Shown here piece after piece: positions 1 through 64,000 of a DNA stretch of 64,000 nt. Both the position numbers and the translations under genes were made by a program. The stretch's first letter is position 1. The number at the start of each line of letters is the position of its first letter. Below the pieces are notes generated by a model that saw only the letters and a list, made by a program, of their open reading frames with translations, did no database searches and was not told the origin of the DNA. Origin of the DNA: Rubrobacter tropicus (GTDB taxonomy: Bacteria; Actinomycetota; Rubrobacteria; Rubrobacterales; Rubrobacteraceae); assembly GCF_011492945.1 (NCBI RefSeq), contig NZ_CP045120.1:124001-188000 (forward strand), in the 5' to 3' direction.

Positions 1-285
1 GGAGGGGCCGTTACCGACGCCGGCGCCGCCCTCCGCGACGGCCCCCATCCCGGTCCCGTCTTCCGCTTCCTCCTCCAGCGCTTCCGGCTGCGCGACGTCG
101 GGGTCGCGCGGGCTCAGCACGCCGAGATGGCAGTGGTCGCTCGGCAGGGTTCTGAGCACCCTCCGTTCGTGCCTCCCGGCCAACCGGCGCTCCAGGTCAT
201 CGACCAGGTGACGAACCAGCACCAACTCGTCTTGGTAAGAGAACGGCTCCCGGTCCGGGGACTTATGTGCGCGTGTTTCGGTCAC
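1..285 (-). CDS. Partial protein, possible DrmA-like helicase N-terminus
   Basis: The frame is open for 95 codons from a GTG at 285 to the window edge, so only the N-terminus is present. An AAGGAG box sits 5 bases upstream of the GTG, and the gene starts 19 bases after the DrmE-like gene, so the two are probably co-transcribed. The visible part has an amphipathic helix (residues 20-40) and then HLGVLSPRDPD, followed by an acidic, Gly-rich stretch. DISARM DrmA and related helicases often begin with a short helical segment and a similar LGxLxP motif. With no helicase motif in view, the DrmA call rests on context. Confidence 0.55.
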   Translation of the reverse strand, partial: MTETRAHKSPDREPFSYQDELVLVRHLVDDLERRLAGRHERRVLRTLPSDHCHLGVLSPRDPDVAQPEALEEEAEDGTGMGAVAEGGAGVGNGPS

Positions 286-304
286 GGCGTCTCCTTCGTA
301 TCGC

Positions 305-2824
305 TCAGAACAGGGTTGGCTGGTCTTTGGAGCTTCGGCCCCTTGCCGCGTCCGGCGGGCCGTCGTCCAGCCGACGGACGGCTCGCACCTCCCGCAAGGA
401 CACCGCCGCCACGACTTCCTCAACCGGCGTCCCGAGCGCATCCGCGCTCTCGAGCGCCGCCTCGTAGTTTGCCCCTCCTGCGAGGCGTCGGAGGACCCCG
501 TGGAGCCGCCTGCCCCACCTGCGCCGGGCTCTCCTCTCGGCCTGGATGCCGGCGAAGGCCAGCCTCATGCCGCCGGTGTCGGCGTACATCGCGCTGGCCC
601 GGGCCAGCAGCTCGAAGTCCTCGTACCTGTCCGGCGCCAGAGCCTCATTCGCCCCGGAGGCGTAGTACCCGGCGACCGCTTCGTAGTTGACGGACAGGCC
701 GCGCCCCGCGAGCTCCCGGTACAAGCGCCGCCTGTTGCCCCCGTGCTTGGCGAGTGCAGCCTGCTTGGCCCGCCGCCAGAGGTCCAGGATCAGCGGGACC
801 TCCAATCCCCGCTCGTCCCTCATGGCCTCGACGAGGCGTTGAAAGAGGTCGTCGTAGCGGTCGTCGACCAGGGCCACGACCAGCATCCCCGGGCGCAGGT
901 CATTGGCGGCCGTCCGGTCGAACCTCTCCGTCGCCGGGTAGTAGACGTCCACGAGGTGGCGCTCCCCGTAGACGACGCGCTCTCCTTCCTCGTCCAGTAC
1001 CTCGACGAGCCTCGCGTCTGGGGTTCTTGGCTCCCCAGGAGAAGCCGAACGGCTCGGGACCCCGACCACGGTCTCGTCCGCCCAAGAGAATTGGTCGGTC
1101 GAAAGGTCGCCGAGATCGAGCGCCTCGACGGCGTCGGGTTCGGCCGGCCGCACCAGTCGGGTCTTCCCTCCCCCTTCGGCGCGCCTGACTATGCGGGCTC
1201 GAGGCGAGAAGGGCGCGTCCCGAAGCGTCGTGCGGCCGTTTGATCCCGCGGGTCGCGCCGGCTCCCTTCCGGACGGGGGCGCCATCTCTCGCAGCATCGC
1301 CGAGCGGACGCCGTCGTCCTGCAGCCGTTCGATCGGGGCGTGAGCCCGGCCCTGGTTCGCCGCGTCGATCACCGCCTCGTAGGGGTAGGCCAAAACGTGG
1401 ACCGGCACCCCCGGGTAGACGTCCAGGTACCGGTTTTCTCCCGTGCGGTAGCCGAGCAAGACGGTCTCTGCCCGCTCGCCCTCCGCGATAAGCCTCGGCT
1501 CGCCGCGCGCCGTGCTCAGGCTTACCAGGCCGTCTTGCAGCGCCTCGGACCACCCGTCGACCACCTCGCCTAGAAGGGAGGCCAAAAGGTTTCCCTCGTG
1601 CTCCGTGGGCGCGACCACCCGCAACAGCCCCCCGTACGACCCGCGCACCCTCCCCTCGAGATGGCCCTCGATCAGGCTCGCCGCGGCCCAGAACTTCACC
1701 GGCTCCGACCGCCTGATGAGCAGATCGTAGGCGTCCTTGAGGGCTCGAATCAGCACGGGCCAAGACACATCGAGGTAGGCGCCGAGGCGGCCCGCGGCGG
1801 TCGGCCGGTCTTCCTCGAGCAAGGCCAGGCGTCGAGCCAAGGTCACGGTCCCGTAGGTCAGCCGCCGTTGCTCCTCTGCTTGTATGAGCGGCACCGCCAG
1901 CTGCCGGAGGCGGTGGTAGATCGACCACCCTTCCCGCAGCGCCGGAACCCAAGCACCAACGCCGCCAACCCTCACGGCCCCGGCGAGGACCTCGTGAGCC
2001 CGGAGCAACGCCTCGTTAACGGGTTCGTCCTCCCACACGTGGATCGTCCGCTCCGGAGGCTCGGCCGGGACCGAGCCTCCCTCAACGGGTTCGCTTTCCG
2101 CCGAAAGTCGTCCTGCGACGGCGCTCACGGCCGCGGGATCCCAAGCCCAGCAACCGTGGTCCGTCCCCTCGGCTTCGCGGAGCGCGGCCAGGCGGCCCTC
2201 CTCCCACGGGGGAACTATGACCACCTGCGCCCGAGCCGATCGGACCGTCGGGTGCTCCAGCAGTTCCTCCAGGTGCGCCGCGGTGCGCGGATGGGTGGCG
2301 TCGATGATGACGCACCCGAAGGCGCGCGTCCCCCCGGAGGGGGGCTTCCAGCCCGGGTTCGCGACGTACACGCGCGGCCTGGTCCCCCTTGGGGACGGGG
2401 AGTACTTGGAGAGGACCTCCATCTGCCAGTAATCCGAAAGCGCGAGCGACCCGACGCGCAGGGCCCGCAAGAGCTCCGCGCAACGGCGGATGCGTTGCGT
2501 CACCAGGAGGAGATCGCCGCGCACGAGCGGGCCGCGCTCACCCTCCGCCACACGAGAGCCCTCCCGATGAACGAGGTCGGCGAGCAGCAGGCTGACCGCC
2601 AGGTACCGGCCCAGGCTTTGGGTTGCGCCGGGAGCCACGACGATCAGGCGCTTCCCAACCCCGCGTGAGCGGACGGGCAGCCTGGCGCAGAAGACCCCGC
2701 TCACGCGCTCCACGACCGTGCTTACCAGCCGAGCCCCGTTCTCGCGCAAGGGGATCTCGTCCTTGAGCATCGCCGCGGCCAGAGTCTCGCCCTCCCCGAG
2801 GAGGGCGAGGTCTTCAACCCACAC
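305..2824 (-). CDS. DrmE-like protein of a DISARM-type defence operon
   Basis: An 839-aa cytoplasmic protein. The N-terminal third has alternating hydrophobic strands typical of an alpha/beta fold (KRLIVVAPGATQSLGRYLA, then GCVIIDATHPRT), but no intact Walker A. The C-terminal third is Arg-rich and helical (LRPGMLVVALVDDRYDDLF, RRWGRRLHGVLRRL). Length and domain pattern resemble DrmE, a class 2 DISARM component of unresolved biochemical role. The frame extends upstream to 3052, but that would overlap the methyltransferase by about 200 bases. I chose the GTG at 2824, 23 bases after the methyltransferase stop. The family call comes from remembered resemblance and context. Confidence 0.6.
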   Translation of the reverse strand: MWVEDLALLGEGETLAAAMLKDEIPLRENGARLVSTVVERVSGVFCARLPVRSRGVGKRLIVVAPGATQSLGRYLAVSLLLADLVHREGSRVAEGERGPLVRGDLLLVTQRIRRCAELLRALRVGSLALSDYWQMEVLSKYSPSPRGTRPRVYVANPGWKPPSGGTRAFGCVIIDATHPRTAAHLEELLEHPTVRSARAQVVIVPPWEEGRLAALREAEGTDHGCWAWDPAAVSAVAGRLSAESEPVEGGSVPAEPPERTIHVWEDEPVNEALLRAHEVLAGAVRVGGVGAWVPALREGWSIYHRLRQLAVPLIQAEEQRRLTYGTVTLARRLALLEEDRPTAAGRLGAYLDVSWPVLIRALKDAYDLLIRRSEPVKFWAAASLIEGHLEGRVRGSYGGLLRVVAPTEHEGNLLASLLGEVVDGWSEALQDGLVSLSTARGEPRLIAEGERAETVLLGYRTGENRYLDVYPGVPVHVLAYPYEAVIDAANQGRAHAPIERLQDDGVRSAMLREMAPPSGREPARPAGSNGRTTLRDAPFSPRARIVRRAEGGGKTRLVRPAEPDAVEALDLGDLSTDQFSWADETVVGVPSRSASPGEPRTPDARLVEVLDEEGERVVYGERHLVDVYYPATERFDRTAANDLRPGMLVVALVDDRYDDLFQRLVEAMRDERGLEVPLILDLWRRAKQAALAKHGGNRRRLYRELAGRGLSVNYEAVAGYYASGANEALAPDRYEDFELLARASAMYADTGGMRLAFAGIQAERRARRRWGRRLHGVLRRLAGGANYEAALESADALGTPVEEVVAAVSLREVRAVRRLDDGPPDAARGRSSKDQPTLF

Positions 2825-2847
2825 GGCAACCCCGGCGCATCTTCTAG

Positions 2848-4785
2848 CTACCCTATGAGCACCGGCGGCGTCCCGCCCAGCCCGTCCAGGTGGCGCCGGT
2901 AGATAACCCCGAGCCCGTCGGCATGGCGGCCGTTGCACGCCTCGGCGACGGCGAGCCCGGCGGCCAGGAGGTTCTTGCGCTGGTCGGTGTCGGCCCGGGT
3001 GCTCACCTGCGGCGCCCCCGGGTGCGTGTCCGCCTCCGCGGACGCCACGCACTCAATCACGAGGTCGCAGAGGAACGCCCTTTTGCCCCGCTTGCTGTGG
3101 TCCGCCGCGTTCTCCGAGTCGACGACCGCGAGCCCGACGACCCGGAAGCCGGACCTGCGAAGGGCGTTGCTCAGGGACTCCCACGCCGCGATGTCATTGT
3201 TGTGGAACGTCAGGATCAGACGCCCGTCCCCAGTCAGCGTGCGGCGGCTCTCCGCCAGGCACCCGGCGACGGTGTCCTCGTAGCTTTGGGTGTCCGCCCC
3301 GCGCGTCGGGTTAGGCGCGGCTTCGGCGTGCTCGTCCGGGTTCGCCTGCACCCCGTCGTAGGCGCCCAACCACGCGTGGAACAGGCGCGCAAGCTCCCCG
3401 TATTGGACGTCGTCGTGGTACGGGGGATCGGTCAGCACGAGCCGGGCGCCACCGTCCTCCAGGCCCTGCTCCGCGCTGGTGCCCGTGGCGAGGAGAACTT
3501 CCCCCGGCCCCAACCTCCGGCGCGGCGCGCCATTCTGCCGGACGCCGATCCGCGATGGCATGGGGGCGCTCTCTACCAGCCACTTCAGGGCCCTCTGGGC
3601 GGCTTGGAGCCGTCTGGGCAACGTGCCTCTCCCTATCGGGGACAGCAAGTTGGCCTCGACGGCGACCTGCGTGTAACGCGCGTAGCGGTGATTGGCAATC
3701 GCCTCGAAGACCTTCGGGTTGTGCCGGTCCCACCGGCACAGGTACCCTGGCATCTCCGAGGCCCCGAGGACCGCCAGGGCCAGACGGTCTTTGACGCCCT
3801 CGGGGTAGTCGAACTCGCGAACCAGGTCCAACGCCCGCAGCAGGGTCCTCAGTTGGCGGTGGGTGTACAGGTCGGCCCACGTGCGGTACCCGGAGAGCAC
3901 CAAGTGCCTGGTCTCGAGACCATCCGGGATGTCGAGCCTCAGAGCCTCCTCTTCCTCGGGCGACTCTGCCACGTCGCCGACGGGATCGCCCTCCCCGACC
4001 GGCCGCAGGACGGAAGACGCGTTCTTGCTCCACGAAGGGGATCTCTCCTGCACCAGCACGGGCCGCCAGGACGCAGACCCCCAGCTGACGGAGGAGCGCG
4101 CCACGCCGCGCCGGCAGTGCGGACACCCCACCAACTCGTCAGGACGGGGCCTCCCCGCTTTCTCGACGGGCCACCTGCGCGAGCACCCGGCGCACCCGAA
4201 GCTGCGAACGCTTGCTCGCCTGCGGCTCACGGTCCCGCAGGAGCGACAGCCGAAGAACGCGAACTTCTCGTCCTTGCCGCGTGACGCCACAGATACCAGC
4301 GGTTCCCTGAACAGGTGGATAGGAACGTCGCAGTGGGGACACGGGATCACCCTGACCCTGAGCACATGAGTGGCCTCCCAGACTACGTCGCCTTCCTGAC
4401 GTCGGTACCAGGCGCGGTAAGGCTCCAGGGCGTCGAGCAACCGGTCGGCGGCGTCCTCGAGCAACTCCAGCGCTGCGGGGTTGAGCGCGGCTGCCAGGCC
4501 CCGCACGGGCCAAGGATAGAGGTCCTGGGCGTAGACTGGAAGGCCCCGGCGCACGGCCTCTATGGCGACGGTGCCCCCGCCGCTGAAGGGATCGCTGACC
4601 ACGAGCCCCTCCGCGCCGAGCTCCTCCCGCGCCGCGTCGAGTATCGCGCCCATCGCCGGGTGCTGCCTGCGCGCCCACCAACGGAACACGGAGATCGCCG
4701 GAGAATGCGCCTCCCTGTTGGTGCGCTGCACGCCGATGCGTTCGTCGACCTCTCCCCACGGCACCTTGTCGATAACGCTCCCCAT
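2848..4785 (-). CDS. DUF1156-like DNA N-methyltransferase of defence operon
   Basis: A 645-aa predicted DNA amino-methyltransferase. Residues 36-40 are WWARR, preceded by VFR, as in the DUF1156 N-terminus. Residues 65-71 (DPFSGGG) match the AdoMet-binding motif I, and D453-P-P-Y456 is the catalytic DPPY motif. About 380 residues separate the two motifs, which would leave room for target recognition. That stretch contains several Cys-x2-Cys pairs (CPHC, CRSC, CAGC, CPHC), suggesting zinc ribbons. It is the first gene of a minus-strand operon with the DrmE-like gene and the partial edge gene. In such an operon it would mark self DNA. Start is the ATG at 4785. Confidence 0.85.
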   Translation of the reverse strand: MGSVIDKVPWGEVDERIGVQRTNREAHSPAISVFRWWARRQHPAMGAILDAAREELGAEGLVVSDPFSGGGTVAIEAVRRGLPVYAQDLYPWPVRGLAAALNPAALELLEDAADRLLDALEPYRAWYRRQEGDVVWEATHVLRVRVIPCPHCDVPIHLFREPLVSVASRGKDEKFAFFGCRSCGTVSRRRASVRSFGCAGCSRRWPVEKAGRPRPDELVGCPHCRRGVARSSVSWGSASWRPVLVQERSPSWSKNASSVLRPVGEGDPVGDVAESPEEEEALRLDIPDGLETRHLVLSGYRTWADLYTHRQLRTLLRALDLVREFDYPEGVKDRLALAVLGASEMPGYLCRWDRHNPKVFEAIANHRYARYTQVAVEANLLSPIGRGTLPRRLQAAQRALKWLVESAPMPSRIGVRQNGAPRRRLGPGEVLLATGTSAEQGLEDGGARLVLTDPPYHDDVQYGELARLFHAWLGAYDGVQANPDEHAEAAPNPTRGADTQSYEDTVAGCLAESRRTLTGDGRLILTFHNNDIAAWESLSNALRRSGFRVVGLAVVDSENAADHSKRGKRAFLCDLVIECVASAEADTHPGAPQVSTRADTDQRKNLLAAGLAVAEACNGRHADGLGVIYRRHLDGLGGTPPVLIG

Positions 4786-5017
4786 GCTAGTGACGAATGA
4801 TAATGCAATCTGGTCGGCTCGGTACGGTCCCCCACGCGCGTATGCTCGGCTGCGTGGGCCGGGAGGAGGGGGATGCGGATTGCGAGACGACGGGCAGATG
4901 GCCGAGCAGCGAGGGCGAGTATCTGTTGCACGAAAGCCCGCGGGGTTGGACGATCCTCTCCCCCTCTCTTGCTTTCCCCCGGCCTAAAGCTATTTCGAAC
5001 TGGGTCGATAACGTCTT
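4786..5017. other. Divergent intergenic region
   Basis: This stretch separates the minus-strand defence operon from the plus-strand membrane protein and must hold both promoters. It is less GC-rich just upstream of each gene (AATGATAATGCAATC at about 4795-4809). I see no clear consensus promoter or extended inverted repeat. Confidence 0.4.
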
Positions 5018-5374
5018 GTGATGGCCGTCCACACCACCGAAGAGGAGACCCTGATCGGCCTGGGAATGGAAATCTTCATCGAGCACCGGACACTAGCGCT
5101 CCTGGCCGCCGGCGCGGGCGTCGCGATCGCCCTGGCGTACCTCGCGGCCGACTACGTCGTCGTGCCGGCGCTCCGCCTGCGCGCCGCTCGCCGCCTCGGG
5201 CCCAACGCCGTGAAAAACCTGCTGGACCACGAGCTGGGACGCCTCACCCGCCTACGAAACGCCGCGGCCGTCCAGGAGGAGCAGGGGCATCCCGGCGCGG
5301 CGGCGCTTCGCGACGAGGCTGAGCTGCGGAACCTCGTCGTCCGGGCGATGGAGCGCGCGGCCCGTGGCCCGTGA
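5018..5374 (+). CDS. Small membrane-anchored protein, unknown
   Basis: A protein of about 118 aa. It has one hydrophobic segment near residues 25-48 (LALLAAGAGVAIALAYLAAD) and then a charged, helical, Arg-rich cytoplasmic tail (residues 52-115), so it is probably a single-pass membrane protein. GTG at 5018 and ATG at 5021 are adjacent starts and cannot be told apart. It converges on the next minus-strand gene, with a GC-rich hairpin between them. I do not recognise the family. Confidence 0.65.
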   Translation: MMAVHTTEEETLIGLGMEIFIEHRTLALLAAGAGVAIALAYLAADYVVVPALRLRAARRLGPNAVKNLLDHELGRLTRLRNAAAVQEEQGHPGAAALRDEAELRNLVVRAMERAARGP

Positions 5375-5377
5375 AGA

Positions 5378-5401
5378 CCGGGACGGCTGCGCCCGTCCCG
5401 G
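5378..5401. terminator. Bidirectional hairpin terminator
   Basis: CCGGGACGG and CCGTCCCGG form a perfect 9-bp stem with a 6-base loop, exactly between two convergent genes (stops at 5374 and 5403). No U-tract follows, which is common for terminators in such GC-rich genomes. Confidence 0.6.
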
Positions 5402-5402
5402 C

Positions 5403-6611
5403 TCAGTCCTCGCCGGCGGGAGCCCCGTCCGCGCCGGGGGCCGGCTCCTCGACCACCTCGGTCTCCGGCAGGTAGAAGAAGAGCTGGTGCACGATGAGCA
5501 AGCTCAGGCACGCGCCCTTCTCGCCGAACTCCTCCTGGCTCGCCACGCCGTGGCCCACGCTGTTGCGCGAGAGGGTGGCGGGCTTGCCGGGTTCGAAGTT
5601 GGCGAAGTACGCCTCCTCCAAGAACCTTCCGAACCCATCCGGGAGCAGCCAGCTGTTCTCGTGCAGCGACGAGCGCCGGCCCGCGGTTCCCGTCCTCGCG
5701 AGCACCCTCTGCTTTGGGTTCCCGGTCCCGCCCAGGGCCTCGTGGATCGAGCGCAGGATGCCCTCTATGCGCGAGTGGACCAGCGCCGTGCAGCTCATGT
5801 AGTCCCCCGCCTCGAACCGCTCGAGCGCGCGCAGCAGCAGGTCCCGGTGCGGCCCGAAGAGCTCCGCCTGCTCCCACGCCTCCCGGAAGCGCGGCACGGC
5901 GGCCCCGACGGCCTCGACGACCTCCGGCAGCACGACGTCGAGGTCGATCCGCGAGCGCGCGAAGCCGACGAGGTTCCGCGAGATCCGCCTCGGCAGCCCG
6001 ATGAAGGGGAACCATCCGCGGCCTATCATGAAGTCCCAGGTTTCCGTGTCCATCGAGGCGATCTCCGCATTCATCAGGTACGCCATGCACGAGCCGAGCC
6101 GCCCCGCGACGTCGTAGTCCCTCTCCCCGACGCCCTCGCGCAGGGGGGCCAGGTCGAAGAAGATGCCCTTGCGCCACCCGTACGAGAACACGGCCACCAC
6201 GCCCGCGTCGGGAGGAAAGACGATCTCCTCTTCGGTCTCACGCACCACGAAGGCGACCTTCGCCACGTCCACCATGTCGTCCTCGCCCAGCGGCTCACGC
6301 GCCCCGAAGGGCCGGGCGGACCTCACCTGCGCCCTGATGTCGCACTCGTTGAGGTAGACGGTGGCCGTCATGTCCTTACGGTAGATCCCCACCAGGTGGT
6401 CAACCTGAGAGGGCTCGACGCGCGCCCCCTGCGGCAGCGCCGAGAGGAGCTCCTGGGCGAGGCCCTCCAGGCGCGAGACGAAGATCTCGCCGTCCCCCGA
6501 GGACGTGAACTCCGTCGAGCTGACGCGGATCTCCTCGCCCTCGCGCGCCGCGGAGTCGATGGCGAACCCGAGCGTGGGGTTCTCGCCCGGCAGGCGGACC
6601 TCGTGCGGCAT
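5403..6611 (-). CDS. Unknown protein with C-terminal HEPN-like R-x4-H motif
   Basis: A 402-aa soluble protein with no close family that I recognise. The C-terminal region is helical. It contains SRNSVGHG, where R and H are separated by four residues as in the R-x4-6-H active site of HEPN ribonucleases, followed by LSLLIVHQLFFYLPE. An earlier helix has SCTALVHSRIEGILRSIHEA. Many HEPN proteins act in abortive infection or toxin systems, and this gene lies next to a defence operon. I chose the ATG at 6611. A GTG at 6632 would add seven residues. Confidence 0.7.
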   Translation of the reverse strand: MPHEVRLPGENPTLGFAIDSAAREGEEIRVSSTEFTSSGDGEIFVSRLEGLAQELLSALPQGARVEPSQVDHLVGIYRKDMTATVYLNECDIRAQVRSARPFGAREPLGEDDMVDVAKVAFVVRETEEEIVFPPDAGVVAVFSYGWRKGIFFDLAPLREGVGERDYDVAGRLGSCMAYLMNAEIASMDTETWDFMIGRGWFPFIGLPRRISRNLVGFARSRIDLDVVLPEVVEAVGAAVPRFREAWEQAELFGPHRDLLLRALERFEAGDYMSCTALVHSRIEGILRSIHEALGGTGNPKQRVLARTGTAGRRSSLHENSWLLPDGFGRFLEEAYFANFEPGKPATLSRNSVGHGVASQEEFGEKGACLSLLIVHQLFFYLPETEVVEEPAPGADGAPAGED

Positions 6612-6725
6612 GCTACGCCGCCGCCGGCCCACCGGAGGCGCCGCCTGTCTGCGCGGGCGCTCTCATGAGGCGACGATGGGTCCCGCTCCCCCGCGCGACA
6701 AGCCGCCGGCCAAAACCCCTCCGTG

Positions 6726-7079
6726 TCACAAGCGTCGCCCCACCAGCGTCTCCACCGCCCCCCGGTCGAGCGCCTTCCAAGACGGCCTCCCCGTCGTCGG
6801 GAAGACCACGAGCTCCCACGTCTCCGTGCGGCCGTCGGTCGCAGCCGGCGGGTGGTGCTCGATCCAGACCGGGTCCACCAGACGGAACGCCTCCACCACC
6901 GCCCCGCGGATCGACTCCGCGGCCTCCGTGACCCCCGCGCCCGGGTTGCCCTCGATCTCCGAGCAGACCACTACCACCCTGTCGCCGAGCAACTCGCCCT
7001 CCTCGTCCGGCTCGAAGATTCTCACTCGGCAGCGCCCGCCCCGCGGCGTCGGCTGCACGTGGCTACTGGCGAGGTGCAT
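6726..7079 (-). CDS. Small unknown protein downstream of lexA
   Basis: A 117-aa protein starting at an ATG at 7079. It has alternating strands and a helix (DRVVVVCSEIEGNPGAGVT, then ETWELVVFPTTGRPSW). The body is acidic and there is no signal peptide or membrane segment. It lies 59 bases downstream of lexA on the same strand and may be co-transcribed with it. The frame stays open far upstream through lexA, but that part is antisense-like in composition. I do not recognise the family. Confidence 0.6.
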   Translation of the reverse strand: MHLASSHVQPTPRGGRCRVRIFEPDEEGELLGDRVVVVCSEIEGNPGAGVTEAAESIRGAVVEAFRLVDPVWIEHHPPAATDGRTETWELVVFPTTGRPSWKALDRGAVETLVGRRL

Positions 7080-7138
7080 CGGCGATCGTACCGGGGCGCA
7101 TGGCCGGGATTGTACCGGCCCTCCCCGACCTTTCCCGA

Positions 7139-7756
7139 TCAGCGCCGGCTCCGGCCCTGGCCGCGCCACGGCCGGCGGAGGATCAGCTCGACCCTGCCCT
7201 GCACCTCGACGTCTTCGGCCGGCGCCACTATGTCCCGGTGCTCGCCGTTCTCCGCCCTGAGCCGTATCACGTTCCCCTCCCGATAGAGCCGCTTGACCGT
7301 CACCCGCTCGCCCTGCAGCAAGGCGGCCACGATCGTCCCGTCCGGGGGCGAGGGGTCGGCGACGACGAGGAGCTGGTCCCCGTCCTCTATGCCCGCCCCG
7401 GTCATGGACTGCCCGCTGGCCTCCAGCAAGAAACGCCCCGCGCCGAAGAGCTCGCGGGCCACCGTCGAGGCCTCTTCCGTCCGCACCGCCTCGATCCCCG
7501 GCCCCGCGGCGATCCGCCCGAGCGTCGGGATCCCCCCGCCCGCAGCGTCCAAACCCTTCTCCGTGAGAACCGCCGAGCGGGCCTTGCCCGCCGAGCGTGT
7601 CACGTAGCCCTCCTCTTCGAGCGCCTTGAGGTGGTGATGCACCGTCTGGGTGCTCGAAACGCCGACCGCGTCGGCGATCTCCGGGATCGTCGGGCTCCTC
7701 CCCTCCCCCGCCTCGCCGGCCAGGAACTTCAGGATCTCGAGCCTCCTCGGGAACAT
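7139..7756 (-). CDS. lexA: LexA-type SOS repressor
   Basis: A 205-aa repressor-autoprotease. The winged helix-turn-helix occupies residues 1-65 (TIPEIADAVGVSSTQTVHHH), and the S24 peptidase fold follows. The self-cleavage Ala-Gly bond is at 84-85 (RIAAG), the catalytic serine is S117 in GQSM and the catalytic lysine is K155 in VTVKRL. The start chosen is the ATG at 7756, with GGAGG nine bases upstream. The frame also opens at 7819, adding a non-conserved 21-residue extension. It is divergent from the DUF6504-dnaE2 genes and is expected to repress them until DNA damage triggers RecA-stimulated cleavage. Confidence 0.95.
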   Translation of the reverse strand: MFPRRLEILKFLAGEAGEGRSPTIPEIADAVGVSSTQTVHHHLKALEEEGYVTRSAGKARSAVLTEKGLDAAGGGIPTLGRIAAGPGIEAVRTEEASTVARELFGAGRFLLEASGQSMTGAGIEDGDQLLVVADPSPPDGTIVAALLQGERVTVKRLYREGNVIRLRAENGEHRDIVAPAEDVEVQGRVELILRRPWRGQGRSRR

Positions 7757-7800
7757 CTCCGAAAACCTCCGGGTAGCACCGCCCAGCTCCGCTCGACACC

Positions 7801-7829
7801 ACTCTAGCGCGTTTCGCACTTGCGGTCAA
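7801..7829 (-). promoter_or_regulatory. Predicted lexA promoter
   Basis: Read on the minus strand, TTGACC and TAGAGT are separated by 17 bases, close to the sigma-70 consensus. The start point would fall about 40 bases upstream of the lexA ATG. Confidence 0.65.
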
Positions 7830-7849
7830 AAATCTTTTTGGTCTATGAT
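7820..7849 (+). promoter_or_regulatory. Predicted promoter for the DUF6504-dnaE2 operon
   Basis: TTGCGG and TATGAT are separated by 18 bases on the plus strand. This promoter overlaps the lexA promoter on the other strand, so one bound repressor could silence both. Confidence 0.55.
7824..7843. promoter_or_regulatory. Candidate LexA operator
   Basis: An imperfect 20-bp dyad lies between the divergent promoters. The left arm is GGTCAAAAAT and the reverse complement of the right arm is GACCAAAAAG. It covers the -35 element of lexA and the spacer of the dnaE2 promoter. It does not match the classical GAAC-N4-GTTC box, so the assignment rests on position and symmetry. Confidence 0.35.
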
Positions 7850-8069
7850 GGAAAGGGTAAAGACAGAAAGAGGAGCGCCTCCTAACCCCGGGCCTCCGGA
7901 AGACCGGTCCCTGTCGCCAAACCGAGCCGGTCTGTGGAGGTTTTCGAGAGGTCGCGGAAGCGCTCGCCCTTACCGGTAATTTTACCGGATTCGGGCGGTT
8001 TTCTCGACCCCGATCGGGCACCGGTCGCCGGGTTTCGGGCGCTCCTCGTAGACGAGAGGAGGAGCGCCC

Positions 8070-8513
8070 GTGGAGGCGAGCGTTTCAAAGATCCACCGCC
8101 ACCCGCTCAGACCGGCCGGCTTCGAGGAGCCGCTGTTCCTGGGCCCCGGCGACAAGAAGGAGATAGCCGAGCACCTGCGCCAGAGCGCGGCCTGGCTGCG
8201 GAGGGCGGGCGAGATCCGGGAAGGCGGGCTCGAAGGAACCGGGGAGGTCTGCCACGTCCTCGCGAGGCCGGACGGGAGCGCCCACCTGGTGCGCGGCTTC
8301 GCCAGGCGGCCGGGGTGCCGGCGTCGCCGCCGGCGCGCGAGCAGGAGCCGGGTCGAGCGCGTGATCGAGCGCTGGCGGGAGGTGCGGGGGTGGTGGACGC
8401 CGGGCCGCGGCTCCGACCGGCTCTGCTTCAGAGTGCAACTCGCGGGTGGCTCCGTGTTGGACCTGGCCCTCGACCACGCCGGGTCATGGACCCTCCTGCG
8501 CGTCCTCGATTGA
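8070..8513 (+). CDS. DUF6504-like protein in the dnaE2 operon
   Basis: A 147-aa protein from a GTG at 8070. The C-terminal half has the pattern R-V-x-x-V-I-E-R-W-R-E followed by WW and a YELY-like strand (residues 96-147), as in DUF6504 proteins found near actinobacterial translesion polymerase genes. The central part is very Arg-rich (RRPGCRRRRRRASRSR). It overlaps the dnaE2 start by 28 bases, so the two are translationally coupled. The molecular function is not known. Its place suggests an accessory to translesion synthesis. Confidence 0.75.
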   Translation: MEASVSKIHRHPLRPAGFEEPLFLGPGDKKEIAEHLRQSAAWLRRAGEIREGGLEGTGEVCHVLARPDGSAHLVRGFARRPGCRRRRRRASRSRVERVIERWREVRGWWTPGRGSDRLCFRVQLAGGSVLDLALDHAGSWTLLRVLD

Positions 8514-11500
8514 ACGACCCGGGCGGTGGTCCCGCCGGGGTCTTCTGCCACCTCCACGTCCGCAGCGGCTTCAGCTGGGGGCTGGGCACGGCGAGCCCGG
8601 AGGAGCTCGTCGGGTCGGCCGTGGAGCTCGGGATGCGCGCGCTCGCGCTCACCGACCGCGACACCCTGGCCGGGATACCGCGCTTCTTGAATGCCTGTGA
8701 AGGCGCGGGTATTTCCCCGCTCGTCGGCGCCGAGGTCACCGTGGAGGTCGGGGACGGCGCCGGCGCCGCCCGCGGCCACGTGGTCCTGCTCGCCGCCTCC
8801 ACTCGAGGCTACCGAACACTCTCGAGGCTGCTCACAGCCTACCTGCTGCCCGCGGAGGGCGCCTCGTGGCCCTCCGCGGCCGAGAGGAGGAACCCGGCCT
8901 GTCCCTCGGAGACGCTCCTCGAACACGCCGCCGCCGCCGGCGGGGACCTGGTGTGCCTGACCGGCGCGGTCCCGTTCGGGCTCGTCCCCTCGCTGGCGCT
9001 GTCCCCCGACGCGGCGCTCCGCAAGAGGGCCGCCGAGGTCCTCGCGCTGCTCGCGGAGGCCTTCGGGCGGGCGAACGTGTACGTGGGGCTCTCCGACGAC
9101 GGGACGCAGGGCTCCAGGAGGCGGATGCGGGCGGTCGAGCTCCTCGCCGGTCGCTGCGGGGTTCCGACCGTCGCCGCCGGCGAGGTCACCTACCTGCGCC
9201 CGCGCAATCATCGGCTCTCGGAGGCCCTGGCGGCGGCCAGGGACCTCGCCCCGCTCCCGCCGCCCCGCTACCGGCCCACCGATCGACTCTTCTTGCGCCC
9301 GCCCGGGGAGATGGCGCGCCTCTTCGCCGACAGGCCGGATGCCCTGGAGAACGCCGCACTGGTGGCCGAGAGATGCGCCGGCGCGGTCCCGCTGCTGGGC
9401 GGATTCGGCCGGGGCGTGCTGGTCCCCGGCGCGAACCTGGAGGGAGGCCAGACCGAAGACGGCCGGCTCGCCCGCCTGGCGCTCGCCGGGGCGAAGAAGC
9501 TCTACCCGGCGACCTTCCGTGGAGAAGACGGCGCCTTCCCCTCGGGGTCGGAGGTGCGCTCGCGCCTGAACAAGGAGCTCGGGGTCATAGCCCGCATGCG
9601 CTTCTCGGGCTACTTCCTGATCGCCCACGAGGCGGTGGGGATAGCGCGGTCGCTGGGCACGCCGGTCACGGGCCGCGGCTCGGCGGCGAACTCGCTGGTG
9701 GCGCGGTGCCTCGGGCTTACAACCCCCGACCCGTTCGCCCACAGATTGTTGTTCGAGCGCTTTCTCCACGACGGCCGCGAGGACCCTCCCGACGTCGATC
9801 TGGACTTCTGTTCCGAGAGGCGGGACGCGGTGCGCTCCGAGTTGATGCGGCGCTACTCGGGGGTGGGCGCCGCGGTGGCGGCCACGGCCAACACGCTGTC
9901 CCTCCGGGGCGCCGTTCGCGTGGCCGGCCGTGCCCTGGGCTACTCCCCCGCCGAGGTCGACGCGCTCGCGAAAAACGTGCCGCGCAGGATCAGGGACCGC
10001 GACCGGTTGGTGAACTACGCCTCCGAGTGGGATGTCGCGCTCTCTTCGCCGGCGATGCGCGGCCATCCTTTGCAGGACCGGGAGCGCTACGCCCTGCTGC
10101 TGGAAATCGCGGAGGACCTCGAAGGGAGGCTCCACCAGCCCGGCACCCATCTCGGCGGGCTGGTCCTGGGAGCCGCCGGCATGCACCTCTCGGAGATAGC
10201 CCCGCTCGAGCCCAGCGGCACTGACGGGCTCGTGCGCGTGCAACTGGACAAGGACGACCTGGAGTTCGTCGGGTTGCCCAAGTTGGATTTGCTCGGTCTC
10301 AAGACCCACACCGCCCTCTCCAAGGCCGCCGGCATGGTCTCGGAGAGGCTCGGCCGGAGGGTGGATCCCCTCTCCCTCCCCCAGGACGACCCCGCGACCT
10401 ACCGGATGATCCGTCGTGGCGAGACGGTCGGGGTCTTCCAGCTGGAGTCGCCCGGCCAGATGAGCCTGCAAAGGCGCCTGGGCGCGAGAAGGATCCAGCA
10501 CATCGTCTCCGGCGTCGCCCTCTTCCGCCCCGGCCCCCTGGAGGCCGACCTGGTCACCACGTACGTCGCCAGGAAGCAGGGCCGCGAGCCCGTCTCCTAC
10601 CCGCTCACCGAGATCGAAGAGATCCTGCGAGAAACGTACGGGGTGCTCATCTACCAGGAGTCCGTCATGGAGGTCGCCTCGAAGCTGACCGGCTGCACCC
10701 TGGCCGAGGGGGACCGTTTGCGGCGCGCCATGACGAAGGACCGAGGGCCGGGCGCGATCGGTGAGCTGCGCTCGTGGTTCGTGGGCCGGGCCACGCGCCG
10801 CGGCGTGGAGCGGGACAAGGCCGAGGAGGTCTTCTCCTGGATGGAAGGCTTCGGGCGCTACGGCTTCAGCGCGGCGCACGCCGCCAGCTTCGCGGAGCTC
10901 GCCTACGGGTCGGCCCACATGATGGCCCACTGGCCCGCCGAGACGACCGCGGGCATCCTGAACTCCCAGCCGATGGGCTTCTACTCCCCGCGCGTGATCC
11001 TCAACGAGGCCAGGAGACGGGGCGTGGCGGTCCTGCCCCCGGACCTCCGCCGCTCCGGCGAGGGCTTCTCGGTGGAGCGGGAAGGCCGCGCCCTCAGGCC
11101 CGGGCTCTCCTACTGTCGCGGCCTCTCGGGGAACGCGCTCGCGGCGATCCTCTCCGAGCGGGAGAGACGGCCCTTCGCCTCCGCCGCCGACCTCTACCGC
11201 AGGACCCCGGTCGAACGCGACGTCCTTGCGAACCTCATCCGGGCCGGCTTTCTCGACGGCCTTCACCCGAGGCGGAACCGCGCGGCGCTCCTCGCCGAGA
11301 CCGGCGGCCTGCCGAACAAGCGCCGGAGGGGGAACCAGCAGGAGCTGCCACTCCCCCACCCGACCTCCTGGTGGGAGTCCAGGGAGGGACGCGCGGCGGT
11401 CGCGTCCCTGCCGCCCCCGCTCACGGACCTCGAGAGGTGGGAGTCGCACGTGCTGGGCCTCAACCTCCGCCGCCACCCGCTCGCCGCGCACGCCGACGCG

Positions 11501-11875
11501 CTCGGCGCTTTGGGCGTCGTGCCCGGCCGCGAACTGCGAGACCTCCCGCACGGGACCCGCGCCCGCGCCGCCGGCGTCCTGGAGACCCTCCAGGCGCCCC
11601 CGACAAGGAGCGGCGCGCTCGTCCACTTCCTGCTGACCGAAGACGCCTCCGGGCTCCTGCAGAGCACCATCTTCGAGCGTTCCTACCACCGGTTCGGGCA
11701 CGTTTTGTACGAGACAAGCGCGTACCTGCTGGAGGGACGAGTGGAGCAGGACGAGAGGCGCGGGTTCTGCTTCATTGTCGAGCGCCTGGCCGACCTCGAC
11801 GCCGTGCTGCGAGGCGAGGCCGGGCGCGAGCAGCGCCGCGGGATTCGGCAGCGGAGATCCGCGGGGGTGGCCTGA
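8486..11875 (+). CDS. dnaE2: Error-prone DNA polymerase DnaE2 (C-family)
   Basis: An 1129-aa bacterial C-family polymerase. The N-terminal PHP domain begins at FCHLHVRSGFSWG (about residue 18). The palm aspartates lie in PDVDLDF (residues 435-441), followed by helix-hairpin-helix and an OB fold near the C-terminus (residues 1010-1110, RAAGVLETLQ). The length and the C-terminal end without a DnaE1-type tau-binding tail fit DnaE2. The enzyme performs damage-induced mutagenic lesion bypass. The frame runs upstream to 7934. The ATG at 8486 (or TTG at 8510) fits best because the PHP motif follows at once. No imuA or imuB gene is adjacent, unlike the usual cassette. Confidence 0.93.
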   Translation: MDPPARPRLNDPGGGPAGVFCHLHVRSGFSWGLGTASPEELVGSAVELGMRALALTDRDTLAGIPRFLNACEGAGISPLVGAEVTVEVGDGAGAARGHVVLLAASTRGYRTLSRLLTAYLLPAEGASWPSAAERRNPACPSETLLEHAAAAGGDLVCLTGAVPFGLVPSLALSPDAALRKRAAEVLALLAEAFGRANVYVGLSDDGTQGSRRRMRAVELLAGRCGVPTVAAGEVTYLRPRNHRLSEALAAARDLAPLPPPRYRPTDRLFLRPPGEMARLFADRPDALENAALVAERCAGAVPLLGGFGRGVLVPGANLEGGQTEDGRLARLALAGAKKLYPATFRGEDGAFPSGSEVRSRLNKELGVIARMRFSGYFLIAHEAVGIARSLGTPVTGRGSAANSLVARCLGLTTPDPFAHRLLFERFLHDGREDPPDVDLDFCSERRDAVRSELMRRYSGVGAAVAATANTLSLRGAVRVAGRALGYSPAEVDALAKNVPRRIRDRDRLVNYASEWDVALSSPAMRGHPLQDRERYALLLEIAEDLEGRLHQPGTHLGGLVLGAAGMHLSEIAPLEPSGTDGLVRVQLDKDDLEFVGLPKLDLLGLKTHTALSKAAGMVSERLGRRVDPLSLPQDDPATYRMIRRGETVGVFQLESPGQMSLQRRLGARRIQHIVSGVALFRPGPLEADLVTTYVARKQGREPVSYPLTEIEEILRETYGVLIYQESVMEVASKLTGCTLAEGDRLRRAMTKDRGPGAIGELRSWFVGRATRRGVERDKAEEVFSWMEGFGRYGFSAAHAASFAELAYGSAHMMAHWPAETTAGILNSQPMGFYSPRVILNEARRRGVAVLPPDLRRSGEGFSVEREGRALRPGLSYCRGLSGNALAAILSERERRPFASAADLYRRTPVERDVLANLIRAGFLDGLHPRRNRAALLAETGGLPNKRRRGNQQELPLPHPTSWWESREGRAAVASLPPPLTDLERWESHVLGLNLRRHPLAAHADALGALGVVPGRELRDLPHGTRARAAGVLETLQAPPTRSGALVHFLLTEDASGLLQSTIFERSYHRFGHVLYETSAYLLEGRVEQDERRGFCFIVERLADLDAVLRGEAGREQRRGIRQRRSAGVA

Positions 11876-11887
11876 GCCGGTCTCGGC

Positions 11888-12259
11888 CTACCGCGTCCGG
11901 TCCACCGTCAGCGAGTCCATCGCCCCCCTGAAGCGCTCCCACTGCCCCTCCCACTCGGCCAGCTTCTCGCGGCCCTCGGGCAGGATCTCGTAGTAGCGCC
12001 TCTCCCGGCCCGTCTCGCTGCTGCGAGCCGTCCGCGAGGAGACGAGGCCCTGCTCCCTCAGCCGCGAGAGCAGCGGGTAGATGCTCCCGTCGGCCACCGT
12101 GGGTTCGGGAAGCACCTCGCCGAGGATCTCCCGGAGCTCGAAGCCGTAGCGCGGCCGTTCGGCGATGAGGGCGAGCAGTATGTGGTCGAGGAAGCCCTTC
12201 AAACGTTGGGTCTGGCGGGAGCCTCCGCCGTTCCCCCGGCGATCGCCCTGACGAATCAC
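11888..12259 (-). CDS. PadR-family transcriptional regulator
   Basis: A 123-aa PadR-type winged-helix repressor. The DNA-binding domain shows LKGFLDHILLALIAERPRYG (residues 18-37) and the wing-helix VADGSIYPLLSRLREQGLV. The C-terminal helix for dimerisation is short, as in the small PadR subfamily. It starts at a GTG whose last bases overlap the stop of the upstream DUF4417 gene (GTGA). It therefore closes the minus-strand operon and may regulate it. The effector is unknown. Confidence 0.9.
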   Translation of the reverse strand: MIRQGDRRGNGGGSRQTQRLKGFLDHILLALIAERPRYGFELREILGEVLPEPTVADGSIYPLLSRLREQGLVSSRTARSSETGRERRYYEILPEGREKLAEWEGQWERFRGAMDSLTVDRTR

Positions 12260-12990
12260 GCGCGGCCTCCCGCCGCGAGCTTGCGGGCCTCCCTTATGGA
12301 CTTCCAGCGCGGAGGGTAGAGGCGCACCTCGACCCCGTCGAGGCCGCTTCCCCCCAGAAGCTCCCGCGGCAGCCTCTCCGCCTGCACGAGCACCGCCCGC
12401 GGCTCGATGCGCTCGAGCATCTCGCGGCACCCCTCCTCGAACAGGCGCCTCTCCTCCGGGTCAGACAGCCTCACGCCCACCGTCGAGATCGCCACCGGCG
12501 AGCCCCGGCCCACCCCCATAAAGCAGAACGGGTAGGAGGCCTCGTCCGACCACGAGACGGTCGGGATCACTTCCACCCCTTCGGAGGCCCAGTAGGCGCC
12601 GCACCAGCGGTTGCGGTAGACGTTGAAGAGCTGCAGCGCCAGCGGCCAGTCGCGGTAGAGCGAGAAGTCCGGGGAGAGCGCGTAGCCCACCCTCCTGACG
12701 TAGGAGATCCCCTTCAGCGGTGTGCTCCAGACCGCCTCGAAGCGGTAGTCCTCGAGAAAGAAGTGGACGGCGCTCGTGAACTGCTCGTCTTCGAGGGAGA
12801 GCTGGTGGTTGAGGCGCGTCTTGTGCGGGATGAGCACGTCCGGGAGCCCCGCCCCGCGCGCCGGCGGCGGTATGGACGGGATGCCCAGGCCGCCCTCCGA
12901 GTCGAAGCCCAGGCCCAACCCGCGCGCCGTGTTCAGCGCGTCCACCGAACCCTGGGGGTGGCCCCTGCGCAGTTCAGCTTCGACGTTCAA
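12256..12990 (-). CDS. DUF4417 domain protein
   Basis: A 244-aa protein matching DUF4417. The tell-tale core is FFLEDYRFEAVW (about residue 77), YALSPDFSLYRDWPLALQ, VYRNRWCGAYWASEG and VIPTVSWSDE. The family is common on phages, plasmids and mobile regions and has no proven function. It lies between the Gly-rich protein gene and padR in one operon, with a 4-bp overlap to padR. The TTG start at 12990 is the only one upstream of the conserved core that avoids overlap with the previous gene. Confidence 0.85.
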   Translation of the reverse strand: MNVEAELRRGHPQGSVDALNTARGLGLGFDSEGGLGIPSIPPPARGAGLPDVLIPHKTRLNHQLSLEDEQFTSAVHFFLEDYRFEAVWSTPLKGISYVRRVGYALSPDFSLYRDWPLALQLFNVYRNRWCGAYWASEGVEVIPTVSWSDEASYPFCFMGVGRGSPVAISTVGVRLSDPEERRLFEEGCREMLERIEPRAVLVQAERLPRELLGGSGLDGVEVRLYPPRWKSIREARKLAAGGRA

Positions 12991-13006
12991 GAATCAAGAA
13001 CCTCGC

Positions 13007-13294
13007 CTACCGCCCGGAGCCCTCGCCCGGGCGCCCGCCGCGCCTCTTTTTGCCGCCCGAGGAACCGCCTCCACCGAAGGTCGCGCCGAGGACCACGCCC
13101 CCGACCATCACTGCCCCGGCGGCGCCACCGCGGCCTCCGCCGCCGGCACCGCCCTTGCCGCCTTTCGACGAGCCGCCGCGCGAGCTTCGCTGGCCCGAAC
13201 CTCGGCTCCCGCCTCCGCTCCTGGGGCTCCCGCCGGAGTAGCCGCCGCCCGAAGACCTCCCGCCAGATTTTGACCCGCGTCCTCCCACGAACAC
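13007..13294 (-). CDS. Gly/Ser-rich small protein
   Basis: A 95-aa protein made almost wholly of Gly, Ser, Arg and Lys. It has a short hydrophobic middle (AAGAVMVGGVVLGATFGG, about residues 58-75) and a basic tail (GGKKRRGGRPGEG). The composition suggests a disordered, possibly nucleic-acid- or envelope-associated protein. It precedes the DUF4417 gene directly. The open frame could be a composition artefact, but the spacing of 13 and 16 bases to its neighbours supports a real gene. Confidence 0.55.
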   Translation of the reverse strand: MFVGGRGSKSGGRSSGGGYSGGSPRSGGGSRGSGQRSSRGGSSKGGKGGAGGGGRGGAAGAVMVGGVVLGATFGGGGSSGGKKRRGGRPGEGSGR

Positions 13295-13307
13295 CCCCTG
13301 GCCCGTC

Positions 13308-13679
13308 CTAGAGCGCCGCCAGCAAGATCGTCACCAGCACCAGCGCCTCCAGCGCCGCGACGGCGACGGCCGCCAGCAGCGCCCCGCTCAGCCGCTCCCG
13401 GTCCCACGAGTCCCACGGCAGCCGCAGACCCAGCAACAACCCTCCCCCCGCCTGCTCGTCGCCGGCGGAGCTACCGGCGACGCTCCCGGCGTTGCGTCCC
13501 GCCCGTGTGCGCTCCCCCGGACCGTCCTCGACCGCGCCGGTCGGCACGCCCTCGCGCGACGCCGTCAGCTCTATCGCCTCTCCGACGAGGGACTCTATGG
13601 GCTCCCCCTCCTTACGCCTGGGCCTCGACTCGTACACTTTCAGCCACGCTCCTCTCCGTTCTGCGTTTTCCGTTCCCAT
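13308..13679 (-). CDS. Small protein with C-terminal membrane anchor
   Basis: A 123-aa protein. The first 85 residues are charged and Gly-rich. The C-terminus is a single hydrophobic helix (LLAAVAVAALEALVLVTILLAAL, residues 100-123), so it is probably a tail-anchored membrane protein. It lies 36 bases downstream of the MinD-like ATPase gene on the same strand. I do not recognise the family. Confidence 0.6.
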   Translation of the reverse strand: MGTENAERRGAWLKVYESRPRRKEGEPIESLVGEAIELTASREGVPTGAVEDGPGERTRAGRNAGSVAGSSAGDEQAGGGLLLGLRLPWDSWDRERLSGALLAAVAVAALEALVLVTILLAAL

Positions 13680-13715
13680 CCCTCGGACGCCCGGCTTCGC
13701 TTTCGCCGGCGCGCG

Positions 13716-15521
13716 CTACCCGCGCGTCCCGGCCCGGGCCGCCGGCACGACCTTCTCGCCTTCGGGGTCGCCCTCGAGCGCCCGAACCGCGCCCCCCGCT
13801 TCGCTCCCCCGTCCGCCGCCGATGGCCTTCGGCGCGGTCTTGGCCTCCTTGAGGCCTTCGAGGCAGGCGGCCACGGTGGTCAGCACGCCCAGGCGGGTCG
13901 GGGTGTCCAGCTCTTCGACGTGGAACGACCGCCGGTTGAGCATCTGGCTCATCCGCGAGTCGTAGGGGACCTCCGTGACCCTCCGAAGGCTCGCCTGGTG
14001 AGCGGTCCTCACCTGCTCGGCCGCCGCCGACTCGTCGCTGGGGGGCAGGCGGTGGTTCACGACCAACGTCGTGCGCCCGAGGTCCACGCCGAGGTTCGCC
14101 ACGTACTGGACGGCGTCGGCGAGCATGGCGCTCGGCACTACCTCCGAGTCGCTGACGAAGATCAGCTCGTTGCATAGCGCCAAGACGCGCCTGATGGCCG
14201 GGTCCCTGAAGCCCAGCCCCAGGTCGTAGACCACCATGTCGTAGTACCTGGACAGCACGGCGTCTATGCGCCCGTAGGCCTCGCCGAGGTCCTCGAAGCG
14301 GGTTATCTCGTGGGCCCGCTCGGGGCCGAGGACCACGTCCAGCCTCATCTGCTCGTTCTGGGAGACGTACCGGCGGAGCTCCGAGAGGCTGCCGATCTCG
14401 CCGGCGGCCTCGGCCAGGCTCACCACGGAGTCCGCCACGGGGTGCGGCACGAGCAGGCGGATGGAGCCGAAGTTGGGGTCCGCGTCCACCAGGCAGACCC
14501 TCATGTTGGTGTAGTAGGCGACGGAGCCCGCCACCGCGTAGGCTATCGAGCTCTTGCCGACGCCGCCCTTCGGGCTGCCCACGCACACGCGGGAGAAGCC
14601 GCCGACCGTCGTCTCGCGCAGCGAGAGCCGCAGCCTCCTCTCCAGCGTCTCCGCCGTGGAGGTCCTCGCCGTTCCGGCGGAAGGCGACGTCGCCCCCCGA
14701 CGCTTGCCGTGGCACTCGCCCTGGCGGTTCATGCGTTGTACGAGCCGGGGCGTCGCCCGGCGCGCGGGCGAAGAGGAGATCTCGCGGCTCCTACCCTGAC
14801 CCCCACCCTGGTCCCCGCCCTGGTCCCCGTCCTGGCCTTCGTCCCGACGCAAGACGGGCCGGCGGCCGGTGGCCTCGAAGAGGCCCTCCGAGAGCGACCC
14901 GAGGGCCGGCTGGAAGTCGGCGCTCTCCCTCGCACGCGGCAGGGGACAGGCGGGGTAGCCCGCGGCGAAGACGCCGTCGAGGTCCGCCTCGGACGCCCCG
15001 ATCGGCGCGAGCACCACCGCCGGCCCCGGCCTCTGCCGGAAGCCCGCCGTGGTGGCCTCCGTGATCTCCGTGAGCTCCCCGCCCGGCGCACCGCAGACGA
15101 CCACACCGTCGGCGGCCAGAAGCCAGCGGCGGCCGTAGGGCGAGGGCCCGCAGCAGGCCACGACGGCGTCGAAGTTTTCGTCCAGACGCCCGAGAATCTC
15201 CCCGACGTCCGCGCCGCCCCCGGGACCGTTTTCGGCTCCCCCGTCGCGGCCGGCCCCCTCTTCGTCCGGGCAGGCCAGCACGCCCATCCGCCGGCGCTCG
15301 TCCCGCAGCAGGGCGGGCATCCCCGCGCCGAGCGAGGACTGCTGCGGGCCGGGGTGCTCGACGCGCCCCAGAGTGTCCACGAGCGCCACGCGGAGCGGCT
15401 CGCCGCCCCCGTCGTGGTCGACCAGGAACGCGGCCAGCTCGTAGGCCAGGGCCCACGAGGCGGGACCGGTCGTCGCGTACACCGGCACCCGCCGGGTCGC
15501 CTCTTGCGTTGCGCTTACCAT
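13716..15521 (-). CDS. MinD/ParA-like ATPase with degenerate N-terminal repeat
   Basis: A 601-aa protein with two related halves. Residues 1-215 resemble a ParA/MinD fold but lack a P-loop (VYATTGPASWALAYELAAFL stands in its place). After an Asp/Gly-rich linker, residues 305-570 carry a complete deviant Walker A (SPKGGVGKSS, about 313-322), the strand VCLVDADPNFGS and YDMVVYDLGLG. This resembles CpaE/TadZ and MinD ATPases, which position machinery at the membrane. The start is the ATG at 15521 with AAAGGAG ten bases upstream. It lies 67 bases downstream of the Ser/Thr kinase gene and could be its substrate or partner. Confidence 0.8.
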   Translation of the reverse strand: MVSATQEATRRVPVYATTGPASWALAYELAAFLVDHDGGGEPLRVALVDTLGRVEHPGPQQSSLGAGMPALLRDERRRMGVLACPDEEGAGRDGGAENGPGGGADVGEILGRLDENFDAVVACCGPSPYGRRWLLAADGVVVCGAPGGELTEITEATTAGFRQRPGPAVVLAPIGASEADLDGVFAAGYPACPLPRARESADFQPALGSLSEGLFEATGRRPVLRRDEGQDGDQGGDQGGGQGRSREISSSPARRATPRLVQRMNRQGECHGKRRGATSPSAGTARTSTAETLERRLRLSLRETTVGGFSRVCVGSPKGGVGKSSIAYAVAGSVAYYTNMRVCLVDADPNFGSIRLLVPHPVADSVVSLAEAAGEIGSLSELRRYVSQNEQMRLDVVLGPERAHEITRFEDLGEAYGRIDAVLSRYYDMVVYDLGLGFRDPAIRRVLALCNELIFVSDSEVVPSAMLADAVQYVANLGVDLGRTTLVVNHRLPPSDESAAAEQVRTAHQASLRRVTEVPYDSRMSQMLNRRSFHVEELDTPTRLGVLTTVAACLEGLKEAKTAPKAIGGGRGSEAGGAVRALEGDPEGEKVVPAARAGTRG

Positions 15522-15588
15522 CTCCAGAACGCTCCTTTCGCTCTCGTTTCCACGCCGTTTTCGTTGATCGGTGTCTTGCCGGCCTCCC

Positions 15589-17937
15589 TCACCTGCGCGG
15601 CCCGGCCTTCCGGCCGCCGTCCGAGGTGATCGGCGGCGTCCCCCCGTCCCGGTCGGTACGCCGCTCCGACCGGCCCTCGCGCGGCGGTGGAGGCCCCGAC
15701 GCCGCCTCCGTGCTCTCCGACGGCCGTGCCGCGGGCTCCGAAGAGGGCTCCGAAGAGGGCTCCGCCAGATGGTCGGCCGACGACGCCGGCGGCGAGGCGG
15801 GCGGGGACGCGGAGAACGAGGCCGAAGAGGTCACCTCCGGGATGTCGGCGGCGTAGACGAGCTCCACGTAGTCTTCCCGCTCCAGCTCCGTCCCGGCCGC
15901 CGGGTTCGTGGAGATGACGGAGCCCATCCTGGTCCCGACCTCGGCCTGGCCCGGGGCCGCCTCCACGGCGGTGTAACCCAGCCCGGCGTCGAGCATCGCC
16001 CGCTTGGCGTCGTCCAGGTCCAGCCCGACCACGTCCGGCACCTCGACGGGGGGCGGCCCGATGCTCACCGAGACGTCCACCGCCGCGCCGGCCTCGGCGG
16101 TTTCCCCGGCGGCCGGGTCCTGCGCGTAGAGGTCCCCGGCCTTCGTCTCCCCGCTCGGGTGGTGCTCGGTCTCCCCGAGCCGCAGGCCGGCCTCTTCGAG
16201 CAGCGCTCGCGCCGCCTCCAGCGTCGAGCCGCGCACGTCCGGCGTCTCGACCTCGGCGGGGCCGGTCCCCACCGTCACCGTCACTTCGGAGCCGCGCTCC
16301 GCCCGCTCGTCGGCGCCCGGGCTCTGGCGCACGACGGAACCCTCCCCCTCGGGGTCGCTCCTCTCCTCGCGGAAGGCCCCTTCGAGGCCCGCGTCCCGAA
16401 GCGCCTCGTCGGCCTCCTCGCGAGGGTCGCCCACGAGGTCCGGAACCTCGACGGGTTGGCCCTTGCTCACCATCACGGAGATCTCCGAGCCCTCCTCCAC
16501 GGTGCGGCGCTCGGCGTCCGGGTCCGGCGCGGGCGCGGGCTCCTGGCCCACGATGACGCCGGCGGGCTCGCCGCTCGCGACCCGGCCCTCCTCCACGACC
16601 TTCAGGCCTTCCGCGGGGGATCCCTCCCCGCGCGCCTCCTCCAGCGGCATCCCCACCACGTCGGGCACCGGGAGCTTCTTCGCTTCCGGCTTCGCGCTCG
16701 CCCTGCTCCCGCCGACGGGCCCGGGGACGCCCTCGAGCACGTCCCGGATCCCACCGAGCGGCCCGCGTGCCACCTCGCCGGAACCGAACCCGCCGGCCGG
16801 CGCGTACGCCCACGCGTAGGCCGCCAGCGCGACGCCGAGGATAGACACCAGCGCAAGCGTCGCCAGCGCCCCCCGTCCGCGTTTCCGCCTACCTCGGGAC
16901 GGCCGAGCTACCGTCTTGGTCCCGGAAGCCGATCCCTCGGGCGTGGGCTCGTCGAGGATGCGCTGCAGGTCCGCGGCGAGCGAGCCGGCGTCCGGGTACC
17001 GGCCCCGCGGGTCCTTCTCCAGAAGACGCCGGGTGACGGCGTCGAGGCCGGGGGGCACCGCCGGGTTCACCTCGCGCGGCGGGCGGGGCGGCTCGCCGAC
17101 GTGCTTGACGGCGGTCGCCATCGCCGTCTCGGCCCTGAACGGCAACTCGCCCGTGAGCATCTCGTAGAGCGTCACGCCCAGGGAGTAAAGGTCGCCCGCG
17201 GGTCCCGCGGGCTCGCCGAGGGCCTGCTCCGGCGAGATGTATCCCGCGGTTCCCATCACCACCCCGGTCGCCGTCAGGTCGTGGCCGTCGCCCAGGCCCG
17301 GGCGGACCGGCGCCGACGCCCCCTCCATGGCGCCCGCGGCGGCGCCGGCCGTGGCCAGGGCGATGCCAAAGTCCGTGACCTTCACGTCGCCGGAGGCCGT
17401 GATAAGGATGTTGTGCGGCTTGATGTCCCGGTGGATCATGCCCTGCTCGTGCGCGGCGGCCAGGGCGTTGGCGATCTGCAGCGCCGTCTCCGCGGCGGCG
17501 AGCGGCGGGATGGCGCCGTAGCGGCGGATCCGGTCCTTGAGCGTCCCCCCCGGCACGTACTCCATCGCGATGTAGGGCGTGCCGTCCTCGCCGGAGCCCT
17601 GGTCGTAGACGGCCACGATGGACGGGTGTGAGAGGCCGGCCGCCGCCCGCGCCTCGCGCCGGAAGCGCTCCACGACCTCCCTCCTGAGCTCCGCGCTAAT
17701 CGAGGGGTCGGAGCCCCCATCGGTCACACGCCCCTCCGGCATGCCGGGATCGGCGTAGCGGCCGTGCATCATCTTCAGCGCCACCGCCCGGTCGAGCACC
17801 GCGTCGTAGGCGAGGTAGACCTCCGCCATCCCGCCGCTGCCCAACAGCCCCCGCAACGCGTAGCGGTCGTCCACGAGGTCCCCTCCCCCGGCGCGGGCCC
17901 CGCCTTCGGGCACGGTCCCCTCCATCCTATCCGCCAC
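15589..17937 (-). CDS. Membrane Ser/Thr protein kinase with PASTA repeats (PknB-like)
   Basis: A 782-aa Hanks-type kinase. The kinase domain spans residues 25-290, with the glycine loop GSGGMAEV, the ATP-anchoring lysine K55 in VALKMM, the catalytic loop HRDIKPHN and DFG in DFGIALA. A basic stretch and one transmembrane helix follow (ALATLALVSILGVALAAYA). Four extracellular PASTA repeats follow, each starting with a P-D-x-x-G motif (VPDVVG, VPDLVG, TPDVRG, VPDVVG), and the end is Ser/Glu-rich. PASTA kinases sense peptidoglycan fragments. The GTG at 17937 is preferred because AAGGGG lies seven bases upstream. A plasmid copy is unusual. Confidence 0.93.
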   Translation of the reverse strand: MADRMEGTVPEGGARAGGGDLVDDRYALRGLLGSGGMAEVYLAYDAVLDRAVALKMMHGRYADPGMPEGRVTDGGSDPSISAELRREVVERFRREARAAAGLSHPSIVAVYDQGSGEDGTPYIAMEYVPGGTLKDRIRRYGAIPPLAAAETALQIANALAAAHEQGMIHRDIKPHNILITASGDVKVTDFGIALATAGAAAGAMEGASAPVRPGLGDGHDLTATGVVMGTAGYISPEQALGEPAGPAGDLYSLGVTLYEMLTGELPFRAETAMATAVKHVGEPPRPPREVNPAVPPGLDAVTRRLLEKDPRGRYPDAGSLAADLQRILDEPTPEGSASGTKTVARPSRGRRKRGRGALATLALVSILGVALAAYAWAYAPAGGFGSGEVARGPLGGIRDVLEGVPGPVGGSRASAKPEAKKLPVPDVVGMPLEEARGEGSPAEGLKVVEEGRVASGEPAGVIVGQEPAPAPDPDAERRTVEEGSEISVMVSKGQPVEVPDLVGDPREEADEALRDAGLEGAFREERSDPEGEGSVVRQSPGADERAERGSEVTVTVGTGPAEVETPDVRGSTLEAARALLEEAGLRLGETEHHPSGETKAGDLYAQDPAAGETAEAGAAVDVSVSIGPPPVEVPDVVGLDLDDAKRAMLDAGLGYTAVEAAPGQAEVGTRMGSVISTNPAAGTELEREDYVELVYAADIPEVTSSASFSASPPASPPASSADHLAEPSSEPSSEPAARPSESTEAASGPPPPREGRSERRTDRDGGTPPITSDGGRKAGPRR

Positions 17938-18369
17938 GGCGGACCCCTTCGACCGACCGCGCGTCGGACCGGAGAAGCGCGCCGAACCCGCCTCCGGGCG
18001 GCCCGGGGCAGGCGTTATCTCGGTCGAGCGAACGGGTCTGGTTCTTGTTCGGGAGGCCGCGACGGCCGGCACCACCGTCGCGCGGGTGGGTAAGTATCAT
18101 AAATGTTGTGTGACGATGCTTCATTCTAGAGCACGCCGCGCGCCCATTGCAAGAAGACCGTGCTCTCCCTCATCCGGCCGGAGTGCTCGCCCCCTCCGAG
18201 GAGGACGCGAACAGATGGCTTGGCCCGACCCTTCGCGCTCGGATAGGCTGGTCCGCCGACCGGCGCGTCCTGTCCCCTGACAGGGGACGCGCCGGCCTCG
18301 ATCATCCCCGAGCGCCCGCGATTCCTCCCGTAGAGCCGTGTTGGAAGGCGCGTCGAAGGGAGCCTCGCG
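17938..18369. other. Divergent intergenic region between kinase and radC
   Basis: A 432-bp region with no convincing gene. It contains an AT-richer patch at 18090-18130 (GTATCATAAATGTTG) that may hold the kinase promoter. A strong hairpin at 18260-18295 lies on the radC side. Confidence 0.4.
18260..18295. terminator. Strong hairpin upstream of radC
   Basis: CCGGCGCGTCC and GGACGCGCCGG form an 11-bp perfect stem with a 14-base loop that contains a smaller dyad. It lies about 75 bases before radC. It could terminate upstream transcription or act in the radC leader. Confidence 0.4.
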
Positions 18370-19176
18370 ATGGACGAGTTTGCCGAGGGCGGAGCCGCCG
18401 TCACGCGAGGGGCGCCCGGCGTGGCAGAAGCGGTCGCCGCACTACCGACCGCGAGCCCGTCGTTTCCCGGTTGGGAGGCGGCCCGCGACGTGTCCGACCG
18501 GCCACGCGCGCCGATCGCCGAAGAGATCCGGCCCAGGACGCGGCTCCGGACGGCCGGCGCCGAGGCCCTCTCACCCGCAGAGCTCCTGGCGGTGATCTTC
18601 TCCGCTTTCCCCGGCACCGGCGACGCCCGCACGCTGGAGCTTGCCGCGCGCCTGGTCTCGGAGCGTGGCGGCCTCCACGGCCTGCTGCGTTCCCCCGTAC
18701 ACGAGCTCATGGCCGTCCCCGGGATCGGCGAGGCCAGGGCCTCCGCCCTCCTGGCCGCCGCCGAGCTCGGCAAGAGGATGGTCTCCGCGCGCACGCCCGA
18801 CCGCCCGATCATCTCCTCTCCCGCCGACGTGGACGCGCTCCTCAGGGGCCGCCTGGCGCACCTGGACAGGGAACGGTTCGTGGTCGTCCTGCTCAACACC
18901 AAGAACGCCGTCCTCGCGACCGAGATCGTCTCGATCGGGACCCTCTCCAGTTCCCTGGTCCACCCGCGCGAGGTCTTCAAGCCCGCCATCCAGGCCGGCG
19001 CCGCCGCGGTGATCCTGGTCCACAACCACCCCTCGGGGAAGACGGAGCCCAGCCGCGAGGACCGGGACGTCACGGGGAGGCTCGTGGAGGCCGGGGAGAC
19101 CATCGGCATCGAGGTCCTCGACCACGTCGTGATCGGGGACTCCGCGTTCTCCTTCAAGGAACACGGCCTCCTTTAA
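18370..19176 (+). CDS. radC: RadC-family JAB/MPN protein
   Basis: A 268-aa RadC (DUF2466) protein. A helix-hairpin-helix segment (LMAVPGIGEARASALLAA, about residues 115-132) precedes the JAB/MPN metalloprotease-like domain. The zinc motif is H218-N-H220-P-S-G followed by S and D in SREDRD. RadC paralogues are frequent on plasmids, phages and genomic islands, and the enzymatic role is unsettled. The first about 60 residues are extra compared with typical RadC. It opens the long plus-strand accessory array. Confidence 0.92.
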   Translation: MDEFAEGGAAVTRGAPGVAEAVAALPTASPSFPGWEAARDVSDRPRAPIAEEIRPRTRLRTAGAEALSPAELLAVIFSAFPGTGDARTLELAARLVSERGGLHGLLRSPVHELMAVPGIGEARASALLAAAELGKRMVSARTPDRPIISSPADVDALLRGRLAHLDRERFVVVLLNTKNAVLATEIVSIGTLSSSLVHPREVFKPAIQAGAAAVILVHNHPSGKTEPSREDRDVTGRLVEAGETIGIEVLDHVVIGDSAFSFKEHGLL

Positions 19177-19220
19177 ATGCAACTTCGCCGTCCCGCCCGG
19201 AACCCATCGAGGGGAGGAGC

Positions 19221-19541
19221 ATGACCCCGCCCCATGAGCCCCGGCGCGTCCTGCACCCCCGGGACCTCCTTTGCCCCCGCTGCGGCGCCGGCGTGGACCG
19301 CCCCTGCAGCTTCGCAGGACACGTCCAGAAGGAGATTCACTGCACCGAGCGGCTGCTCGCCCTCGGAGACCCCGCCCTCCGGGTCGAGGCCGCGCCCGAA
19401 CCCCCGACGAAACCCCCGCCGGAGAAGCCACCGGCGCCGGAACGGCCCAAAAAGAGGCGTCCTTTGCCCCCCGCTCCGTCCGGACGAAAACCGGCGGCTC
19501 CCGAGGCGCAGGACGACGCGCCGCTCACGCTCTTCGGTTAG
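19221..19541 (+). CDS. Small zinc-finger protein with Pro-rich tail
   Basis: A 106-aa protein with GGGGAGG three bases before its ATG. The N-terminus has CPRCGAGVDRPC and then H and C residues (FAGHVQKEIHC), a zinc-binding pattern shared with small phage and plasmid proteins. Residues 55-100 are a Pro/Lys/Arg-rich disordered tail. The last residues are LTLFG. It may bind nucleic acid. It lies 44 bases after radC. Confidence 0.7.
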   Translation: MTPPHEPRRVLHPRDLLCPRCGAGVDRPCSFAGHVQKEIHCTERLLALGDPALRVEAAPEPPTKPPPEKPPAPERPKKRRPLPPAPSGRKPAAPEAQDDAPLTLFG

Positions 19542-19552
19542 GAGGCCCCGAG

Positions 19553-20050
19553 ATGGTAGTAGGACCCAAGAACTCCCCGTCCGAACCGGGCCGTGCTCGC
19601 CCCGCCCGGGTGGACGTCTTCCGCGCCGAGGAGCTCGCCGCCGGCGACCCCCGGCTCGACGGGGTGATGATCCGCGAGACCCTCGAAGGCGAGCCGGTGG
19701 GCAGGGCGCTGGGCCTGATCCGGTGGGCGAAGAAGCGCTCGCCCAGGAACCCGTACCGCAGGCTGAGGCAGTGGGCTCGCCGCAACGAGCGCGGCTTCTA
19801 CTCCCCCGCGCTCCTCCGTCGCGACGCCGGCGAGGTCTACAGGGAGTACCTGGCCTTTGTCGAGACCAAGCGCCAGGAACACGAGGCCGCCACCGGCGCC
19901 CCGGTCCTCCCCCCGGAGCGGCTCGACGCCGTGACGAGGACCTTCTACGCCCCGCGGAGCCGCGCCGACCTCGCGAGGATCAGCCCGGCCGTCTGGGCGC
20001 AGTTCCACCAAGAGCTGGAGGCCGAGGAAAGGCGGGAGGACGTCGCCTGA
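19553..20050 (+). CDS. Unknown 165-aa protein
   Basis: A charged, helical, soluble protein starting at an ATG with TAGGAGG upstream, 11 bases after the zinc-finger gene. Features are ALGLIRWAKKRSPRNPYRRL (residues 50-69) and a Glu-rich end. No known motif was seen. Its basic central helix could contact DNA or RNA. Confidence 0.7.
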   Translation: MVVGPKNSPSEPGRARPARVDVFRAEELAAGDPRLDGVMIRETLEGEPVGRALGLIRWAKKRSPRNPYRRLRQWARRNERGFYSPALLRRDAGEVYREYLAFVETKRQEHEAATGAPVLPPERLDAVTRTFYAPRSRADLARISPAVWAQFHQELEAEERREDVA

Positions 20051-20099
20051 CCGCGCCGTCCGCGACGCCGCAGCGAACCGTTCTAATAAAGGAGACGCC

Positions 20100-20507
20100 T
20101 TGAAAGCCGACGCCGTGACCCTCTTTCACGGGCTCATCATAGATCCCGTCGAGGACTCCTCCTCCGACAACCTGAGCGGCCTAGCCGAGCTCCTGAGCCT
20201 CCGCGAGGACGCCGGCCTCGACGTCCGCCTGGGCACGTTCCCCTCCGGCCGTTTCTCCCCGGACGCGCCGCCCGCGACCGTCCTGCAGCTGGAGGCCTCC
20301 GGCTCGGTGGAGGACGTCGCGCCGGTCGCCCGCAGCGCCGCCGCCTTCGCCATCTTCCCGGACATCGGGGTTCCCAGCCCGAGCGTCGGCGCCAGGACCC
20401 ACCAGCTCCTCGAGGGGACCGTCGGCGTCCTCGTAAGGCCGCTGGACGAGCTGCGCCTCTCGGGGAGGACCCTGCCGGAGAGGCCCGCCTCCCCGGCCGG
20501 CGGCTAG
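20100..20507 (+). CDS. Unknown acidic protein (TTG start)
   Basis: A 135-aa protein beginning at TTG with AAAGGAG seven bases upstream, a spacing that decides the start. It reads as a small alpha/beta domain (AVTLFHGLIIDPVEDS, AAAFAIFPDIGVP). No catalytic motif is recognised. The next gene follows after ten bases. Confidence 0.65.
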   Translation: MKADAVTLFHGLIIDPVEDSSSDNLSGLAELLSLREDAGLDVRLGTFPSGRFSPDAPPATVLQLEASGSVEDVAPVARSAAAFAIFPDIGVPSPSVGARTHQLLEGTVGVLVRPLDELRLSGRTLPERPASPAGG

Positions 20508-20517
20508 GAGGTCGGCC

Positions 20518-20841
20518 GTGGCAACCGTGACCTCCCGCGAGCGGCCCGCCTCGCGCGACCCGTTCGAGCTCAACCACCGCAACGCCGATTTGGCCGTCAT
20601 GGAGCACCGCGCCAAGAGGCTGCACCTCAGGCACGACACCTGGGGGGAACTCGGCGCCCGCCGCATCAAGATAAAGGCCAGCGGCGCAAAAGAGGTGGGT
20701 ACCCTGCTCAGGTTCCTCGTCGAGGCCCACCAGAGCTACCAGACCTTCGGGCTCCGCGTCGAGGTCGAGGACGACACCGAGCGCGAGCTCGTGCGCGGCA
20801 TCGGCCTGCCCGACCACGTCTTCCTCGAAGAGCTCCCGTAA
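20518..20841 (+). CDS. Unknown 107-aa protein
   Basis: It starts at a GTG after AGGAGG (10 bp gap from the previous gene). A basic helix-rich first half (HRAKRLHLRHDTWG) precedes an alpha/beta second half (TLLRFLVEAHQSYQTFGLRV). No family recognised. Confidence 0.65.
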   Translation: MATVTSRERPASRDPFELNHRNADLAVMEHRAKRLHLRHDTWGELGARRIKIKASGAKEVGTLLRFLVEAHQSYQTFGLRVEVEDDTERELVRGIGLPDHVFLEELP

Positions 20842-20867
20842 CCCACACCCAACGAAGGAGACGCACC

Positions 20868-21338
20868 ATGCGTAAGGACCAGCGCGAGGGCCTCAAGGGC
20901 GCCAGAATAGAGCTCGCCTACGGGGAGGGCCGCAACGCCGAGCCGGCCCTCTACACCCTGGGCGATACCGACGCCGTCGCCGAACGCATGATCGCCGACG
21001 AGCAGGAGAGCTTCACCGTCAAGAGCGGCGAGCTCCTCACCGCCTCGGGCCACCACTTCTACGCCCTCATGGAGCTCGACGCCTCTTTCTCCTACGAGAA
21101 CTGGGGTTGCGGCGTCGCCATCGGACCCGCCGAGAACTTCCGGCTCCTCTGGCAGGGCGAAGACGACTTCGAGGCCTGGATCGCGAAGACGAAGGGCGAA
21201 GACCCCGACTTCGAGTTCTTCCCGTACCGGTGCTGCTACTTCGACCGGACCGACGCCGAGCGAGATCACCACGTGGGCGACGACGGCTGGAGCTTGACCC
21301 CCGGATCGCCTCCGCCTCCGCTGCCCCCGGACTTCTAG
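20868..21338 (+). CDS. Unknown 156-aa acidic protein
   Basis: It starts at an ATG with GAAGGAG upstream. Aromatic-rich strands (HHFYALMELDASFSYENWG, FEFFPYRCCYFD) suggest a compact beta domain. The C-terminus is a Pro-rich tail. It ends the first block of the array and converges on the Schlafen-like gene. Confidence 0.65.
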   Translation: MRKDQREGLKGARIELAYGEGRNAEPALYTLGDTDAVAERMIADEQESFTVKSGELLTASGHHFYALMELDASFSYENWGCGVAIGPAENFRLLWQGEDDFEAWIAKTKGEDPDFEFFPYRCCYFDRTDAERDHHVGDDGWSLTPGSPPPPLPPDF

Positions 21339-21373
21339 GCCGCAGCGCCGCGGTTGCCCGCCCGTTGCGTGGA

Positions 21374-21398
21374 ACGCGAGGACGCGGTGCCCTCGCGT
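21374..21398. terminator. Hairpin between convergent genes
   Basis: ACGCGAGG and CCTCGCGT form an 8-bp stem with a nine-base loop between convergent stops at 21338 and 21445. Confidence 0.5.
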
Positions 21399-21444
21399 CA
21401 GGCCTCCGGTGAGAGCGGAGCGCCGATCGCCGCCCGAAGAACGC

Positions 21445-22818
21445 TCAGGCTCGGGGAAACAGCACGGGCTGCGGTATGCCGAAGGCGAAGCAGATCTCCT
21501 CGGCGAGCTCCCTCATCTGCGGTGGAGGGTCTGTGGCGCTCGCGGCCGAGATCTCCGCGAAGTCCTCCGCCCGCAGTTCCCGCCTGATCTGCGCGTTCGG
21601 CTCCAGGCACCTCGGCGCCTCTTGCAGGTCCAAGAAGTCGCCCCTGGGGTCCTCCCAGCCCTCGGCGAAAACGGCGAGGATGGCGCCCTCCGTCCGGGCG
21701 AGGTTGACGCTCAGGAGGTGCGGCGCCGCCATCGAGAGCCGCGCCCTCACGTCCGCGGCGAAGCCCAGGGTCTGCCAGAGCTTCGCGACGATCCTGGTCC
21801 CGATGAAGTACGGTACCTCCGTCCCGTCCGGCAACCCCGTCACGCTCGCCGGCGCGAACCCGTATTCCACGGACCCGTCGAACCCCACCCGCACGTAGTC
21901 TTTCACCCGGCCGTCGACCGGCCTCCCGTCCTGGTAGGCGACGCCCAGCGTCGCCACCCCGCCGAGCACGGGCCTCGGTACGGCCGTGGGGAGGTACGAT
22001 CGCGCCCGATCGGGCTCGTACCTACGCTTATTCGGATCCAACCAGTCCACGAGGCTCGCGCGGTCGGCGAAGGCCGGTTCGGCGGGCGACGTCGGCAGCA
22101 GGAGAAAACTGGCCCACTGCGTCGCCGCCTCCACGCCCCCGTCCGGGGAGCGGGCCGAGAGGCGGCGGTTGTAGGGGCTGTCCCCGAAGGTTCCCGATGT
22201 TGGGTCGCCGTACCCCCTGCGCGTTAGCTCCTCCTCCAGTCCCAGGTACAGCCTGCGGGCCCTCTCCATCATCTCCCTCACCTCGTACTCCTCGGCGATC
22301 CTGTTCCCGAAGTTGCCCCGCCTGTAGAACCTGCCGTAGTAGCGGTTGTCGCCGTTGAGGGTGACCATGTGAGGCGCGGAACGGCTCGGCTGAGCCCTAA
22401 CTACGAGCAAGCACCGGCTCGGGTCGCCCGAAAGCGGGAACGCCTGGACGTCGAGGTCCATGCGCGGCTGCACCCCGCCCTGCAGTACCTGCGCCACCCA
22501 CTCCTCGACGTTCTGACGCCCGAAAGCGCGGGCCGTCCCCACGGCCGGTAGCTTCGGCGTCCGGTCGGGGTTTTCGTCAACCCCGTAGACGATCATCCCG
22601 CCCTCGGAGTTGGCGAGGGCGGAGACGTCCTTGCACATCTCGGCCCGCTCGCCTTTCGAGCTCCCTAGCTCGCGCTTGTAGTCCAGGGTCAGGTCCTCCG
22701 CACGGCCCTGGGCCAAAAACGCCTCGACGTCCGCTAGGATCTGCCGGGAGAGGGGTCTGCCGTCGAGCAAAATACCAGCCGCCTTTCCGCCAACTTTCCC
22801 GTCAAGCTCGCCGCCCAC
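21445..22818 (-). CDS. Schlafen/AlbA_2-domain protein
   Basis: A protein of about 457 aa on the opposite strand to its neighbours. The N-terminal domain has the AlbA_2 (Schlafen-like) signature: LTLDYKRELG near residue 40, then EMCKDVSALANSEGGMIVYG. Such domains bind ATP or nucleic acid and occur in regulators and some defence proteins. The rest is unfamiliar, with a beta-rich middle and a C-terminal EEICFAFGIPQPVLFP. The GTG at 22818 is an approximate start. The frame is open to 23106, and a TTG near the AlbA_2 domain is also possible. Confidence 0.8.
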   Translation of the reverse strand: MGGELDGKVGGKAAGILLDGRPLSRQILADVEAFLAQGRAEDLTLDYKRELGSSKGERAEMCKDVSALANSEGGMIVYGVDENPDRTPKLPAVGTARAFGRQNVEEWVAQVLQGGVQPRMDLDVQAFPLSGDPSRCLLVVRAQPSRSAPHMVTLNGDNRYYGRFYRRGNFGNRIAEEYEVREMMERARRLYLGLEEELTRRGYGDPTSGTFGDSPYNRRLSARSPDGGVEAATQWASFLLLPTSPAEPAFADRASLVDWLDPNKRRYEPDRARSYLPTAVPRPVLGGVATLGVAYQDGRPVDGRVKDYVRVGFDGSVEYGFAPASVTGLPDGTEVPYFIGTRIVAKLWQTLGFAADVRARLSMAAPHLLSVNLARTEGAILAVFAEGWEDPRGDFLDLQEAPRCLEPNAQIRRELRAEDFAEISAASATDPPPQMRELAEEICFAFGIPQPVLFPRA

Positions 22819-23072
22819 CCCGGGACTCAACAATCGCGCGAGCGGACACCGATTATCCCGCACGCCCGCCGCCGCTTCACCCGGAAACGGCCCGCGCCCG
22901 TCTCCGCCGCGCAAACCGCGTTCGGGCGGCGTGGAGCCGTCGGGCCCCCAGAGGGGGAAGCCCCGCCGCCCGCCAAAGGAAAGGAGTCTCAGTCGTGCGC
23001 AAGCCCGCCGAAAACTCCGCCGGTGAACGGCCGCGCACCCCTCGTCCGATACACACAAAGGAGATAAACACC

Positions 23073-23492
23073 ATGGACCGTGCAACCCGCTGCCGGAACG
23101 CGGCAAGCACCGTACTCTCCATCGTCCGCCGACGCCTCTCCTCCAAGCCCGCCCTCCGGACCCACGGCGCGCCGGCGATCCGCGAGGCGCTGCAAGGTGC
23201 CGAGGGAGAGATACAAGACGTGCTCTATACCTCCTTCGCCGACAAGGCCGAGCACGCCATCGACGACCTCCTGGACGAGGCGAGGCGCCACGAGCAGAAC
23301 GTCCGGATCACTGGCTACGACCCCAAAGAAGACGACCCGGCCTTCCGCTCCACCGCCGAGCGCCTCGGAGAGGCCATGCGGCGTGGCCTGGAAGAACTCG
23401 AGGAGCTCACCGGCCACGTCTGCTCCTTCTCCGAAGATCCCGACACAGGCCATCCCTCCTGCCCGGTGTGCGGCAACTCCGGTTTGATCTGA
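23073..23492 (+). CDS. Unknown helical protein with C-terminal Cys pair
   Basis: A 139-aa protein whose ATG at 23073 has AAAGGAG nine bases upstream. It is largely helical and acidic (EGEIQDVLYTSFADKAEHAI, GEAMRRGLEELEEL). It ends in CPVCGNSG, with an upstream Cys and His that could complete a zinc site. No family recognised. Confidence 0.65.
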   Translation: MDRATRCRNAASTVLSIVRRRLSSKPALRTHGAPAIREALQGAEGEIQDVLYTSFADKAEHAIDDLLDEARRHEQNVRITGYDPKEDDPAFRSTAERLGEAMRRGLEELEELTGHVCSFSEDPDTGHPSCPVCGNSGLI

Positions 23493-23575
23493 GCCGGGGC
23501 GGGTCCCCGCCCTTGCGAGGGACCCGCCCCGACCGGTTCCCTCCCCAGAACTTCGGCCGAAAGGAGACCGTGCGC

Positions 23576-23878
23576 GTGGCACAGACGATAACCACCCACG
23601 ACGATCACTTCGTTTGCCCCTACTGCGCCGCCCGCATCCGCGTGGTCGAGGGCGGCTCCGGGCTCGCCGGCGGGTCCCGTTGTGGGCACCTTTTCAGGGT
23701 CGACGGAGGTCGGCACGGGCCGAAGACCGGCCACTTTGAGGCCCCGGACGATTACTTCGTCTTCGACACCACCCAACCCCCGACCGTCGGCGTCTTCGTC
23801 AAGCGCGACGATCCCCGGTACGCGAGGGCCTTCGAGGCCGGCCACGTCGATCCCGGCTGGCCGCCCCCGATCCGCTGA
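23576..23878 (+). CDS. Small zinc-ribbon protein
   Basis: A 100-aa protein with FVCPYCAARIRV near the N-terminus and a Cys-x-His (SRCGHLF) that could form a zinc ribbon. The GTG at 23576 is nine bases after AAGGAG, a better spacing than the GTG at 23570. It is one of several zinc-ribbon genes in the array. Confidence 0.65.
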   Translation: MAQTITTHDDHFVCPYCAARIRVVEGGSGLAGGSRCGHLFRVDGGRHGPKTGHFEAPDDYFVFDTTQPPTVGVFVKRDDPRYARAFEAGHVDPGWPPPIR

Positions 23879-23981
23879 CGCCTCCGCAGCAACGCATCAC
23901 GTGCCGGGCTCATGCTCGTCGACAAGATAGACGAGGAGAGGTTGTGAGCGGCCCAAAGCCGTCGAAGATCTCCACTGGAAG

Positions 23982-24104
23982 GTGTTCAAAGCGAGCGCGG
24001 AGTTCCATAGGCGCTGCGGCCACCCGATGCCCGACCACGTCGCCGAGCGACTCGCCGAGGCTGACGGGCGCTCCGAACGACTGAGAAGGGCGAGTTTAGC
24101 GTGA
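23982..24104 (+). CDS. Possible short gene or gene remnant
   Basis: Forty codons from a GTG at 23982 end in a TGA that overlaps the next gene's GTG (GTGA). The composition looks coding (FHRRCGHPMPDHVAERLAEA). The same frame stays coding-like upstream to 23935 without a start codon, so a longer gene may have lost its N-terminus. Low certainty. Confidence 0.3.
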   Translation: MFKASAEFHRRCGHPMPDHVAERLAEADGRSERLRRASLA

Positions 24105-24619
24105 GAGGCTGGCACCGTGGCAACGGCATCGAGTGGCACCAAGACCACCCCGACCGTCCTCCACTAAAGCAAGTCCCGAGGACCGCGACCGACAACGCCG
24201 GCGGCGGACTTTACACCCTCTACCGCCTTCGGTGGGACTCGGGCACGGAGAGGATCTGCGCCATGCTCTCGGGCCTCTACACAGGTTCCTCCGGGACATC
24301 ACACCCACACAAAGGGGACGGACGGGCCCACCCGCCCTACACGGCCGCCACGCAACTCCTGGACCTCCTCACGGGCGAAGAGTTCGACATCTCCTCCCAA
24401 GACCGCGACGTCGAGGCGAAAAGGATCTCGGTCAGGGACCTGCCGCCGGCGCTCCGCGACGCCTGGCCGCGCGACAAAAAAGGGAAGCCCGTCAGGCCGG
24501 GCTTGGACGATTCGGGGAGCGGCCTGCAGGTCGGGAGCGGCGAGTTGCGGGAGTTGGCAAGGGCCGCGGGCTCCCCGGCTACCCCCTCCCAACCGTCGCT
24601 TTTTGAGGCGATGTCGTGA
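24101..24619 (+). CDS. Unknown 172-aa protein
   Basis: It begins at a GTG overlapping the preceding short frame. A basic, Gly-rich N-terminus precedes a helical middle (AATQLLDLLTGEEFDISS). The C-terminus ends PSQPSLFEAMS. Short tails ending in a QPSLF-like motif recur in this window (QPSLFDLS in the methyltransferase-helicase, PLTLFG in the zinc-finger protein) and resemble sliding-clamp-binding peptides. No family recognised. Confidence 0.6.
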   Translation: MRGWHRGNGIEWHQDHPDRPPLKQVPRTATDNAGGGLYTLYRLRWDSGTERICAMLSGLYTGSSGTSHPHKGDGRAHPPYTAATQLLDLLTGEEFDISSQDRDVEAKRISVRDLPPALRDAWPRDKKGKPVRPGLDDSGSGLQVGSGELRELARAAGSPATPSQPSLFEAMS

Positions 24620-24724
24620 GGACGAGGTCGGGAAGACGGAGAACACCAAAGGGTCGAGAGATCCCCACGTTTGCATCCTGGGCGGGTAGCGCTTGCCCTC
24701 AACGACTGACCGAGGAGGCACGAG

Positions 24725-25081
24725 ATGATCCGAGCCCATCTGTACTACGACCCCGGCGAGAAAGATCCCTACGACCGCGCCTTCCGGCTGGCGCGCCTGG
24801 AGCTGGCCGAACACCTGGCCGCCGAAGACGGCGTGCCCCACAGGAGGATGCAACCGGCCGACGAAGAGCCCGGCCTCTTCCTGGTCCTCGAAGCCGAAGG
24901 TCCCGACGGGCGGCGCCTCTTCTCGGGCCTCCTGCTCGCTCTCGACGCCTACGGGGCGTCGCAGTCGTTCTTCTTCGAGTTCGAGAGCCCGGAGGAGCGC
25001 CGCTACCTCGAATCCCTGCCTCTGTGCGGCGTGCTCGTGGGCTACAAGGGCTCGCTCGTCCCGCCCCTCGATCCGACTTGA
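24725..25081 (+). CDS. Unknown 118-aa protein, coupled to TOPRIM gene
   Basis: An ATG at 24725 follows a GAGGC box. It is an acidic alpha/beta protein (RLARLELAEHLAAEDG, GASQSFFFEFESPEERRYLE). Its stop overlaps the TTG of the next gene (TTGA), indicating translational coupling with the TOPRIM/Spo11-like protein. No family recognised. Confidence 0.65.
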   Translation: MIRAHLYYDPGEKDPYDRAFRLARLELAEHLAAEDGVPHRRMQPADEEPGLFLVLEAEGPDGRRLFSGLLLALDAYGASQSFFFEFESPEERRYLESLPLCGVLVGYKGSLVPPLDPT

Positions 25082-26007
25082 GCGGCCGGCCGAAGGGCTA
25101 CGCCCCGTGGAACCCTGCCCCCGAGACCCTCATCGTGCTCGCCCAGGTCCGCGAGGTCCTCGAGGAGTACGCCCGCTACGGCGCCATGACCGCCCGCCAG
25201 GTCTTCTACCGCCTGGTCGGCCAGCACGGCTTCCCGAAGAGCGAGAAGGCCTACAAGAGGCTCTGCGAGCACCTCGTCAGGGCCCGCAGGGCGGGCCTGA
25301 TCCCCTTCCACGCCATCCGCGACGACGGCACGACGACCCTGGGAGGGGGCGGCTGGTCCTCCCCGGAGTCCTTCTGGCGCAGCGTCCGCTCCGCCGCGGA
25401 GAACTTCGAGCTCTCCCACCAGGACGGCCAGCCCGAGACGGTCGAGCTCTGGTGCGAGGCGCAGATGATGGCCGGGATGCTGGCGCGGATGGTCTCCGAG
25501 TGGCACGTCCCCGTGTACTCGACGGGCGGGTTCAGCTCGGTAACCGTCACCCACGAGATCGCCCAACGGGTGGCGCGCGCCGACGCGCCGACGGCCTTTC
25601 TCCACGTCGGCGACCACGACCCGAGCGGGCAGTCCATCTTTGTCTCGATGGCCCAGGACGCCGGCGCCTTCGTCGCCGAGCTCGTCGGGGCGCTCTCCGA
25701 CCCCGCCGACGGCCGCGTCGAGGGCTTCTTCCACCCCGAGCGCGTCGCCCTCACCCGCTCCCAGGTCGAGGAGTACGACCTCGACACCGCCCCGCCCAAG
25801 AGCACCGACTCGCGCAGCAAGCGCTGGGCCGGGGAGACCACGCAGGCCGAGGCGATGCCGCCGGACCTCCTCCAGGAGGTGGTCCGCGACGCCGTCTACC
25901 GGCACGTGGACCAGTTTGCCCTGGACCTCACGCTCACCCGCGAGAGGCGCCAGCGCGAGGGGATCCTCGAGGCCCTCGACGGCGCCGCGTCCACACCCGA
26001 AGGGTAG
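25078..26007 (+). CDS. TOPRIM/Spo11 (Topo VI-A)-like protein
   Basis: A 309-aa protein. The N-terminal half has a winged-helix-like segment with TARQVFYRLVGQHG (about residues 37-50), similar to the 5Y-CAP region of Spo11/TopoVI-A, including a candidate Tyr. The second half has AFLHVGDHDPSGQSIF, resembling the TOPRIM D-x-D metal site in Spo11-like nucleases. Related small proteins occur on actinobacterial plasmids and phages. The TTG start overlaps the upstream stop. It may cleave or nick DNA. No TopoVI-B partner gene is adjacent. Confidence 0.7.
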   Translation: MSGRPKGYAPWNPAPETLIVLAQVREVLEEYARYGAMTARQVFYRLVGQHGFPKSEKAYKRLCEHLVRARRAGLIPFHAIRDDGTTTLGGGGWSSPESFWRSVRSAAENFELSHQDGQPETVELWCEAQMMAGMLARMVSEWHVPVYSTGGFSSVTVTHEIAQRVARADAPTAFLHVGDHDPSGQSIFVSMAQDAGAFVAELVGALSDPADGRVEGFFHPERVALTRSQVEEYDLDTAPPKSTDSRSKRWAGETTQAEAMPPDLLQEVVRDAVYRHVDQFALDLTLTRERRQREGILEALDGAASTPEG

Positions 26008-26045
26008 AGCGTTCCGCCCGCGCAGCTGTGCAGGAAGGGGGCACC

Positions 26046-26927
26046 GTGCGACGTCCGCGCTACCTGATCCAGCTCTCCGGCGGCGTGGGCTCCTACGCCG
26101 CCGCCCGGCGCCTCCTCGACGGCGGGGTCCCCAGAGACGACCTCGTGCTCATGTTCGCCGACGTCCTCGGCGAGCACCCGGACTCCTACCGGTTCCTGAT
26201 CGAGGCCGCGGCCGACCTCGCCGGCGTCCCGCTGCGCGCGGTAGCCCCGCTCGCCCGGGCGGCCCTCGATCTCCTCCCGCTCTCGCGCGAGACCCTGCCC
26301 CACCGCAAGGCGGCCCTCGCCGAGCTTTCTGGCGCAGCCGCCCGCGAGATCCCGAACCTCCTCTGGCTCTCACGAGGCCTCGCAGTCTGGGAGGTCTTCG
26401 AGAAGGAGCGCTTCATCGGCAACTCCCGGATCGACCCCTGCTCCCGCGTCCTCAAGAGGGAGCTGCTCAAGCGGCACATCACGGAGAATTACTCCCCCGA
26501 CGACTGCCGGCTCGTGCTCGGCATAGACCGCACGGAGGCCCACCGCCACCTCGGCGCCTGGGCGCGCTGGCGGCCCTACGAGGTCCTCTCCCCCCTGTGC
26601 GACGAGCCCGAGATCTCCAAAGAGGAGATGCACCGGCTCGGCGAGGAGCGAGGCGTCGAGCGCCAGGAGCTCTACAAGCTAGGCTTCGAGCACGCCAACT
26701 GCTCCGGGGCCTGTGTCAAGGCCGGTCAGGGCCAGTGGCGCATGCTCCTGGAGACGATGCCCGACGTCTACGACTACCACGCCTCCGAGGAGCGCCGCCT
26801 CCGCGAGAACCTCGGCAAGGACGTCACCGTGCTGCGCCGCCAGAGAAAGGGCGTCCGCCGCCGACTCACCCTCGACGGGCTGCGCGAAGAAGAGACGCGC
26901 AGCCCCCGCCTGTCGGGCGGTCCGTAG
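26046..26927 (+). CDS. PAPS-reductase-like ATP pyrophosphatase (first copy)
   Basis: A 293-aa member of the adenine nucleotide alpha-hydrolase superfamily. The pyrophosphate loop is QLSGGVGSYAAARRL (residues 9-23). A later FEHANCSGACVKAGQGQW holds two Cys close together. Phage and plasmid homologues are annotated as PAPS reductase-like, and some relatives (DndC) act in DNA phosphorothioation. The GTG at 26046 has GGAAGGGGG upstream. It follows the TOPRIM gene by 38 bases. Confidence 0.8.
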   Translation: MRRPRYLIQLSGGVGSYAAARRLLDGGVPRDDLVLMFADVLGEHPDSYRFLIEAAADLAGVPLRAVAPLARAALDLLPLSRETLPHRKAALAELSGAAAREIPNLLWLSRGLAVWEVFEKERFIGNSRIDPCSRVLKRELLKRHITENYSPDDCRLVLGIDRTEAHRHLGAWARWRPYEVLSPLCDEPEISKEEMHRLGEERGVERQELYKLGFEHANCSGACVKAGQGQWRMLLETMPDVYDYHASEERRLRENLGKDVTVLRRQRKGVRRRLTLDGLREEETRSPRLSGGP

Positions 26928-26975
26928 CGCGCCGATCTCCAGCGCCTCCACACCCGCGTTCTCGCGGCCGGGCGT

Positions 26976-26989
26976 AGGGTCTAGACCCT
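26976..26989. repeat. Perfect 14-bp palindrome
   Basis: AGGGTCTAGACCCT is its own reverse complement. It lies just after the PAPS-reductase-like gene and before a longer GC-rich hairpin. It could be an operator. Confidence 0.3.
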
Positions 26990-27012
26990 CCTCACCCAAA
27001 AACGTCCGCGGC

Positions 27013-27058
27013 CCGGTCCGCGCGCCCCTCGCCCGCGAGGGCGCCCGTCCCGGACCGG
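27013..27058. terminator. Long GC-rich hairpin
   Basis: Outer arms CCGGTCCG and CGGACCGG enclose an inner dyad (GCGCCCCTCGC with GCGAGGGCGC). It follows the PAPS-reductase-like gene and probably ends that transcript. Confidence 0.5.
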
Positions 27059-27096
27059 CGTTCCTCCTTGCAGCGTCAACCAACCCGGGAGGTCGC

Positions 27097-27351
27097 ATGG
27101 CCGCTTCAACCCTGGCGGCGCCCGGCACCAAGTACGGCCCCTGCGCCGAACCCTGCCCGCACACCGACTGCGCCCACACCCGCCGCATGGCCGCCGCCGT
27201 CTGCCCCTTATGCAACGGGGAGATCGGCTACGAGCGCCGTTTCTACAACGACGGCGACCCCGGAGGCTTCGACCTCGTCCACGCCCTCTGCGCGGAGGAC
27301 CAACTCGACCGGCCGGAGCCCGACGAATCTACCGCGGGAGGCCTCCGGTGA
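27097..27351 (+). CDS. Small Cys-rich zinc-binding protein
   Basis: An 84-aa protein with CAEPCPHTDCAHTRR and a CPLCNGEIG ribbon, probably two zinc sites. GGGAGG lies five bases before the ATG. Its stop overlaps the next GTG. Confidence 0.65.
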   Translation: MAASTLAAPGTKYGPCAEPCPHTDCAHTRRMAAAVCPLCNGEIGYERRFYNDGDPGGFDLVHALCAEDQLDRPEPDESTAGGLR

Positions 27352-27542
27352 CCCACGACCCCGAGATCTGCGCCGTCTGCTGCGCCAACGACACCTGCGC
27401 GGACTGCTTCGGCACGGGCCACGAGCCTGACCGCCTCGACGAGACCTGTATGAGTTGCGGCGGCTCCGCCAAGGAACCGCCCATGCTCCCTTCCTGCTCG
27501 GAAGAGCGCTGCGGCGTCCCCTTGCCCGGCCCGCGCCCCTGA
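27348..27542 (+). CDS. Small Cys-rich protein (zinc knuckles)
   Basis: A 64-aa protein starting at a GTG that overlaps the previous stop. It contains CAVCCANDTCADC and CMSCGG, a dense Cys pattern expected to bind zinc. No family recognised. Confidence 0.6.
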   Translation: MTHDPEICAVCCANDTCADCFGTGHEPDRLDETCMSCGGSAKEPPMLPSCSEERCGVPLPGPRP

Positions 27543-27577
27543 TTCGTCCCGTCCCCAAGCCCAAGAAAGGACCCCCG

Positions 27578-28033
27578 ATGAACCCCGACGCAACGGACCC
27601 CGGCCGCTTCGAGATAGAGGCCGGGACGATGGAGAGCTTCCTCGACCTCCTCTCCCGGCGCGAGGACGAGCGCATCCCCTCCGAGGACGAGACCGTCCCC
27701 CGCCGCGCCGTTTTCGTGGCGCCCCTCCGCCACGCCCGCACCACGGAGGAGGGCATCCCGATAATCACCAGGCGCGTCCAAGCCGCGTTCGCCCACGGCC
27801 GGGACCTCGTCACCCTCACCTACGTCACAGCCGACGGCTTCGAGATGTCCCCGCCCGCCGAGGACGAACGGCGCAACTCCGCCCGCCAGGAGGAGGTCCT
27901 GGACCGGACGACGGCCCGCGTCCAGCAAGGCCTCGAAGACCTCGGCCTCTCCCTGCCCATCCTCACCGCCTGGATGAAACTTCCGGGCTCCACCGGGCGG
28001 GCCGACCGAAGCGAGCGGGAAGGTTCCTCGTGA
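27578..28033 (+). CDS. Unknown 151-aa protein
   Basis: It starts at an ATG after AAAGGA. An acidic helix (ESFLDLLSRREDERIPSE) and a basic middle (TRRVQAAFAHGRDLVTLTY) are visible. Its stop overlaps the next GTG by 4 bases. No family recognised. Confidence 0.65.
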   Translation: MNPDATDPGRFEIEAGTMESFLDLLSRREDERIPSEDETVPRRAVFVAPLRHARTTEEGIPIITRRVQAAFAHGRDLVTLTYVTADGFEMSPPAEDERRNSARQEEVLDRTTARVQQGLEDLGLSLPILTAWMKLPGSTGRADRSEREGSS

Positions 28034-28362
28034 GGGGCGAAATCGTCTCCGACAGGACCTACAACGCCCATCAGAGCTGGTGGCGCGAGGTCATCGCCAT
28101 CGACCACCACGACGCCGCGGGCACGAACGGCCGGACGAACCTGCGCTACACCGTCCGCTACAACGCTTACCGGTTCCAGTCCTCCGGCGTCGTGGAGCGC
28201 TGGTCCGGATCCTCGTGGGAGGCCGTCCACCGCATCGCCGGCGAGCAACTCCAAGGCTACGACCGCGTGAGCTACGTCTCCGAGACCTGCGACCCGGCCG
28301 TCTTCGAGGACGACCTGCTGGAGCTCGACCGGGTGGCCGGCATGGTGCTGGGTCTCGACTGA
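28030..28362 (+). CDS. Unknown 110-aa protein
   Basis: It is translationally coupled to the previous gene (GTGA). Tyr- and Trp-rich strands (YTVRYNAYRFQSSGVVERW) suggest a small beta domain. No family recognised. Confidence 0.65.
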   Translation: MRGEIVSDRTYNAHQSWWREVIAIDHHDAAGTNGRTNLRYTVRYNAYRFQSSGVVERWSGSSWEAVHRIAGEQLQGYDRVSYVSETCDPAVFEDDLLELDRVAGMVLGLD

Positions 28363-28404
28363 GCGTCCCCGCGCCCTCCTCGCCGACCGAAAGGACCCCG
28401 CAGC

Positions 28405-28656
28405 GTGAAGATCTACCTCATGCAGCACTACTCCATCGAGCCCGACTCCGAGTACAAGGCGGAGGCAACCGGCCTCGGGACCGAGAGGCCCGTTCACCTG
28501 GTCGCCTACGGGCCGACGGCCGCGCACGCCCTGGCCGACCTCAAGAGCGGGCTCGAGGAGCTCGGCTTCGACCCCTCCGGGGCGGAGATCGACGACGCCT
28601 ACAACTACCTGGACGCCGACCCCGACGACGCGGCCCGCGAGGGAGAGAACTCTTGA
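28405..28656 (+). CDS. Unknown 83-aa acidic protein
   Basis: A GTG start. It is acidic with a predicted alpha/beta fold (MKIYLMQHYSIEPDSEYKAE). Its stop overlaps the TTG of the DUF6573-like gene. Confidence 0.6.
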   Translation: MKIYLMQHYSIEPDSEYKAEATGLGTERPVHLVAYGPTAAHALADLKSGLEELGFDPSGAEIDDAYNYLDADPDDAAREGENS

Positions 28657-29080
28657 GCGATCCCCGTAACCCTTTCTGGGACGATCTGCCCATCATCGAC
28701 GCCTACACCCGCGAGGACGCCATAGACGACGGCGTCCTGGTCGACGTCAGCGGGCTCGCCGGCGAGGCCGGCTGCACCTCGCCGGCGAGGCCGGCTGCAC
28801 CGTCCCCGTGGCCGTCACCAACGGCGTACACGCCGACCTGACCGAACCCATGCCCGAGGAGTTCGCCGGCGGCGCGGATGCCGACGAGCGGCTGCGCGAC
28901 CTCCTCCGTGCGGGCAAGCCCGCCCTCGGCCGGGCCCTGCAGCGCTACGGGGAGCGCGTTCCGATCGCCCTCGTTCTCCGCTCCGGCCCCGCCCGACGCC
29001 GCCCCTACGAGGCCGTCGTGGTGGTGGCCGACGAAGGACAGGGCCCGGCGGCCACCATCATGCGCCCCGACGAAGACTGA
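28653..29080 (+). pseudogene. DUF6573-like gene broken by a 23-bp tandem duplication
   Basis: The first part (TTG at 28653) reads NPFWDDLPIIDAYTREDAID and continues DGVLVDVSGLAGEAGCT. This is the DUF6573 pattern of small plasmid and phage proteins. A perfect 23-bp tandem repeat (28755-28777 and 28778-28800) then shifts the frame, and translation stops soon after. Removing one copy rejoins the frame to VPVAVTNGVHADLTEPMPEE and a downstream open stretch to 29080, giving a protein of about 134 aa. The second part alone could start at a GTG at 28808. The duplication may be recent or an assembly artefact. Confidence 0.85.
28755..28800. repeat. Perfect 23-bp tandem duplication
   Basis: Two identical 23-base units, each starting CTCGCCGGCGAGG and ending CCGGCTGCAC, lie head to tail in the DUF6573-like gene. 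The unit is itself partly palindromic, which could favour replication slippage. Confidence 0.9.
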
Positions 29081-29133
29081 CGCGGCGCCCGAAGCCGGCC
29101 CTCCGCCCCGCAGCGCGAGGGCCGGGTGCCGCG
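29081..29133. terminator. Hairpin upstream of dnaN
   Basis: Outer arms CGCGGC and GCCGCG and inner arms CCGGCCCTC and GAGGGCCGG form a large stem-loop right after the DUF6573-like stop. It probably ends the upstream transcript 45 bases before dnaN. Confidence 0.5.
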
Positions 29134-29177
29134 ACCGCTCATCGACAAACAATTCCCCCACAGGGAGGAGTACCGCA

Positions 29178-30449
29178 GTGAAGATCCGTTCCACGTCCGG
29201 CATGCTCTCGGGCCTTCTGGAGATGGTCGCCAGGGCCGTCTCCGCGCGCTCGCACATCCAGCTCCTTTCGGCCGTTCTCTTCGAGGCCGACGAGGACGCC
29301 AACCTCCTCACCATGAAGGCCACGGACATGGAGATATCCATCTCCCTGACCGCCGAGACCCCCGTCGAGGAGGGCGGGAAGGTCGCCATCCCGGCGAAGA
29401 TGCTCCTGCAGTACGCCAAGAGCCTGCCCGAGGGAGAGGCCGAACTCGAGACCGACGAGTCGGGGGCCAACGCCACCCTCTCCTGCGGTGGGTCCTCCGT
29501 CTCCCTGAACTGCTACGCGCCCGACGACTTCCCCACCCTCCCCGAGTTTCCCGAACCCTCCGACGGCGAGGCCGACGGCTCCGCCGACGCCGACGGGACC
29601 GCGACCGCGGCGGCCTTCTCCGTGGACGCCGCGGCGCTCTCGGAGGCCGTCTCGAAGGTCCTCCCGTTCGCCAGCAAGGACGAGAGCCGCGCGGTCCTCA
29701 TGGGCGTGCTCGTCGCCTTCTCGGAGGGCTCGGCCACGCTCGCCGCGACCGACTCCTACCGCCTCGGCCTCAACAGCCAGAAGCTCGACGGCGCCGTCGA
29801 GGGCGCGCCCACCGCTATCCTGCCCGCCCGCGCCCTCAAGGAGGCCGTGCGCCTGACGTCGCTGGCCGGCGAGGACGGACGCATAGAGGTCGCCATCACC
29901 GAGAACCAGGCCATGTTCCGCGCGGGCGAAGCCGGCCTCACCCTCGCCACGCGTCTCATAGACGGCAACTACCCCGAGTACGGGCGGCTCCTCCCGGACG
30001 GCTTCGAGGAGACCTTCTCCGTGAAGCGAGACGACCTGCTCACCGCCATCGGGCGGGCGCGGATCGTCGCCGGCAAGCAGACGCCCCCGCCCCCCCTCAA
30101 GCTGGCGTTTTCCCACGAGGAGGGCACGTTGGGAGGCGGGGAGGTAGCCATCTCCCTGGCCGCCGACACGGGTGCTGCCACCGAGGTCCTCTCCGCCGAC
30201 GTGCCCGAGGGCAAGGCGTTCGAGATCTGCTTCAACCCGCACTACCTCGCCGAGGCCGTCTCCTCGATCTCGGACGAGACCGTGGCCCTGCGCCTCAACG
30301 AGTCCCTCAAGCCCGCCGTCTTGAGGCCCGCCGCGGAACTGGCGGCCGAGGCCACGAACGGATCGGCCGGCACAGACCCCGAGGGACCGCCGGACGGCTA
30401 CCTCCACCTCATCATGCCCATGCGCGATCCGTCCCGGAACGGCTCGTAG
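29178..30449 (+). CDS. dnaN: DNA polymerase III beta sliding clamp (plasmid copy)
   Basis: A 423-aa DnaN homologue that encircles DNA and tethers polymerases. The three clamp domains are recognisable: the first (ISISLTAETPVEEGGKVAIP), the second after residue 150, and the third with the ATRLIDGNYPEYGRLLP motif and a C-terminal HLIMPMRDP. The usual clamp C-terminus is MPMR-L; here it ends MPMRDPSRNGS. Domains 1 and 2 are joined by an acidic insert (EPSDGEADGSADADG). The GTG at 29178 follows AGGGAGGAG. A plasmid-borne clamp may serve DnaE2 or a plasmid-specific polymerase. Confidence 0.93.
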   Translation: MKIRSTSGMLSGLLEMVARAVSARSHIQLLSAVLFEADEDANLLTMKATDMEISISLTAETPVEEGGKVAIPAKMLLQYAKSLPEGEAELETDESGANATLSCGGSSVSLNCYAPDDFPTLPEFPEPSDGEADGSADADGTATAAAFSVDAAALSEAVSKVLPFASKDESRAVLMGVLVAFSEGSATLAATDSYRLGLNSQKLDGAVEGAPTAILPARALKEAVRLTSLAGEDGRIEVAITENQAMFRAGEAGLTLATRLIDGNYPEYGRLLPDGFEETFSVKRDDLLTAIGRARIVAGKQTPPPPLKLAFSHEEGTLGGGEVAISLAADTGAATEVLSADVPEGKAFEICFNPHYLAEAVSSISDETVALRLNESLKPAVLRPAAELAAEATNGSAGTDPEGPPDGYLHLIMPMRDPSRNGS

Positions 30450-30491
30450 CCTTCTGCTTCTCTGCCCCCGCCAACCGGAAAGGAGACCACG

Positions 30492-31007
30492 TTGGAGACC
30501 CAAGACCCCGTTCGGCACGCCCTCGACGCCCAGGCCCCCGCGGAGGCCGTCGAAGCCCCCGTCGACGACGCCGCCATGATAGCCGCCATGCGCTCGTACA
30601 GGGAGGCGAAGGCCGACCTCGAAGTGCGTAAGGAGCGGGGCGCCGCCTACCTCAAGCAGGTCGAGGAGGAGATCAAGGCGGACCTCGCCAACGCCGAAGA
30701 GGATCTGGAGAGGCTCCGCTCCTCCATGCTCACCTTCCTCACCGAGCACAACGGCGGGAAGAAGTTCAACGTCCCCGGCATCGGTACCGCCACCACCACC
30801 GCGCGCACCACGGTGAAGATCGCCGACCAGGAGGCGTTCGTGGCCGCCGTGCCCCCGGACCGGCGCGACTCCCTCTTCGACCTCAAGCTCAACAACTCCC
30901 GGGCCAAGGCCCTCGCGAAGAAGGCGCTGGACGAAGACGGCCAGCAACTGCCCGGCGTCGAGGCCGGCCGGATCACCTCCCTCTCCGTGAGGCTCTCCGG
31001 CGACTGA
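30492..31007 (+). CDS. Coiled-coil protein, Gp157/Gam-like
   Basis: A 171-aa protein from a TTG after AAAGGAG. Residues 30-90 form a coiled coil (MRSYREAKADLEVRKERGAA). After it comes KKFNVPGIGTATTTARTTVK, a pattern seen in siphovirus Gp157 and Gam-like host-nuclease inhibitors. If so, it could bind DNA ends and block exonucleases. Resemblance is weak, based on architecture. Confidence 0.6.
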   Translation: METQDPVRHALDAQAPAEAVEAPVDDAAMIAAMRSYREAKADLEVRKERGAAYLKQVEEEIKADLANAEEDLERLRSSMLTFLTEHNGGKKFNVPGIGTATTTARTTVKIADQEAFVAAVPPDRRDSLFDLKLNNSRAKALAKKALDEDGQQLPGVEAGRITSLSVRLSGD

Positions 31008-31058
31008 CGCGCCCGCCTTTCCACCGATCCCGGCCCGCCGCAAGCCGAGGAGGCGACC

Positions 31059-31640
31059 ATGACCGTAATCAACAATCCGCTCAGGCCCACGGAGTACCGC
31101 TTCACCGGCGTCTTCCTGCCGGTCGGGCGCGACCACGTCCACTCCGACCGCCGTGGCCACGCCTGCGCCGTCGTCGGCTACGACCTCGACCTCGACCGGG
31201 ACGCCCCGCTCACTTTTCTCGTTCGCTTCGCCGACGGCTTCGAGACCCACGTCTTCCCCGAAGAGGTGGACGAACACGCCCCTTACCGCGCCGAGAACCC
31301 CACGGTGCCCGAAGCGCCGCGCGACGGGGAAATCCCCGGCGCCGAACGCTACAGGCAGGCGCGGCAACTCCGCGAGCGAATCATCGCTGCCCGCGTCGCC
31401 TCGCACAGGGAGGTCCTCTTCGGGGACAAATTCGACGGCACCCCGAACTCCGACCACCGCGCCGGCGAGGAGGCGGCACTCCGCTCCTACGCGGAGGCCT
31501 TCGGTTTCGAGGTCCCCTCCGACGCGGAGGTTCTGGAGATCTCGCTCGACCGTCTGGAGGACGAAAACCCCGAGAGCGATGTGATCGCCTTCTTCGCGCG
31601 CGCCATGCGCGCCGGCGAGAGTTGGGAGGGACGAGGATGA
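31059..31640 (+). CDS. Unknown 193-aa protein
   Basis: An ATG start with GAGGAGG upstream. A beta-rich first half (FTGVFLPVGRDHVHSDR, TFLVRFADGFETHVFPEE) precedes a helical second half. The stop overlaps the next ATG (ATGA). No family recognised. Confidence 0.65.
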   Translation: MTVINNPLRPTEYRFTGVFLPVGRDHVHSDRRGHACAVVGYDLDLDRDAPLTFLVRFADGFETHVFPEEVDEHAPYRAENPTVPEAPRDGEIPGAERYRQARQLRERIIAARVASHREVLFGDKFDGTPNSDHRAGEEAALRSYAEAFGFEVPSDAEVLEISLDRLEDENPESDVIAFFARAMRAGESWEGRG

Positions 31641-32344
31641 GCAAGCGCAGAACCTTCGGCGTGCTCGTGCAGAAGCGCAGCGACCAGCAGCCGCCCACCT
31701 ACTCCGCCGGCGTCGTCTGGGGCGCCATGCCCTTCCTCACCGGCGTCGAGGAGGGACCCACCCCCGAAGCCGCCGTCGCCGCGCTCGAAGGCGCGGTGCG
31801 GCGTCTCGGCTACGACCCCACCGTCCTGGTCTTCGACACCCTGGAGGCCGCCCAGGCGGAGGGGCGCAGGAGGATCGGCGCCGAAGACGTCCTCCACCAC
31901 CTTCACCTCGCCGCCGGAAGGCTGCCCGAGCTCCTGGCCGGTGAGGGCGGCGCGGCCGACGAGCGCGACAGTGAGGCGCTCGAAGGCCTCGACCGCGCGG
32001 TCCGCGCGGTCCACGCCGTGGCCGACAGCGCCTACGACCGGGAGAAGCTGGAGGCCCGGGTCCCGATCAGGGACGGCCGCATCGTCTGCCCGAACGCAAA
32101 TTGCGGCCCTGGCGACCCCGACATCTACTTCACCGCCACCGCAGACTCCCTGGCGACCGCCCACCTCTCCCCCACCGGCGACCTCCGGACCTGGAAGGAC
32201 GTCTCCGTCTCCGACGAGGGCTACCGCGAGGTCCGCTGCGGGGCCTGCGGCACGGACCTCGGCGACCTCACCCTGGAGGACCTCCAAGCCCTAGGAGATC
32301 ACCCGAAGAAGGAGGAGGACGAACCGGAGGCCCCGTCGTGTTGA
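31637..32344 (+). CDS. Unknown protein with C-terminal zinc ribbon
   Basis: A 235-aa protein coupled to the gene before it. The first domain is alpha/beta (RTFGVLVQKRSDQQ). The C-terminal third has CPNANCGPGD and CGACGTDLGDL, a zinc ribbon of the C-x4-C / C-x2-C type. No family recognised. Confidence 0.65.
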   Translation: MSKRRTFGVLVQKRSDQQPPTYSAGVVWGAMPFLTGVEEGPTPEAAVAALEGAVRRLGYDPTVLVFDTLEAAQAEGRRRIGAEDVLHHLHLAAGRLPELLAGEGGAADERDSEALEGLDRAVRAVHAVADSAYDREKLEARVPIRDGRIVCPNANCGPGDPDIYFTATADSLATAHLSPTGDLRTWKDVSVSDEGYREVRCGACGTDLGDLTLEDLQALGDHPKKEEDEPEAPSC

Positions 32345-32547
32345 CGTGCGCGAACTCCGAGTGCCCCTCCAACGGCCCGGACGACCCCGGCGCCGGCTTC
32401 GAGCGGCGGGAGTACGTCCGCCGGGAGATCCTCGTGGATAGGGCCGACGAACCCAAGGACGACGAGGGCATCATCACCGACCCGCTAGGTGCCGCGAGAA
32501 CATACCGCTGCCTCTCCTGCGGCGGCCACGACGTCCACGACCGCTAG
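32338..32547 (+). CDS. Small zinc-ribbon protein
   Basis: A 69-aa protein from a GTG overlapping the previous stop region. CANSEC near the start and CLSCGGHDVH near the end form a zinc ribbon. Confidence 0.6.
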   Translation: MLTCANSECPSNGPDDPGAGFERREYVRREILVDRADEPKDDEGIITDPLGAARTYRCLSCGGHDVHDR

Positions 32548-32565
32548 CGATACCCGGAGGCGACG

Positions 32566-32802
32566 ATGATAACCGAGATGCACCCCTGCAAGAGGTGCGG
32601 CGGCGAGCGCTTCGAGGTCGCCGTAAAGAACCACTACGAGTTCGTGATCGAGGACGCCCCCGACGCCGCCAAGATCGAGCCGCTGGGCGGCACCGTAGGC
32701 GACGTGACGTGCTCCACGTGCGGACGGCTCGCCATGACCCCGGAGCAGCTCACCGAGGAGGAGAAAGAGTTCCTCCTCGAGCGCAAGGAGGTAACGGCTT
32801 GA
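32566..32802 (+). CDS. Small zinc-ribbon protein
   Basis: A 78-aa protein with CKRCGG and CSTCGR, 40 residues apart, as in a zinc ribbon. CGGAGG lies five bases upstream of the ATG. It overlaps the next gene's TTG. Confidence 0.65.
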   Translation: MITEMHPCKRCGGERFEVAVKNHYEFVIEDAPDAAKIEPLGGTVGDVTCSTCGRLAMTPEQLTEEEKEFLLERKEVTA

Positions 32803-33419
32803 AGGTGCGAGTGATCGCGGGCGTCCGCGACGTCAACCTCTCGGACCCCCTTTGCGGGACCTGGATCGAGTTCGTCTCGTTCCCCATGACCCTCACGGAC
32901 TACGCCTCGCACGAACCTGGCGATCCCAAGATCACCGTCAACGACGAGGACGAGCTCGTCGCGTGGGCCAACACCGCCTTTGAGCCGGACGGCTACGAGA
33001 TCTGGGACATGGAGATCCCGCCCGCCGTGATCGGGGCCCCCGCCCCGGACCTCGGCCGCCGCCTTGAGGCCATAGACCGCGAGATCACCGCGGTGAACGA
33101 CGCGGGCGCATCCACCTCCGACCTGACGGCCGCCCTCGACGACCTCTGGCACCACCTCGACGGCCGCGCCGTCGCGAACGGGGGCCTGCTCTCGGAAGCC
33201 GCCGGCGAGCTGGAGGACTCGGCCCGCCGCCTCTCCGACGACGCCCGCGAGCTCGAGAGCTTCCCCCACGAAGCCGAGGCCGTGGAGGGCTACCGATCCC
33301 ACGCCGTCGAGCTGCGAGAGACGGCCGCCGCGCTGCGCGCCTCCGCCGCACCGGCTTTGGGCCCCGAGGTCTCGACCGGCGCCGCCAAGCCCGACGAATA
33401 TCAGGAGGAAACCCCGTGA
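32799..33419 (+). CDS. Unknown 206-aa protein
   Basis: It starts at a TTG overlapping the previous stop. The N-terminal part is alpha/beta (VRVIAGVRDVNLSDPLCGTW). The second half is a long helical, acidic coiled coil (GELEDSARRLSDDARELESF). The stop overlaps the next GTG. No family recognised. Confidence 0.65.
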   Translation: MKVRVIAGVRDVNLSDPLCGTWIEFVSFPMTLTDYASHEPGDPKITVNDEDELVAWANTAFEPDGYEIWDMEIPPAVIGAPAPDLGRRLEAIDREITAVNDAGASTSDLTAALDDLWHHLDGRAVANGGLLSEAAGELEDSARRLSDDARELESFPHEAEAVEGYRSHAVELRETAAALRASAAPALGPEVSTGAAKPDEYQEETP

Positions 33420-34090
33420 GCGAGCCCGTCTTGTACCGCACCACCGTATCCCGCCAGCCCTCCCTAAACTTCCTCGAAGACGCCCAGGGGGCGATCCTCC
33501 AGGCCCAGGTCTTCTCCGTTGCCAACGAAATGTTCGGACCCTTCGGCCCCGTCACGGCCACCACGAGCATCGAGGAGGGCGAGGTACGCCTCGTGCTGGT
33601 GGCCCCGGACCCCGTTCACCTGACCGACCTCGCGGAAACCGTCATGCTCCGCTACGGCCACGAGCTGCCCGAGCCCGAGGAGGTCTCCTCCGACGCCAGC
33701 CAACCCCCGCTCTTCGCGTCCCAGAGCTCATACTCGGCGCGCGACGTCTACGGGACCGCCGGGCAGATGATCGTCGAAGCCACGGCGAAGGCATACATGC
33801 ACGAGGCCTTCGAGCGCGAAGGGGAGAACTACGAGGACGGGCTCGCGGCGCGCTTCGCCGGCGACGCCCTGGCCTATCATCGCCTCTCCCAGCGCATCGG
33901 CGTCTCCCCGCCCGCCATCGAATCCGTCGCGCTCCAGGCCGGGCGCGCCCTCCTCTCCGCCGTCCCGCAGGAATCGTTTTTGGGCGAGTCCCTCGCCGGC
34001 GCCCGCGGCGATGCCGTGCTCGACCTCCTCAAGGAGAAGGGCCTAATCACCGAAGAGGAGGCCGCCGCGGCGGCGCCCCCCACCGACTGA
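33416..34090 (+). CDS. Unknown 224-aa protein
   Basis: GTG start coupled to the previous gene. The N-terminal domain has a beta-rich pattern (VTATTSIEEGEVRLVLVAPD). A helical C-terminal part ends KEKGLITEEEAAAAAPPTD. No family recognised. Its stop overlaps the next ATG by one base. Confidence 0.65.
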   Translation: MSEPVLYRTTVSRQPSLNFLEDAQGAILQAQVFSVANEMFGPFGPVTATTSIEEGEVRLVLVAPDPVHLTDLAETVMLRYGHELPEPEEVSSDASQPPLFASQSSYSARDVYGTAGQMIVEATAKAYMHEAFEREGENYEDGLAARFAGDALAYHRLSQRIGVSPPAIESVALQAGRALLSAVPQESFLGESLAGARGDAVLDLLKEKGLITEEEAAAAAPPTD

Positions 34091-34452
34091 TGCCGGCGCG
34101 CCGCCCCGAGCCCGCCGTCCAGCCCGAGTTGGACTTCCTCGGCGCCGCCTCGAAGGCCCGCAAGCGCCGAAAACGCCTCAAGCGCGACGTGGCCCGCGCC
34201 GACCGCGTCCGCAGGGAGGGGCTGCTGCGCGTCCGCGACGTCCCGTGTCCCCACTGCGGGGCGCCCCCGTTTCGCTCCGTGAAGCGCGGGGGCGAGCACG
34301 ACTGCCGCACCCCCGGCGGCCTCCGCACCCACGGCCGCTCGCTGCCGGGCGGCGAGTACCACAAGTCGCGCCACGAGGCGGCCGAGCGCCTCATGCGCGA
34401 GATCCTCGACCGGGGCGAGGAGGCCAGGCGGGAGCTGCAATCCGAGTCCTAG
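34090..34452 (+). CDS. Small basic zinc-finger protein
   Basis: A 120-aa protein with a strongly basic helix (KARKRRKRLKRDVARADRVR) and then CPHCGAPPF plus downstream H and C residues that can complete a zinc site. The basic helix suggests DNA or RNA binding. Confidence 0.65.
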   Translation: MPARRPEPAVQPELDFLGAASKARKRRKRLKRDVARADRVRREGLLRVRDVPCPHCGAPPFRSVKRGGEHDCRTPGGLRTHGRSLPGGEYHKSRHEAAERLMREILDRGEEARRELQSES

Positions 34453-34480
34453 CCGGCTCGACGATCCCCGAGGAGGTCCG

Positions 34481-34778
34481 ATGAGCCTGCCCATGAGCGC
34501 CGAGGAGCGCTACGCGAAGAGGCGAAGCCAGCGAGGGCGTCGTGGCCCTCTCCCTCATGCAGACCCGCGGCCCGGAACTCCTCGACGAGGGCTTCCTAGA
34601 CGAGGGCCGGCAGGGCGGTGAGGCCCTGGAGCATCTCCGCGACGTCCTGCACGACATCTCCGAGCAGCACGGCGTCCACGCCGTCTTCTGCGTCCGCTGC
34701 GGCGGCCTCGTCACAGGAGAAGATGGCCCCGAGGAGATAGACGATGAGGCCCACGCCGAATGTCCACGCTCTAAGTAA
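34481..34778 (+). pseudogene. Frameshifted small gene with C-terminal Cys pair
   Basis: An ATG at 34481 with AGGAGG upstream reads MSLPMSAEERYAKR and then drifts into an Arg/Pro-rich, non-coding-like frame. A one-base shift near 34522 joins it to EASEGVVALSLMQTRGPELL, which continues to a Cys-x2-Cys (CVRCGGLV) and a stop at 34778. Without a shift, only the downstream part from a GTG at 34542 (78 aa) is open, and it has no nearby ribosome binding site. Sequencing error is possible. Confidence 0.6.
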
Positions 34779-34792
34779 GGAGGCGACGAGCC

Positions 34793-35299
34793 GTGCTCTC
34801 CATAACCCTCACCCGCACCGAATCCTACGACCCGCTCTACGTCGTAGAGCAGGCCACCCGCCAGGCCGTGGCCCAGCAGATCGCCCGCGAGCACGCTGAC
34901 CCCAAGAACCCCGAGGCGCTCACCTTCCACTACGAGAAGGACGCGAACTCGGAGGGCGACTACGTGGACCTGGTGATCTCCGGCACCGAGGAGCAAAGGA
35001 TAAGCCTCGTCTTGAAGCGCCTGCGCGCCCACGGCTACGACCTTGAGTGCGAGTGGGCCTCCAGCGAAGCTGAGGACCCGCCCCACTGCGTAGAGATAGT
35101 CTCCTCGAACTCGGGCGACGGAGCGCTCCCCGCCCGCGCCCGCGAGGCGCTTGAGGCTATGGGCTACCACCACGTCCCGCTCCTGCGCGACCCGACGGCC
35201 GACGGTTGCTACCTGACCGCCATCCCCGAGACCTTCCCCAACAGGCAGGAGGTCACACTGGGCGACTCCGACTGGACCGTCTCGGTCGTCTACCGCTGA
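34793..35299 (+). CDS. Unknown 168-aa protein
   Basis: A GTG start after AAGGAGG. It is acidic, with repeated beta-alpha units (EGDYVDLVISGTEEQRISLV, HCVEIVSSNSGDGALP). No family recognised. It converges on the minus-strand gene only five bases away. Confidence 0.7.
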   Translation: MLSITLTRTESYDPLYVVEQATRQAVAQQIAREHADPKNPEALTFHYEKDANSEGDYVDLVISGTEEQRISLVLKRLRAHGYDLECEWASSEAEDPPHCVEIVSSNSGDGALPARAREALEAMGYHHVPLLRDPTADGCYLTAIPETFPNRQEVTLGDSDWTVSVVYR

Positions 35300-35304
35300 C
35301 GCCC

Positions 35305-36189
35305 TCAGATCCGCTTGGTCGTCATGCCCCGCCCGGAATAGAGGCGGAAGTCGCCACGGTAACCCATCAACCGCAGAAGGTACTCACGCGCGAGGTCCTG
35401 GACCTGATCGTAGACCTCCTCCTGTTGGGAACCTGACATCCGGCTTATCCCCGCGTGAACAATCTCGTTGCGTAGCAGGACCGCCCTTTTCAGGTCCGGC
35501 TGCGCCATCCCGACGCCCTTGAACATCTCGTACAACAGGTTCTTGAACGGCCAGCTCTTACCGTTCGGCTTCCGGTAGTACCCGTCCACGAACGGGATGC
35601 CCCGCTCGGCGGCGTACGTGGACTTCAGGTTCTCCAGCAAAATGAACATCGTCGCCGCCTTGAGCTCGTCGGGCAAGAGCCTGGTTTCGGCTATCACGTA
35701 CAGGTGTATGGCCGCCCGCAGCTGCCTGCCCTCCTCGTGCCTCCGGTACCCGTCCCAACTCCCCTCCAGGAACTCCCTCACCCTCTTGCCGCCCGAAAGG
35801 TCGAAGGCGGGCCGGAAGAAGCCGGTCTGCGCCACCGTCGCCCAACCCTCGCTCAGGCGCGGCTCCTGCTCGTGGCGCCACCGGTAGAAGCCCACGTCGG
35901 AGCTCGTGGCGAAAGACAGCAGGAACGACAGGCCCAGAAGCATCTCCCGGACCTCGTCCCTCTCCTCCGCGCTCACGTCCGCGACCACCACGGTGGTCGT
36001 CTCGACGAACTCTCCCCTGTAGTCCCGCGGATTTTCACCCAAGATCGCGGGCCGCTGGATCAGCTTCACGCGGCGCCCGCCGAGCGACAGTTCGATGGTG
36101 TCCCGGTAGGCGCGGCCGTCCCGTTCGGCCGCGCCGATCTCCCCCGCTATAAAGCAGTTCGAGAAGAACCCCTTGAGGTCAGCGGCCAT
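35305..36189 (-). CDS. Unknown protein with HEPN-like R-x4-H motif
   Basis: A 294-aa protein on the opposite strand to the array. The C-terminal helical domain has LLRNEIVHAG, where R and H are spaced four residues apart as in HEPN active sites, preceded by WPFKNLLYEMF. The N-terminal half is beta-rich (TTTVVVADVSAEERDEV). The layout recalls ApeA-like HEPN proteins of abortive infection. The start is the ATG at 36189, chosen over an upstream open frame that begins at 36288. It is a good candidate for an inserted defence gene. Confidence 0.75.
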   Translation of the reverse strand: MAADLKGFFSNCFIAGEIGAAERDGRAYRDTIELSLGGRRVKLIQRPAILGENPRDYRGEFVETTTVVVADVSAEERDEVREMLLGLSFLLSFATSSDVGFYRWRHEQEPRLSEGWATVAQTGFFRPAFDLSGGKRVREFLEGSWDGYRRHEEGRQLRAAIHLYVIAETRLLPDELKAATMFILLENLKSTYAAERGIPFVDGYYRKPNGKSWPFKNLLYEMFKGVGMAQPDLKRAVLLRNEIVHAGISRMSGSQQEEVYDQVQDLAREYLLRLMGYRGDFRLYSGRGMTTKRI

Positions 36190-36401
36190 AGCCGGGCAGC
36201 CTAACAAACGTCGCATCTTCGCACCCGCGCTTCCCAGCAGGGCGCGAGCGCCGGCCGCCCCGTTGGGCGTCCGCCCGGACGCTCGCACCCCGAAGGGCTT
36301 TCCCCTCCTTTCACCCCTTCATCACCACCATTCCCTTCGTCGAGCGCTCCGGGCGGGCCTTCGATCTCAGTTGGCCCGAAGAGAACCAGGAGGAGCGCCG
36401 C

Positions 36402-37643
36402 ATGCAAGCAGCCGAGAACACACCCCAACAGAACGAGAGCCCCCGCGAGAAACTGCTCCGCGCGGAGCGCTCCGTCTCCGAACGCGTCTTCGAACGCGAG
36501 GTCCACATCCGGGGACTATCGGTCGGCATCCTCGCCCGCGCCCACGTGCTCCTCCTCGGCCCGAAGGGCTGCGCCAAGAGCGCCCTCTCGCGCCTCTACT
36601 GCGACCTCATCGCCTGGGACGGCGTCCCCGAGGGCCAGGACCCCTACTTCCGCACCCAGCTGCGCCCGGCCTCCACCGAGGACGAGATCTACGGCCCCGT
36701 CTCCAACGCCGGCTTCGAGGACGACACCTTCCGCCGCAACACCACCGGCATGGTCCCGCGGGCGAAGCTGGCGGTCCTCGAGGAGCTCTACACCGCCGGC
36801 TCCCTCCTGAAGTCGCTGCTCACCATAATGAACGAGGGCCTCTTCAAGAACGGCACCCTGCCCGAGGAGCGCGTCCCCCTGCGCCTCCTGATCGCCACCT
36901 CCAACGACGTGCCCGCCGACCGCGACGAGAACCTCGACGCCTTCCACGACCGCTTCCTGCTGCGCTACCAGGTCGACTACCTCCAGGACCGCAGGAACGT
37001 CCGCAAGATGATGGAGCGCGCCAACTCCAGCGAAGCTGCCGCCCGAGAGGCAGTCTCCCCGATCCTCACCGAGAGGGACGTGGACGCCGCCATCCAGGAG
37101 GCGCGAAAGGTGGACGTCTCCCCCGTCTTCGACGCCATCGACGAGATCCTCGCCGAGCTCGCCGACCGCGAGATCGTCCCGTCCGACCGGCGCCGCGAGG
37201 CCCTCGTCCACCTCGTCAAGGCGCAGGCCTACATGAACGGCCGAACGGCGGCCACCAGGGCGGACCTCGACATCCTCGCCCACGCGCTCTGGGAGGACCC
37301 CGACGGCGACCAGATACGCGCCGTCGCCGAGGTCGTGCTGCGCCAGGCGAACCCCCACGCCGCCGAGGCCCGGGACCGCTTCGACCGTGCCACGGACTCC
37401 TACAACAACGCCATGCGCGCCCACCGCGAGGCCGCCCGTAACCCCGGCGACGAGGCGCTCCAGCGGGCCGAGTCCGACGCCGGCATGAACGCGAACGTGG
37501 CCCTCAAGCAGACCACCGACAAGCTCCTGGAGCTGCGCGACGCCGCCAAGACGGCCGGCGCCGACACCGGCCTGATCGACGGCCTCCTGAAGAAGGTCTT
37601 GGAGATGAACGAGGAGGTGACCAGCAAGTGCCTCGGGATATGA
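36402..37643 (+). CDS. MoxR/RavA-like AAA+ ATPase
   Basis: A 413-aa AAA+ ATPase. The Walker A is GPKGCAKS (residues 54-61, with K60), and a Walker B-like LAVLEELYTAG follows. Sensor 1 is in LLIATSNDVPAD, and arginine-finger candidates lie in FHDRFLLRY. This matches the MoxR/RavA branch, which works with a VWA-domain partner to remodel protein complexes. The partner gene follows with a 4-base ATGA overlap. The C-terminal 100 residues are coiled coil. Confidence 0.88.
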   Translation: MQAAENTPQQNESPREKLLRAERSVSERVFEREVHIRGLSVGILARAHVLLLGPKGCAKSALSRLYCDLIAWDGVPEGQDPYFRTQLRPASTEDEIYGPVSNAGFEDDTFRRNTTGMVPRAKLAVLEELYTAGSLLKSLLTIMNEGLFKNGTLPEERVPLRLLIATSNDVPADRDENLDAFHDRFLLRYQVDYLQDRRNVRKMMERANSSEAAAREAVSPILTERDVDAAIQEARKVDVSPVFDAIDEILAELADREIVPSDRRREALVHLVKAQAYMNGRTAATRADLDILAHALWEDPDGDQIRAVAEVVLRQANPHAAEARDRFDRATDSYNNAMRAHREAARNPGDEALQRAESDAGMNANVALKQTTDKLLELRDAAKTAGADTGLIDGLLKKVLEMNEEVTSKCLGI

Positions 37644-39295
37644 GCGGCCCCAGCGACGAGCTCGACAGGCTCCGGGCGATCCTCTCTGAGCGCCGCCTCT
37701 CGGGCGGCTTCGTCAAGAACAACGTCGAACTGGACCGCTTCGAGGCCGGCCTCTTCCGCGACGTCCTGGACGCCGAACCCGAGCTCCGGGCTCTCGTGGA
37801 CCGCGCCGGCGAAGACGCCCCGACGACCTTCGCCGCGCTCGTCTTGGACCTCTTCGTCTCCTTCTACAAGATGGTCCCGGCGCTCGTGGCGGAGGGCGCG
37901 GTGGACCCGCCTCACCTCCGGGCGAACCGGCCCTTTATCGAGAGATTGCGGGAGGACGAGGAGACCCTGATCGCTCGCCTCTCGACCGCCAGAGACGAGG
38001 TCGCCAGCGCCCTCGCCACGATCGAGGCCGCCAGGCGCTTTCTGCGGGAACTCCTCCGCCGACCGGCCCTCCGGGATTGGATGGACCACCAGGCCGAACC
38101 CCGGCCCGACGACCCCGCGACACCGACCGCGCCCCCAGACGCCGGGCTTCCCGACGACCGGGCCGGAGAAGAGCCTCGAGAGGAGCCCGCAGAGGTCGAC
38201 GAAGCGCCCGGTCGGGACGACCCCCCAGCTCCTGACGCCGGCGAGGGGGCCGTTCCGCCTCAACTCGAGCCGGAACAGTTCTCCGACGATCCGCCGGCAG
38301 TGGACGTCCAGGACGACTTCCCGGACAACTTCGCCGGCGACCTGCGGGCGATAATCAGGGCCGCCTCCACCGCGGGTTCCGCCGAGGCCGCCGCGCACGC
38401 CGCGGCACTCCGCGCTTGGGGCTTGAAGCCCGCAGACCTCAGGACCGTCCCCGTCTCCGAGCGCCTCGAGCTCGCCCGCAAGCTTCGCACGAAGCGGATG
38501 CGAGACCTCGCGGACCTCCTCGGCAGGATGCGCAACCACCGCCGCGCCTCCGAGCGCCGCAAGGTAAAGGCGAACCGCGACGAGGTCTACGACGTCGAAA
38601 CCTCCGGCGACATCGCCCGCTCCCTCCCCTCCGAGAGGGCCGGCGCCTTCGGGTCGGGCAACCCCCTCCGCAGGCTCGACTTCTACCGCCGCCTCTCCCA
38701 GCGGAAGGTCCTCTCCTACGCCCGCCGCACGGAGGAACCGGTGGGTCGGGGGCCGGTGATCGCGATGATCGACTCCTCGTGGTCCATGACCGGAGCCCCC
38801 ATGGAGTGGGCCTCGGCCATCGCCCTCGCGCTCGCCCACGCCGCGGCCGGCGGCGGATCACCGGGTACCGGCGCCCGCCGCGTCCACGCCGTCTTCTTCA
38901 ACGCCCGGATCGTCCTCGACGTCGAACTCGCCCCCGGCGAGAAGGACGTCAGGAAGTTCCTCGCCGTGGGCACCGTGGACGCCGCCGGCGGGACGAAGTA
39001 CGAACCCCCCATCTCGCGGGCCCGCGACCTGATCTCCGAGTCGCCGAACACGCCCGAGGGCACGCCCGACCTCCTGCTCGTCACGGACGGGATCTGCAGG
39101 CTGCCCGAGGACGATACCGAGGAGCTGCGCGAACACAAACGTTCCCGCGGCTTCAAACTCGTCGCCGTCCTCGTCGGGGACGACGCCCGGGCCGGATCCG
39201 TCGAGCCCTTCAGCGACAAGGTGATCCGGGCCCAGGACCTCTCCCGCGCGAGCGGGGCTCGCGACGCCGCCGGCGCCCTCTTCGACAGCCTCTAG
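37640..39295 (+). CDS. VWA-domain partner of the MoxR ATPase (ViaA-like)
   Basis: A 551-aa protein. The C-terminal von Willebrand A domain begins at PVIAMIDSSWSMTG, whose D-x-S-x-S residues form the metal site, and includes LLVTDGICR. The first 240 residues are helical, with a Pro/Asp/Glu-rich linker around 155-215. It starts at the ATG that overlaps the ATPase stop, so both are made together, as for RavA and ViaA. The client is unknown. Confidence 0.85.
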   Translation: MSGPSDELDRLRAILSERRLSGGFVKNNVELDRFEAGLFRDVLDAEPELRALVDRAGEDAPTTFAALVLDLFVSFYKMVPALVAEGAVDPPHLRANRPFIERLREDEETLIARLSTARDEVASALATIEAARRFLRELLRRPALRDWMDHQAEPRPDDPATPTAPPDAGLPDDRAGEEPREEPAEVDEAPGRDDPPAPDAGEGAVPPQLEPEQFSDDPPAVDVQDDFPDNFAGDLRAIIRAASTAGSAEAAAHAAALRAWGLKPADLRTVPVSERLELARKLRTKRMRDLADLLGRMRNHRRASERRKVKANRDEVYDVETSGDIARSLPSERAGAFGSGNPLRRLDFYRRLSQRKVLSYARRTEEPVGRGPVIAMIDSSWSMTGAPMEWASAIALALAHAAAGGGSPGTGARRVHAVFFNARIVLDVELAPGEKDVRKFLAVGTVDAAGGTKYEPPISRARDLISESPNTPEGTPDLLLVTDGICRLPEDDTEELREHKRSRGFKLVAVLVGDDARAGSVEPFSDKVIRAQDLSRASGARDAAGALFDSL

Positions 39296-39301
39296 CCCTC
39301 C

Positions 39302-39343
39302 CGCGCGGGGCGCCTCCACTCAGCAGCGTAAGCGCCCCGCGCG
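39302..39343. terminator. GC-rich hairpin after VWA gene
   Basis: CGCGCGGGGCGC and GCGCCCCGCGCG form a perfect 12-bp stem with an 18-base loop, seven bases after the VWA stop. No U-tract is present. Confidence 0.6.
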
Positions 39344-39398
39344 GCCCCGTCGATACACCCGAACGGTGCGTGCCCCAACCCACGAAAGGAGCTTCCCC

Positions 39399-40508
39399 GT
39401 GTTAGCAGCCCAGGCCGCCTTCGACCTCTTCGAGAACAGCTCGGACCCGGATAAGGACTCCGGGATCACCGCCCTCGGGCCCAACGCCCGTAGGGGCCTG
39501 AAGGACGGCGACGGCCCCGGCTCGGCATCCGACGACGTCCTGCTCGGCGAGCTCGTCTGGTTCTCCGTCTCCGACGCCGTCAGGCTCGTGCCCGAGACGC
39601 TCACCGCCGTCCTCGAGGCGGCCTCGCTCGACGCGGAGCGCCTGGTGCCGCGCCTGCCCTCCCCCACCTCGGCCCTCAGCCGCGCCGCGGAGGCCGCGGA
39701 GGTGAAGCGGCGCAAGCTCACCAAGGACCGCGCGGGCAACGACGTCCAGGAGGAGCTCTACGTGAGCGTGCTGCTCCGGACCGCCTCCCGCGGCGTCAAG
39801 CAGCTCGTCACCGAGGTCCTCGACGCCGCGAACTCCCGCCTCTCGTACCGCCCCGTGGCGAAGGTCTCCCCGGGCTACGAGAACGGCAAGCCCGACGGCA
39901 CCGTCGCCGTCGAGCGCGACGCCGAAGGCGGCGACGTGCCCGACGCGGAGCTCTTCGAGGCCGAGGTGGACACCATAACCGACCTCCGGACCCACTATGC
40001 CTTCGAGAAGGACCGCCACGACGGCGAGGCCGCCCGGCGGGTGCTCGGGCGGGTGCTCTTCGAGGCCAACGCTGTCCCCTTGAGGAACTCCGGCGGCATG
40101 TACTTCGTCCCCGAGGCCCACGCCGAGTTCGCCCGCAAGATCCTCCTCTTCGTCGAGGAAGTCCGTCTCCGCGCGGAGAACGCCCCCACGCGAGTAGCCC
40201 GCCCCTCGATGGCGATGAAGGTCCCGCTCGTCGACCGGGAGGAGTACCGCGAGGTCCTCGCAGAGAGCGTCGAGTTCTTCGTGAAGAAGGAGGCCGAGAG
40301 CCTCATCAAGGAGATGGCCTCGCTGGTGAAGGGCGGAAAGACCGTCTCCGGCAAACGCGGCCGGGGCTTCGTCGAGCGCGTGAGAAAGCTCAAGGAGAAC
40401 GTCTCCGAGTACGAGGAGCTCCTGCAGATGCAGGCCACGGAGGCCCGCGCCAAGCTCGACATCGCCACCCGCGAGGCCAGGGCCCTCCTCCAGCGCATCG
40501 AGCCATGA
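39399..40508 (+). CDS. DUF6744-like protein
   Basis: A 369-aa protein whose GTG start follows AAAGGAG at seven bases. It is mostly helical, with a central GGMYFVPEAHAEFARKIL motif and a long C-terminal coiled coil (VRKLKENVSEYEELLQMQ). The GG-x-YFVP pattern is typical of DUF6744 proteins in phages and plasmids, which often accompany MoxR and VWA genes, as here. Function unknown. Confidence 0.65.
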   Translation: MLAAQAAFDLFENSSDPDKDSGITALGPNARRGLKDGDGPGSASDDVLLGELVWFSVSDAVRLVPETLTAVLEAASLDAERLVPRLPSPTSALSRAAEAAEVKRRKLTKDRAGNDVQEELYVSVLLRTASRGVKQLVTEVLDAANSRLSYRPVAKVSPGYENGKPDGTVAVERDAEGGDVPDAELFEAEVDTITDLRTHYAFEKDRHDGEAARRVLGRVLFEANAVPLRNSGGMYFVPEAHAEFARKILLFVEEVRLRAENAPTRVARPSMAMKVPLVDREEYREVLAESVEFFVKKEAESLIKEMASLVKGGKTVSGKRGRGFVERVRKLKENVSEYEELLQMQATEARAKLDIATREARALLQRIEP

Positions 40509-40720
40509 ACCCGACCGCCGTCCCCCGGGAAATCCCCCGCACCGCCCGCTACCTCGGCGACGACCGCTCCGGCGCCGAGTTCTGGCTCGCGGGGCCACAC
40601 GTCTTCTCCGTTCCCGCCCAGGCTCGCCGTACCCGCCCCGTATGCTCCGTCGCCAGCTTCAACCGCCTGCAACGGTGCAGACGTGGTTCGCGGGCGGCCC
40701 GCTTCTCCATCAGCGGGTAG
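40505..40720 (+). CDS. Small basic protein
   Basis: A 71-aa frame whose ATG overlaps the previous stop (ATGA). The first half looks coding (YLGDDRSGAEFWLAGPHVFS); the second half is Arg/Ser-rich and less convincing. No family recognised. Confidence 0.45.
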   Translation: MNPTAVPREIPRTARYLGDDRSGAEFWLAGPHVFSVPAQARRTRPVCSVASFNRLQRCRRGSRAARFSISG

Positions 40721-40735
40721 CAGGACTCCCCTTCT

Positions 40736-40779
40736 GGGATCGGGTCGCGCCGCGCGCCTAATGCGCGCGACCCGATCCC
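40736..40779. terminator. Strong hairpin upstream of methyltransferase-helicase
   Basis: GGGATCGGGTCGCGC and GCGCGACCCGATCCC form a perfect 15-bp stem with a 14-base loop. It ends the MoxR-VWA-DUF6744 transcript or controls the next gene. Confidence 0.65.
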
Positions 40780-40848
40780 GCGCCCCCGTCGTCTCATTGG
40801 CGAAACGCCCGACGGGGTCGTCCCGAAGAGAAGGAGGCCAGCCGCACC

Positions 40849-43800
40849 GTGACGCAGACCACACCGGACCCCAACCTCTTCCCCGCCACCCCGACCGACG
40901 CCCCAGGCGTCCCCGTGAGCGGTCCCCGCGAGGATGCTGAGAACGGCGCGGCCAACGGCTCCGTAAACGGCTCCCCGCAGAAGCGCGGCTCCCTGGTCGG
41001 CGGCGCCCTCACCGAGGAGGCGCTCGCATCCAGCCGCCGCGTGCTGCACAAGTCCCGCGGCAACAAGAACGCCACCATCGGGCTCCAGCAGTGGTTCTCC
41101 CCGCCCGAGGCGGCCAACCTCATCGCCGGCGTGATGAGCGACCGCTGGGACACCCCCGGCGCCGTACTCGACCCCACCGCCGGCGCGGGCGCGCTCCTGG
41201 AACCCTACCCCGCCGGCAAGCGCTTCGGCATAGAGATAGACGCCGACCACGTCCCCGACACCGGCACCGCAGAGCCCGCCCAGGACGGCCTCGACGGGCG
41301 CGTCTCCTACCGCGGCATAGGCGGCGACGCCCAGAGGGTTATCCCCATGCTGCGCGCCGCCGGCGTGCGCTTCCCCGCGATCGTCCTCAACCCCCCGTTC
41401 GGGCTCGACTGGCGCGACGCCGTCCACGCGGGCGGCAGGGCCGAGAAGCAGATCAACTCCACCGCCCTCGCCTACCTGTGGGCGCTCGACCTGCTCAAGC
41501 AGTTCGGGCAGGGCGCCATGATCTGCGGCACCGACCGGCTCGCCAAGGAGGTCCTCTCCCGCCCCGAGGGCCGCGGCGTCTACGCCGTCGTGGACGTGGA
41601 GGGCCCGCTCTTTCCGGGCGTCGCGCTCCCCACCTCCATAGCCTTCTTCGTCCGTCCCGACGACCTCTCGGACGGGATCTCCGTGCTGCCCCGGCGCGGC
41701 GAAACCGGCCTGCCGGCGGTCCCCCCGGCCCACTTCACCGCCCGGCGCGAGAGCCTGCCCGGTCTCGCCGACTCCGTGACGGCCGCCCGCGACGCGCGCG
41801 CCAACTACGTCTCGACACACGCCCGCCTCGACGAGCTGGTCGACGGCTTCCGCGCCGTAGAGCGCGAGCACGGCCGGCGCCTGAAGGCCGCCCGGTCCAA
41901 GAAGGCCGCCCAGGACTTCGACCTCGACCTGCGCGGCAGCAAGGTCTCCGTGGGACTGTCGGCCTACACCCAACTCGCCCTCTCCAACGTGACGCGCCTG
42001 CGCGAGGTGCAGCTCCTCGCGAACAACCACGTCAGCTATTTCTCGCAGAACAAGCGCGGCTGGCGCCAGCTCCAGACGCTCGAAGCCGACGGCCTGGTCT
42101 CCATCTCCCCCGCCCTGCGCGGCGCGGCCACGAAAGCCGTCGAGGAGGCGGAGGCCCTAAGCACGCCCCTGTTTCCCCTGAAAAAGCAGATGCGACTGGG
42201 TTGGCTCGCGGATCTCGACCGGATCGCCTGCACCAGCGGCGACCCCAAGTACGGCTTCGTCGCCGGCGAGTCCTACGAGCTTTCCACCCGCTCGAAGGTC
42301 GCCTCCGAGACCCAGGAGCGCGTCGTGGAGAACCGCCGCGGCGAGCACGAGCTCAGGCGCTTTACCACCGAACGCAAGCTCCTGGAGGTCCGCGTCGGCT
42401 CCCACACCTTCGACGAGGGCAACGAGAACATACAGTTCCTCACCGACCACTTCGACTTCCCGGACCCAGGTTGCGTGGCGAGCCGCTTCCCCGAGCTCGT
42501 AAGCGACCGCCGCGCCCTCCTCAGGCACATAGAGCGCAAGAACAACTTCGAGTTCAAGCTCTTCCAGATAGACCACCTCTCCCGCCTCCTCGTCAGGGGG
42601 CGCGGGCTGCTGGCCCACGAGCAGGGTCTCGGAAAGACTCTCATGCTCATGGCGCTCGCCGAGGCCTTGCGCTACCTCGGTGCCGCCCCCTACTCGCTCT
42701 TCGTCTCGCCGCAGGACCTCGGCGCCCAGTGGGCGAGGGAATCCAAGCGCTTCTTTAACCGCCGCCTGGAGGTCATACGCACCCCCGGCGAGGCGCGGCG
42801 GGTCGCGGACCGCGTCGAGGCCGGCGAGGCGGGGTGGTGGTGGACCTACTTCGAGGCCCTGAGCATTGTCGGCCGCAAGAAGGAGCTGCTGCCCCACACG
42901 CCCCTCAGGCCCGCCGAAGATCTCCAGCGGAGGCTCCTTACCTACAAGCGGGCGAAGAAGAGCCGGGCCGCGATCACGGCCTCCGAAGTGAGGACGTTGA
43001 CGGCCCAGGCCGAGAACACCGGTCCCGACCCCTACGACGACTACCTGCCCAAGGCGATCCCCCACGGGCCCAGCACCCGAGACGCCTGCCCCGAGTGCGG
43101 CGCCGACACCGCCGCCGGCTGGACCGGCGAGGTCTGCCACGCCCCGAAGCGCTGCGTGACCCACGACTCCGGCCGCTGCCCGGAGGACGGGATCGGCTGC
43201 GTCTTCAGGGGCTGCGGCTACGTCCACCGCTCCGTCTACGTCAAGAGCGCCTACTCCCACATCACGACCGCCTTCGAGGACGGCGTGACCTGCGTCGACG
43301 AGATCTCGGAGATCCGCGGCGAGGACTCCCTGCGCTCGAAGTCCGTCCGCGCCCTCGGGCGGGGCCCTCACAAGTTCGGCGCGACCGGAACCCCGCTCTC
43401 GAACTTCCTCGCGGACAGCTACTACCCGATCGGTTGGTCCCTGGGCTTCGGGACCCCGCAGTTCCCCTACGACCACGCCCGCGGGCGCTCCAAGTTCGAG
43501 TCGGACTTCTGCACGATCGAGCACATGCACGGCCGCGAGGAGGACGACGAGGAGAACGTCAAGAAGTCCCGCAAGATCCTCCCCCAGATCACGAACGTCT
43601 CCCAGTTCTGGCGCCTGGCGCAACCCTCGATCAGCAGGTGCAGAAAGGAACAGACCGGCGAGCCCCTCGTCGAGAGGACGTACTACCCGATCCGGGTCCC
43701 GATGGGGGTCGCCCAGCAGGAGATGCACGCCTACTGGATGGACAACTTCCCGGAGTATTTCCGCTGGAAGGACCCCCACCACGCCTTCGTGAAGAAGGGC

Positions 43801-44658
43801 CTGGTGGAGAAGTACGCCGCCACTTTGGGCCTGCTCTGGAGGCTAGAGCACGCCTCGACCCTCCCGGCCGCCGACGAGCCCTCGCGCCACTACCCCGACG
43901 CCGCCGGCGAGCTCACCGAGCTCTCCAACTTCACGCCGGCGACGCTCAAGGTGCTGGAGATCGCCATGAGCCACGCCGAGAACGGCGAGAAGGTCCTGAT
44001 CGGCAGCGACCTCGTCCGGACCGGACTCTTCCTCTCCGAGCGGTTGCAGGAGAAGGGCGTCAACTCCGTCCACATAACGGAGGAGCGCGCCGGCAAGGTC
44101 GGCACCAAAAACCCCCGAAAGCGCGCCCGCGAGGTGGAGGCCTTCGCCAGGGGCAAGGCCCAGGTCCTTTGCGCGGGAGTCGGAGCCATGAAGCTCGGCC
44201 ACGACCTCCACGCGGCCTCGACCGTGATAGTGCTGGGCCTCCCCTACAGCTTCATGGCCCTCGACCAGTTCCTCGCCCGCGTACACCGCCTGAGCTCCCC
44301 GAAGCCCGTCTCCGTCTACGTCGTGATCCCCAACGGCTCCCTGGCCGTGGACAAGTGGGAGCTCTTGAAGGACAAGGGCGGGGCCTCCGACCTGGCGTTC
44401 GACGGGGAGCTGAGCGTCCAGCCCGAGGAGGCCATCGACTGGAACGAGGTCCTGCGCAACATGAAGGCGAGGGGCATCCAGGCCGCCGGCAACGAGGTCC
44501 CCGAATCGGAGGTCGAGGCCGCCTGGCGCGAGGTCGCGCCCCTGCGACCGGCGATGCCTCCGCGCCGCATCCGGCAGCGCCCACCCGGCTCCTCCGGCCT
44601 GCTCCCGGGTCCCCAGCCGGTCTACGGCCAGCCCTCGCTCTTCGACCTCTCCGCCTGA
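40849..44658 (+). CDS. Fused DNA methyltransferase and SNF2-type helicase
   Basis: A 1269-aa multidomain protein. Residues 75-300 are an N6-adenine-type methyltransferase with AdoMet motif DPTAGAGALL (108-117) and catalytic N181-P-P-F184. Residues 560-1180 are a superfamily 2 helicase/translocase: Walker A AHEQGLGKT (K596), Walker B-like CVDEISEI, motif III GATGTPLSN, and motif VI QFLARVHRL. A Cys-rich insert (CPECGADT, CPEDGIGC) lies between the ATPase motifs. It ends in QPSLFDLSA, which could bind the sliding clamp. No nuclease motif was seen, unlike Type ISP restriction enzymes. Possibly an antirestriction or modification factor. Confidence 0.9.
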   Translation: MTQTTPDPNLFPATPTDAPGVPVSGPREDAENGAANGSVNGSPQKRGSLVGGALTEEALASSRRVLHKSRGNKNATIGLQQWFSPPEAANLIAGVMSDRWDTPGAVLDPTAGAGALLEPYPAGKRFGIEIDADHVPDTGTAEPAQDGLDGRVSYRGIGGDAQRVIPMLRAAGVRFPAIVLNPPFGLDWRDAVHAGGRAEKQINSTALAYLWALDLLKQFGQGAMICGTDRLAKEVLSRPEGRGVYAVVDVEGPLFPGVALPTSIAFFVRPDDLSDGISVLPRRGETGLPAVPPAHFTARRESLPGLADSVTAARDARANYVSTHARLDELVDGFRAVEREHGRRLKAARSKKAAQDFDLDLRGSKVSVGLSAYTQLALSNVTRLREVQLLANNHVSYFSQNKRGWRQLQTLEADGLVSISPALRGAATKAVEEAEALSTPLFPLKKQMRLGWLADLDRIACTSGDPKYGFVAGESYELSTRSKVASETQERVVENRRGEHELRRFTTERKLLEVRVGSHTFDEGNENIQFLTDHFDFPDPGCVASRFPELVSDRRALLRHIERKNNFEFKLFQIDHLSRLLVRGRGLLAHEQGLGKTLMLMALAEALRYLGAAPYSLFVSPQDLGAQWARESKRFFNRRLEVIRTPGEARRVADRVEAGEAGWWWTYFEALSIVGRKKELLPHTPLRPAEDLQRRLLTYKRAKKSRAAITASEVRTLTAQAENTGPDPYDDYLPKAIPHGPSTRDACPECGADTAAGWTGEVCHAPKRCVTHDSGRCPEDGIGCVFRGCGYVHRSVYVKSAYSHITTAFEDGVTCVDEISEIRGEDSLRSKSVRALGRGPHKFGATGTPLSNFLADSYYPIGWSLGFGTPQFPYDHARGRSKFESDFCTIEHMHGREEDDEENVKKSRKILPQITNVSQFWRLAQPSISRCRKEQTGEPLVERTYYPIRVPMGVAQQEMHAYWMDNFPEYFRWKDPHHAFVKKGLVEKYAATLGLLWRLEHASTLPAADEPSRHYPDAAGELTELSNFTPATLKVLEIAMSHAENGEKVLIGSDLVRTGLFLSERLQEKGVNSVHITEERAGKVGTKNPRKRAREVEAFARGKAQVLCAGVGAMKLGHDLHAASTVIVLGLPYSFMALDQFLARVHRLSSPKPVSVYVVIPNGSLAVDKWELLKDKGGASDLAFDGELSVQPEEAIDWNEVLRNMKARGIQAAGNEVPESEVEAAWREVAPLRPAMPPRRIRQRPPGSSGLLPGPQPVYGQPSLFDLSA

Positions 44659-44668
44659 CGACGAATAG

Positions 44669-44702
44669 CCCCGGACGCCTACGCCCTGCGGGGCGTCCGG
44701 GG
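44669..44702. terminator. Hairpin terminator after methyltransferase-helicase
   Basis: CCCCGGACGCC and GGCGTCCGGGG form an 11-bp perfect stem with a 12-base loop, ten bases after the stop. No U-tract is present. Confidence 0.65.
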
Positions 44703-44743
44703 CCCCGGACGCCGGCAAGTCCGCCGACCAAAGGAGCACCTCG

Positions 44744-45001
44744 ATGACAGACGTCTACCTCAGCGAGCCCGACCTCGCCCGCCCCGACGACTACCGCTAC
44801 GTCGCGAACTGCGCCCCCCAGAACCTCAAGAGCCTGATCGTGATCGAGGGCGGAAGCGACCACAACCCCGAGGAAGCCCTCGACCGGCTCTACGAGGGCC
44901 TCCGCGAACTCGGCCTCGTCTCCTCCTACGACGAGATGAAAGTCCAGGACGATGCGGGGCTGCTCGAAACCTCACCCGCCGCGGGAACCGACGGGGCGTG
45001 A
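44744..45001 (+). CDS. Unknown 85-aa acidic protein
   Basis: An ATG start after AAAGGAG. Its alpha/beta pattern (NLKSLIVIEGGSDHNPEEAL) resembles other small array proteins such as the one at 28405. Its stop overlaps the next GTG. Confidence 0.65.
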   Translation: MTDVYLSEPDLARPDDYRYVANCAPQNLKSLIVIEGGSDHNPEEALDRLYEGLRELGLVSSYDEMKVQDDAGLLETSPAAGTDGA

Positions 45002-45420
45002 GCCGCCACGACGCCGGCCCGGCCGAACACCGCACCGTCAAGGCCGCCAGGCGTCTGCCCCGCAGCCCCGTCCCGGCCTACGAGGACCGGGAGGCGATGG
45101 TCCTCGGCCCGCTCGCGGTGCTGCCCGAGCCGCCCGACAACGCCGCCCGCGGGGAGCCCCACGGCTGGGCCGTCCTGCACGTCTCGACCGGCCGCGCGTT
45201 GGGACCGACGCTCCCGGACCGCGAGGCCGCCATCGAGGCCGCCCGGCTGCTGGCGAACGAGGACTGGGCCTTCGCCCACCCGGCCTACGCCGCCGCCGCG
45301 CTCGCCGAGAAGGTGCGCTCCGTCGTGCGCGAGGTTCTCGACCGCGACCGCAGAGAGGAGGAGGCCGGTGCAAACCAACCCGACCGCGCAGAGGCTCTTC
45401 GTCCCGGACGGGCTGCGTGA
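44998..45420 (+). CDS. Unknown 140-aa protein
   Basis: It starts at a GTG coupled to the previous gene. It is soluble and helical with a predicted beta-alpha core (HGWAVLHVSTGRALGPTLPD). It overlaps the start of the next gene by 53 bases, an unusually long overlap, so its own C-terminus may be shorter in reality. No family recognised. Confidence 0.6.
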   Translation: MSRHDAGPAEHRTVKAARRLPRSPVPAYEDREAMVLGPLAVLPEPPDNAARGEPHGWAVLHVSTGRALGPTLPDREAAIEAARLLANEDWAFAHPAYAAAALAEKVRSVVREVLDRDRREEEAGANQPDRAEALRPGRAA

Positions 45421-46318
45421 GCCCGAACCCATAACCGTGCTCTCCCACGGCAAGGGCCAGCAGTCCACGGCCCTGGGCTACATGCTCCACTACGAGCCGT
45501 GGGTCAGGGAGCGCTTCGCCCCGGGACGCCTCCTCACGATCTCGGCCGATACGGGCTCGGAACACAAAGAGACGCGCGAGCACGTCCGCTACCTGGAGGC
45601 GTTCTACACATCGGTGGGTGAGCACTGGGAACACGTCACCGCAGATAAGGGCTATCACACGGAGAAGTGGCGGTCCCTGGAGCACTTCTACTCCTCGGGC
45701 GAGCGCCGCCGCATAGGCAGCAAATCCTTCAAGCGCTCCTGCACCTGGCAGCTCAAGCTGTCCCCGTTCTACAAACGGCTCGAAGCCCTGCTCGCCGAGG
45801 AGTACGGCGTCTCCCACGGCCGCAAGAGGGGCCTCTACGAGTACGTCGCCATGACGGGGAGGCGCATCCGGGTCCTGATCGGCTTCAGCGCCGAGGAGGC
45901 AGAGCGCCGCATAGACCCCGACGAGAAGGTCAGGCCCTTCATCCGCAACTGCGTCGAGCGGGTCTACCCCCTCGACGAGCTCGGCATGACCCGCGAGGAC
46001 TGCCGGGAGTACATCCGCTCGAAGGGCCACCCCGCCGTGGCCCCAAGCCTCTGCAAGTTCTGCCCGTTCAAGACCCCCTTCGACGTCTACTACCAGAGCG
46101 TCTTCGAGCCGGAGGACTACGAGCGCTGGGTCGAGATGGAGGCCGACAAACTCTTCGACTGGAAGGACGAGTTGCCCCAGGAGAAAAACCACGGCGTCTT
46201 CCCCGGAAAGGTTCTGCCCCAAGTCCTGGATGAGGCCCGGGACGAGTTCGGCGCGATGACCGCCGCCAAGATGCACGAGCGGCGCATGTCCGGGCACGGG
46301 GTCGCCTCAAGATTCTGA
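45368..46318 (+). CDS. PAPS-reductase-like ATP pyrophosphatase (second copy)
   Basis: A 316-aa protein with the loop VLSHGKGQQSTALGYML (residues 23-39), SADTGSEHKETREH, and a late Cys set (LCKFCPFKTPF). These are marks of the PAPS reductase/adenine nucleotide alpha-hydrolase family, close to a group common in phages. The GTG at 45368 is supported by a strong GAGGAGG box. It differs clearly from the first copy (26046-26927), so they are not a recent duplication. Confidence 0.8.
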   Translation: MQTNPTAQRLFVPDGLREPEPITVLSHGKGQQSTALGYMLHYEPWVRERFAPGRLLTISADTGSEHKETREHVRYLEAFYTSVGEHWEHVTADKGYHTEKWRSLEHFYSSGERRRIGSKSFKRSCTWQLKLSPFYKRLEALLAEEYGVSHGRKRGLYEYVAMTGRRIRVLIGFSAEEAERRIDPDEKVRPFIRNCVERVYPLDELGMTREDCREYIRSKGHPAVAPSLCKFCPFKTPFDVYYQSVFEPEDYERWVEMEADKLFDWKDELPQEKNHGVFPGKVLPQVLDEARDEFGAMTAAKMHERRMSGHGVASRF

Positions 46319-46401
46319 AGGCTCCCCCGCGCCCGACTCCTATGGCCCGTGGGGGGTCTGATCGGCCCTGTCGTCCCCTCTCACCGTTCGAGGAGGCACC
46401 A

Positions 46402-46686
46402 TTGCCCGCGAAGAGCACTCCCGGCCGTGGGAAGGTCACGGTCCTTCCCACAGTCCATCCGACGCCTCCCCCACCGCCGCGGAAGACGGAGCCGAAGCCC
46501 GTCTACCGCTGCAACAGCGGCGAGAAGTGTCCCGCCTACGCCCAATTCGGCGAGGCGGAGAAGATCCGGACCTCGAAGGGCCTAAAGGGCTACTGCGACC
46601 GCTGCCTCAGCCGCCGCGGCGAGAGGGCCACGAAAGACCTCGAAGCCCGCCGCGTGGGCGGAGCCCCACGCCACCCAAGCGCCTGA
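46402..46686 (+). CDS. Small zinc-ribbon protein with Pro-rich N-terminus
   Basis: A 94-aa protein. The TTG at 46402 follows GAGGAGG at six bases. CNSGEKC and CDRCLSRRG give a C-x5-C / C-x2-C pattern. The N-terminus is Pro/Thr-rich. Confidence 0.6.
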   Translation: MPAKSTPGRGKVTVLPTVHPTPPPPPRKTEPKPVYRCNSGEKCPAYAQFGEAEKIRTSKGLKGYCDRCLSRRGERATKDLEARRVGGAPRHPSA

Positions 46687-46730
46687 CCGCCGCCCCCACA
46701 TCAAACGCCCCGCAGGAGGTAGCCCGAGCC

Positions 46731-47744
46731 ATGCAAGCCCTCTCAGCCAACGACGCGGCCGTCCTCTGGCGCGCCCTCTTCGGGGATCAGTGCGGCCTGC
46801 TCGGCGTCCACTCAGCGCTCAGGCCGGCGCCCGGCTCGAAGCGCCTCTCGCGCCACCGCTCCCGCTTCTTCGACTATCCAAGCCGCGCCCGCGCCGCCGC
46901 CGAGTGGTGCCTCGGCAACTCCGCGGACGGCCTGGAGGCGTACTTCTGCGCCCATCTTCTCCTCGCCAAACGTCGCGTGAAGGCCAACGCCGCCCCCGTC
47001 CTCGCCCTCTGGGCCGACGCCGACGGCGCGGCGCTCGGTCCGGACTCGCCCGAGCCGACCGCCATCGTCGAGTCCTCCCCCGGACACGCGCACCTCTTCT
47101 GGCGCCTGACTCGCCCGATATCGCCGCTGCGCGCGGAGGAGCTCAACCGCAGGCTCCTCCTTGCCGTCGGCGCCGACTGCTCCGGCTGGGACCTCTCCCA
47201 GCTCCTACGGCCGCCGGGGACCCGCAACCGCAAGTACGAGGACGCCCCCACGGTCAACCTGCTGGAGTTGGATCCCGGCGTCGCCTACCATCCGCGGGAG
47301 CTCGACATCGCGCTCCCCAGCGAAGCTCCGCCCGTACCGTTCCCACAGTCTTGGGCCCGAGACCTCTCCACGGAGACAACCGGGGACGTCGATCTCAGCA
47401 ACCTCTCGCCGCGGATGCGCGGACTGATCGCCCACGGCAACGCCGCCTCCGGGAGGCCCTACGAGACACGCTCGGAGGCGGACTTTGCCGTCGCCATAGC
47501 GATGTTCGGCGCCGGCTACGACGAGGCGGACGTCCGCGCCGTCCTCACCGATCCGGCCAACGGGATCTCCGAGCGCTACTTCGAGAGGGGGCGATACGGC
47601 GCACAGTACCTCACCACAACCATAGACAACGCCCGCGAGCGCGCGCTCCCAAGGGAGGCGCTCGCTGGCTACGGCCGGGGCGCCCGGGGTGTGGACCGCA
47701 GCGCCCGCAAAGCCCCGGCTGTGTCCGCACGCAAAGCCAGCTAA
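46731..47744 (+). CDS. RepB-like primase (AEP fold)
   Basis: A 337-aa protein with the primase-polymerase core: LWADADG (D96 and D98 as metal ligands), IVESSPGHAHLFWRL, and SQLLRPPGTRNRKY. These match the RepB_primase (archaeo-eukaryotic primase) family of plasmid primases. The C-terminal 100 residues form a small helical domain. CAGGAGG lies nine bases upstream of the ATG. It could prime plasmid replication together with RepA and the plasmid DnaN. Confidence 0.8.
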   Translation: MQALSANDAAVLWRALFGDQCGLLGVHSALRPAPGSKRLSRHRSRFFDYPSRARAAAEWCLGNSADGLEAYFCAHLLLAKRRVKANAAPVLALWADADGAALGPDSPEPTAIVESSPGHAHLFWRLTRPISPLRAEELNRRLLLAVGADCSGWDLSQLLRPPGTRNRKYEDAPTVNLLELDPGVAYHPRELDIALPSEAPPVPFPQSWARDLSTETTGDVDLSNLSPRMRGLIAHGNAASGRPYETRSEADFAVAIAMFGAGYDEADVRAVLTDPANGISERYFERGRYGAQYLTTTIDNARERALPREALAGYGRGARGVDRSARKAPAVSARKAS

Positions 47745-47790
47745 CATGCTTCCCGGGTAACCCGGGACACGACAAGGAGGTTTCCCTCCC

Positions 47791-48897
47791 TTGCGCACCG
47801 ACCGCCCGATGATTCGTCCGGGCTTCTTGCCCCCCTTCGTGCTCCAGAGCGTCGCCGAGCGCGGGACGCCGGCCCAGCGCGAGCGGGCCGAGCGCGCCCT
47901 CTCCCAGGACGCCGCCTTCCGCACGGGGCGGCGCATGACGCGCACGCGCACGACCCCCCACGCCGCCGAAAACCTGCTCCCCCCGGGCGTTTCCGGCAAC
48001 GTCGCCCGGGACCTCGAGCGCCGCGTCCACGACGCCCGGAAACTCGAGGAGTTGCCGGGGGACCTCGTCCGCTCCGAGGGCGACAATCCCACCGGGGACG
48101 CCGCCGCCGACGAGGCCTACGCGGGCACCGGCGCCGCCTACGACCTGTTCTTCGACATCTACTCCCGAGGCTCCTACGACGGCGCCAACTCCCCCATCGT
48201 GTCGAGCGTCCACTACGGCCGCGACTACGCCAACGCCTTCTGGAACGGCGAGCAACTCGCCTTCGGGGACGGCGACGGCGAGCTCTTCAACCGCTTCACC
48301 GTGGCCCCCGACGTGATCGCCCACGAGTTCTCCCACGGCGTCGTCCAGTACAGCCCCAACCTCTCCTACGAGGGCCAAAGCGGGGCGCTCAACGAGTCCC
48401 TGTGCGACGTCTTCGGCGTGCTGACAAGGCAGCGCTCCGCCTCCGTGGAGACCCCGACCGAAAGGGACTGGCTCGTCGGCGCGGGCCTCTTCACCGACGC
48501 GGTCGAGGGACGCGCGCTCCGCTCCATGTCCGATCCCGGCTCGGCCTTCTCGGACCCCGTCCTGGGCGAAGATCCCCAGGTCGGCCGCATGGAAGACTAC
48601 GTCGAGACCGAGGAGGACAACAGTGGCGTCCACATCCACTCCGGCATCCCCAACCGGGCCTTTTACCTGGCGGCGACAGCCATCGGGGGCCCCGCGTGGG
48701 AGAAGCCGGGCCGTATCTGGTACGCGGCCATGACCGACCCCGCGCTTACCCCCGACGCGGACTTCCGGCTCTTCGCCGGCATCACCACCCGCGCCGCGAG
48801 GCTGCTCTTCGGCCAAAGCTCCGCCGAGCACGACGCCGTTGCGGAGGCCTTCCGGGCGGTCGGGCTCGCCGCCGAGGACGCCGCCGGCCCCGCGTAG
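47791..48897 (+). CDS. Thermolysin/protealysin-like M4 metalloprotease
   Basis: A 368-aa M4 peptidase. The zinc motif is H178-E-x-x-H182 in AHEFSHGVVQ, the third ligand is E202 in ALNESLCD, exactly 20 residues after H182, and HIHSGIPNRAFY contains the active-site His. There is no signal peptide, and the short N-terminal segment resembles a protealysin precursor, so it may act in the cytoplasm or be exported by another route. The TTG start has AAGGAGG nine bases upstream. It is followed 20 bases later by an emfourin-like inhibitor gene. Confidence 0.92.
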   Translation: MRTDRPMIRPGFLPPFVLQSVAERGTPAQRERAERALSQDAAFRTGRRMTRTRTTPHAAENLLPPGVSGNVARDLERRVHDARKLEELPGDLVRSEGDNPTGDAAADEAYAGTGAAYDLFFDIYSRGSYDGANSPIVSSVHYGRDYANAFWNGEQLAFGDGDGELFNRFTVAPDVIAHEFSHGVVQYSPNLSYEGQSGALNESLCDVFGVLTRQRSASVETPTERDWLVGAGLFTDAVEGRALRSMSDPGSAFSDPVLGEDPQVGRMEDYVETEEDNSGVHIHSGIPNRAFYLAATAIGGPAWEKPGRIWYAAMTDPALTPDADFRLFAGITTRAARLLFGQSSAEHDAVAEAFRAVGLAAEDAAGPA

Positions 48898-48917
48898 CGT
48901 CTAGAATGGTTCCCGCC

Positions 48918-49256
48918 ATGCGCGTGACCATCAAGACCGAGGGCGGGACGGCCCACTTTCCCGGGCTCGCCCGCCCCGTGCGGATAGACACCGAGGACCT
49001 CCCGCCCGGCGAGGCGCGCGAGCTCGAAGAGAGTCTGCGGGACGCCGGGCTACTCGGCGAGAATCCTAACGATCGACGGGACGCCGGCGCACCCGCCAGG
49101 AACGTACGCGACGCCAGGCGCCACACGATCACCGTCGAGCGGGACGACGTGCGGCGCACCACCACGGTCAGCGACCCCGTATCCAGCCCGGAGATGAGCT
49201 CGCTGATCTCGCTCCTGGAGCGCCACCGCCGCCGCGTTCTGGCCGGGCTCCGCTAG
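48918..49256 (+). CDS. Emfourin-like M4 protease inhibitor
   Basis: A 112-aa protein resembling emfourin, the inhibitor of protealysin: an N-terminal beta strand (MRVTIKTEGGTAHFPG), VRIDTEDLPPGEARELEE with a long helix, and a C-terminal strand and helix. Emfourin genes usually follow their protease gene, as here. The ATG at 48918 is preferred. One at 48906 would add four residues. Confidence 0.8.
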   Translation: MRVTIKTEGGTAHFPGLARPVRIDTEDLPPGEARELEESLRDAGLLGENPNDRRDAGAPARNVRDARRHTITVERDDVRRTTTVSDPVSSPEMSSLISLLERHRRRVLAGLR

Positions 49257-49310
49257 CGCCCGAGGCCGTCTTCACGGCCTACCCCCCGCTCGACGGCCTC
49301 GTAGCGACCG

Positions 49311-49340
49311 TTGCGCTGCCGCCGAACCTGCCGGTATAAT
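49311..49340 (+). promoter_or_regulatory. Strong predicted sigma-70 promoter
   Basis: TTGCGC and TATAAT are separated by 18 bases. The -10 element is a perfect consensus match, rare in this GC-rich sequence. The start site would lie near 49347, about 16 bases before the GTG at 49363 and 300 bases before the gene at 49647. Confidence 0.7.
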
Positions 49341-49362
49341 TCCCCTCGTCCGACAACAATCG

Positions 49363-49650
49363 GTGAAGCACTCCGGAACCAGGCCTGTGACGGGGCCCCG
49401 GAGCGAAACCGAGGAAGGTCGGGCGGTTAGACGAACACAACGAGACGGGAGCCCAGACCCCTTGCTGGCCTCGGTTAGACCGGGCGTGCAGGCACGCTCC
49501 GGCATCCTCCGGATACCCTACCGCCGATCCCATCCCTGGCGCCCCACGCCGCTACTCCTGCGGGCGCGCGTGTCCGCTCACCTCCCGGCGGGACCGCCGG
49601 CGCCGGCGAAGCCCGCTCCAACCCGCGCAAGGACGGCGTCCGAACGATGA
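49363..49650 (+). CDS. Doubtful 95-aa Arg/Pro-rich frame
   Basis: A GTG at 49363 just downstream of the strong promoter opens a frame whose stop overlaps the next ATG (ATGA). The composition (Arg, Pro, Ser, Thr) is unlike its neighbours and it has no clear ribosome binding site. It could be a near-leaderless gene, or the region may be a leader RNA. Confidence 0.3.
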   Translation: MKHSGTRPVTGPRSETEEGRAVRRTQRDGSPDPLLASVRPGVQARSGILRIPYRRSHPWRPTPLLLRARVSAHLPAGPPAPAKPAPTRARTASER

Positions 49651-50162
49651 CCACCGCGCCCCCCGCGACCGCCGCGTCTTCGGACCCCCGCCCTCGGGAG
49701 CAACACGACCACATGAACGCCGTTGAAATACTCGAAGCCGCTCGCGAGGCGGGCCTCAAGCTGGCCCTCAACGGCGACAAGGATGCCGTGATGGCCGGCC
49801 CGCCGCACAAGATTACCGCGCGCATCCGGTCCTCCATCCGCCGCAACAAGGACGAGCTGATGCGCCACCTGCTCTTCCGGGAGGCCGCGGCTTACCTCCA
49901 GAAAAAGATCACCGACCGGGGGATGATTATGGACGAGGCCGCCGCGACGGCCGCCTGCAACGTTTTCTCCCAAGACCTCGGGGCGTTCGACGACGCATGG
50001 CGCACCAAAGATATAGACGCCTTCAAGGCTTTCCTCAGAGAACGTGTGAGGGACGCGGGGCGTACCCTGGCCGAGCACCAACGGGTCGCGCCGCCCCCCA
50101 GATCCTCGGGGGAGTCCCCCGATCATCCCAACTTACAGCAGACCCTCCCGGAGGCCTCGTGA
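49647..50162 (+). CDS. Unknown 171-aa protein with TubC-like segment
   Basis: Residues 23-75 (MNAVEILEAAREAGLKLALN then a helix ending SIRRNKDELMRHLL) resemble the small TubC-type docking fold seen in plasmid-encoded proteins and in polyketide synthases. The remainder is helical (AAAYLQKKITDRGMIMDEAA). It is coupled by an ATGA overlap upstream and by a one-base overlap to the nuclease gene. Function unknown. Confidence 0.65.
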   Translation: MTTAPPATAASSDPRPREQHDHMNAVEILEAAREAGLKLALNGDKDAVMAGPPHKITARIRSSIRRNKDELMRHLLFREAAAYLQKKITDRGMIMDEAAATAACNVFSQDLGAFDDAWRTKDIDAFKAFLRERVRDAGRTLAEHQRVAPPPRSSGESPDHPNLQQTLPEAS

Positions 50163-50821
50163 TGACTAGTATTTTCGGGCGATCCACTAGGGCGCGCGCC
50201 CTCTTGCTCTGGCTCGCGCTGGCCGCGTGCCTCTCCCTGGCCCCCGGCTGCTCGCCGTCCGCGGGTCGGGACGTCGCCGCCGACGCCCTCGACGCCGTCC
50301 GGCAGGCCGCCTCCTCCGGCGGCGCCGAGGCCGGCGGACGGCCGTCCAGCTCGGAGGAGGTCCGCGTCACCCGCGCGGTCGACGGGGACACCCTCGAGAT
50401 CTCCCCCGGCGTCGCCGGCCATACAGACGTCAGGCTCATCGGCGTGGACGCCCCCGAGTCCGCCATCCCTGGAGAAACGCCCCAGCCCCTCGGCAAAGAC
50501 GCCGCCGCGTTCACCTCCCGCGCCCTCGAAGGGCGAACGGTCGTACTGACCTTCGACGAGGAGCTCGTCGATCCCTACGAGCGCTTGCTCGCCTACGCCC
50601 GGCTCCCGAAGGCCGACCACACCCACAACGAGCGCCTGGTCCGCCTCGGCCTCGCCCAGGTGGCGATCTTCGAGCCCAACGACGCCCTCGCGGACAAGCT
50701 CTACGCCGACCAGGACGCCGCCAGGAGCTCGGACTCCGGCATCTGGTCGCTGCCCGCCCGCCAGCACTGTCAACTCGCCGACCGCGGCAACGGCATCGGG
50801 GAAGGTTCGATCGCATGCTGA
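50162..50821 (+). CDS. Staphylococcal-nuclease-like lipoprotein
   Basis: A 219-aa thermonuclease homologue. The N-terminus has a signal sequence with LSLAPGC as a lipobox, suggesting export and lipid anchoring. The SNase fold shows VTRAVDGDTLEI, VRLIGVDAPES, and DPYERLLAYA, which together carry the usual Asp, Arg and Glu catalytic residues. The enzyme would degrade extracellular DNA or RNA. It starts at an ATG overlapping the previous stop. Confidence 0.88.
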   Translation: MTSIFGRSTRARALLLWLALAACLSLAPGCSPSAGRDVAADALDAVRQAASSGGAEAGGRPSSSEEVRVTRAVDGDTLEISPGVAGHTDVRLIGVDAPESAIPGETPQPLGKDAAAFTSRALEGRTVVLTFDEELVDPYERLLAYARLPKADHTHNERLVRLGLAQVAIFEPNDALADKLYADQDAARSSDSGIWSLPARQHCQLADRGNGIGEGSIAC

Positions 50822-50883
50822 CCACAACCGCCGCCCGCCGCGACCCGGAACGCCCCGACCGTGACCATCCGCCCCGCCCGGCA

Positions 50884-50924
50884 CGGCGCGGGGCCGTCCC
50901 GATAGGCCAAACGGCCCCGCGCCG
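50884..50924. terminator. Perfect 14-bp stem hairpin upstream of nrdJ
   Basis: CGGCGCGGGGCCGT and ACGGCCCCGCGCCG pair fully around a 13-base loop. It lies 62 bases after the nuclease stop and 18 before nrdJ, so it could be a terminator or an attenuator in the nrdJ leader. Confidence 0.6.
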
Positions 50925-50942
50925 GACCCGCAGAAAGGGAAG

Positions 50943-53300
50943 GTGATCCCCTTGGAGACCGAACGCCACGACGCCCAGGTATTCGAGGTCAACGACAACG
51001 CGCTCGCCGTCCTCGAGAAGCGCTACCTCAAGAAGAACGAGGCGGGCGACGCCATCGAGGAACCCATAGACATGTTCCGCCGCGTCGCCGGCACCATAGC
51101 CGAGCCCGAGGTGGACTTCGGAATAGCCCGCGGCCTCTCCGGCGACGAGGCCCGGGCCGTCTCCGAGGAGCAGGAGAAGCGCTTCCTTGACCTCATGCTC
51201 TCCCGGAAGTTCATGCCGAACTCTCCCACCCTGATGAACGCCGGTCGCGAGCTCGCCCAGCTCTCCGCCTGCTTTGTCCTCCCGGTGGAGGACTCCATAG
51301 ACTCGATCTACGACACCCTCAAGCACCAGGCCGTCATCCACAAGTCCGGCGGCGGCACGGGTTTTGGCTTCTCGAAGCTCCGGCCGAAGGGCGACGTCGT
51401 CTCCTCGACGATGGGGGTCTCTTCGGGTCCCGTCTCCTTTATGAGCGTCTTCGACGCCTCGACGGACAAGATCAAGCAGGGCGGGACGCGGCGCGGGGCG
51501 AACATGGGCATCCTCAGGGTGGACCACCCGGACATAGAAGGGTTCATCACCTGCAAGCACGACAACGACGAGATCAACAACTTCAACATAAGCGTCGCGA
51601 TCACCGACGAGTTCATGGAGAGGGCCCGCGCCGACCTCGACTTCGACCTCAAGAACCCCCGAGACGGCGAGGTCATAAAGACCGTAAGGGCGCAGGACCT
51701 CTTCCGTAAGATCGTCGAGGGGGCGTGGCTCAACGGCGAGCCGGGGGTGGTCTTCATAGACAGGATCAACGCCGACAACCCCACGCCGCAATTTCCCATA
51801 GAAGCCACGAATCCTTGTAGCGAGGCCCACCTCCCCGCCTACGATTCGTGCAACCTCGGCTCCATCAACCTGGAGCGCTTCGTGCTCACGGCCGCCCAAG
51901 CCGAAGAGAAGATCGCCCAGAACGGCCGAGCGTCCGGACCCCGCGCGCCGAAGGAGACCGACTGCGTGGACTGGGTCGCCCTCAAGGAGTGCGTGAGAAC
52001 GGCCGTGCGGTTCCTGGACAACGTGATCGAGCAGAACGACTACCCCCTGGCGGAGATCGCGCGCATGAGCCGCGGCAACCGCCGCATCGGCCTCGGCGTG
52101 ATGGGCTTCGCCGACGCCCTCGTAAAGCTCGGGGTTCCTTACGACTCCGGGCGGGCGCTGGAGCTCGCGAACTCATTTATGGAGTTCATCGACCGGCACG
52201 CTTGGGAGGCCTCCCGAGACCTGGCCGAGGAGCGCGGCGTCTTCGCCAACTGGGAAGGTTCCGTGCACAACGCCCGCGACGGCCGCCGCGTTCGGAACGC
52301 CACGGTGACGACCATCGCCCCGACCGGCACGATCTCCATGATCGCCGGCTGCTCCGGCGGCATCGAGCCGCTCTTCGCGGTCGCCTTCCTGCGCCGCCAG
52401 GCCGGTATGGAGATGCCCGACGTCAACCCCGAGTTCGTCAAGATCGCCAAGGACCGCGGCTTCTACTCCGAGGATTTGATGCGATCGGTCGCCGAGCACG
52501 GCTCCGTGCGCGACGTCGAGGAGGTGCCCGAAGACGTCCGCCGCGTCTGGGTCACGAGCCAGGAGATCTCCCCCGAAGACCACGTCAATATGCAGGCGGC
52601 GTTCCAGAAGCATACCTCGATGGGGATCAGCAAGACCATCAACCTGCCGAACGAGGCGACCATCCAGGACGTCGCCGACGCCTACACCCTCACCTACTCC
52701 GTGGGCTGCAAGGGCGTGGCCCTCTACCGCGACGGTTCGCGCGACGAGCAGGTGCTCTCGAAGGGGAGCGCCCCGACCGCCGCTCCCAGCTCCGGAGAGA
52801 ACCCTCCGGCCGCCGTCGCCCACGGCCCCTCGCTGGCGGAGGACAGGAACGGCCGACCGAACCTGCTGCCCGGCGTGACCAGGAAGCTCGCGACCGGCCA
52901 CGGCCCGATGTACGTGACGATGAGCGACGACGAGTTCGGCGCCAGGGAGTGCTTCGTGATCCTGGGCAAGCCCGGTGGGACGGCCGCCGCTTTCTCCGAC
53001 GCCCTGGGCCGCATGATCTCGCTGGCGCTCGCCCACGGCGCCTCCCCCGCCAAGGTCGTCCACCAGCTGCGCGGCATCCAGGACGGCCACAGGGTCGGAT
53101 TCGGGGAGAACACGGTGCTCTCCGTCCCCGACGGCGTGGCGAAGGCGATGGCCGAGCACTACCTGAAGGCCGAGGACGGCGCGTCCGCGGGGCAGCTCGC
53201 CTTGCCGGTCGCGGGCGCCTGCCCCGACTGCAGCGCGGGCCTCAGCCGCGAAGAGGGCTGCGTCGTCTGCCACTCCTGCGGCTACTCGAAGTGCTCGTGA
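50943..53300 (+). CDS. nrdJ: Adenosylcobalamin-dependent ribonucleotide reductase
   Basis: A 785-aa class II ribonucleotide reductase that converts ribonucleotides to deoxyribonucleotides using a cobalamin radical. Visible motifs are NSPTLMNAGRELAQLSACF, SGGGTGFGFSKLRPKGD, the thiyl-radical Cys C292 in NPCSEAHLP, and TIAPTGTISMIAGCSGGIEP. A C-terminal TSCPD-like domain (KLATGHGPMYVTMSDDE) precedes a final zinc-ribbon end (CPDCSAG, CHSCGYSKC). NPCSE instead of the common NPCGE is an unusual variant. Start is the GTG at 50943, or the TTG at 50952 with GGAAGG eight bases before it. No B12 riboswitch was found upstream. Confidence 0.93.
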   Translation: MIPLETERHDAQVFEVNDNALAVLEKRYLKKNEAGDAIEEPIDMFRRVAGTIAEPEVDFGIARGLSGDEARAVSEEQEKRFLDLMLSRKFMPNSPTLMNAGRELAQLSACFVLPVEDSIDSIYDTLKHQAVIHKSGGGTGFGFSKLRPKGDVVSSTMGVSSGPVSFMSVFDASTDKIKQGGTRRGANMGILRVDHPDIEGFITCKHDNDEINNFNISVAITDEFMERARADLDFDLKNPRDGEVIKTVRAQDLFRKIVEGAWLNGEPGVVFIDRINADNPTPQFPIEATNPCSEAHLPAYDSCNLGSINLERFVLTAAQAEEKIAQNGRASGPRAPKETDCVDWVALKECVRTAVRFLDNVIEQNDYPLAEIARMSRGNRRIGLGVMGFADALVKLGVPYDSGRALELANSFMEFIDRHAWEASRDLAEERGVFANWEGSVHNARDGRRVRNATVTTIAPTGTISMIAGCSGGIEPLFAVAFLRRQAGMEMPDVNPEFVKIAKDRGFYSEDLMRSVAEHGSVRDVEEVPEDVRRVWVTSQEISPEDHVNMQAAFQKHTSMGISKTINLPNEATIQDVADAYTLTYSVGCKGVALYRDGSRDEQVLSKGSAPTAAPSSGENPPAAVAHGPSLAEDRNGRPNLLPGVTRKLATGHGPMYVTMSDDEFGARECFVILGKPGGTAAAFSDALGRMISLALAHGASPAKVVHQLRGIQDGHRVGFGENTVLSVPDGVAKAMAEHYLKAEDGASAGQLALPVAGACPDCSAGLSREEGCVVCHSCGYSKCS

Positions 53301-53463
53301 CGGCCGTGGGACGACGCTTCAGGGAGAACCGGCAAGCAAGGGGTGCGCCGACGGCCCCAATCAGCGCACCCGCCGGAACACACGGCCCAACCGACGAGAG
53401 GGGTATCTGATATGGGCTGGACAAGATGGACGAGGGGCGACCGGGAACCCCGAGACGCGACGG

Positions 53464-53933
53464 ATGCCCCCGGCCGACGAACCCTACCACTCCCCGCCCG
53501 CAGACCCGCGCGGCTACCGCCCGGAGCGGCGCGAGCGCGCGGACTCCTACTGGACCTTCCTCATACTGGGTCTCGCCACCCCCTTTCTACTGGCCGTGTT
53601 CCTCTACCCGCTCGCCTGGTACCCGGTCTGGTACGTGGTTCTGCCCGTCGTGGGCCTCGTCGCGAGCTTGCTGCGCTGGGCCCAACCCGCGGCACCACCG
53701 CCGGGCGGCCCCATGCCGTGGGATCTCGGCCCCATCCTTTCGTCCCAGGTAGCCCTCACGTGGGCCGTCGCCATCCTCGTGGCGTGGTTCGTGCTTTCCC
53801 GCATCACCGGCGCGGGCCCGGCTGGCCGGAGGATAGCCCAGCCAGAAGAGGATTCCGCGGCGGACTGCGCCTGGCGCTCCTGGCGACGTTCCTGCTGGCG
53901 ATCTTCTGGGCCAACCGCATGCTCGCGGCCTGA
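53464..53933 (+). pseudogene. Frameshifted small membrane protein
   Basis: An ATG at 53464 opens a protein with two or three membrane segments (FLILGLATPFLLAVFLYPLA, VLPVVGLVASLL, VALTWAVAILVAWFVL). After about residue 130 the frame becomes Arg/Ser/Trp-rich. In the -1 frame a third-type hydrophobic helix continues (LRLALLATFLLAIFWANRML) to a stop at 53933. The most economical reading is one lost or gained base near 53850-53870. An upstream ATG at 53412 reads MGWTRWTRGDREPRDATD in another frame and may be the true N-terminus. Confidence 0.6.
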
Positions 53934-53952
53934 TCCCTCCCGGAGCCTCCGC

Positions 53953-54387
53953 CTACCGGGCGTCCTCCAATAACTCGTAGGGGTCGCCCTGCTCGACGTA
54001 GAACCGCAACAGCCTCTCTATGACCTCCGCCATATAGACAGGACGCCCCGCGAGCGCGCTCTGGTCCGCCAAGACCCGATCCACGGCGAACCTCACGTCC
54101 TTATGGATCTTCGCGGAGATCGGCACCATGTTCGGGTCCGAGTTCCTTCCCCCCTTCGGACGTCCCGGCCTCCTCCCCGACCTTCGCGTCGGTCCCGGCG
54201 TCCGCGTCACCCCACCGGGCGCAGCCGGCGCCCGGCGCCCAGGCCCATCGGCCGCCTCGGGTACCAACGCCGCTGACGTCTCCCCTCCACCGGCCTCCCC
54301 CACGTCCTCAACCTCGAGCCCCTCGAGCTCCTCCTCCATCATCGCCGCCAGGGGATTCGCCGCCCGGTCGATCCTGTCCCTCCCCAA
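53953..54387 (-). CDS. Ribbon-helix-helix partition partner (ParG-like)
   Basis: A 144-aa protein. The first 95 residues are acidic then Arg/Pro-rich and disordered. Residues 95-140 have the ribbon-helix-helix pattern (NMVPISAKIHKDVRFAVDRV then AEVIERLLRFYVEQGD). Its place two bases downstream of a short ParA matches parFG-type loci, in which the partner binds the centromere and represses the operon. The TTG at 54387 is the chosen start. Confidence 0.75.
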   Translation of the reverse strand: MGRDRIDRAANPLAAMMEEELEGLEVEDVGEAGGGETSAALVPEAADGPGRRAPAAPGGVTRTPGPTRRSGRRPGRPKGGRNSDPNMVPISAKIHKDVRFAVDRVLADQSALAGRPVYMAEVIERLLRFYVEQGDPYELLEDAR

Positions 54388-54389
54388 CG

Positions 54390-55037
54390 CTAACCCCTAC
54401 CCACTAGAGCGCGCCTCGCGCCCACGATCTCCTCCACAGCCTCACCGGCAACCCTCTCGTAGGAGCGCCATGCCTCCTGCGCCCTGCTGTTCGGGAACTC
54501 GTAGACGAGCCTACCCGTCTGCGTGGCCGTGTCGAAGGCCTGCCTCCTCCGGATCTCGGGACCGAAGACCGGCTGCCCCGTAGCCTCGAGCTGCTCCCGC
54601 CGCTCCTGCGCCTGCGTGTTCCACCAACCCACCATCGTGAGCAGCACCCTGTAGCTCGCATTCATCTTGCGCAGTCGGGCCAGAAACCCCATCAACGGCC
54701 GCATCGACAGCCCCTCCGCCGTCGTGGGCACCACGATCAGGTCCGAACCCCTCACCGCGGCCCGAAGGTCCACGTCGCTGGGCCGCCCCTGCGAGTCGAA
54801 GACGACGTTCTCGTAGCGCTGCCATCCCCCGCCGTCTCCCAAACCCACCACATCGAACGGCCACGGCTCCAGGTCCGCCGGACGCGCCGCCCGCCAATGG
54901 ACAAGGCTCTGGTTGGGGTCCGCGTCCACCACGACCGTAGTCCCCTCCCCGAAGCGAGCCCCAAGCGCCGCCCCGAGGTGCATGGCCGTCACGCTCTTCC
55001 CCACGCCGCCCTTGTATCCCATCACGTTTATCCTCAC
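54390..55037 (-). CDS. parA: ParA-type partition ATPase (short, ParF-like)
   Basis: A 215-aa ATPase with deviant Walker A at residues 7-15 (GYKGGVGKS), switch region VVVDADPNQS and DLIVVPTTAEGLSM. The length and the lack of an N-terminal HTH put it with type Ib partition ATPases. The GTG at 55037 has GGGAGGG upstream and gives the usual start just before the P-loop. The ATG at 55079 would add 14 residues. It segregates the plasmid together with the ribbon-helix-helix partner. Confidence 0.93.
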   Translation of the reverse strand: MRINVMGYKGGVGKSVTAMHLGAALGARFGEGTTVVVDADPNQSLVHWRAARPADLEPWPFDVVGLGDGGGWQRYENVVFDSQGRPSDVDLRAAVRGSDLIVVPTTAEGLSMRPLMGFLARLRKMNASYRVLLTMVGWWNTQAQERREQLEATGQPVFGPEIRRRQAFDTATQTGRLVYEFPNSRAQEAWRSYERVAGEAVEEIVGARRALVGRG

Positions 55038-55094
55038 GCTCGTGCCCTCCCGCGCCCGCCCGATCCGTACCCATGCCATCTTAAAGTTCAGCAC

Positions 55095-55122
55095 ACGATA
55101 AATCAACATTACGAAAATGTAA
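55095..55122 (-). promoter_or_regulatory. Predicted parA promoter
   Basis: TTACAT and TATCGT are separated by 16 bases on the minus strand. The -35 element lies inside the inverted repeat at 55108-55136, consistent with autorepression. Confidence 0.5.
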
Positions 55123-55136
55123 TTCATTTTCGTAAT
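55108..55136. promoter_or_regulatory. Operator/centromere-like inverted repeat
   Basis: ATTACGAAAATG and its exact reverse complement CATTTTCGTAAT are separated by five bases. The region is AT-rich in a GC-rich background and lies upstream of parA. It is a likely binding site for the ribbon-helix-helix partner. Confidence 0.65.
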
Positions 55137-55450
55137 TCAATTATTGTCTCTAGGGTTCTCCAACGGGGCCGTCGGCCCGCCGCCCCGGCCACCCGCGCTC
55201 CCCCGGTTGTCCTGCAGGCCCCATGCCCGCTCACACCTTCCGCGCCCGCGGGGGGGCCTCCACCACCACTTCAAGGGGCTATCGACGTCTCAGAGAACCC
55301 CTCATCGTCCTTACAGGAGAAATTTGGCTGCGATCAGGGAGAGGTTAGGCGGCCCGACGAGCCCGTCCCGGCCGCGAGCCGGAAGAGCGCTTTGTGGATG
55401 GCCGCTCCGACAAGCCACCATAGACCACCGCCCCAGGCACTCTTGATTCC

Positions 55451-55483
55451 CATTTACGTAAATTAGATACATTTTCGTAATTC
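55451..55483. repeat. Second cluster of CATTTTCGTAAT-like repeats
   Basis: CATTTACGTAAATT and CATTTTCGTAATTC are direct repeats 19 bases apart. ATTTACGTAAAT within the first is a perfect palindrome. They share the core of the parA inverted repeat, 330 bp away. The stretch 55137-55450 between the two clusters holds no convincing gene. Confidence 0.55.
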
Positions 55484-55489
55484 TGATAT

Positions 55490-55872
55490 GTCGCGTGGCG
55501 CCGGCCTCGCTGGGGGAGAAGACGCATGGTGCGGCCCTTGTCGGCGACGGCGCGCTGCACGCCCTGGCGGAGCCACCAGGTCGCGTAGGTGGAGAAGCGC
55601 AGTCCCTTCTCAGGGCCGAACATCTCGACCGCCTTAATGAGACCTATGTTGCCCTCCTGGATAATGTCCTCGAAGGGCAGTCCCTGGCCCCGGTAGCGCT
55701 AGGCGACGTGGACCACCAGCCTCAGGTTGCGCTCGATCAGGGTGCGCTTCGAGCGCGCGCAGCCCCAGCCCAATGCGCGGGCCAGCCGGCGCTCCTGGTC
55801 TGCGGTGAGCAATTCGCCCCTGTCGATGCGGGCGAGCTAGTCGTCGATCACAGAGGAGGGCGGAGCGCTCAT
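55490..55872 (-). pseudogene. Truncated sigma-70 factor with two in-frame amber codons
   Basis: Read from an ATG at 55872, the frame encodes sigma-70 region 1.2 to 2.4 ([68 protein letters not shown]). Codon 12 (55837-55839) and codon 58 (55699-55701) are TAG, where relatives have Tyr and Lys. Similarity ends after RTMRL near 55520, close to the repeat cluster at 55451-55483. Regions 3 and 4 are missing. The start overlaps the upstream gene (ATGA), suggesting it was once an operon member. Confidence 0.8.
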
Positions 55873-56108
55873 TGCGCCTGCCGCGACCTTGAGGCCGCCG
55901 GCTCGCCGAGGTCCTCAAGCAAGAACCGGGCCCTCTCTATTGACGCCCGCGCGCGCGAGGGGTCGAGCGTGATGAGGTCCTCGGCTTCGAGTGCGAGTCC
56001 GACCACCTCCGCCCCGAGGGTGCCGACGGCGGGCCTGCCTCTATACAGCCGGAAGATCGCGGCCCACAAAGCCTGCAAGTCTGCCCGCGTCTGCTCCGCC
56101 GGCATCAC
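55869..56108 (-). CDS. Unknown 79-aa helical protein
   Basis: GTG start overlapping the previous stop. It is helical (QTRADLQALWAAIFRLYRG, LALEAEDLITLDPSRARASI) and acidic. It is coupled to the sigma remnant downstream. No family recognised. Confidence 0.6.
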   Translation of the reverse strand: MMPAEQTRADLQALWAAIFRLYRGRPAVGTLGAEVVGLALEAEDLITLDPSRARASIERARFLLEDLGEPAASRSRQAQ

Positions 56109-56716
56109 CCGCTGGACCCTTCGGGCCGTCCGCCCCCGGTGTTGGCCTGCACGATGTGGACGAGGAAACCGCCCGACTTTATCGCTGCCGAGGTGACGGG
56201 TAGCAGCGCCGCGAACGTCTTGTCACCCTCTCCGGTCACATCCCGGGCCGCCATCAGCTCTTCGACGTACGGAAACCGCTCCGGGTGTGAGACGGAGACG
56301 TGCCAGCCGGCCGCGCCGTCCGGCTCGGCGAGGATCTGAGCCTTGCCCATCCGGAAGACCCGCGCGTCGGGCGCCCGCTTCCTGAGGGCCTCCGGCACGC
56401 GCGCCGGCGTGGGCGAGATAACGGACGCGGTGGGGGAGTGGTCTTCTGGGGGGTCCAGCGTGCGCTCGACCACGCCCAGGGCGCGCACCGTCGCCCCCGC
56501 CGCCTCCGCGTCCCCCGACAGGCCGCCCGCCGCCGCCTCGTGGCGCATGGCGAAGATCGCCGCCTTGCACATTGCCAGGCTCCCGCGCGCGTCTTCCCGC
56601 ATCCACCGGGCGGCCTCCCGGCGCAGGTCCGCTTCGGGCATGCCGCCCGCGACGAAATCCGCGAGAATAACCTCCAGGCCCGAGTAGGCGTACGCGAAGG
56701 CCTCGGGCGCCCTCAC
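56105..56716 (-). CDS. Unknown 203-aa protein
   Basis: The GTG at 56716 overlaps the stop of the upstream gene. The first half is helical (EVILADFVAGGMPEADLRRE) and the second is beta-rich (WHVSVSHPERFPYVEELMAA). No family recognised. It lies in a minus-strand operon of three unknown genes ending at the sigma remnant. Confidence 0.65.
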   Translation of the reverse strand: MRAPEAFAYAYSGLEVILADFVAGGMPEADLRREAARWMREDARGSLAMCKAAIFAMRHEAAAGGLSGDAEAAGATVRALGVVERTLDPPEDHSPTASVISPTPARVPEALRKRAPDARVFRMGKAQILAEPDGAAGWHVSVSHPERFPYVEELMAARDVTGEGDKTFAALLPVTSAAIKSGGFLVHIVQANTGGGRPEGSSG

Positions 56717-57189
56717 TCGTACCCGCCACCCCTCGGGTCGAGCTCGACGGGGACCACGAAGAGGGCTTTTCGTGGCTTCAGGGTCTTGCCGTCCGCCGGC
56801 CGCACCCAAACCGTTCCGAGCTCCGGGTCGTGCGTCTCCTCGAAGCCCGCCCGCCGTAGGTCCTCCCGGCCCTTCTCCGTGGCCGGGTTGTTCGGCGCCC
56901 ACGGTTCGGGACCGGCCGCCAGGCCTCGCGGCAGGGTTTCGCAGACCGCGAGCATCAACGCCTCCCGGCCCTCCCCGTGCATGTCCTCGTGTACCCGGGC
57001 AACCTCCTCGATCCCGCGGGCGGCCACCGCGCCGGGCGCCTGGATGATGAGGCGGCCGTCGCTGTACGTCCTGTGTGTCCACCCGTCGCCCGGCGGATCG
57101 AAAGTGCCGAGGTACGACCAGGCGCTCATCGTATCCTCAACGTCCGACTCCGTCGGTGTTGTATCGCCGTCCATGCGACTTTCGCTCAC
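56713..57189 (-). CDS. Unknown 158-aa acidic protein
   Basis: A GTG start at 57189. It is an acidic beta-rich protein (WSYLGTFDPPGDGWTHRTY, GRLIIQAPGAVAARGIEEVA). It is the first gene of the operon and has a predicted promoter 36 bases upstream. Confidence 0.65.
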   Translation of the reverse strand: MSESRMDGDTTPTESDVEDTMSAWSYLGTFDPPGDGWTHRTYSDGRLIIQAPGAVAARGIEEVARVHEDMHGEGREALMLAVCETLPRGLAAGPEPWAPNNPATEKGREDLRRAGFEETHDPELGTVWVRPADGKTLKPRKALFVVPVELDPRGGGYE

Positions 57190-57893
57190 GGCTTCGCCCC
57201 CTCTGACTCTTCCACTGTGTCTGCATAATACAACACACCCCTCCGGTCCAACCGCCGACTTTCGGCGTGGGGAAGGGGCTCAGATTACGAATGGGCATCG
57301 CCAGCATCACCGACGCCTGCCAGGCGAACACCGTCCTCACGCGCCTGCGGTCCCGGACGCCCTGCCTCGATCCCTCGCCAGGGCCGACCCCGCGTCCACC
57401 GCCACGCCGTACGCGAAAGTTAGCGCCACCGTCGTCCGGACGATCAGGACCGACCACCCTTCATACTCCGACTTCGTCCGCCGTTCTTGTCGTCGGGCGC
57501 TTGGTAGAACGTCTCCGCGCTGAAACACTCCAGCACTATAATTACGGATAATACATTGAAGTCAGCACGCGCTAGCGGGACAACTCGATAAGCAGCGCAA
57601 CAACTGGCAAAGCAAAAGCCAGATAGGCAGAGAAAATCTAGGCCAGCCAAAAAAACCATAACCATTGAGGAATCAACAGTAGGACCACAGCGGGCAGTTT
57701 CGCCCGCGCACAGCAGCCACGATATGGCCGGGCAGAACACCGCCAAGACGGAACGCGGCGAGGTGGGGTAGAAAAGGTCACGCGGAACACCGACTGTCAT
57801 TTCGCAGAGATGTATTATGTATAAATGGTCCGGTGAAAGGCCTTGGGCCGCCAAATGGACCGACGACGGCAAAGATTCCTGGTGGGGGGGCGC
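57190..57893. other. Gene-poor region between repA and the three-gene operon
   Basis: About 700 bp without a convincing gene. The part 57540-57680 is markedly less GC-rich than the rest of the window. A 142-codon minus-strand frame (57444-57872) has unusual Cys- and Ser-rich hydrophobic stretches and no ribosome binding site, so I do not call it. It may hold a replication-control RNA or remnants of transferred DNA. Confidence 0.4.
57225..57251 (-). promoter_or_regulatory. Predicted promoter for the 56713-57189 operon
   Basis: On the minus strand TTGGAC and TATTAT are separated by 15 bases, about 36 bases upstream of the GTG start. Confidence 0.4.
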
Positions 57894-59345
57894 TCAGGTT
57901 TCCCTCTCGACCGTGCCGACCACGATACCGATCTCCGAAGTGGGGGAGAGGATGCCGTGCAGCTCCTCGTCGAGAACGTCCTTGAACCTTGTACGAATGT
58001 ACTCCTCGGCGAAGGTGTTGGGCACCGCGACGGTCAGGGTGTCGTCTTCCAGTCCGACAGCGGTCACGCTTTCGAACCACACCCTCAGGCTGGAGACGTC
58101 GATGCGGTCAGCGGCGCGTTCGAGGACTTGCTCCCAGACCCGCGCCGCGCCCTCGTGGGGGGTGAAAGTAACCTGCTCGTCCTCGCCGCCGTCGCCGGCG
58201 TCTCGCCCGTTGGCCGGTTCGAGAGGCGCGACGTCCGCCTCGTGCAACCTGCGCTGGGGGGGCTCGATCGGCAGCGGCAGGCGGTCGCCGATGTACTTCT
58301 TGAGCCATGCACCGGGGCTGCGCACGTTCTTCTGGTAGGGGAGGGCCTCCACGTAGAAGCGGCACGCCTCCGCGCCCTGCTCGTGGATAAGCGTCCGGGC
58401 CACGTTCGCCCAGACCCCGTTGCGCAGCAGCGCCCGGTAGACCCCACTCTGCTCCGGTCCCCATGACCGGTCGAGGTAGCTTCTCGCCTCGACGAACTCC
58501 GCGGCCACGCGGTAGTGGACGCGGTTGCCCTCGTAGACCACGGCTGCGAGGAAACCCCGGTCTTTCATCTCCTTGTGGGAGGGCTCGAGCTTCTCCTTTA
58601 CCTTCGACGGCTGCTTGTAGCTGGCGGGCATCCCTATGTGGTCCTTGAGGACCATGATGTCCTCGCTCCACGTCAGGCCATCGCCCCGCTTGTAGTCGAT
58701 GCGCCTGTACAGGCTCTTCGCGTAGCCCTTTGTCAGGGATAGGCAGAAGTTGAGATCGAGCTGCTTTATGTGGCCGTGCGACAGGCTCCGGACGAGGATC
58801 TCGTCGAACCTCAGCTTGTGGCGCTCCGTCGCCCGGCCGTAGCGGTCCTCGTTTGCCTCGAACTCGACCCGCCACGGTATGAAGTGCGCGCTGCCGTAAG
58901 CCTTCTTGTCCTCCCGGTAGAACGCGTCGATCGCGTCCATGAGCGTCTTGTTGATCTTGAGTATCGAATCCCTGACCCTACGGTAATTCTTCCCGTTGTC
59001 CTTTAGGCCCAGGATGTTCAGGACCTCGTAGAGCGTGAACGGTATCCTCCCGTCCTCCGGTATCCCTCCGAGCTTTTCCTTGGCCAGCGCGTGCATCGCC
59101 AGGTACACATCCCCGTCGAAGACGTCGAGCTCGCCGTACTCTTCGGGTGGTCGCCATCGCCACATGCGCTGGCCCACGCTTCCATCGGCCTTCCTGTACT
59201 CCTGGATGTACTCCCGGTATCCGTTCTTGCCGACACTGACCCGGCCGCCAAACAGGGGAGGTTCCTCGAGGTTGAGCTCGACGTTGACTACATCCGGTGC
59301 CCGCTCCCGATCCGTACGCGCCAGCGCTTTGCCCGCTTCAGCCAC
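57894..59345 (-). CDS. repA: Replication initiator RepA with C-terminal DnaA-domain-I-like module
   Basis: A 483-aa plasmid replication initiator. Residues 30-330 match the RPA/RepA winged-helix initiators (MWRWRPPEEYGELDVFDGDV, IPFTLYEVLNILGL, LDLNFCLSLTKGYAKSLYRR). After an acidic linker, the last 80 residues (from VWEQVLERAADRIDVSSLRV, about residue 400) resemble the N-terminal domain of DnaA, which contacts the DnaB helicase. The protein should bind the adjacent iterons and load helicase. The GTG at 59345 has GGGAGG six bases upstream and is preferred over a TTG at 59366. Confidence 0.9.
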   Translation of the reverse strand: MAEAGKALARTDRERAPDVVNVELNLEEPPLFGGRVSVGKNGYREYIQEYRKADGSVGQRMWRWRPPEEYGELDVFDGDVYLAMHALAKEKLGGIPEDGRIPFTLYEVLNILGLKDNGKNYRRVRDSILKINKTLMDAIDAFYREDKKAYGSAHFIPWRVEFEANEDRYGRATERHKLRFDEILVRSLSHGHIKQLDLNFCLSLTKGYAKSLYRRIDYKRGDGLTWSEDIMVLKDHIGMPASYKQPSKVKEKLEPSHKEMKDRGFLAAVVYEGNRVHYRVAAEFVEARSYLDRSWGPEQSGVYRALLRNGVWANVARTLIHEQGAEACRFYVEALPYQKNVRSPGAWLKKYIGDRLPLPIEPPQRRLHEADVAPLEPANGRDAGDGGEDEQVTFTPHEGAARVWEQVLERAADRIDVSSLRVWFESVTAVGLEDDTLTVAVPNTFAEEYIRTRFKDVLDEELHGILSPTSEIGIVVGTVERET

Positions 59346-59374
59346 CCAATCCCTCCCTGTTAACAAGACAGAAC

Positions 59375-59402
59375 ATTAAACACAAACAGAACATCATGTA
59401 AA
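59375..59402 (-). promoter_or_regulatory. Predicted repA promoter
   Basis: On the minus strand TTTACA and TTTAAT are separated by 16 bases in an AT-rich patch between repA and the iterons. RepA bound to the iterons could repress it. Confidence 0.5.
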
Positions 59403-59441
59403 CGGATCGGAAAGATACAAAACCGTGTGTTTGCAGGCGTT

Positions 59442-59450
59442 TTGTCCGCA
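59442..59450 (+). promoter_or_regulatory. Possible DnaA box
   Basis: TTGTCCGCA differs by one base from the TTNTCCACA consensus. It abuts the iteron array. A single near-match can occur by chance. Confidence 0.3.
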
Positions 59451-59453
59451 GAA

Positions 59454-59609
59454 TTTCCCCCAGAGGTCGGTAAAGTCCCCCGCGGCGCTCGGTAAAGTCC
59501 CCCGCAGGGGTCGGTAAGTTTTCCCCGAGGAGTCGGTAAAATTCACCCCGCAGGGTCGGTATTGTTTCCCCACGGGCTCGGTATTCGTTCCCCGAAAGAT
59601 CGGTATTAG
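59454..59609 (+). repeat. Seven tandem iterons (origin of replication)
   Basis: Seven copies of a unit with the core TTTCCCC-N4-6-GGTCGGTA follow one another. The TCGGTA cores start at 59467, 59489, 59511, 59533, 59556, 59578 and 59600, so the spacing is 22 bp with one 23-bp step, about two helical turns. They lie upstream of repA, where an initiator would bind to start replication. The left copies end in TAAA, the right copies in TATT. Confidence 0.9.
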
Positions 59610-59721
59610 CTGGAGACGGCCAGTCAAAGCTCGCGGTTCGCAGATATCTTGTACTCAACGGCAACCGTACCGCCCGAAACCGTATTCGTACGGCCGTTTT
59701 TCCGGCTTCGCGGTCACTGCC

Positions 59722-59766
59722 TTTCCCCGTGTGGTCGGTATTCTTTCCCCATGGGGTCGGTATTCG
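59722..59766 (+). repeat. Two further iterons
   Basis: TCGGTATTC cores at 59735 and 59757, 22 bp apart, each preceded by TTTCCCC, in the same orientation as the main array. Confidence 0.85.
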
Positions 59767-59817
59767 CATTTTCTTGTTGCCAGCCGGACCGGCCGCATGT
59801 CTCAACAGGCCTTGTCG

Positions 59818-59881
59818 TTTCCCCACAGGGTCGGTATTCGGTTTGACAACAAGCGGCCGTTCCCTATGGGGTCGGTATTCC
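59818..59881 (+). repeat. Two dispersed iterons
   Basis: Cores at 59831 and 59872, 41 bp apart, the second with a slightly altered left half (TTCCCTATGGGG). The total is eleven iterons over 430 bp. Confidence 0.8.
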
Positions 59882-60145
59882 GGGCAGGGCATGCGGATAG
59901 GCGAGACCGCCAGCAAAGAGACCTCCCAATCTCACTGCGCGGCGGTTCCCCGAAACGGCGCGGGTATGGTATATTTCCCCGCGCGGCGGTCGGGGGAGCT
60001 CTCATTGGACCGGGGGCTCACCGCCGCTTTTTCTATGCGTCCATCTTTTCTTAGCCGCGCACTATAGCACGGCTCTCTTCGTGTCTACAATCTATCTCAT
60101 AATGCGACCGATCTCTAAAATCTACGCGAGAAACCGGAAGGCTGT
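59882..60145. other. Origin-flanking region
   Basis: No gene is visible. The segment 60050-60120 is AT-richer than the surroundings and could be the DNA-unwinding element or a promoter region. No extended repeat beyond the iterons. Confidence 0.35.
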
Positions 60146-61027
60146 CTATCGTACTCCCATGAAGCGGGCGATGAGTCGGTCCGAGATGGGGGAGGGCATG
60201 ACCCGCAGGAGGGCCGAAAGCGCCTTCGAGTCCAGGCCGACCGCGTAGCGGCTCCTCGGCCTCTCCGAATTTAAGGCTTCTAGCACCGCGCTTGCGACCT
60301 CCCGGGGATCGGTGCCTCCCGCCTTCAGCCTGCCCACCATACGCACGTCCGCCTTCAGGTGGTGCTCGTAGGCCCGCCGCGCGTCCGGCGTCGCGCGGTC
60401 TAGGAGGGACTGGACGCTCCGGATGTGCTTGTCCCAGATCCCGGTTTGGATGTTGCCGGGCTCCAGGAGGACGACGTGGACCCCGTGCGGCCGGAGCTCC
60501 CTCCTCATGGCGTGGCTCATGGCGGCGAGGGCGGCCTTCGACGCGGAGTAGGGCCCCGCGAAGGGGAACGACATGCGCGCGGTCAGCGATCCGATGTTCA
60601 CGATCCTGCCGCCCGATCGGCGGAGAAGCGGCAGGAACGCCTGGGAGACGCGGGCCGCCCCCACCAGGTTCACCTCGAATTGTTCCCGGAGATCCTCCAT
60701 GCTGACGAGCTCCGCGGGGCCATTGACCGTGATCCCGGCGTTGTTCACGACGCCCGAGAGGCGTCCGGCGGGTCCGATGCCGGCCTCGACCACCGCGAGC
60801 GCTCGGGCCACGCTCTCGTCGTTCGTGACGTCCAGCGCGAGGGGGATCACGCTCCCCGCCCCCACACCTTCCGGCTCGCCGGCCCGTGCGATGTCGCGCC
60901 GGCCGGCGAAGACCTTGTGCCCGTTCTCGGCCAACAGTCGCGCGCTCGCGGCGCCTATCCCGGAAGAGGAGCCCGTCACCACGACCGGACTCCTGGCGAT
61001 GCGTTCTTCCGCGTGTTCCTCGCTCAC
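60146..61027 (-). CDS. Short-chain dehydrogenase/reductase
   Basis: A 293-aa SDR oxidoreductase. The Rossmann motif is TGSSSGIG near the N-terminus, NNAG follows, and the catalytic Ser is in IGSLTA with Tyr-x3-Lys in YSASK. The C-terminal tail is longer than the minimal SDR. The GTG at 61027 follows AGGAGG at six bases. It lies ten bases after the glycosyltransferase gene, so both may act on one lipid or natural-product substrate. Confidence 0.93.
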   Translation of the reverse strand: MSEEHAEERIARSPVVVTGSSSGIGAASARLLAENGHKVFAGRRDIARAGEPEGVGAGSVIPLALDVTNDESVARALAVVEAGIGPAGRLSGVVNNAGITVNGPAELVSMEDLREQFEVNLVGAARVSQAFLPLLRRSGGRIVNIGSLTARMSFPFAGPYSASKAALAAMSHAMRRELRPHGVHVVLLEPGNIQTGIWDKHIRSVQSLLDRATPDARRAYEHHLKADVRMVGRLKAGGTDPREVASAVLEALNSERPRSRYAVGLDSKALSALLRVMPSPISDRLIARFMGVR

Positions 61028-61037
61028 ATTCAACCTC

Positions 61038-62291
61038 CTAGCAGCGTGCGCAGCTCCGCTCGATCACCTCGGCGGCCAAGGCCGTCCCGCGCTCGGCGCG
61101 CAGATCGTCCCCGATGGCCTGCGCTCCGGCTTGCAGACGATTTCCGACCGCCGCGGCCACCGCACGCTCCAGTTCGCCGCCTGGCCCCTCCCGGTGCTCC
61201 GCGTAGAGGATACCCGCCCCTACCCGTACCAGCGCCCGACCCCAGAACGCCTGGTCCGCCGAGAACGGCATGACCACAGACGGGACGCCGGCCCGCAGCG
61301 CAGCGGCGGTGGTCCCGGCCCCACCGTGGTGGATCGCGGCGCTCACCCGCGGGAACAGCCAGTCGTGCGGCGCCTCCTCCACCGCAAGGGCGCCCGCTGG
61401 CAGGTCCGAGCCGGGGATCCCGCTCCACCCCCCGACGAAGACCACCTTGACCCCGTTCGCGTCGGCCGCCCGGAGGATCCGGTCTAGATCCGCTCGTATC
61501 TTGGCGTCCGACCGGACGCTGCTGAAGCCGACCGCGATGGTCGGCGCACCCCCGCCCAAGAACTCCTCGAGCTCCGCCGGTGGCGTCCACGTGGAAGGGC
61601 GGTCGAAAAACCAGTACCCCGTGACGCGAAAGCGGTCGTCCCAACCCGCGGGCCTCGGCAACACGCGCGGGCTCCAGGCGCAAAGCACGGGGGCGCCCGT
61701 TCTCCTTAGGTACGGCCACGGACCGCGCAAGCGAGGTATCGCCCCCAGGTCCACGTCCCCGATGTTCGCCAGCATCGGCCGGAACGTCCGCCAGTAGACC
61801 TGGCGCACGACGGCGTAGCTCAGCCAGTTGTACGCCGTCCGCAGTCCCCGCGGCCCTTCCGGGACGATCGCGCTAGGGAACTTGGTCGTCGGCTCGAACA
61901 CGGGCTGCATCTCCGCCATGAAGGCCGGGACATCCAACTCCCTCGCGGCGAAATACCCGAGCACGGCCACGGAGGCGTACACCACGGCGTCCGCCTCTCG
62001 GCACCCCTCCAGGATCTCCTCGAAGTTCTTCTGCAGGTGCGGCTCCGTGACCTGCCGGAAGCGTCGGGCGTAGCGGCGGACGTTGCCGCCGGCCTCGGTA
62101 AGCTCCTCCACTATCCGTACCGCGTCGCCGCTCACCCTCACGAACCGAAGGCCGGCGTCTTCGGCCATGCCCTCGTACGGGGCGTACGTCACCGCGACGA
62201 CCTCGTGGCCTCGTCGGCGCAGCTCAGCTCCGAGGGCGATATACGGCTGCGCGTCGCCCCGCGAGCCGCCCGTTACCAACGCGATGCGCAA
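61038..62291 (-). CDS. GT1-family (UGT-like) glycosyltransferase
   Basis: A 417-aa GT-B glycosyltransferase. The N-terminus (IALVTGGSRGDAQPYIALG) has the acceptor-domain start common to sterol and macrolide glucosyltransferases. The nucleotide-sugar-binding region shows APHDWLFPRVSAAIHHGGAG and AGVPSVVMPFSADQ, the signature of the family. It transfers a sugar from a UDP-type donor to a hydrophobic acceptor. It is first in an operon with the SDR. Confidence 0.93.
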   Translation of the reverse strand: MRIALVTGGSRGDAQPYIALGAELRRRGHEVVAVTYAPYEGMAEDAGLRFVRVSGDAVRIVEELTEAGGNVRRYARRFRQVTEPHLQKNFEEILEGCREADAVVYASVAVLGYFAARELDVPAFMAEMQPVFEPTTKFPSAIVPEGPRGLRTAYNWLSYAVVRQVYWRTFRPMLANIGDVDLGAIPRLRGPWPYLRRTGAPVLCAWSPRVLPRPAGWDDRFRVTGYWFFDRPSTWTPPAELEEFLGGGAPTIAVGFSSVRSDAKIRADLDRILRAADANGVKVVFVGGWSGIPGSDLPAGALAVEEAPHDWLFPRVSAAIHHGGAGTTAAALRAGVPSVVMPFSADQAFWGRALVRVGAGILYAEHREGPGGELERAVAAAVGNRLQAGAQAIGDDLRAERGTALAAEVIERSCARC

Positions 62292-62346
62292 CCCTGGCCC
62301 TCCCCGACCGTCGCGTTTTCTCCCCGAGGGCGTACCCCCGTCAGCC

Positions 62347-62375
62347 TTGCAGTAAGCTGAGATCGCCTTTATTTT
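62347..62375 (+). promoter_or_regulatory. Predicted promoter for the XRE-ImmA operon
   Basis: TTGCAG and TATTTT separated by 17 bases, in an AT-rich stretch about 50 bases upstream of the XRE gene. Confidence 0.45.
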
Positions 62376-62425
62376 TTACGCTTCTGTGTGAAAATTCTAG
62401 TCCTCACTACAGAGGAGGCTTCGCG

Positions 62426-63127
62426 ATGGCAAGCCCGGGGGAGAGCTGGGCCCGCAAGTTCGAGACGTTCCTCCAACGCTACCCGCGCGCCGACGGACGC
62501 AGGTGGCGCGGCGTGGACTTCGACCGGGCCACCAACGGCTACGTCAACGGGTCCTACGTGACGGCCCTGAGCAAGGGGCGCATCGAGGAGCCCGGGCTCA
62601 ACAAGCTGCGCAGGATCTCCGAGGTGATGGGCTTCCCCTTTCTGGACTGGTTCCAGCCGGCAGAGATCGAGGCCCGTGCCGGGCGCGAGGAGCTCGGGGT
62701 GCCCAAGGAGGATTCCATCTCCGCGAGGCTCAACTACCTCTTCGAGGCCATCCCGAACGACAAGACGGGGAAGCCTTTCACCGACGCGGAGGTGGCGAAG
62801 CAGAGCCTCGGCCGCCTGAGCGAGGAGGACCTCGGCCGCCTGCGCTCGAGCGAGCTGCCGGACCCTTCGCGCGAGATGCTGCTCGCCCTGTGCGACGTCT
62901 TCGACGTGGACTTCTCCTACTGGGACGAGCGCGCGGGCCAGACCGAACTCCTCGGCCCGGACACGTTGCGGGCGCTGCGCGACAAGGAGAGCCTCGCCAT
63001 CCTGCACAAGAGCCACGCCTTGCCGGACGAAGACAAGAGCCTGATAATGACCGTTCTCGAAGAGTTGCAACGCCGCCGCACGACCGGAGGGGGATCGAAC
63101 GTTGGCGATGCCGGACCGCAAGCATGA
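62426..63127 (+). CDS. XRE-type helix-turn-helix regulator
   Basis: A 233-aa protein with two HTH-like units: residues 35-75 (NGSYVTALSKGRIEEPGLNK) and 90-160 (PFTDAEVAKQSLGRLSEEDL). The second resembles actinobacterial XRE regulators that start with an ARLNYLFE segment. The ATG has GAGGAGG eight bases upstream. It overlaps the ImmA-like gene by 26 bases, so the two form a repressor-protease pair. Confidence 0.85.
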   Translation: MASPGESWARKFETFLQRYPRADGRRWRGVDFDRATNGYVNGSYVTALSKGRIEEPGLNKLRRISEVMGFPFLDWFQPAEIEARAGREELGVPKEDSISARLNYLFEAIPNDKTGKPFTDAEVAKQSLGRLSEEDLGRLRSSELPDPSREMLLALCDVFDVDFSYWDERAGQTELLGPDTLRALRDKESLAILHKSHALPDEDKSLIMTVLEELQRRRTTGGGSNVGDAGPQA

Positions 63128-63770
63128 GCATGCAGGGGGGCCGATCTCGGTACTAGGCCGTGTCGTGCTCCGGCCGATCAGGGCGCGCCTGTCCCGGGAG
63201 GTCGATCGCGAGCTCGACCACGCGCTGGTCCTGGAGGCGCTGCGCAACCTCGACGCCGCATCGGAGGGCTTCGACCACATGCGGTTTACGGAGTTCGACC
63301 TGCACGGTGCGCTGGAGGACTACTTCGGCCGTCCCGTCGGCTACGACCTCATACCGGACGACCGCTCGGCGATCGTGCGCAGGATGGTTCGGCGCGAGGC
63401 GATCCACGCCGAGCTCGTCTACCATCCGGGCGCCGACTCCCTCTCGATCAAGATAGCCGCGACCCTGAACGAGGCCGACCGCAAGGAGGCCCACTACCAC
63501 GAACTCGCGCACCTCATGGCCGCCCACCCGGTCCCGTATTGGCTGGAGGGAACCCCACCCCATCACAGGGTTTTCTGGCACCCGCCGCGGTCCCTGTGCC
63601 GGAGGACGCCGCCGTTCGACCTCTCCCGCTGCGAGACAGACCCCGCCCTGCGCCAGGAGATGATCCGGTGGTGCGAAGAGGACGCGGACGCCTGGGTCGA
63701 GCACCTGCGCGCCATCTCCGCTCTCGGCCGGCAGGTCTACCTGCGCGAAGAGCGCGTGATAGGACTGTAG
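63102..63770 (+). CDS. ImmA/IrrE-family metallopeptidase
   Basis: A 222-aa protein with H133-E-L-A-H in HYHELAHLMA and a downstream acidic EEDADAW helix, the zinc site of ImmA/IrrE peptidases. These usually cleave or bind an XRE repressor encoded beside them, inducing mobile-element or stress genes. The TTG start lies within the XRE gene. AGGGGG is about eight bases upstream. Confidence 0.88.
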   Translation: MAMPDRKHEHAGGPISVLGRVVLRPIRARLSREVDRELDHALVLEALRNLDAASEGFDHMRFTEFDLHGALEDYFGRPVGYDLIPDDRSAIVRRMVRREAIHAELVYHPGADSLSIKIAATLNEADRKEAHYHELAHLMAAHPVPYWLEGTPPHHRVFWHPPRSLCRRTPPFDLSRCETDPALRQEMIRWCEEDADAWVEHLRAISALGRQVYLREERVIGL

Positions 63771-63780
63771 GCGCGAGGCG

Positions 63781-64000
63781 GTGAGCCTCACGGTCCCCGG
63801 CACGCTCGCCCTGCTCAACGCGAGCGAGTACCCGCCCAACCAGATAGTCCACGGCGGCGTCGGCCTGTTCGTCTTCCTGGCCCTCTACGTCATCACCCGC
63901 GCCCGCCCTTCGTTGTGGGCGTCGTACTGGATCCGGGTGTTGGCCTACGTCCACCTCGCCTTTTTCCTCGGCATGGCGGTCTTCAAGCTCTCGGGGACGG
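63781..64000 (+). CDS. Partial membrane protein
   Basis: From a GTG at 63781 the frame is open to the window edge (73 codons). It has two hydrophobic segments (GGVGLFVFLALYVIT, VLAYVHLAFFLGMAVF). It follows the ImmA-like gene by ten bases and may belong to the same operon. The family cannot be told from this part. Confidence 0.6.
   Translation, partial: MSLTVPGTLALLNASEYPPNQIVHGGVGLFVFLALYVITRARPSLWASYWIRVLAYVHLAFFLGMAVFKLSGT

Follow-up and report, generated by a model that had tools for sequence, protein, structure and literature searches.

The plasmid initiator RepA ends in a genuine DnaA domain I, which occupies its last ~80 residues. Its gene lies in the window (the whole 64-kb stretch of DNA analysed here), which is part of a 205,328-bp contig (C2); the other contig of this 4.58-Mb genome is a 4.38-Mb chromosome. 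RepA is an iteron-type (RPA/Rep_3-type) initiator of the 205-kb plasmid. Its frame is open from 57894 to 59366 on the reverse strand, with a GTG start at 59345 giving a protein of 483 amino acids and a TTG at 59366 giving 490. The GTG codon is the likelier start because GGGAGG is located 6 nt upstream of it. Residues are numbered here according to the 490-residue TTG frame (minus 7 for the GTG start). The gene and its parts are:

57894..59345 (-): repA, plasmid initiator of the RPA type whose C-terminus is a DnaA domain I (open reading frame; Pfam RPA, Rep3_N and DnaA_N)
58575..59144 (-): RPA region, residues 75-264, within the DNA-binding core of tandem winged helices (PF10134; Foldseek)
58287..58457 (-): helical segment, residues 304-360, common to the RepA group, before the variable C-terminus (alignment; AlphaFold helices)
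58155..58286 (-): flexible linker, residues 361-404, comparable to DnaA domain II (pLDDT; dN/dS)
57912..58154 (-): DnaA domain I-like module, residues 405-485 (Pfam, phmmer, AlphaFold, VIA-align/Foldseek)

A DnaA domain I on an iteron-type initiator

Pfam identified only three families in RepA: RPA (PF10134, residues 75-264, 36.2 bits against a cut-off of 27), Rep3_N (residues 96-222, above its curated cut-off) and DnaA_N. Neither the AAA+ domain III nor the DNA-binding domain IV of DnaA was found in the protein, and HTH_36 gave no Pfam match up to an E-value of 1. The AlphaFold model (mean pLDDT 75.7, from a 13-sequence alignment) has a tandem winged-helix core which resembles domains 2-3 of RctB (Foldseek E-value 5e-10) and RepE54 (about 1e-5). 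The core is followed by the four helices of the shared segment (304-315, 320-330, 332-344 and 351-360) and by the linker, where pLDDT falls below 50 at residues 372-397. The nearest relatives of RepA are on Rubrobacter plasmids, from R. marinus (48% identity) and from R. radiotolerans and R. indicoceani (31-34%). RepA itself had no match in PHROGs, and nothing was found in a scan of genome contigs with the single RepA protein or in a scan of viral contigs.

The DnaA_N match (PF11638) covers residues 409-467 with an E-value of 1.7e-10 (40.9 bits against a cut-off of 24.6), and all good phmmer matches of RepA in the PDB are DnaA domain I structures (4tps, 3.8e-8; 8btg, 9e-7; 2e0g, 2.9e-4). In the AlphaFold model the module follows the low-confidence linker as a compact domain (block pLDDT mostly 81-92; 85.0 when modelled alone), and its elements are arranged helix-helix-strand-strand-helix-strand, which is the order of DnaA domain I. 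Both VIA-align and Foldseek placed DnaA domain I first. The module superposes on B. subtilis DnaA domain I (4tps) with a Z-score of 11.9 and an rmsd of 1.8 A over 81 residues, on that of H. pylori (2wp0) with Z 10.5 and on that of E. coli (2e0g) with Z 8.9. The first-pass annotation, made from the sequence alone, had likened the last 80 residues of the initiator to the N-terminal domain of DnaA and proposed a structural comparison with domain I, and the family match and the fold both bear out this likeness. A chance match is ruled out by Pfam, by phmmer against the PDB and by the structure comparison. We also considered a DciA-like domain, which has a related fold (V. cholerae DciA, Z 8.3; unrelated proteins score about 7 or less), but its score is below those of DnaA domain I, and the sequence settles the choice in favour of the latter.

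Several residues known from DnaA are present in the module. W430 corresponds to W25 of E. coli and W27 of B. subtilis and is a tryptophan in all 21 modules compared, while N450 (E. coli N44) is kept in 20 of 21. F452 is equivalent to E. coli F46 and B. subtilis F49, a position where phenylalanine occurs in 9 of the 21 modules and mostly valine or threonine in the others. These three residues are on helices 2 and 3. On helix 1, the DnaA self-association face, W411 occupies the position of E. coli W6 (tryptophan in 19 of the 20 modules with a residue there). Y456 is found at the position of E. coli W50. The glutamate E21, a DnaB contact of E. coli domain I that is not universal in the family, is absent; the module has S426 there, and serine is likewise the residue of B. 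subtilis DnaA, of the host protein and of almost all DnaA proteins from Rubrobacteria. The module is under purifying selection, with a dN/dS of 0.10 in one close pair of relatives (0.06 for the core and 0.37 for the linker).

Two other genes were noted near repA. A ParA-like ATPase with the motif GYKGGVGKS (54390-55127, reverse strand), about 3 kb from repA, is likely the partition gene. On the same strand, at about 55345-55850 of the window, lies part of a gene for a primary-type sigma factor, interrupted by in-frame stops. In the R. marinus plasmid, an RpoD/SigA gene located a few kb from repA is intact.

Capture and possible exchange of C-terminal modules

At its start the host DnaA has ...VWAEVLDRASEQIDVSSLRVWFEGIRPVDVREDRLEISVPNTFAKEYIESRF, and RepA has ...VWEQVLERAADRIDVSSLRVWFESVTAVGLEDDTLTVAVPNTFAEEYIRTRF. 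RepA modules share up to 60% identity with Rubrobacteria DnaA (45% between the module of this RepA and its own host DnaA), while Rubrobacteria DnaA shares at most 39% with any other DnaA compared. In a phylogeny of 71 domains (84 columns, with four divergent RepA modules omitted and a bootstrap that had not settled), the RepA modules group together as a single clade (98/87) next to the DnaA of Rubrobacteria (94/89), and the two are jointly separated from 27 other DnaAs (99/93). The identities and the domain tree rule out capture from a distant or Firmicutes DnaA. Judging from these sequences, a single ancestral capture from a Rubrobacteria-type dnaA would be the simplest reading. A fresh capture by the lineage of this plasmid from its own genus is not the best tree, and grouping the module of this RepA with the DnaA of its own genus gave p 0.44 in an AU test, with which later re-capture or gene conversion of the module would be compatible. 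Modules are slightly nearer to the DnaA of their own host than to those of shuffled hosts (p 0.004), a value that we do not use as evidence because the pairs are not independent.

RPA initiators are present in 19 of the 39 genomes of the Rubrobacteria class (29 proteins in total), while a sample of 269 other Actinomycetota genomes yielded none. Of the 28 initiators that do not run off the end of a contig, 21 have the module at their C-terminus according to searches with an HMM of Rubrobacteria DnaA domain I and with Pfam; three of the matches, all from one genome, are weak. A phylogeny of the RepA core, built on 383 columns, intermixes initiators with and without the module, and its well-supported branches force at least four changes; G013C323, which has the module, and G012C9, which lacks it, are sisters with support of 100/99. 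Because the modules themselves form one clade, the best fit is a single gain with later losses or swaps. Two frame changes divide the repA of the R. marinus plasmid (NZ_CP045122.1; L006:2480-3896) into an ORF for the core and a detached ORF for the module, the latter named 'DnaA N-terminal domain-containing protein' in RefSeq; this may be a sequencing error, decay or a real split.

Two other endings are found on the seven initiators without the module. Five of them (L051, L054, L056, L069 and L073) end in a common domain (...LESLPYDQYSRF...RYYLSLEGDLYLYVG...), which occurs on two separate core lineages. Four of these were compared by phmmer and match with E-values of about 1e-15 to 1e-57, and the fifth was assigned by reading the sequence. 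No Pfam family was found in the members of this group that were scanned, nor any credible NCBIfam family. The remaining two, G025C19 (L046) and G008C326 (L064), end in RRREGYEWIFGS and KRRQEGYEWLFGEGS respectively, which match the tail of the host DnaD, RR(R/Q)EGYEW(L/I)FG.

The DnaD-like protein of the host is encoded on the chromosome about 50 kb from dnaA (PF07261, E-value 4.3e-12; TIGR01446 over its cut-off) and ends in RRREGYEWLFGEEG. Directly after it comes the gene for a DnaI/DnaC-like ATPase (NF005992 over its cut-off; primosomal DnaI model, E-value 1.8e-30):

G000:C1, about 49,650-51,240 (L002:432-2022): DnaD-like and DnaI/DnaC-like gene pair; class-wide loci L145-L174

A DnaD-like protein was found in 35 of the 39 class genomes, and the tail RRREGYEWLFGE in 23 of the 30 loci read. 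DciA was not detected above its cut-off in any of the 39, the host included. On this distribution, Rubrobacteria, a deep actinobacterial lineage, appear to have a Firmicutes-like DnaD/DnaI-type loading pair near oriC rather than DciA. The host DnaB helicase (G000:C1:1374411-1377947) is encoded in one frame of 1390 amino acids, in which the matches to its family fall into three separate pieces; this looks like the result of inteins.

The Y-x-W pattern in GYEWLF is common to the tail of B. subtilis DnaD, where F226, Y227, N228 and W229 bind the co-loader DnaB and are essential (PMC10201431). The presence of the host DnaD tail in the place of the module, in two sequences, suggests that these C-termini are swappable modules that mimic host proteins. 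Somewhat more tentatively, since we put it a little short of an even chance, the C-termini may have been copied from successive host loading proteins, namely DnaA domain I (21 initiators), the DnaD tail (two) and an uncharacterised domain (five). They would then have been swapped between cores by recombination, and the plasmids would enter the DnaA-DnaD-DnaI pathway at different steps. We know of no earlier report of a DnaD tail on plasmid initiators (here two) beside a host-type DnaA domain I (here 21).

The plasmid origin and the probable role of the module

Beside repA, at 59451-59880, there are 11 iterons with the core TCGGTA, mostly 22 bp apart:

59351..59450: candidate unwinding element, the most A+T-rich stretch near the iterons, between them and repA (A+T 62% and 52% in two 50-bp steps)
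59451..59608: cluster of seven direct repeats of ~22 bp (TCGGTA at 59467, 59489, 59511, 59533, 59556, 59578 and 59600)
59719..59765: two more iterons, 22 bp apart (TCGGTA at 59735 and 59757)
59815..59880: two outlying iterons (TCGGTA at 59831 and 59872)

DnaA boxes are found in the origins of several studied iteron plasmids, and RK2 also has them. Here, no site within one mismatch of the box TTATCCACA was found in the 1 kb upstream of repA, in agreement with the near absence of boxes already noted in the first-pass annotation; the only nearby site with one mismatch is at 58382, inside repA. Perfect boxes are absent from the 64-kb window and from the scanned rest of the 205-kb plasmid, while in the same genome there are 14 between dnaA and dnaN. 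By our own estimate from base composition, fewer than one would be expected by chance in the whole plasmid, so boxes are not maintained on it, rather than avoided. The annotation had also taken the missing boxes to fit the fusion. This link is not supported, as none of the 13 scanned relatives without the module (from Rubrobacteria, Deinococcota, Nitrospirota and Planctomycetota) has a perfect box upstream of its rep gene either; among scanned relatives with the module, only one has such a box. Because the absence is shared with module-less relatives, it is no argument for DnaA-independence or for the fusion.

To judge by its family and the anatomy of this region, the tandem winged-helix core would bind the 22-bp iterons upstream of repA and open the nearby A+T-rich stretch. 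The flexible linker would display the C-terminal domain I, captured from a Rubrobacteria-type dnaA, and the module would show at the plasmid origin the DnaA surface that recruits helicase-loading proteins (W430, N450 and F452). By analogy with B. subtilis, its likeliest first contact would be the host DnaD-like protein, which, together with the neighbouring DnaI/DnaC-like ATPase, would load DnaB; DnaA bound to boxes in the origin would then be dispensable. We give this course of events, with a DnaD-like contact first and no need for DnaA on boxes, about an even chance, while recruitment of the host helicase machinery as such is the best-supported role of the module. DnaD recruitment in B. subtilis requires residues T26, W27 and F49 of DnaA domain I (PMC10201431), the last two of which correspond to W430 and F452 of RepA. 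The two module-less relatives with a DnaD tail also count in favour of this model, as they carry a different element facing the loader at that position. Against it we count the presence of phenylalanine at the F46/F49-equivalent position in only 9 of 21 modules, the conservation of the helix 1 self-association face (W411), the lack of boxes also in relatives that have no module, and the seven relatives that manage without it.

The helicase loading proposed in the first-pass annotation was to proceed through binding of DnaB by the module. Its wider sense, recruitment of the loading machinery, is the part that stands, while direct contact with DnaB is probably wrong for this host. In E. coli, domain I contacts DnaB through E21 and F46 (PMC5448010), and F452 and N450 of RepA match E. 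coli F46 and N44. Furthermore, TrfA-44 of RK2 recruits the Pseudomonas helicase by itself (PMC4980987). However, the E21 position is S426 in RepA, as it is serine in B. subtilis and nearly all Rubrobacteria DnaA, and binding of domain I to the helicase had been shown for E. coli only (PMC5448010). A DnaD contact is likelier because the host has a DnaD-like and DnaI/DnaC-like pair and no recognisable DciA. Direct binding is therefore unlikely, although it ranks first among the alternatives.

Next in rank, and likewise improbable, is a module that docks host DnaA through helix 1 and brings it to the box-less origin, in which case replication would be DnaA-dependent. Without boxes DnaA would need some other way in, domain I dimers are conserved in Actinomycetes (PMC13270200), and the W6 position is retained as W411 in almost all modules. 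Nevertheless, the invariant residue, W430, is on the partner-facing side opposite helix 1, and there are relatives with neither boxes nor module. We regard as very unlikely a purely regulatory module, dispensable for loading, that would compete with DnaA for DnaD-like or other domain I partners and so link initiation on the plasmid to that on the chromosome. Domain I is indeed a hub for regulators such as DiaA and SirA (PMC5448010; PMC10201431), and the module is missing from some relatives, but its replacement by the host DnaD tail in two of them argues for loading rather than regulation. That the module is a functionless leftover, as its terminal position and the frame changes parting it from the core in R. 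marinus might suggest, is scarcely credible given its dN/dS of 0.10 in the close pair and its retention throughout the class, in 21 of the 28 relatives that could be tested.

Should domain I be all that a plasmid initiator requires from DnaA, loader recruitment would be the DnaA function that these plasmids cannot dispense with, and the module would be a natural probe of how the helicase loader is recruited. With the sister initiators that have a DnaD-like tail instead, the order of steps in the loading pathway of this deep actinobacterial lineage could be tested directly.

Comparison with known initiators

The conserved W, N and F surface and the fold of the module are those of DnaA domain I in Rubrobacteria and B. 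subtilis, with the difference that RepA carries the domain at the C-terminus of an initiator lacking an AAA+ domain, not at the N-terminus as in DnaA. The closest parallel in architecture is RepA of the B. subtilis plasmid pBS72, whose replicon is also on a pHT01-type vector. It too has a DNA-binding part in front and a DnaA domain I at the very C-terminus (DnaA_N, E-value 3.7e-13), but its DNA-binding part is HTH_36, unlike the RPA/tandem winged-helix core of the Rubrobacter protein. Relatives of the pBS72 type with the same architecture are found on plasmids of Paenibacillus, Cytobacillus, Terribacillus, Niallia and Bacillus. The initiator of Brevibacillus phage Jenst (L131:1667-2710) likewise combines HTH_36 with a C-terminal DnaA domain I (E-value 1.8e-9), and the fusion therefore also occurs in phages. 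Modules of the pBS72 group share 27-39% identity with B. subtilis DnaA and 22-28% with Rubrobacteria DnaA, and look like a separate capture because they are nearer to the former. Fusion of DnaA domain I to initiators of mobile elements thus probably arose at least twice, in Bacillota and in Rubrobacteria, on DNA-binding cores that are unrelated. A C-terminal DnaA domain I was already known on pBS72-type initiators; what is new is an apparently independent fusion in another initiator family and another phylum, with signs of module exchange.

Titok and colleagues are said to have found in 2006 that pBS72 needs host loader proteins while DnaA is dispensable, and reportedly they pointed out that a domain of its RepA is like the helicase-binding domain of DnaA. 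A pBS72 derivative has elsewhere been described as thought to be DnaA-dependent (PMC5615212). The RepN origin of pLS32 has been used in B. subtilis as a DnaA-independent origin and still needs DnaD and DnaB (PMC10201431).

In its tandem winged-helix core, RepA is like RctB of V. cholerae chromosome 2 and RepE of the F plasmid. The core is also related to that of RK2 TrfA: TrfA Pfam matches were found in relatives of RepA, several of which are named TrfA by RefSeq. TrfA-44 carries out helicase loading in Pseudomonas (PMC4980987). Unlike RepA, TrfA uses an N-terminal extension and no DnaA domain I, as far as the work of Zhong et al. (2003) is related in PMC4980987. The staphylococcal pSK41 Rep (RepA_N family) is like RepA a plasmid initiator that resembles a host primosomal protein, but it resembles DnaD and not DnaA, and it belongs to an initiator family unrelated to that of Rubrobacter RepA (PMC5703833).
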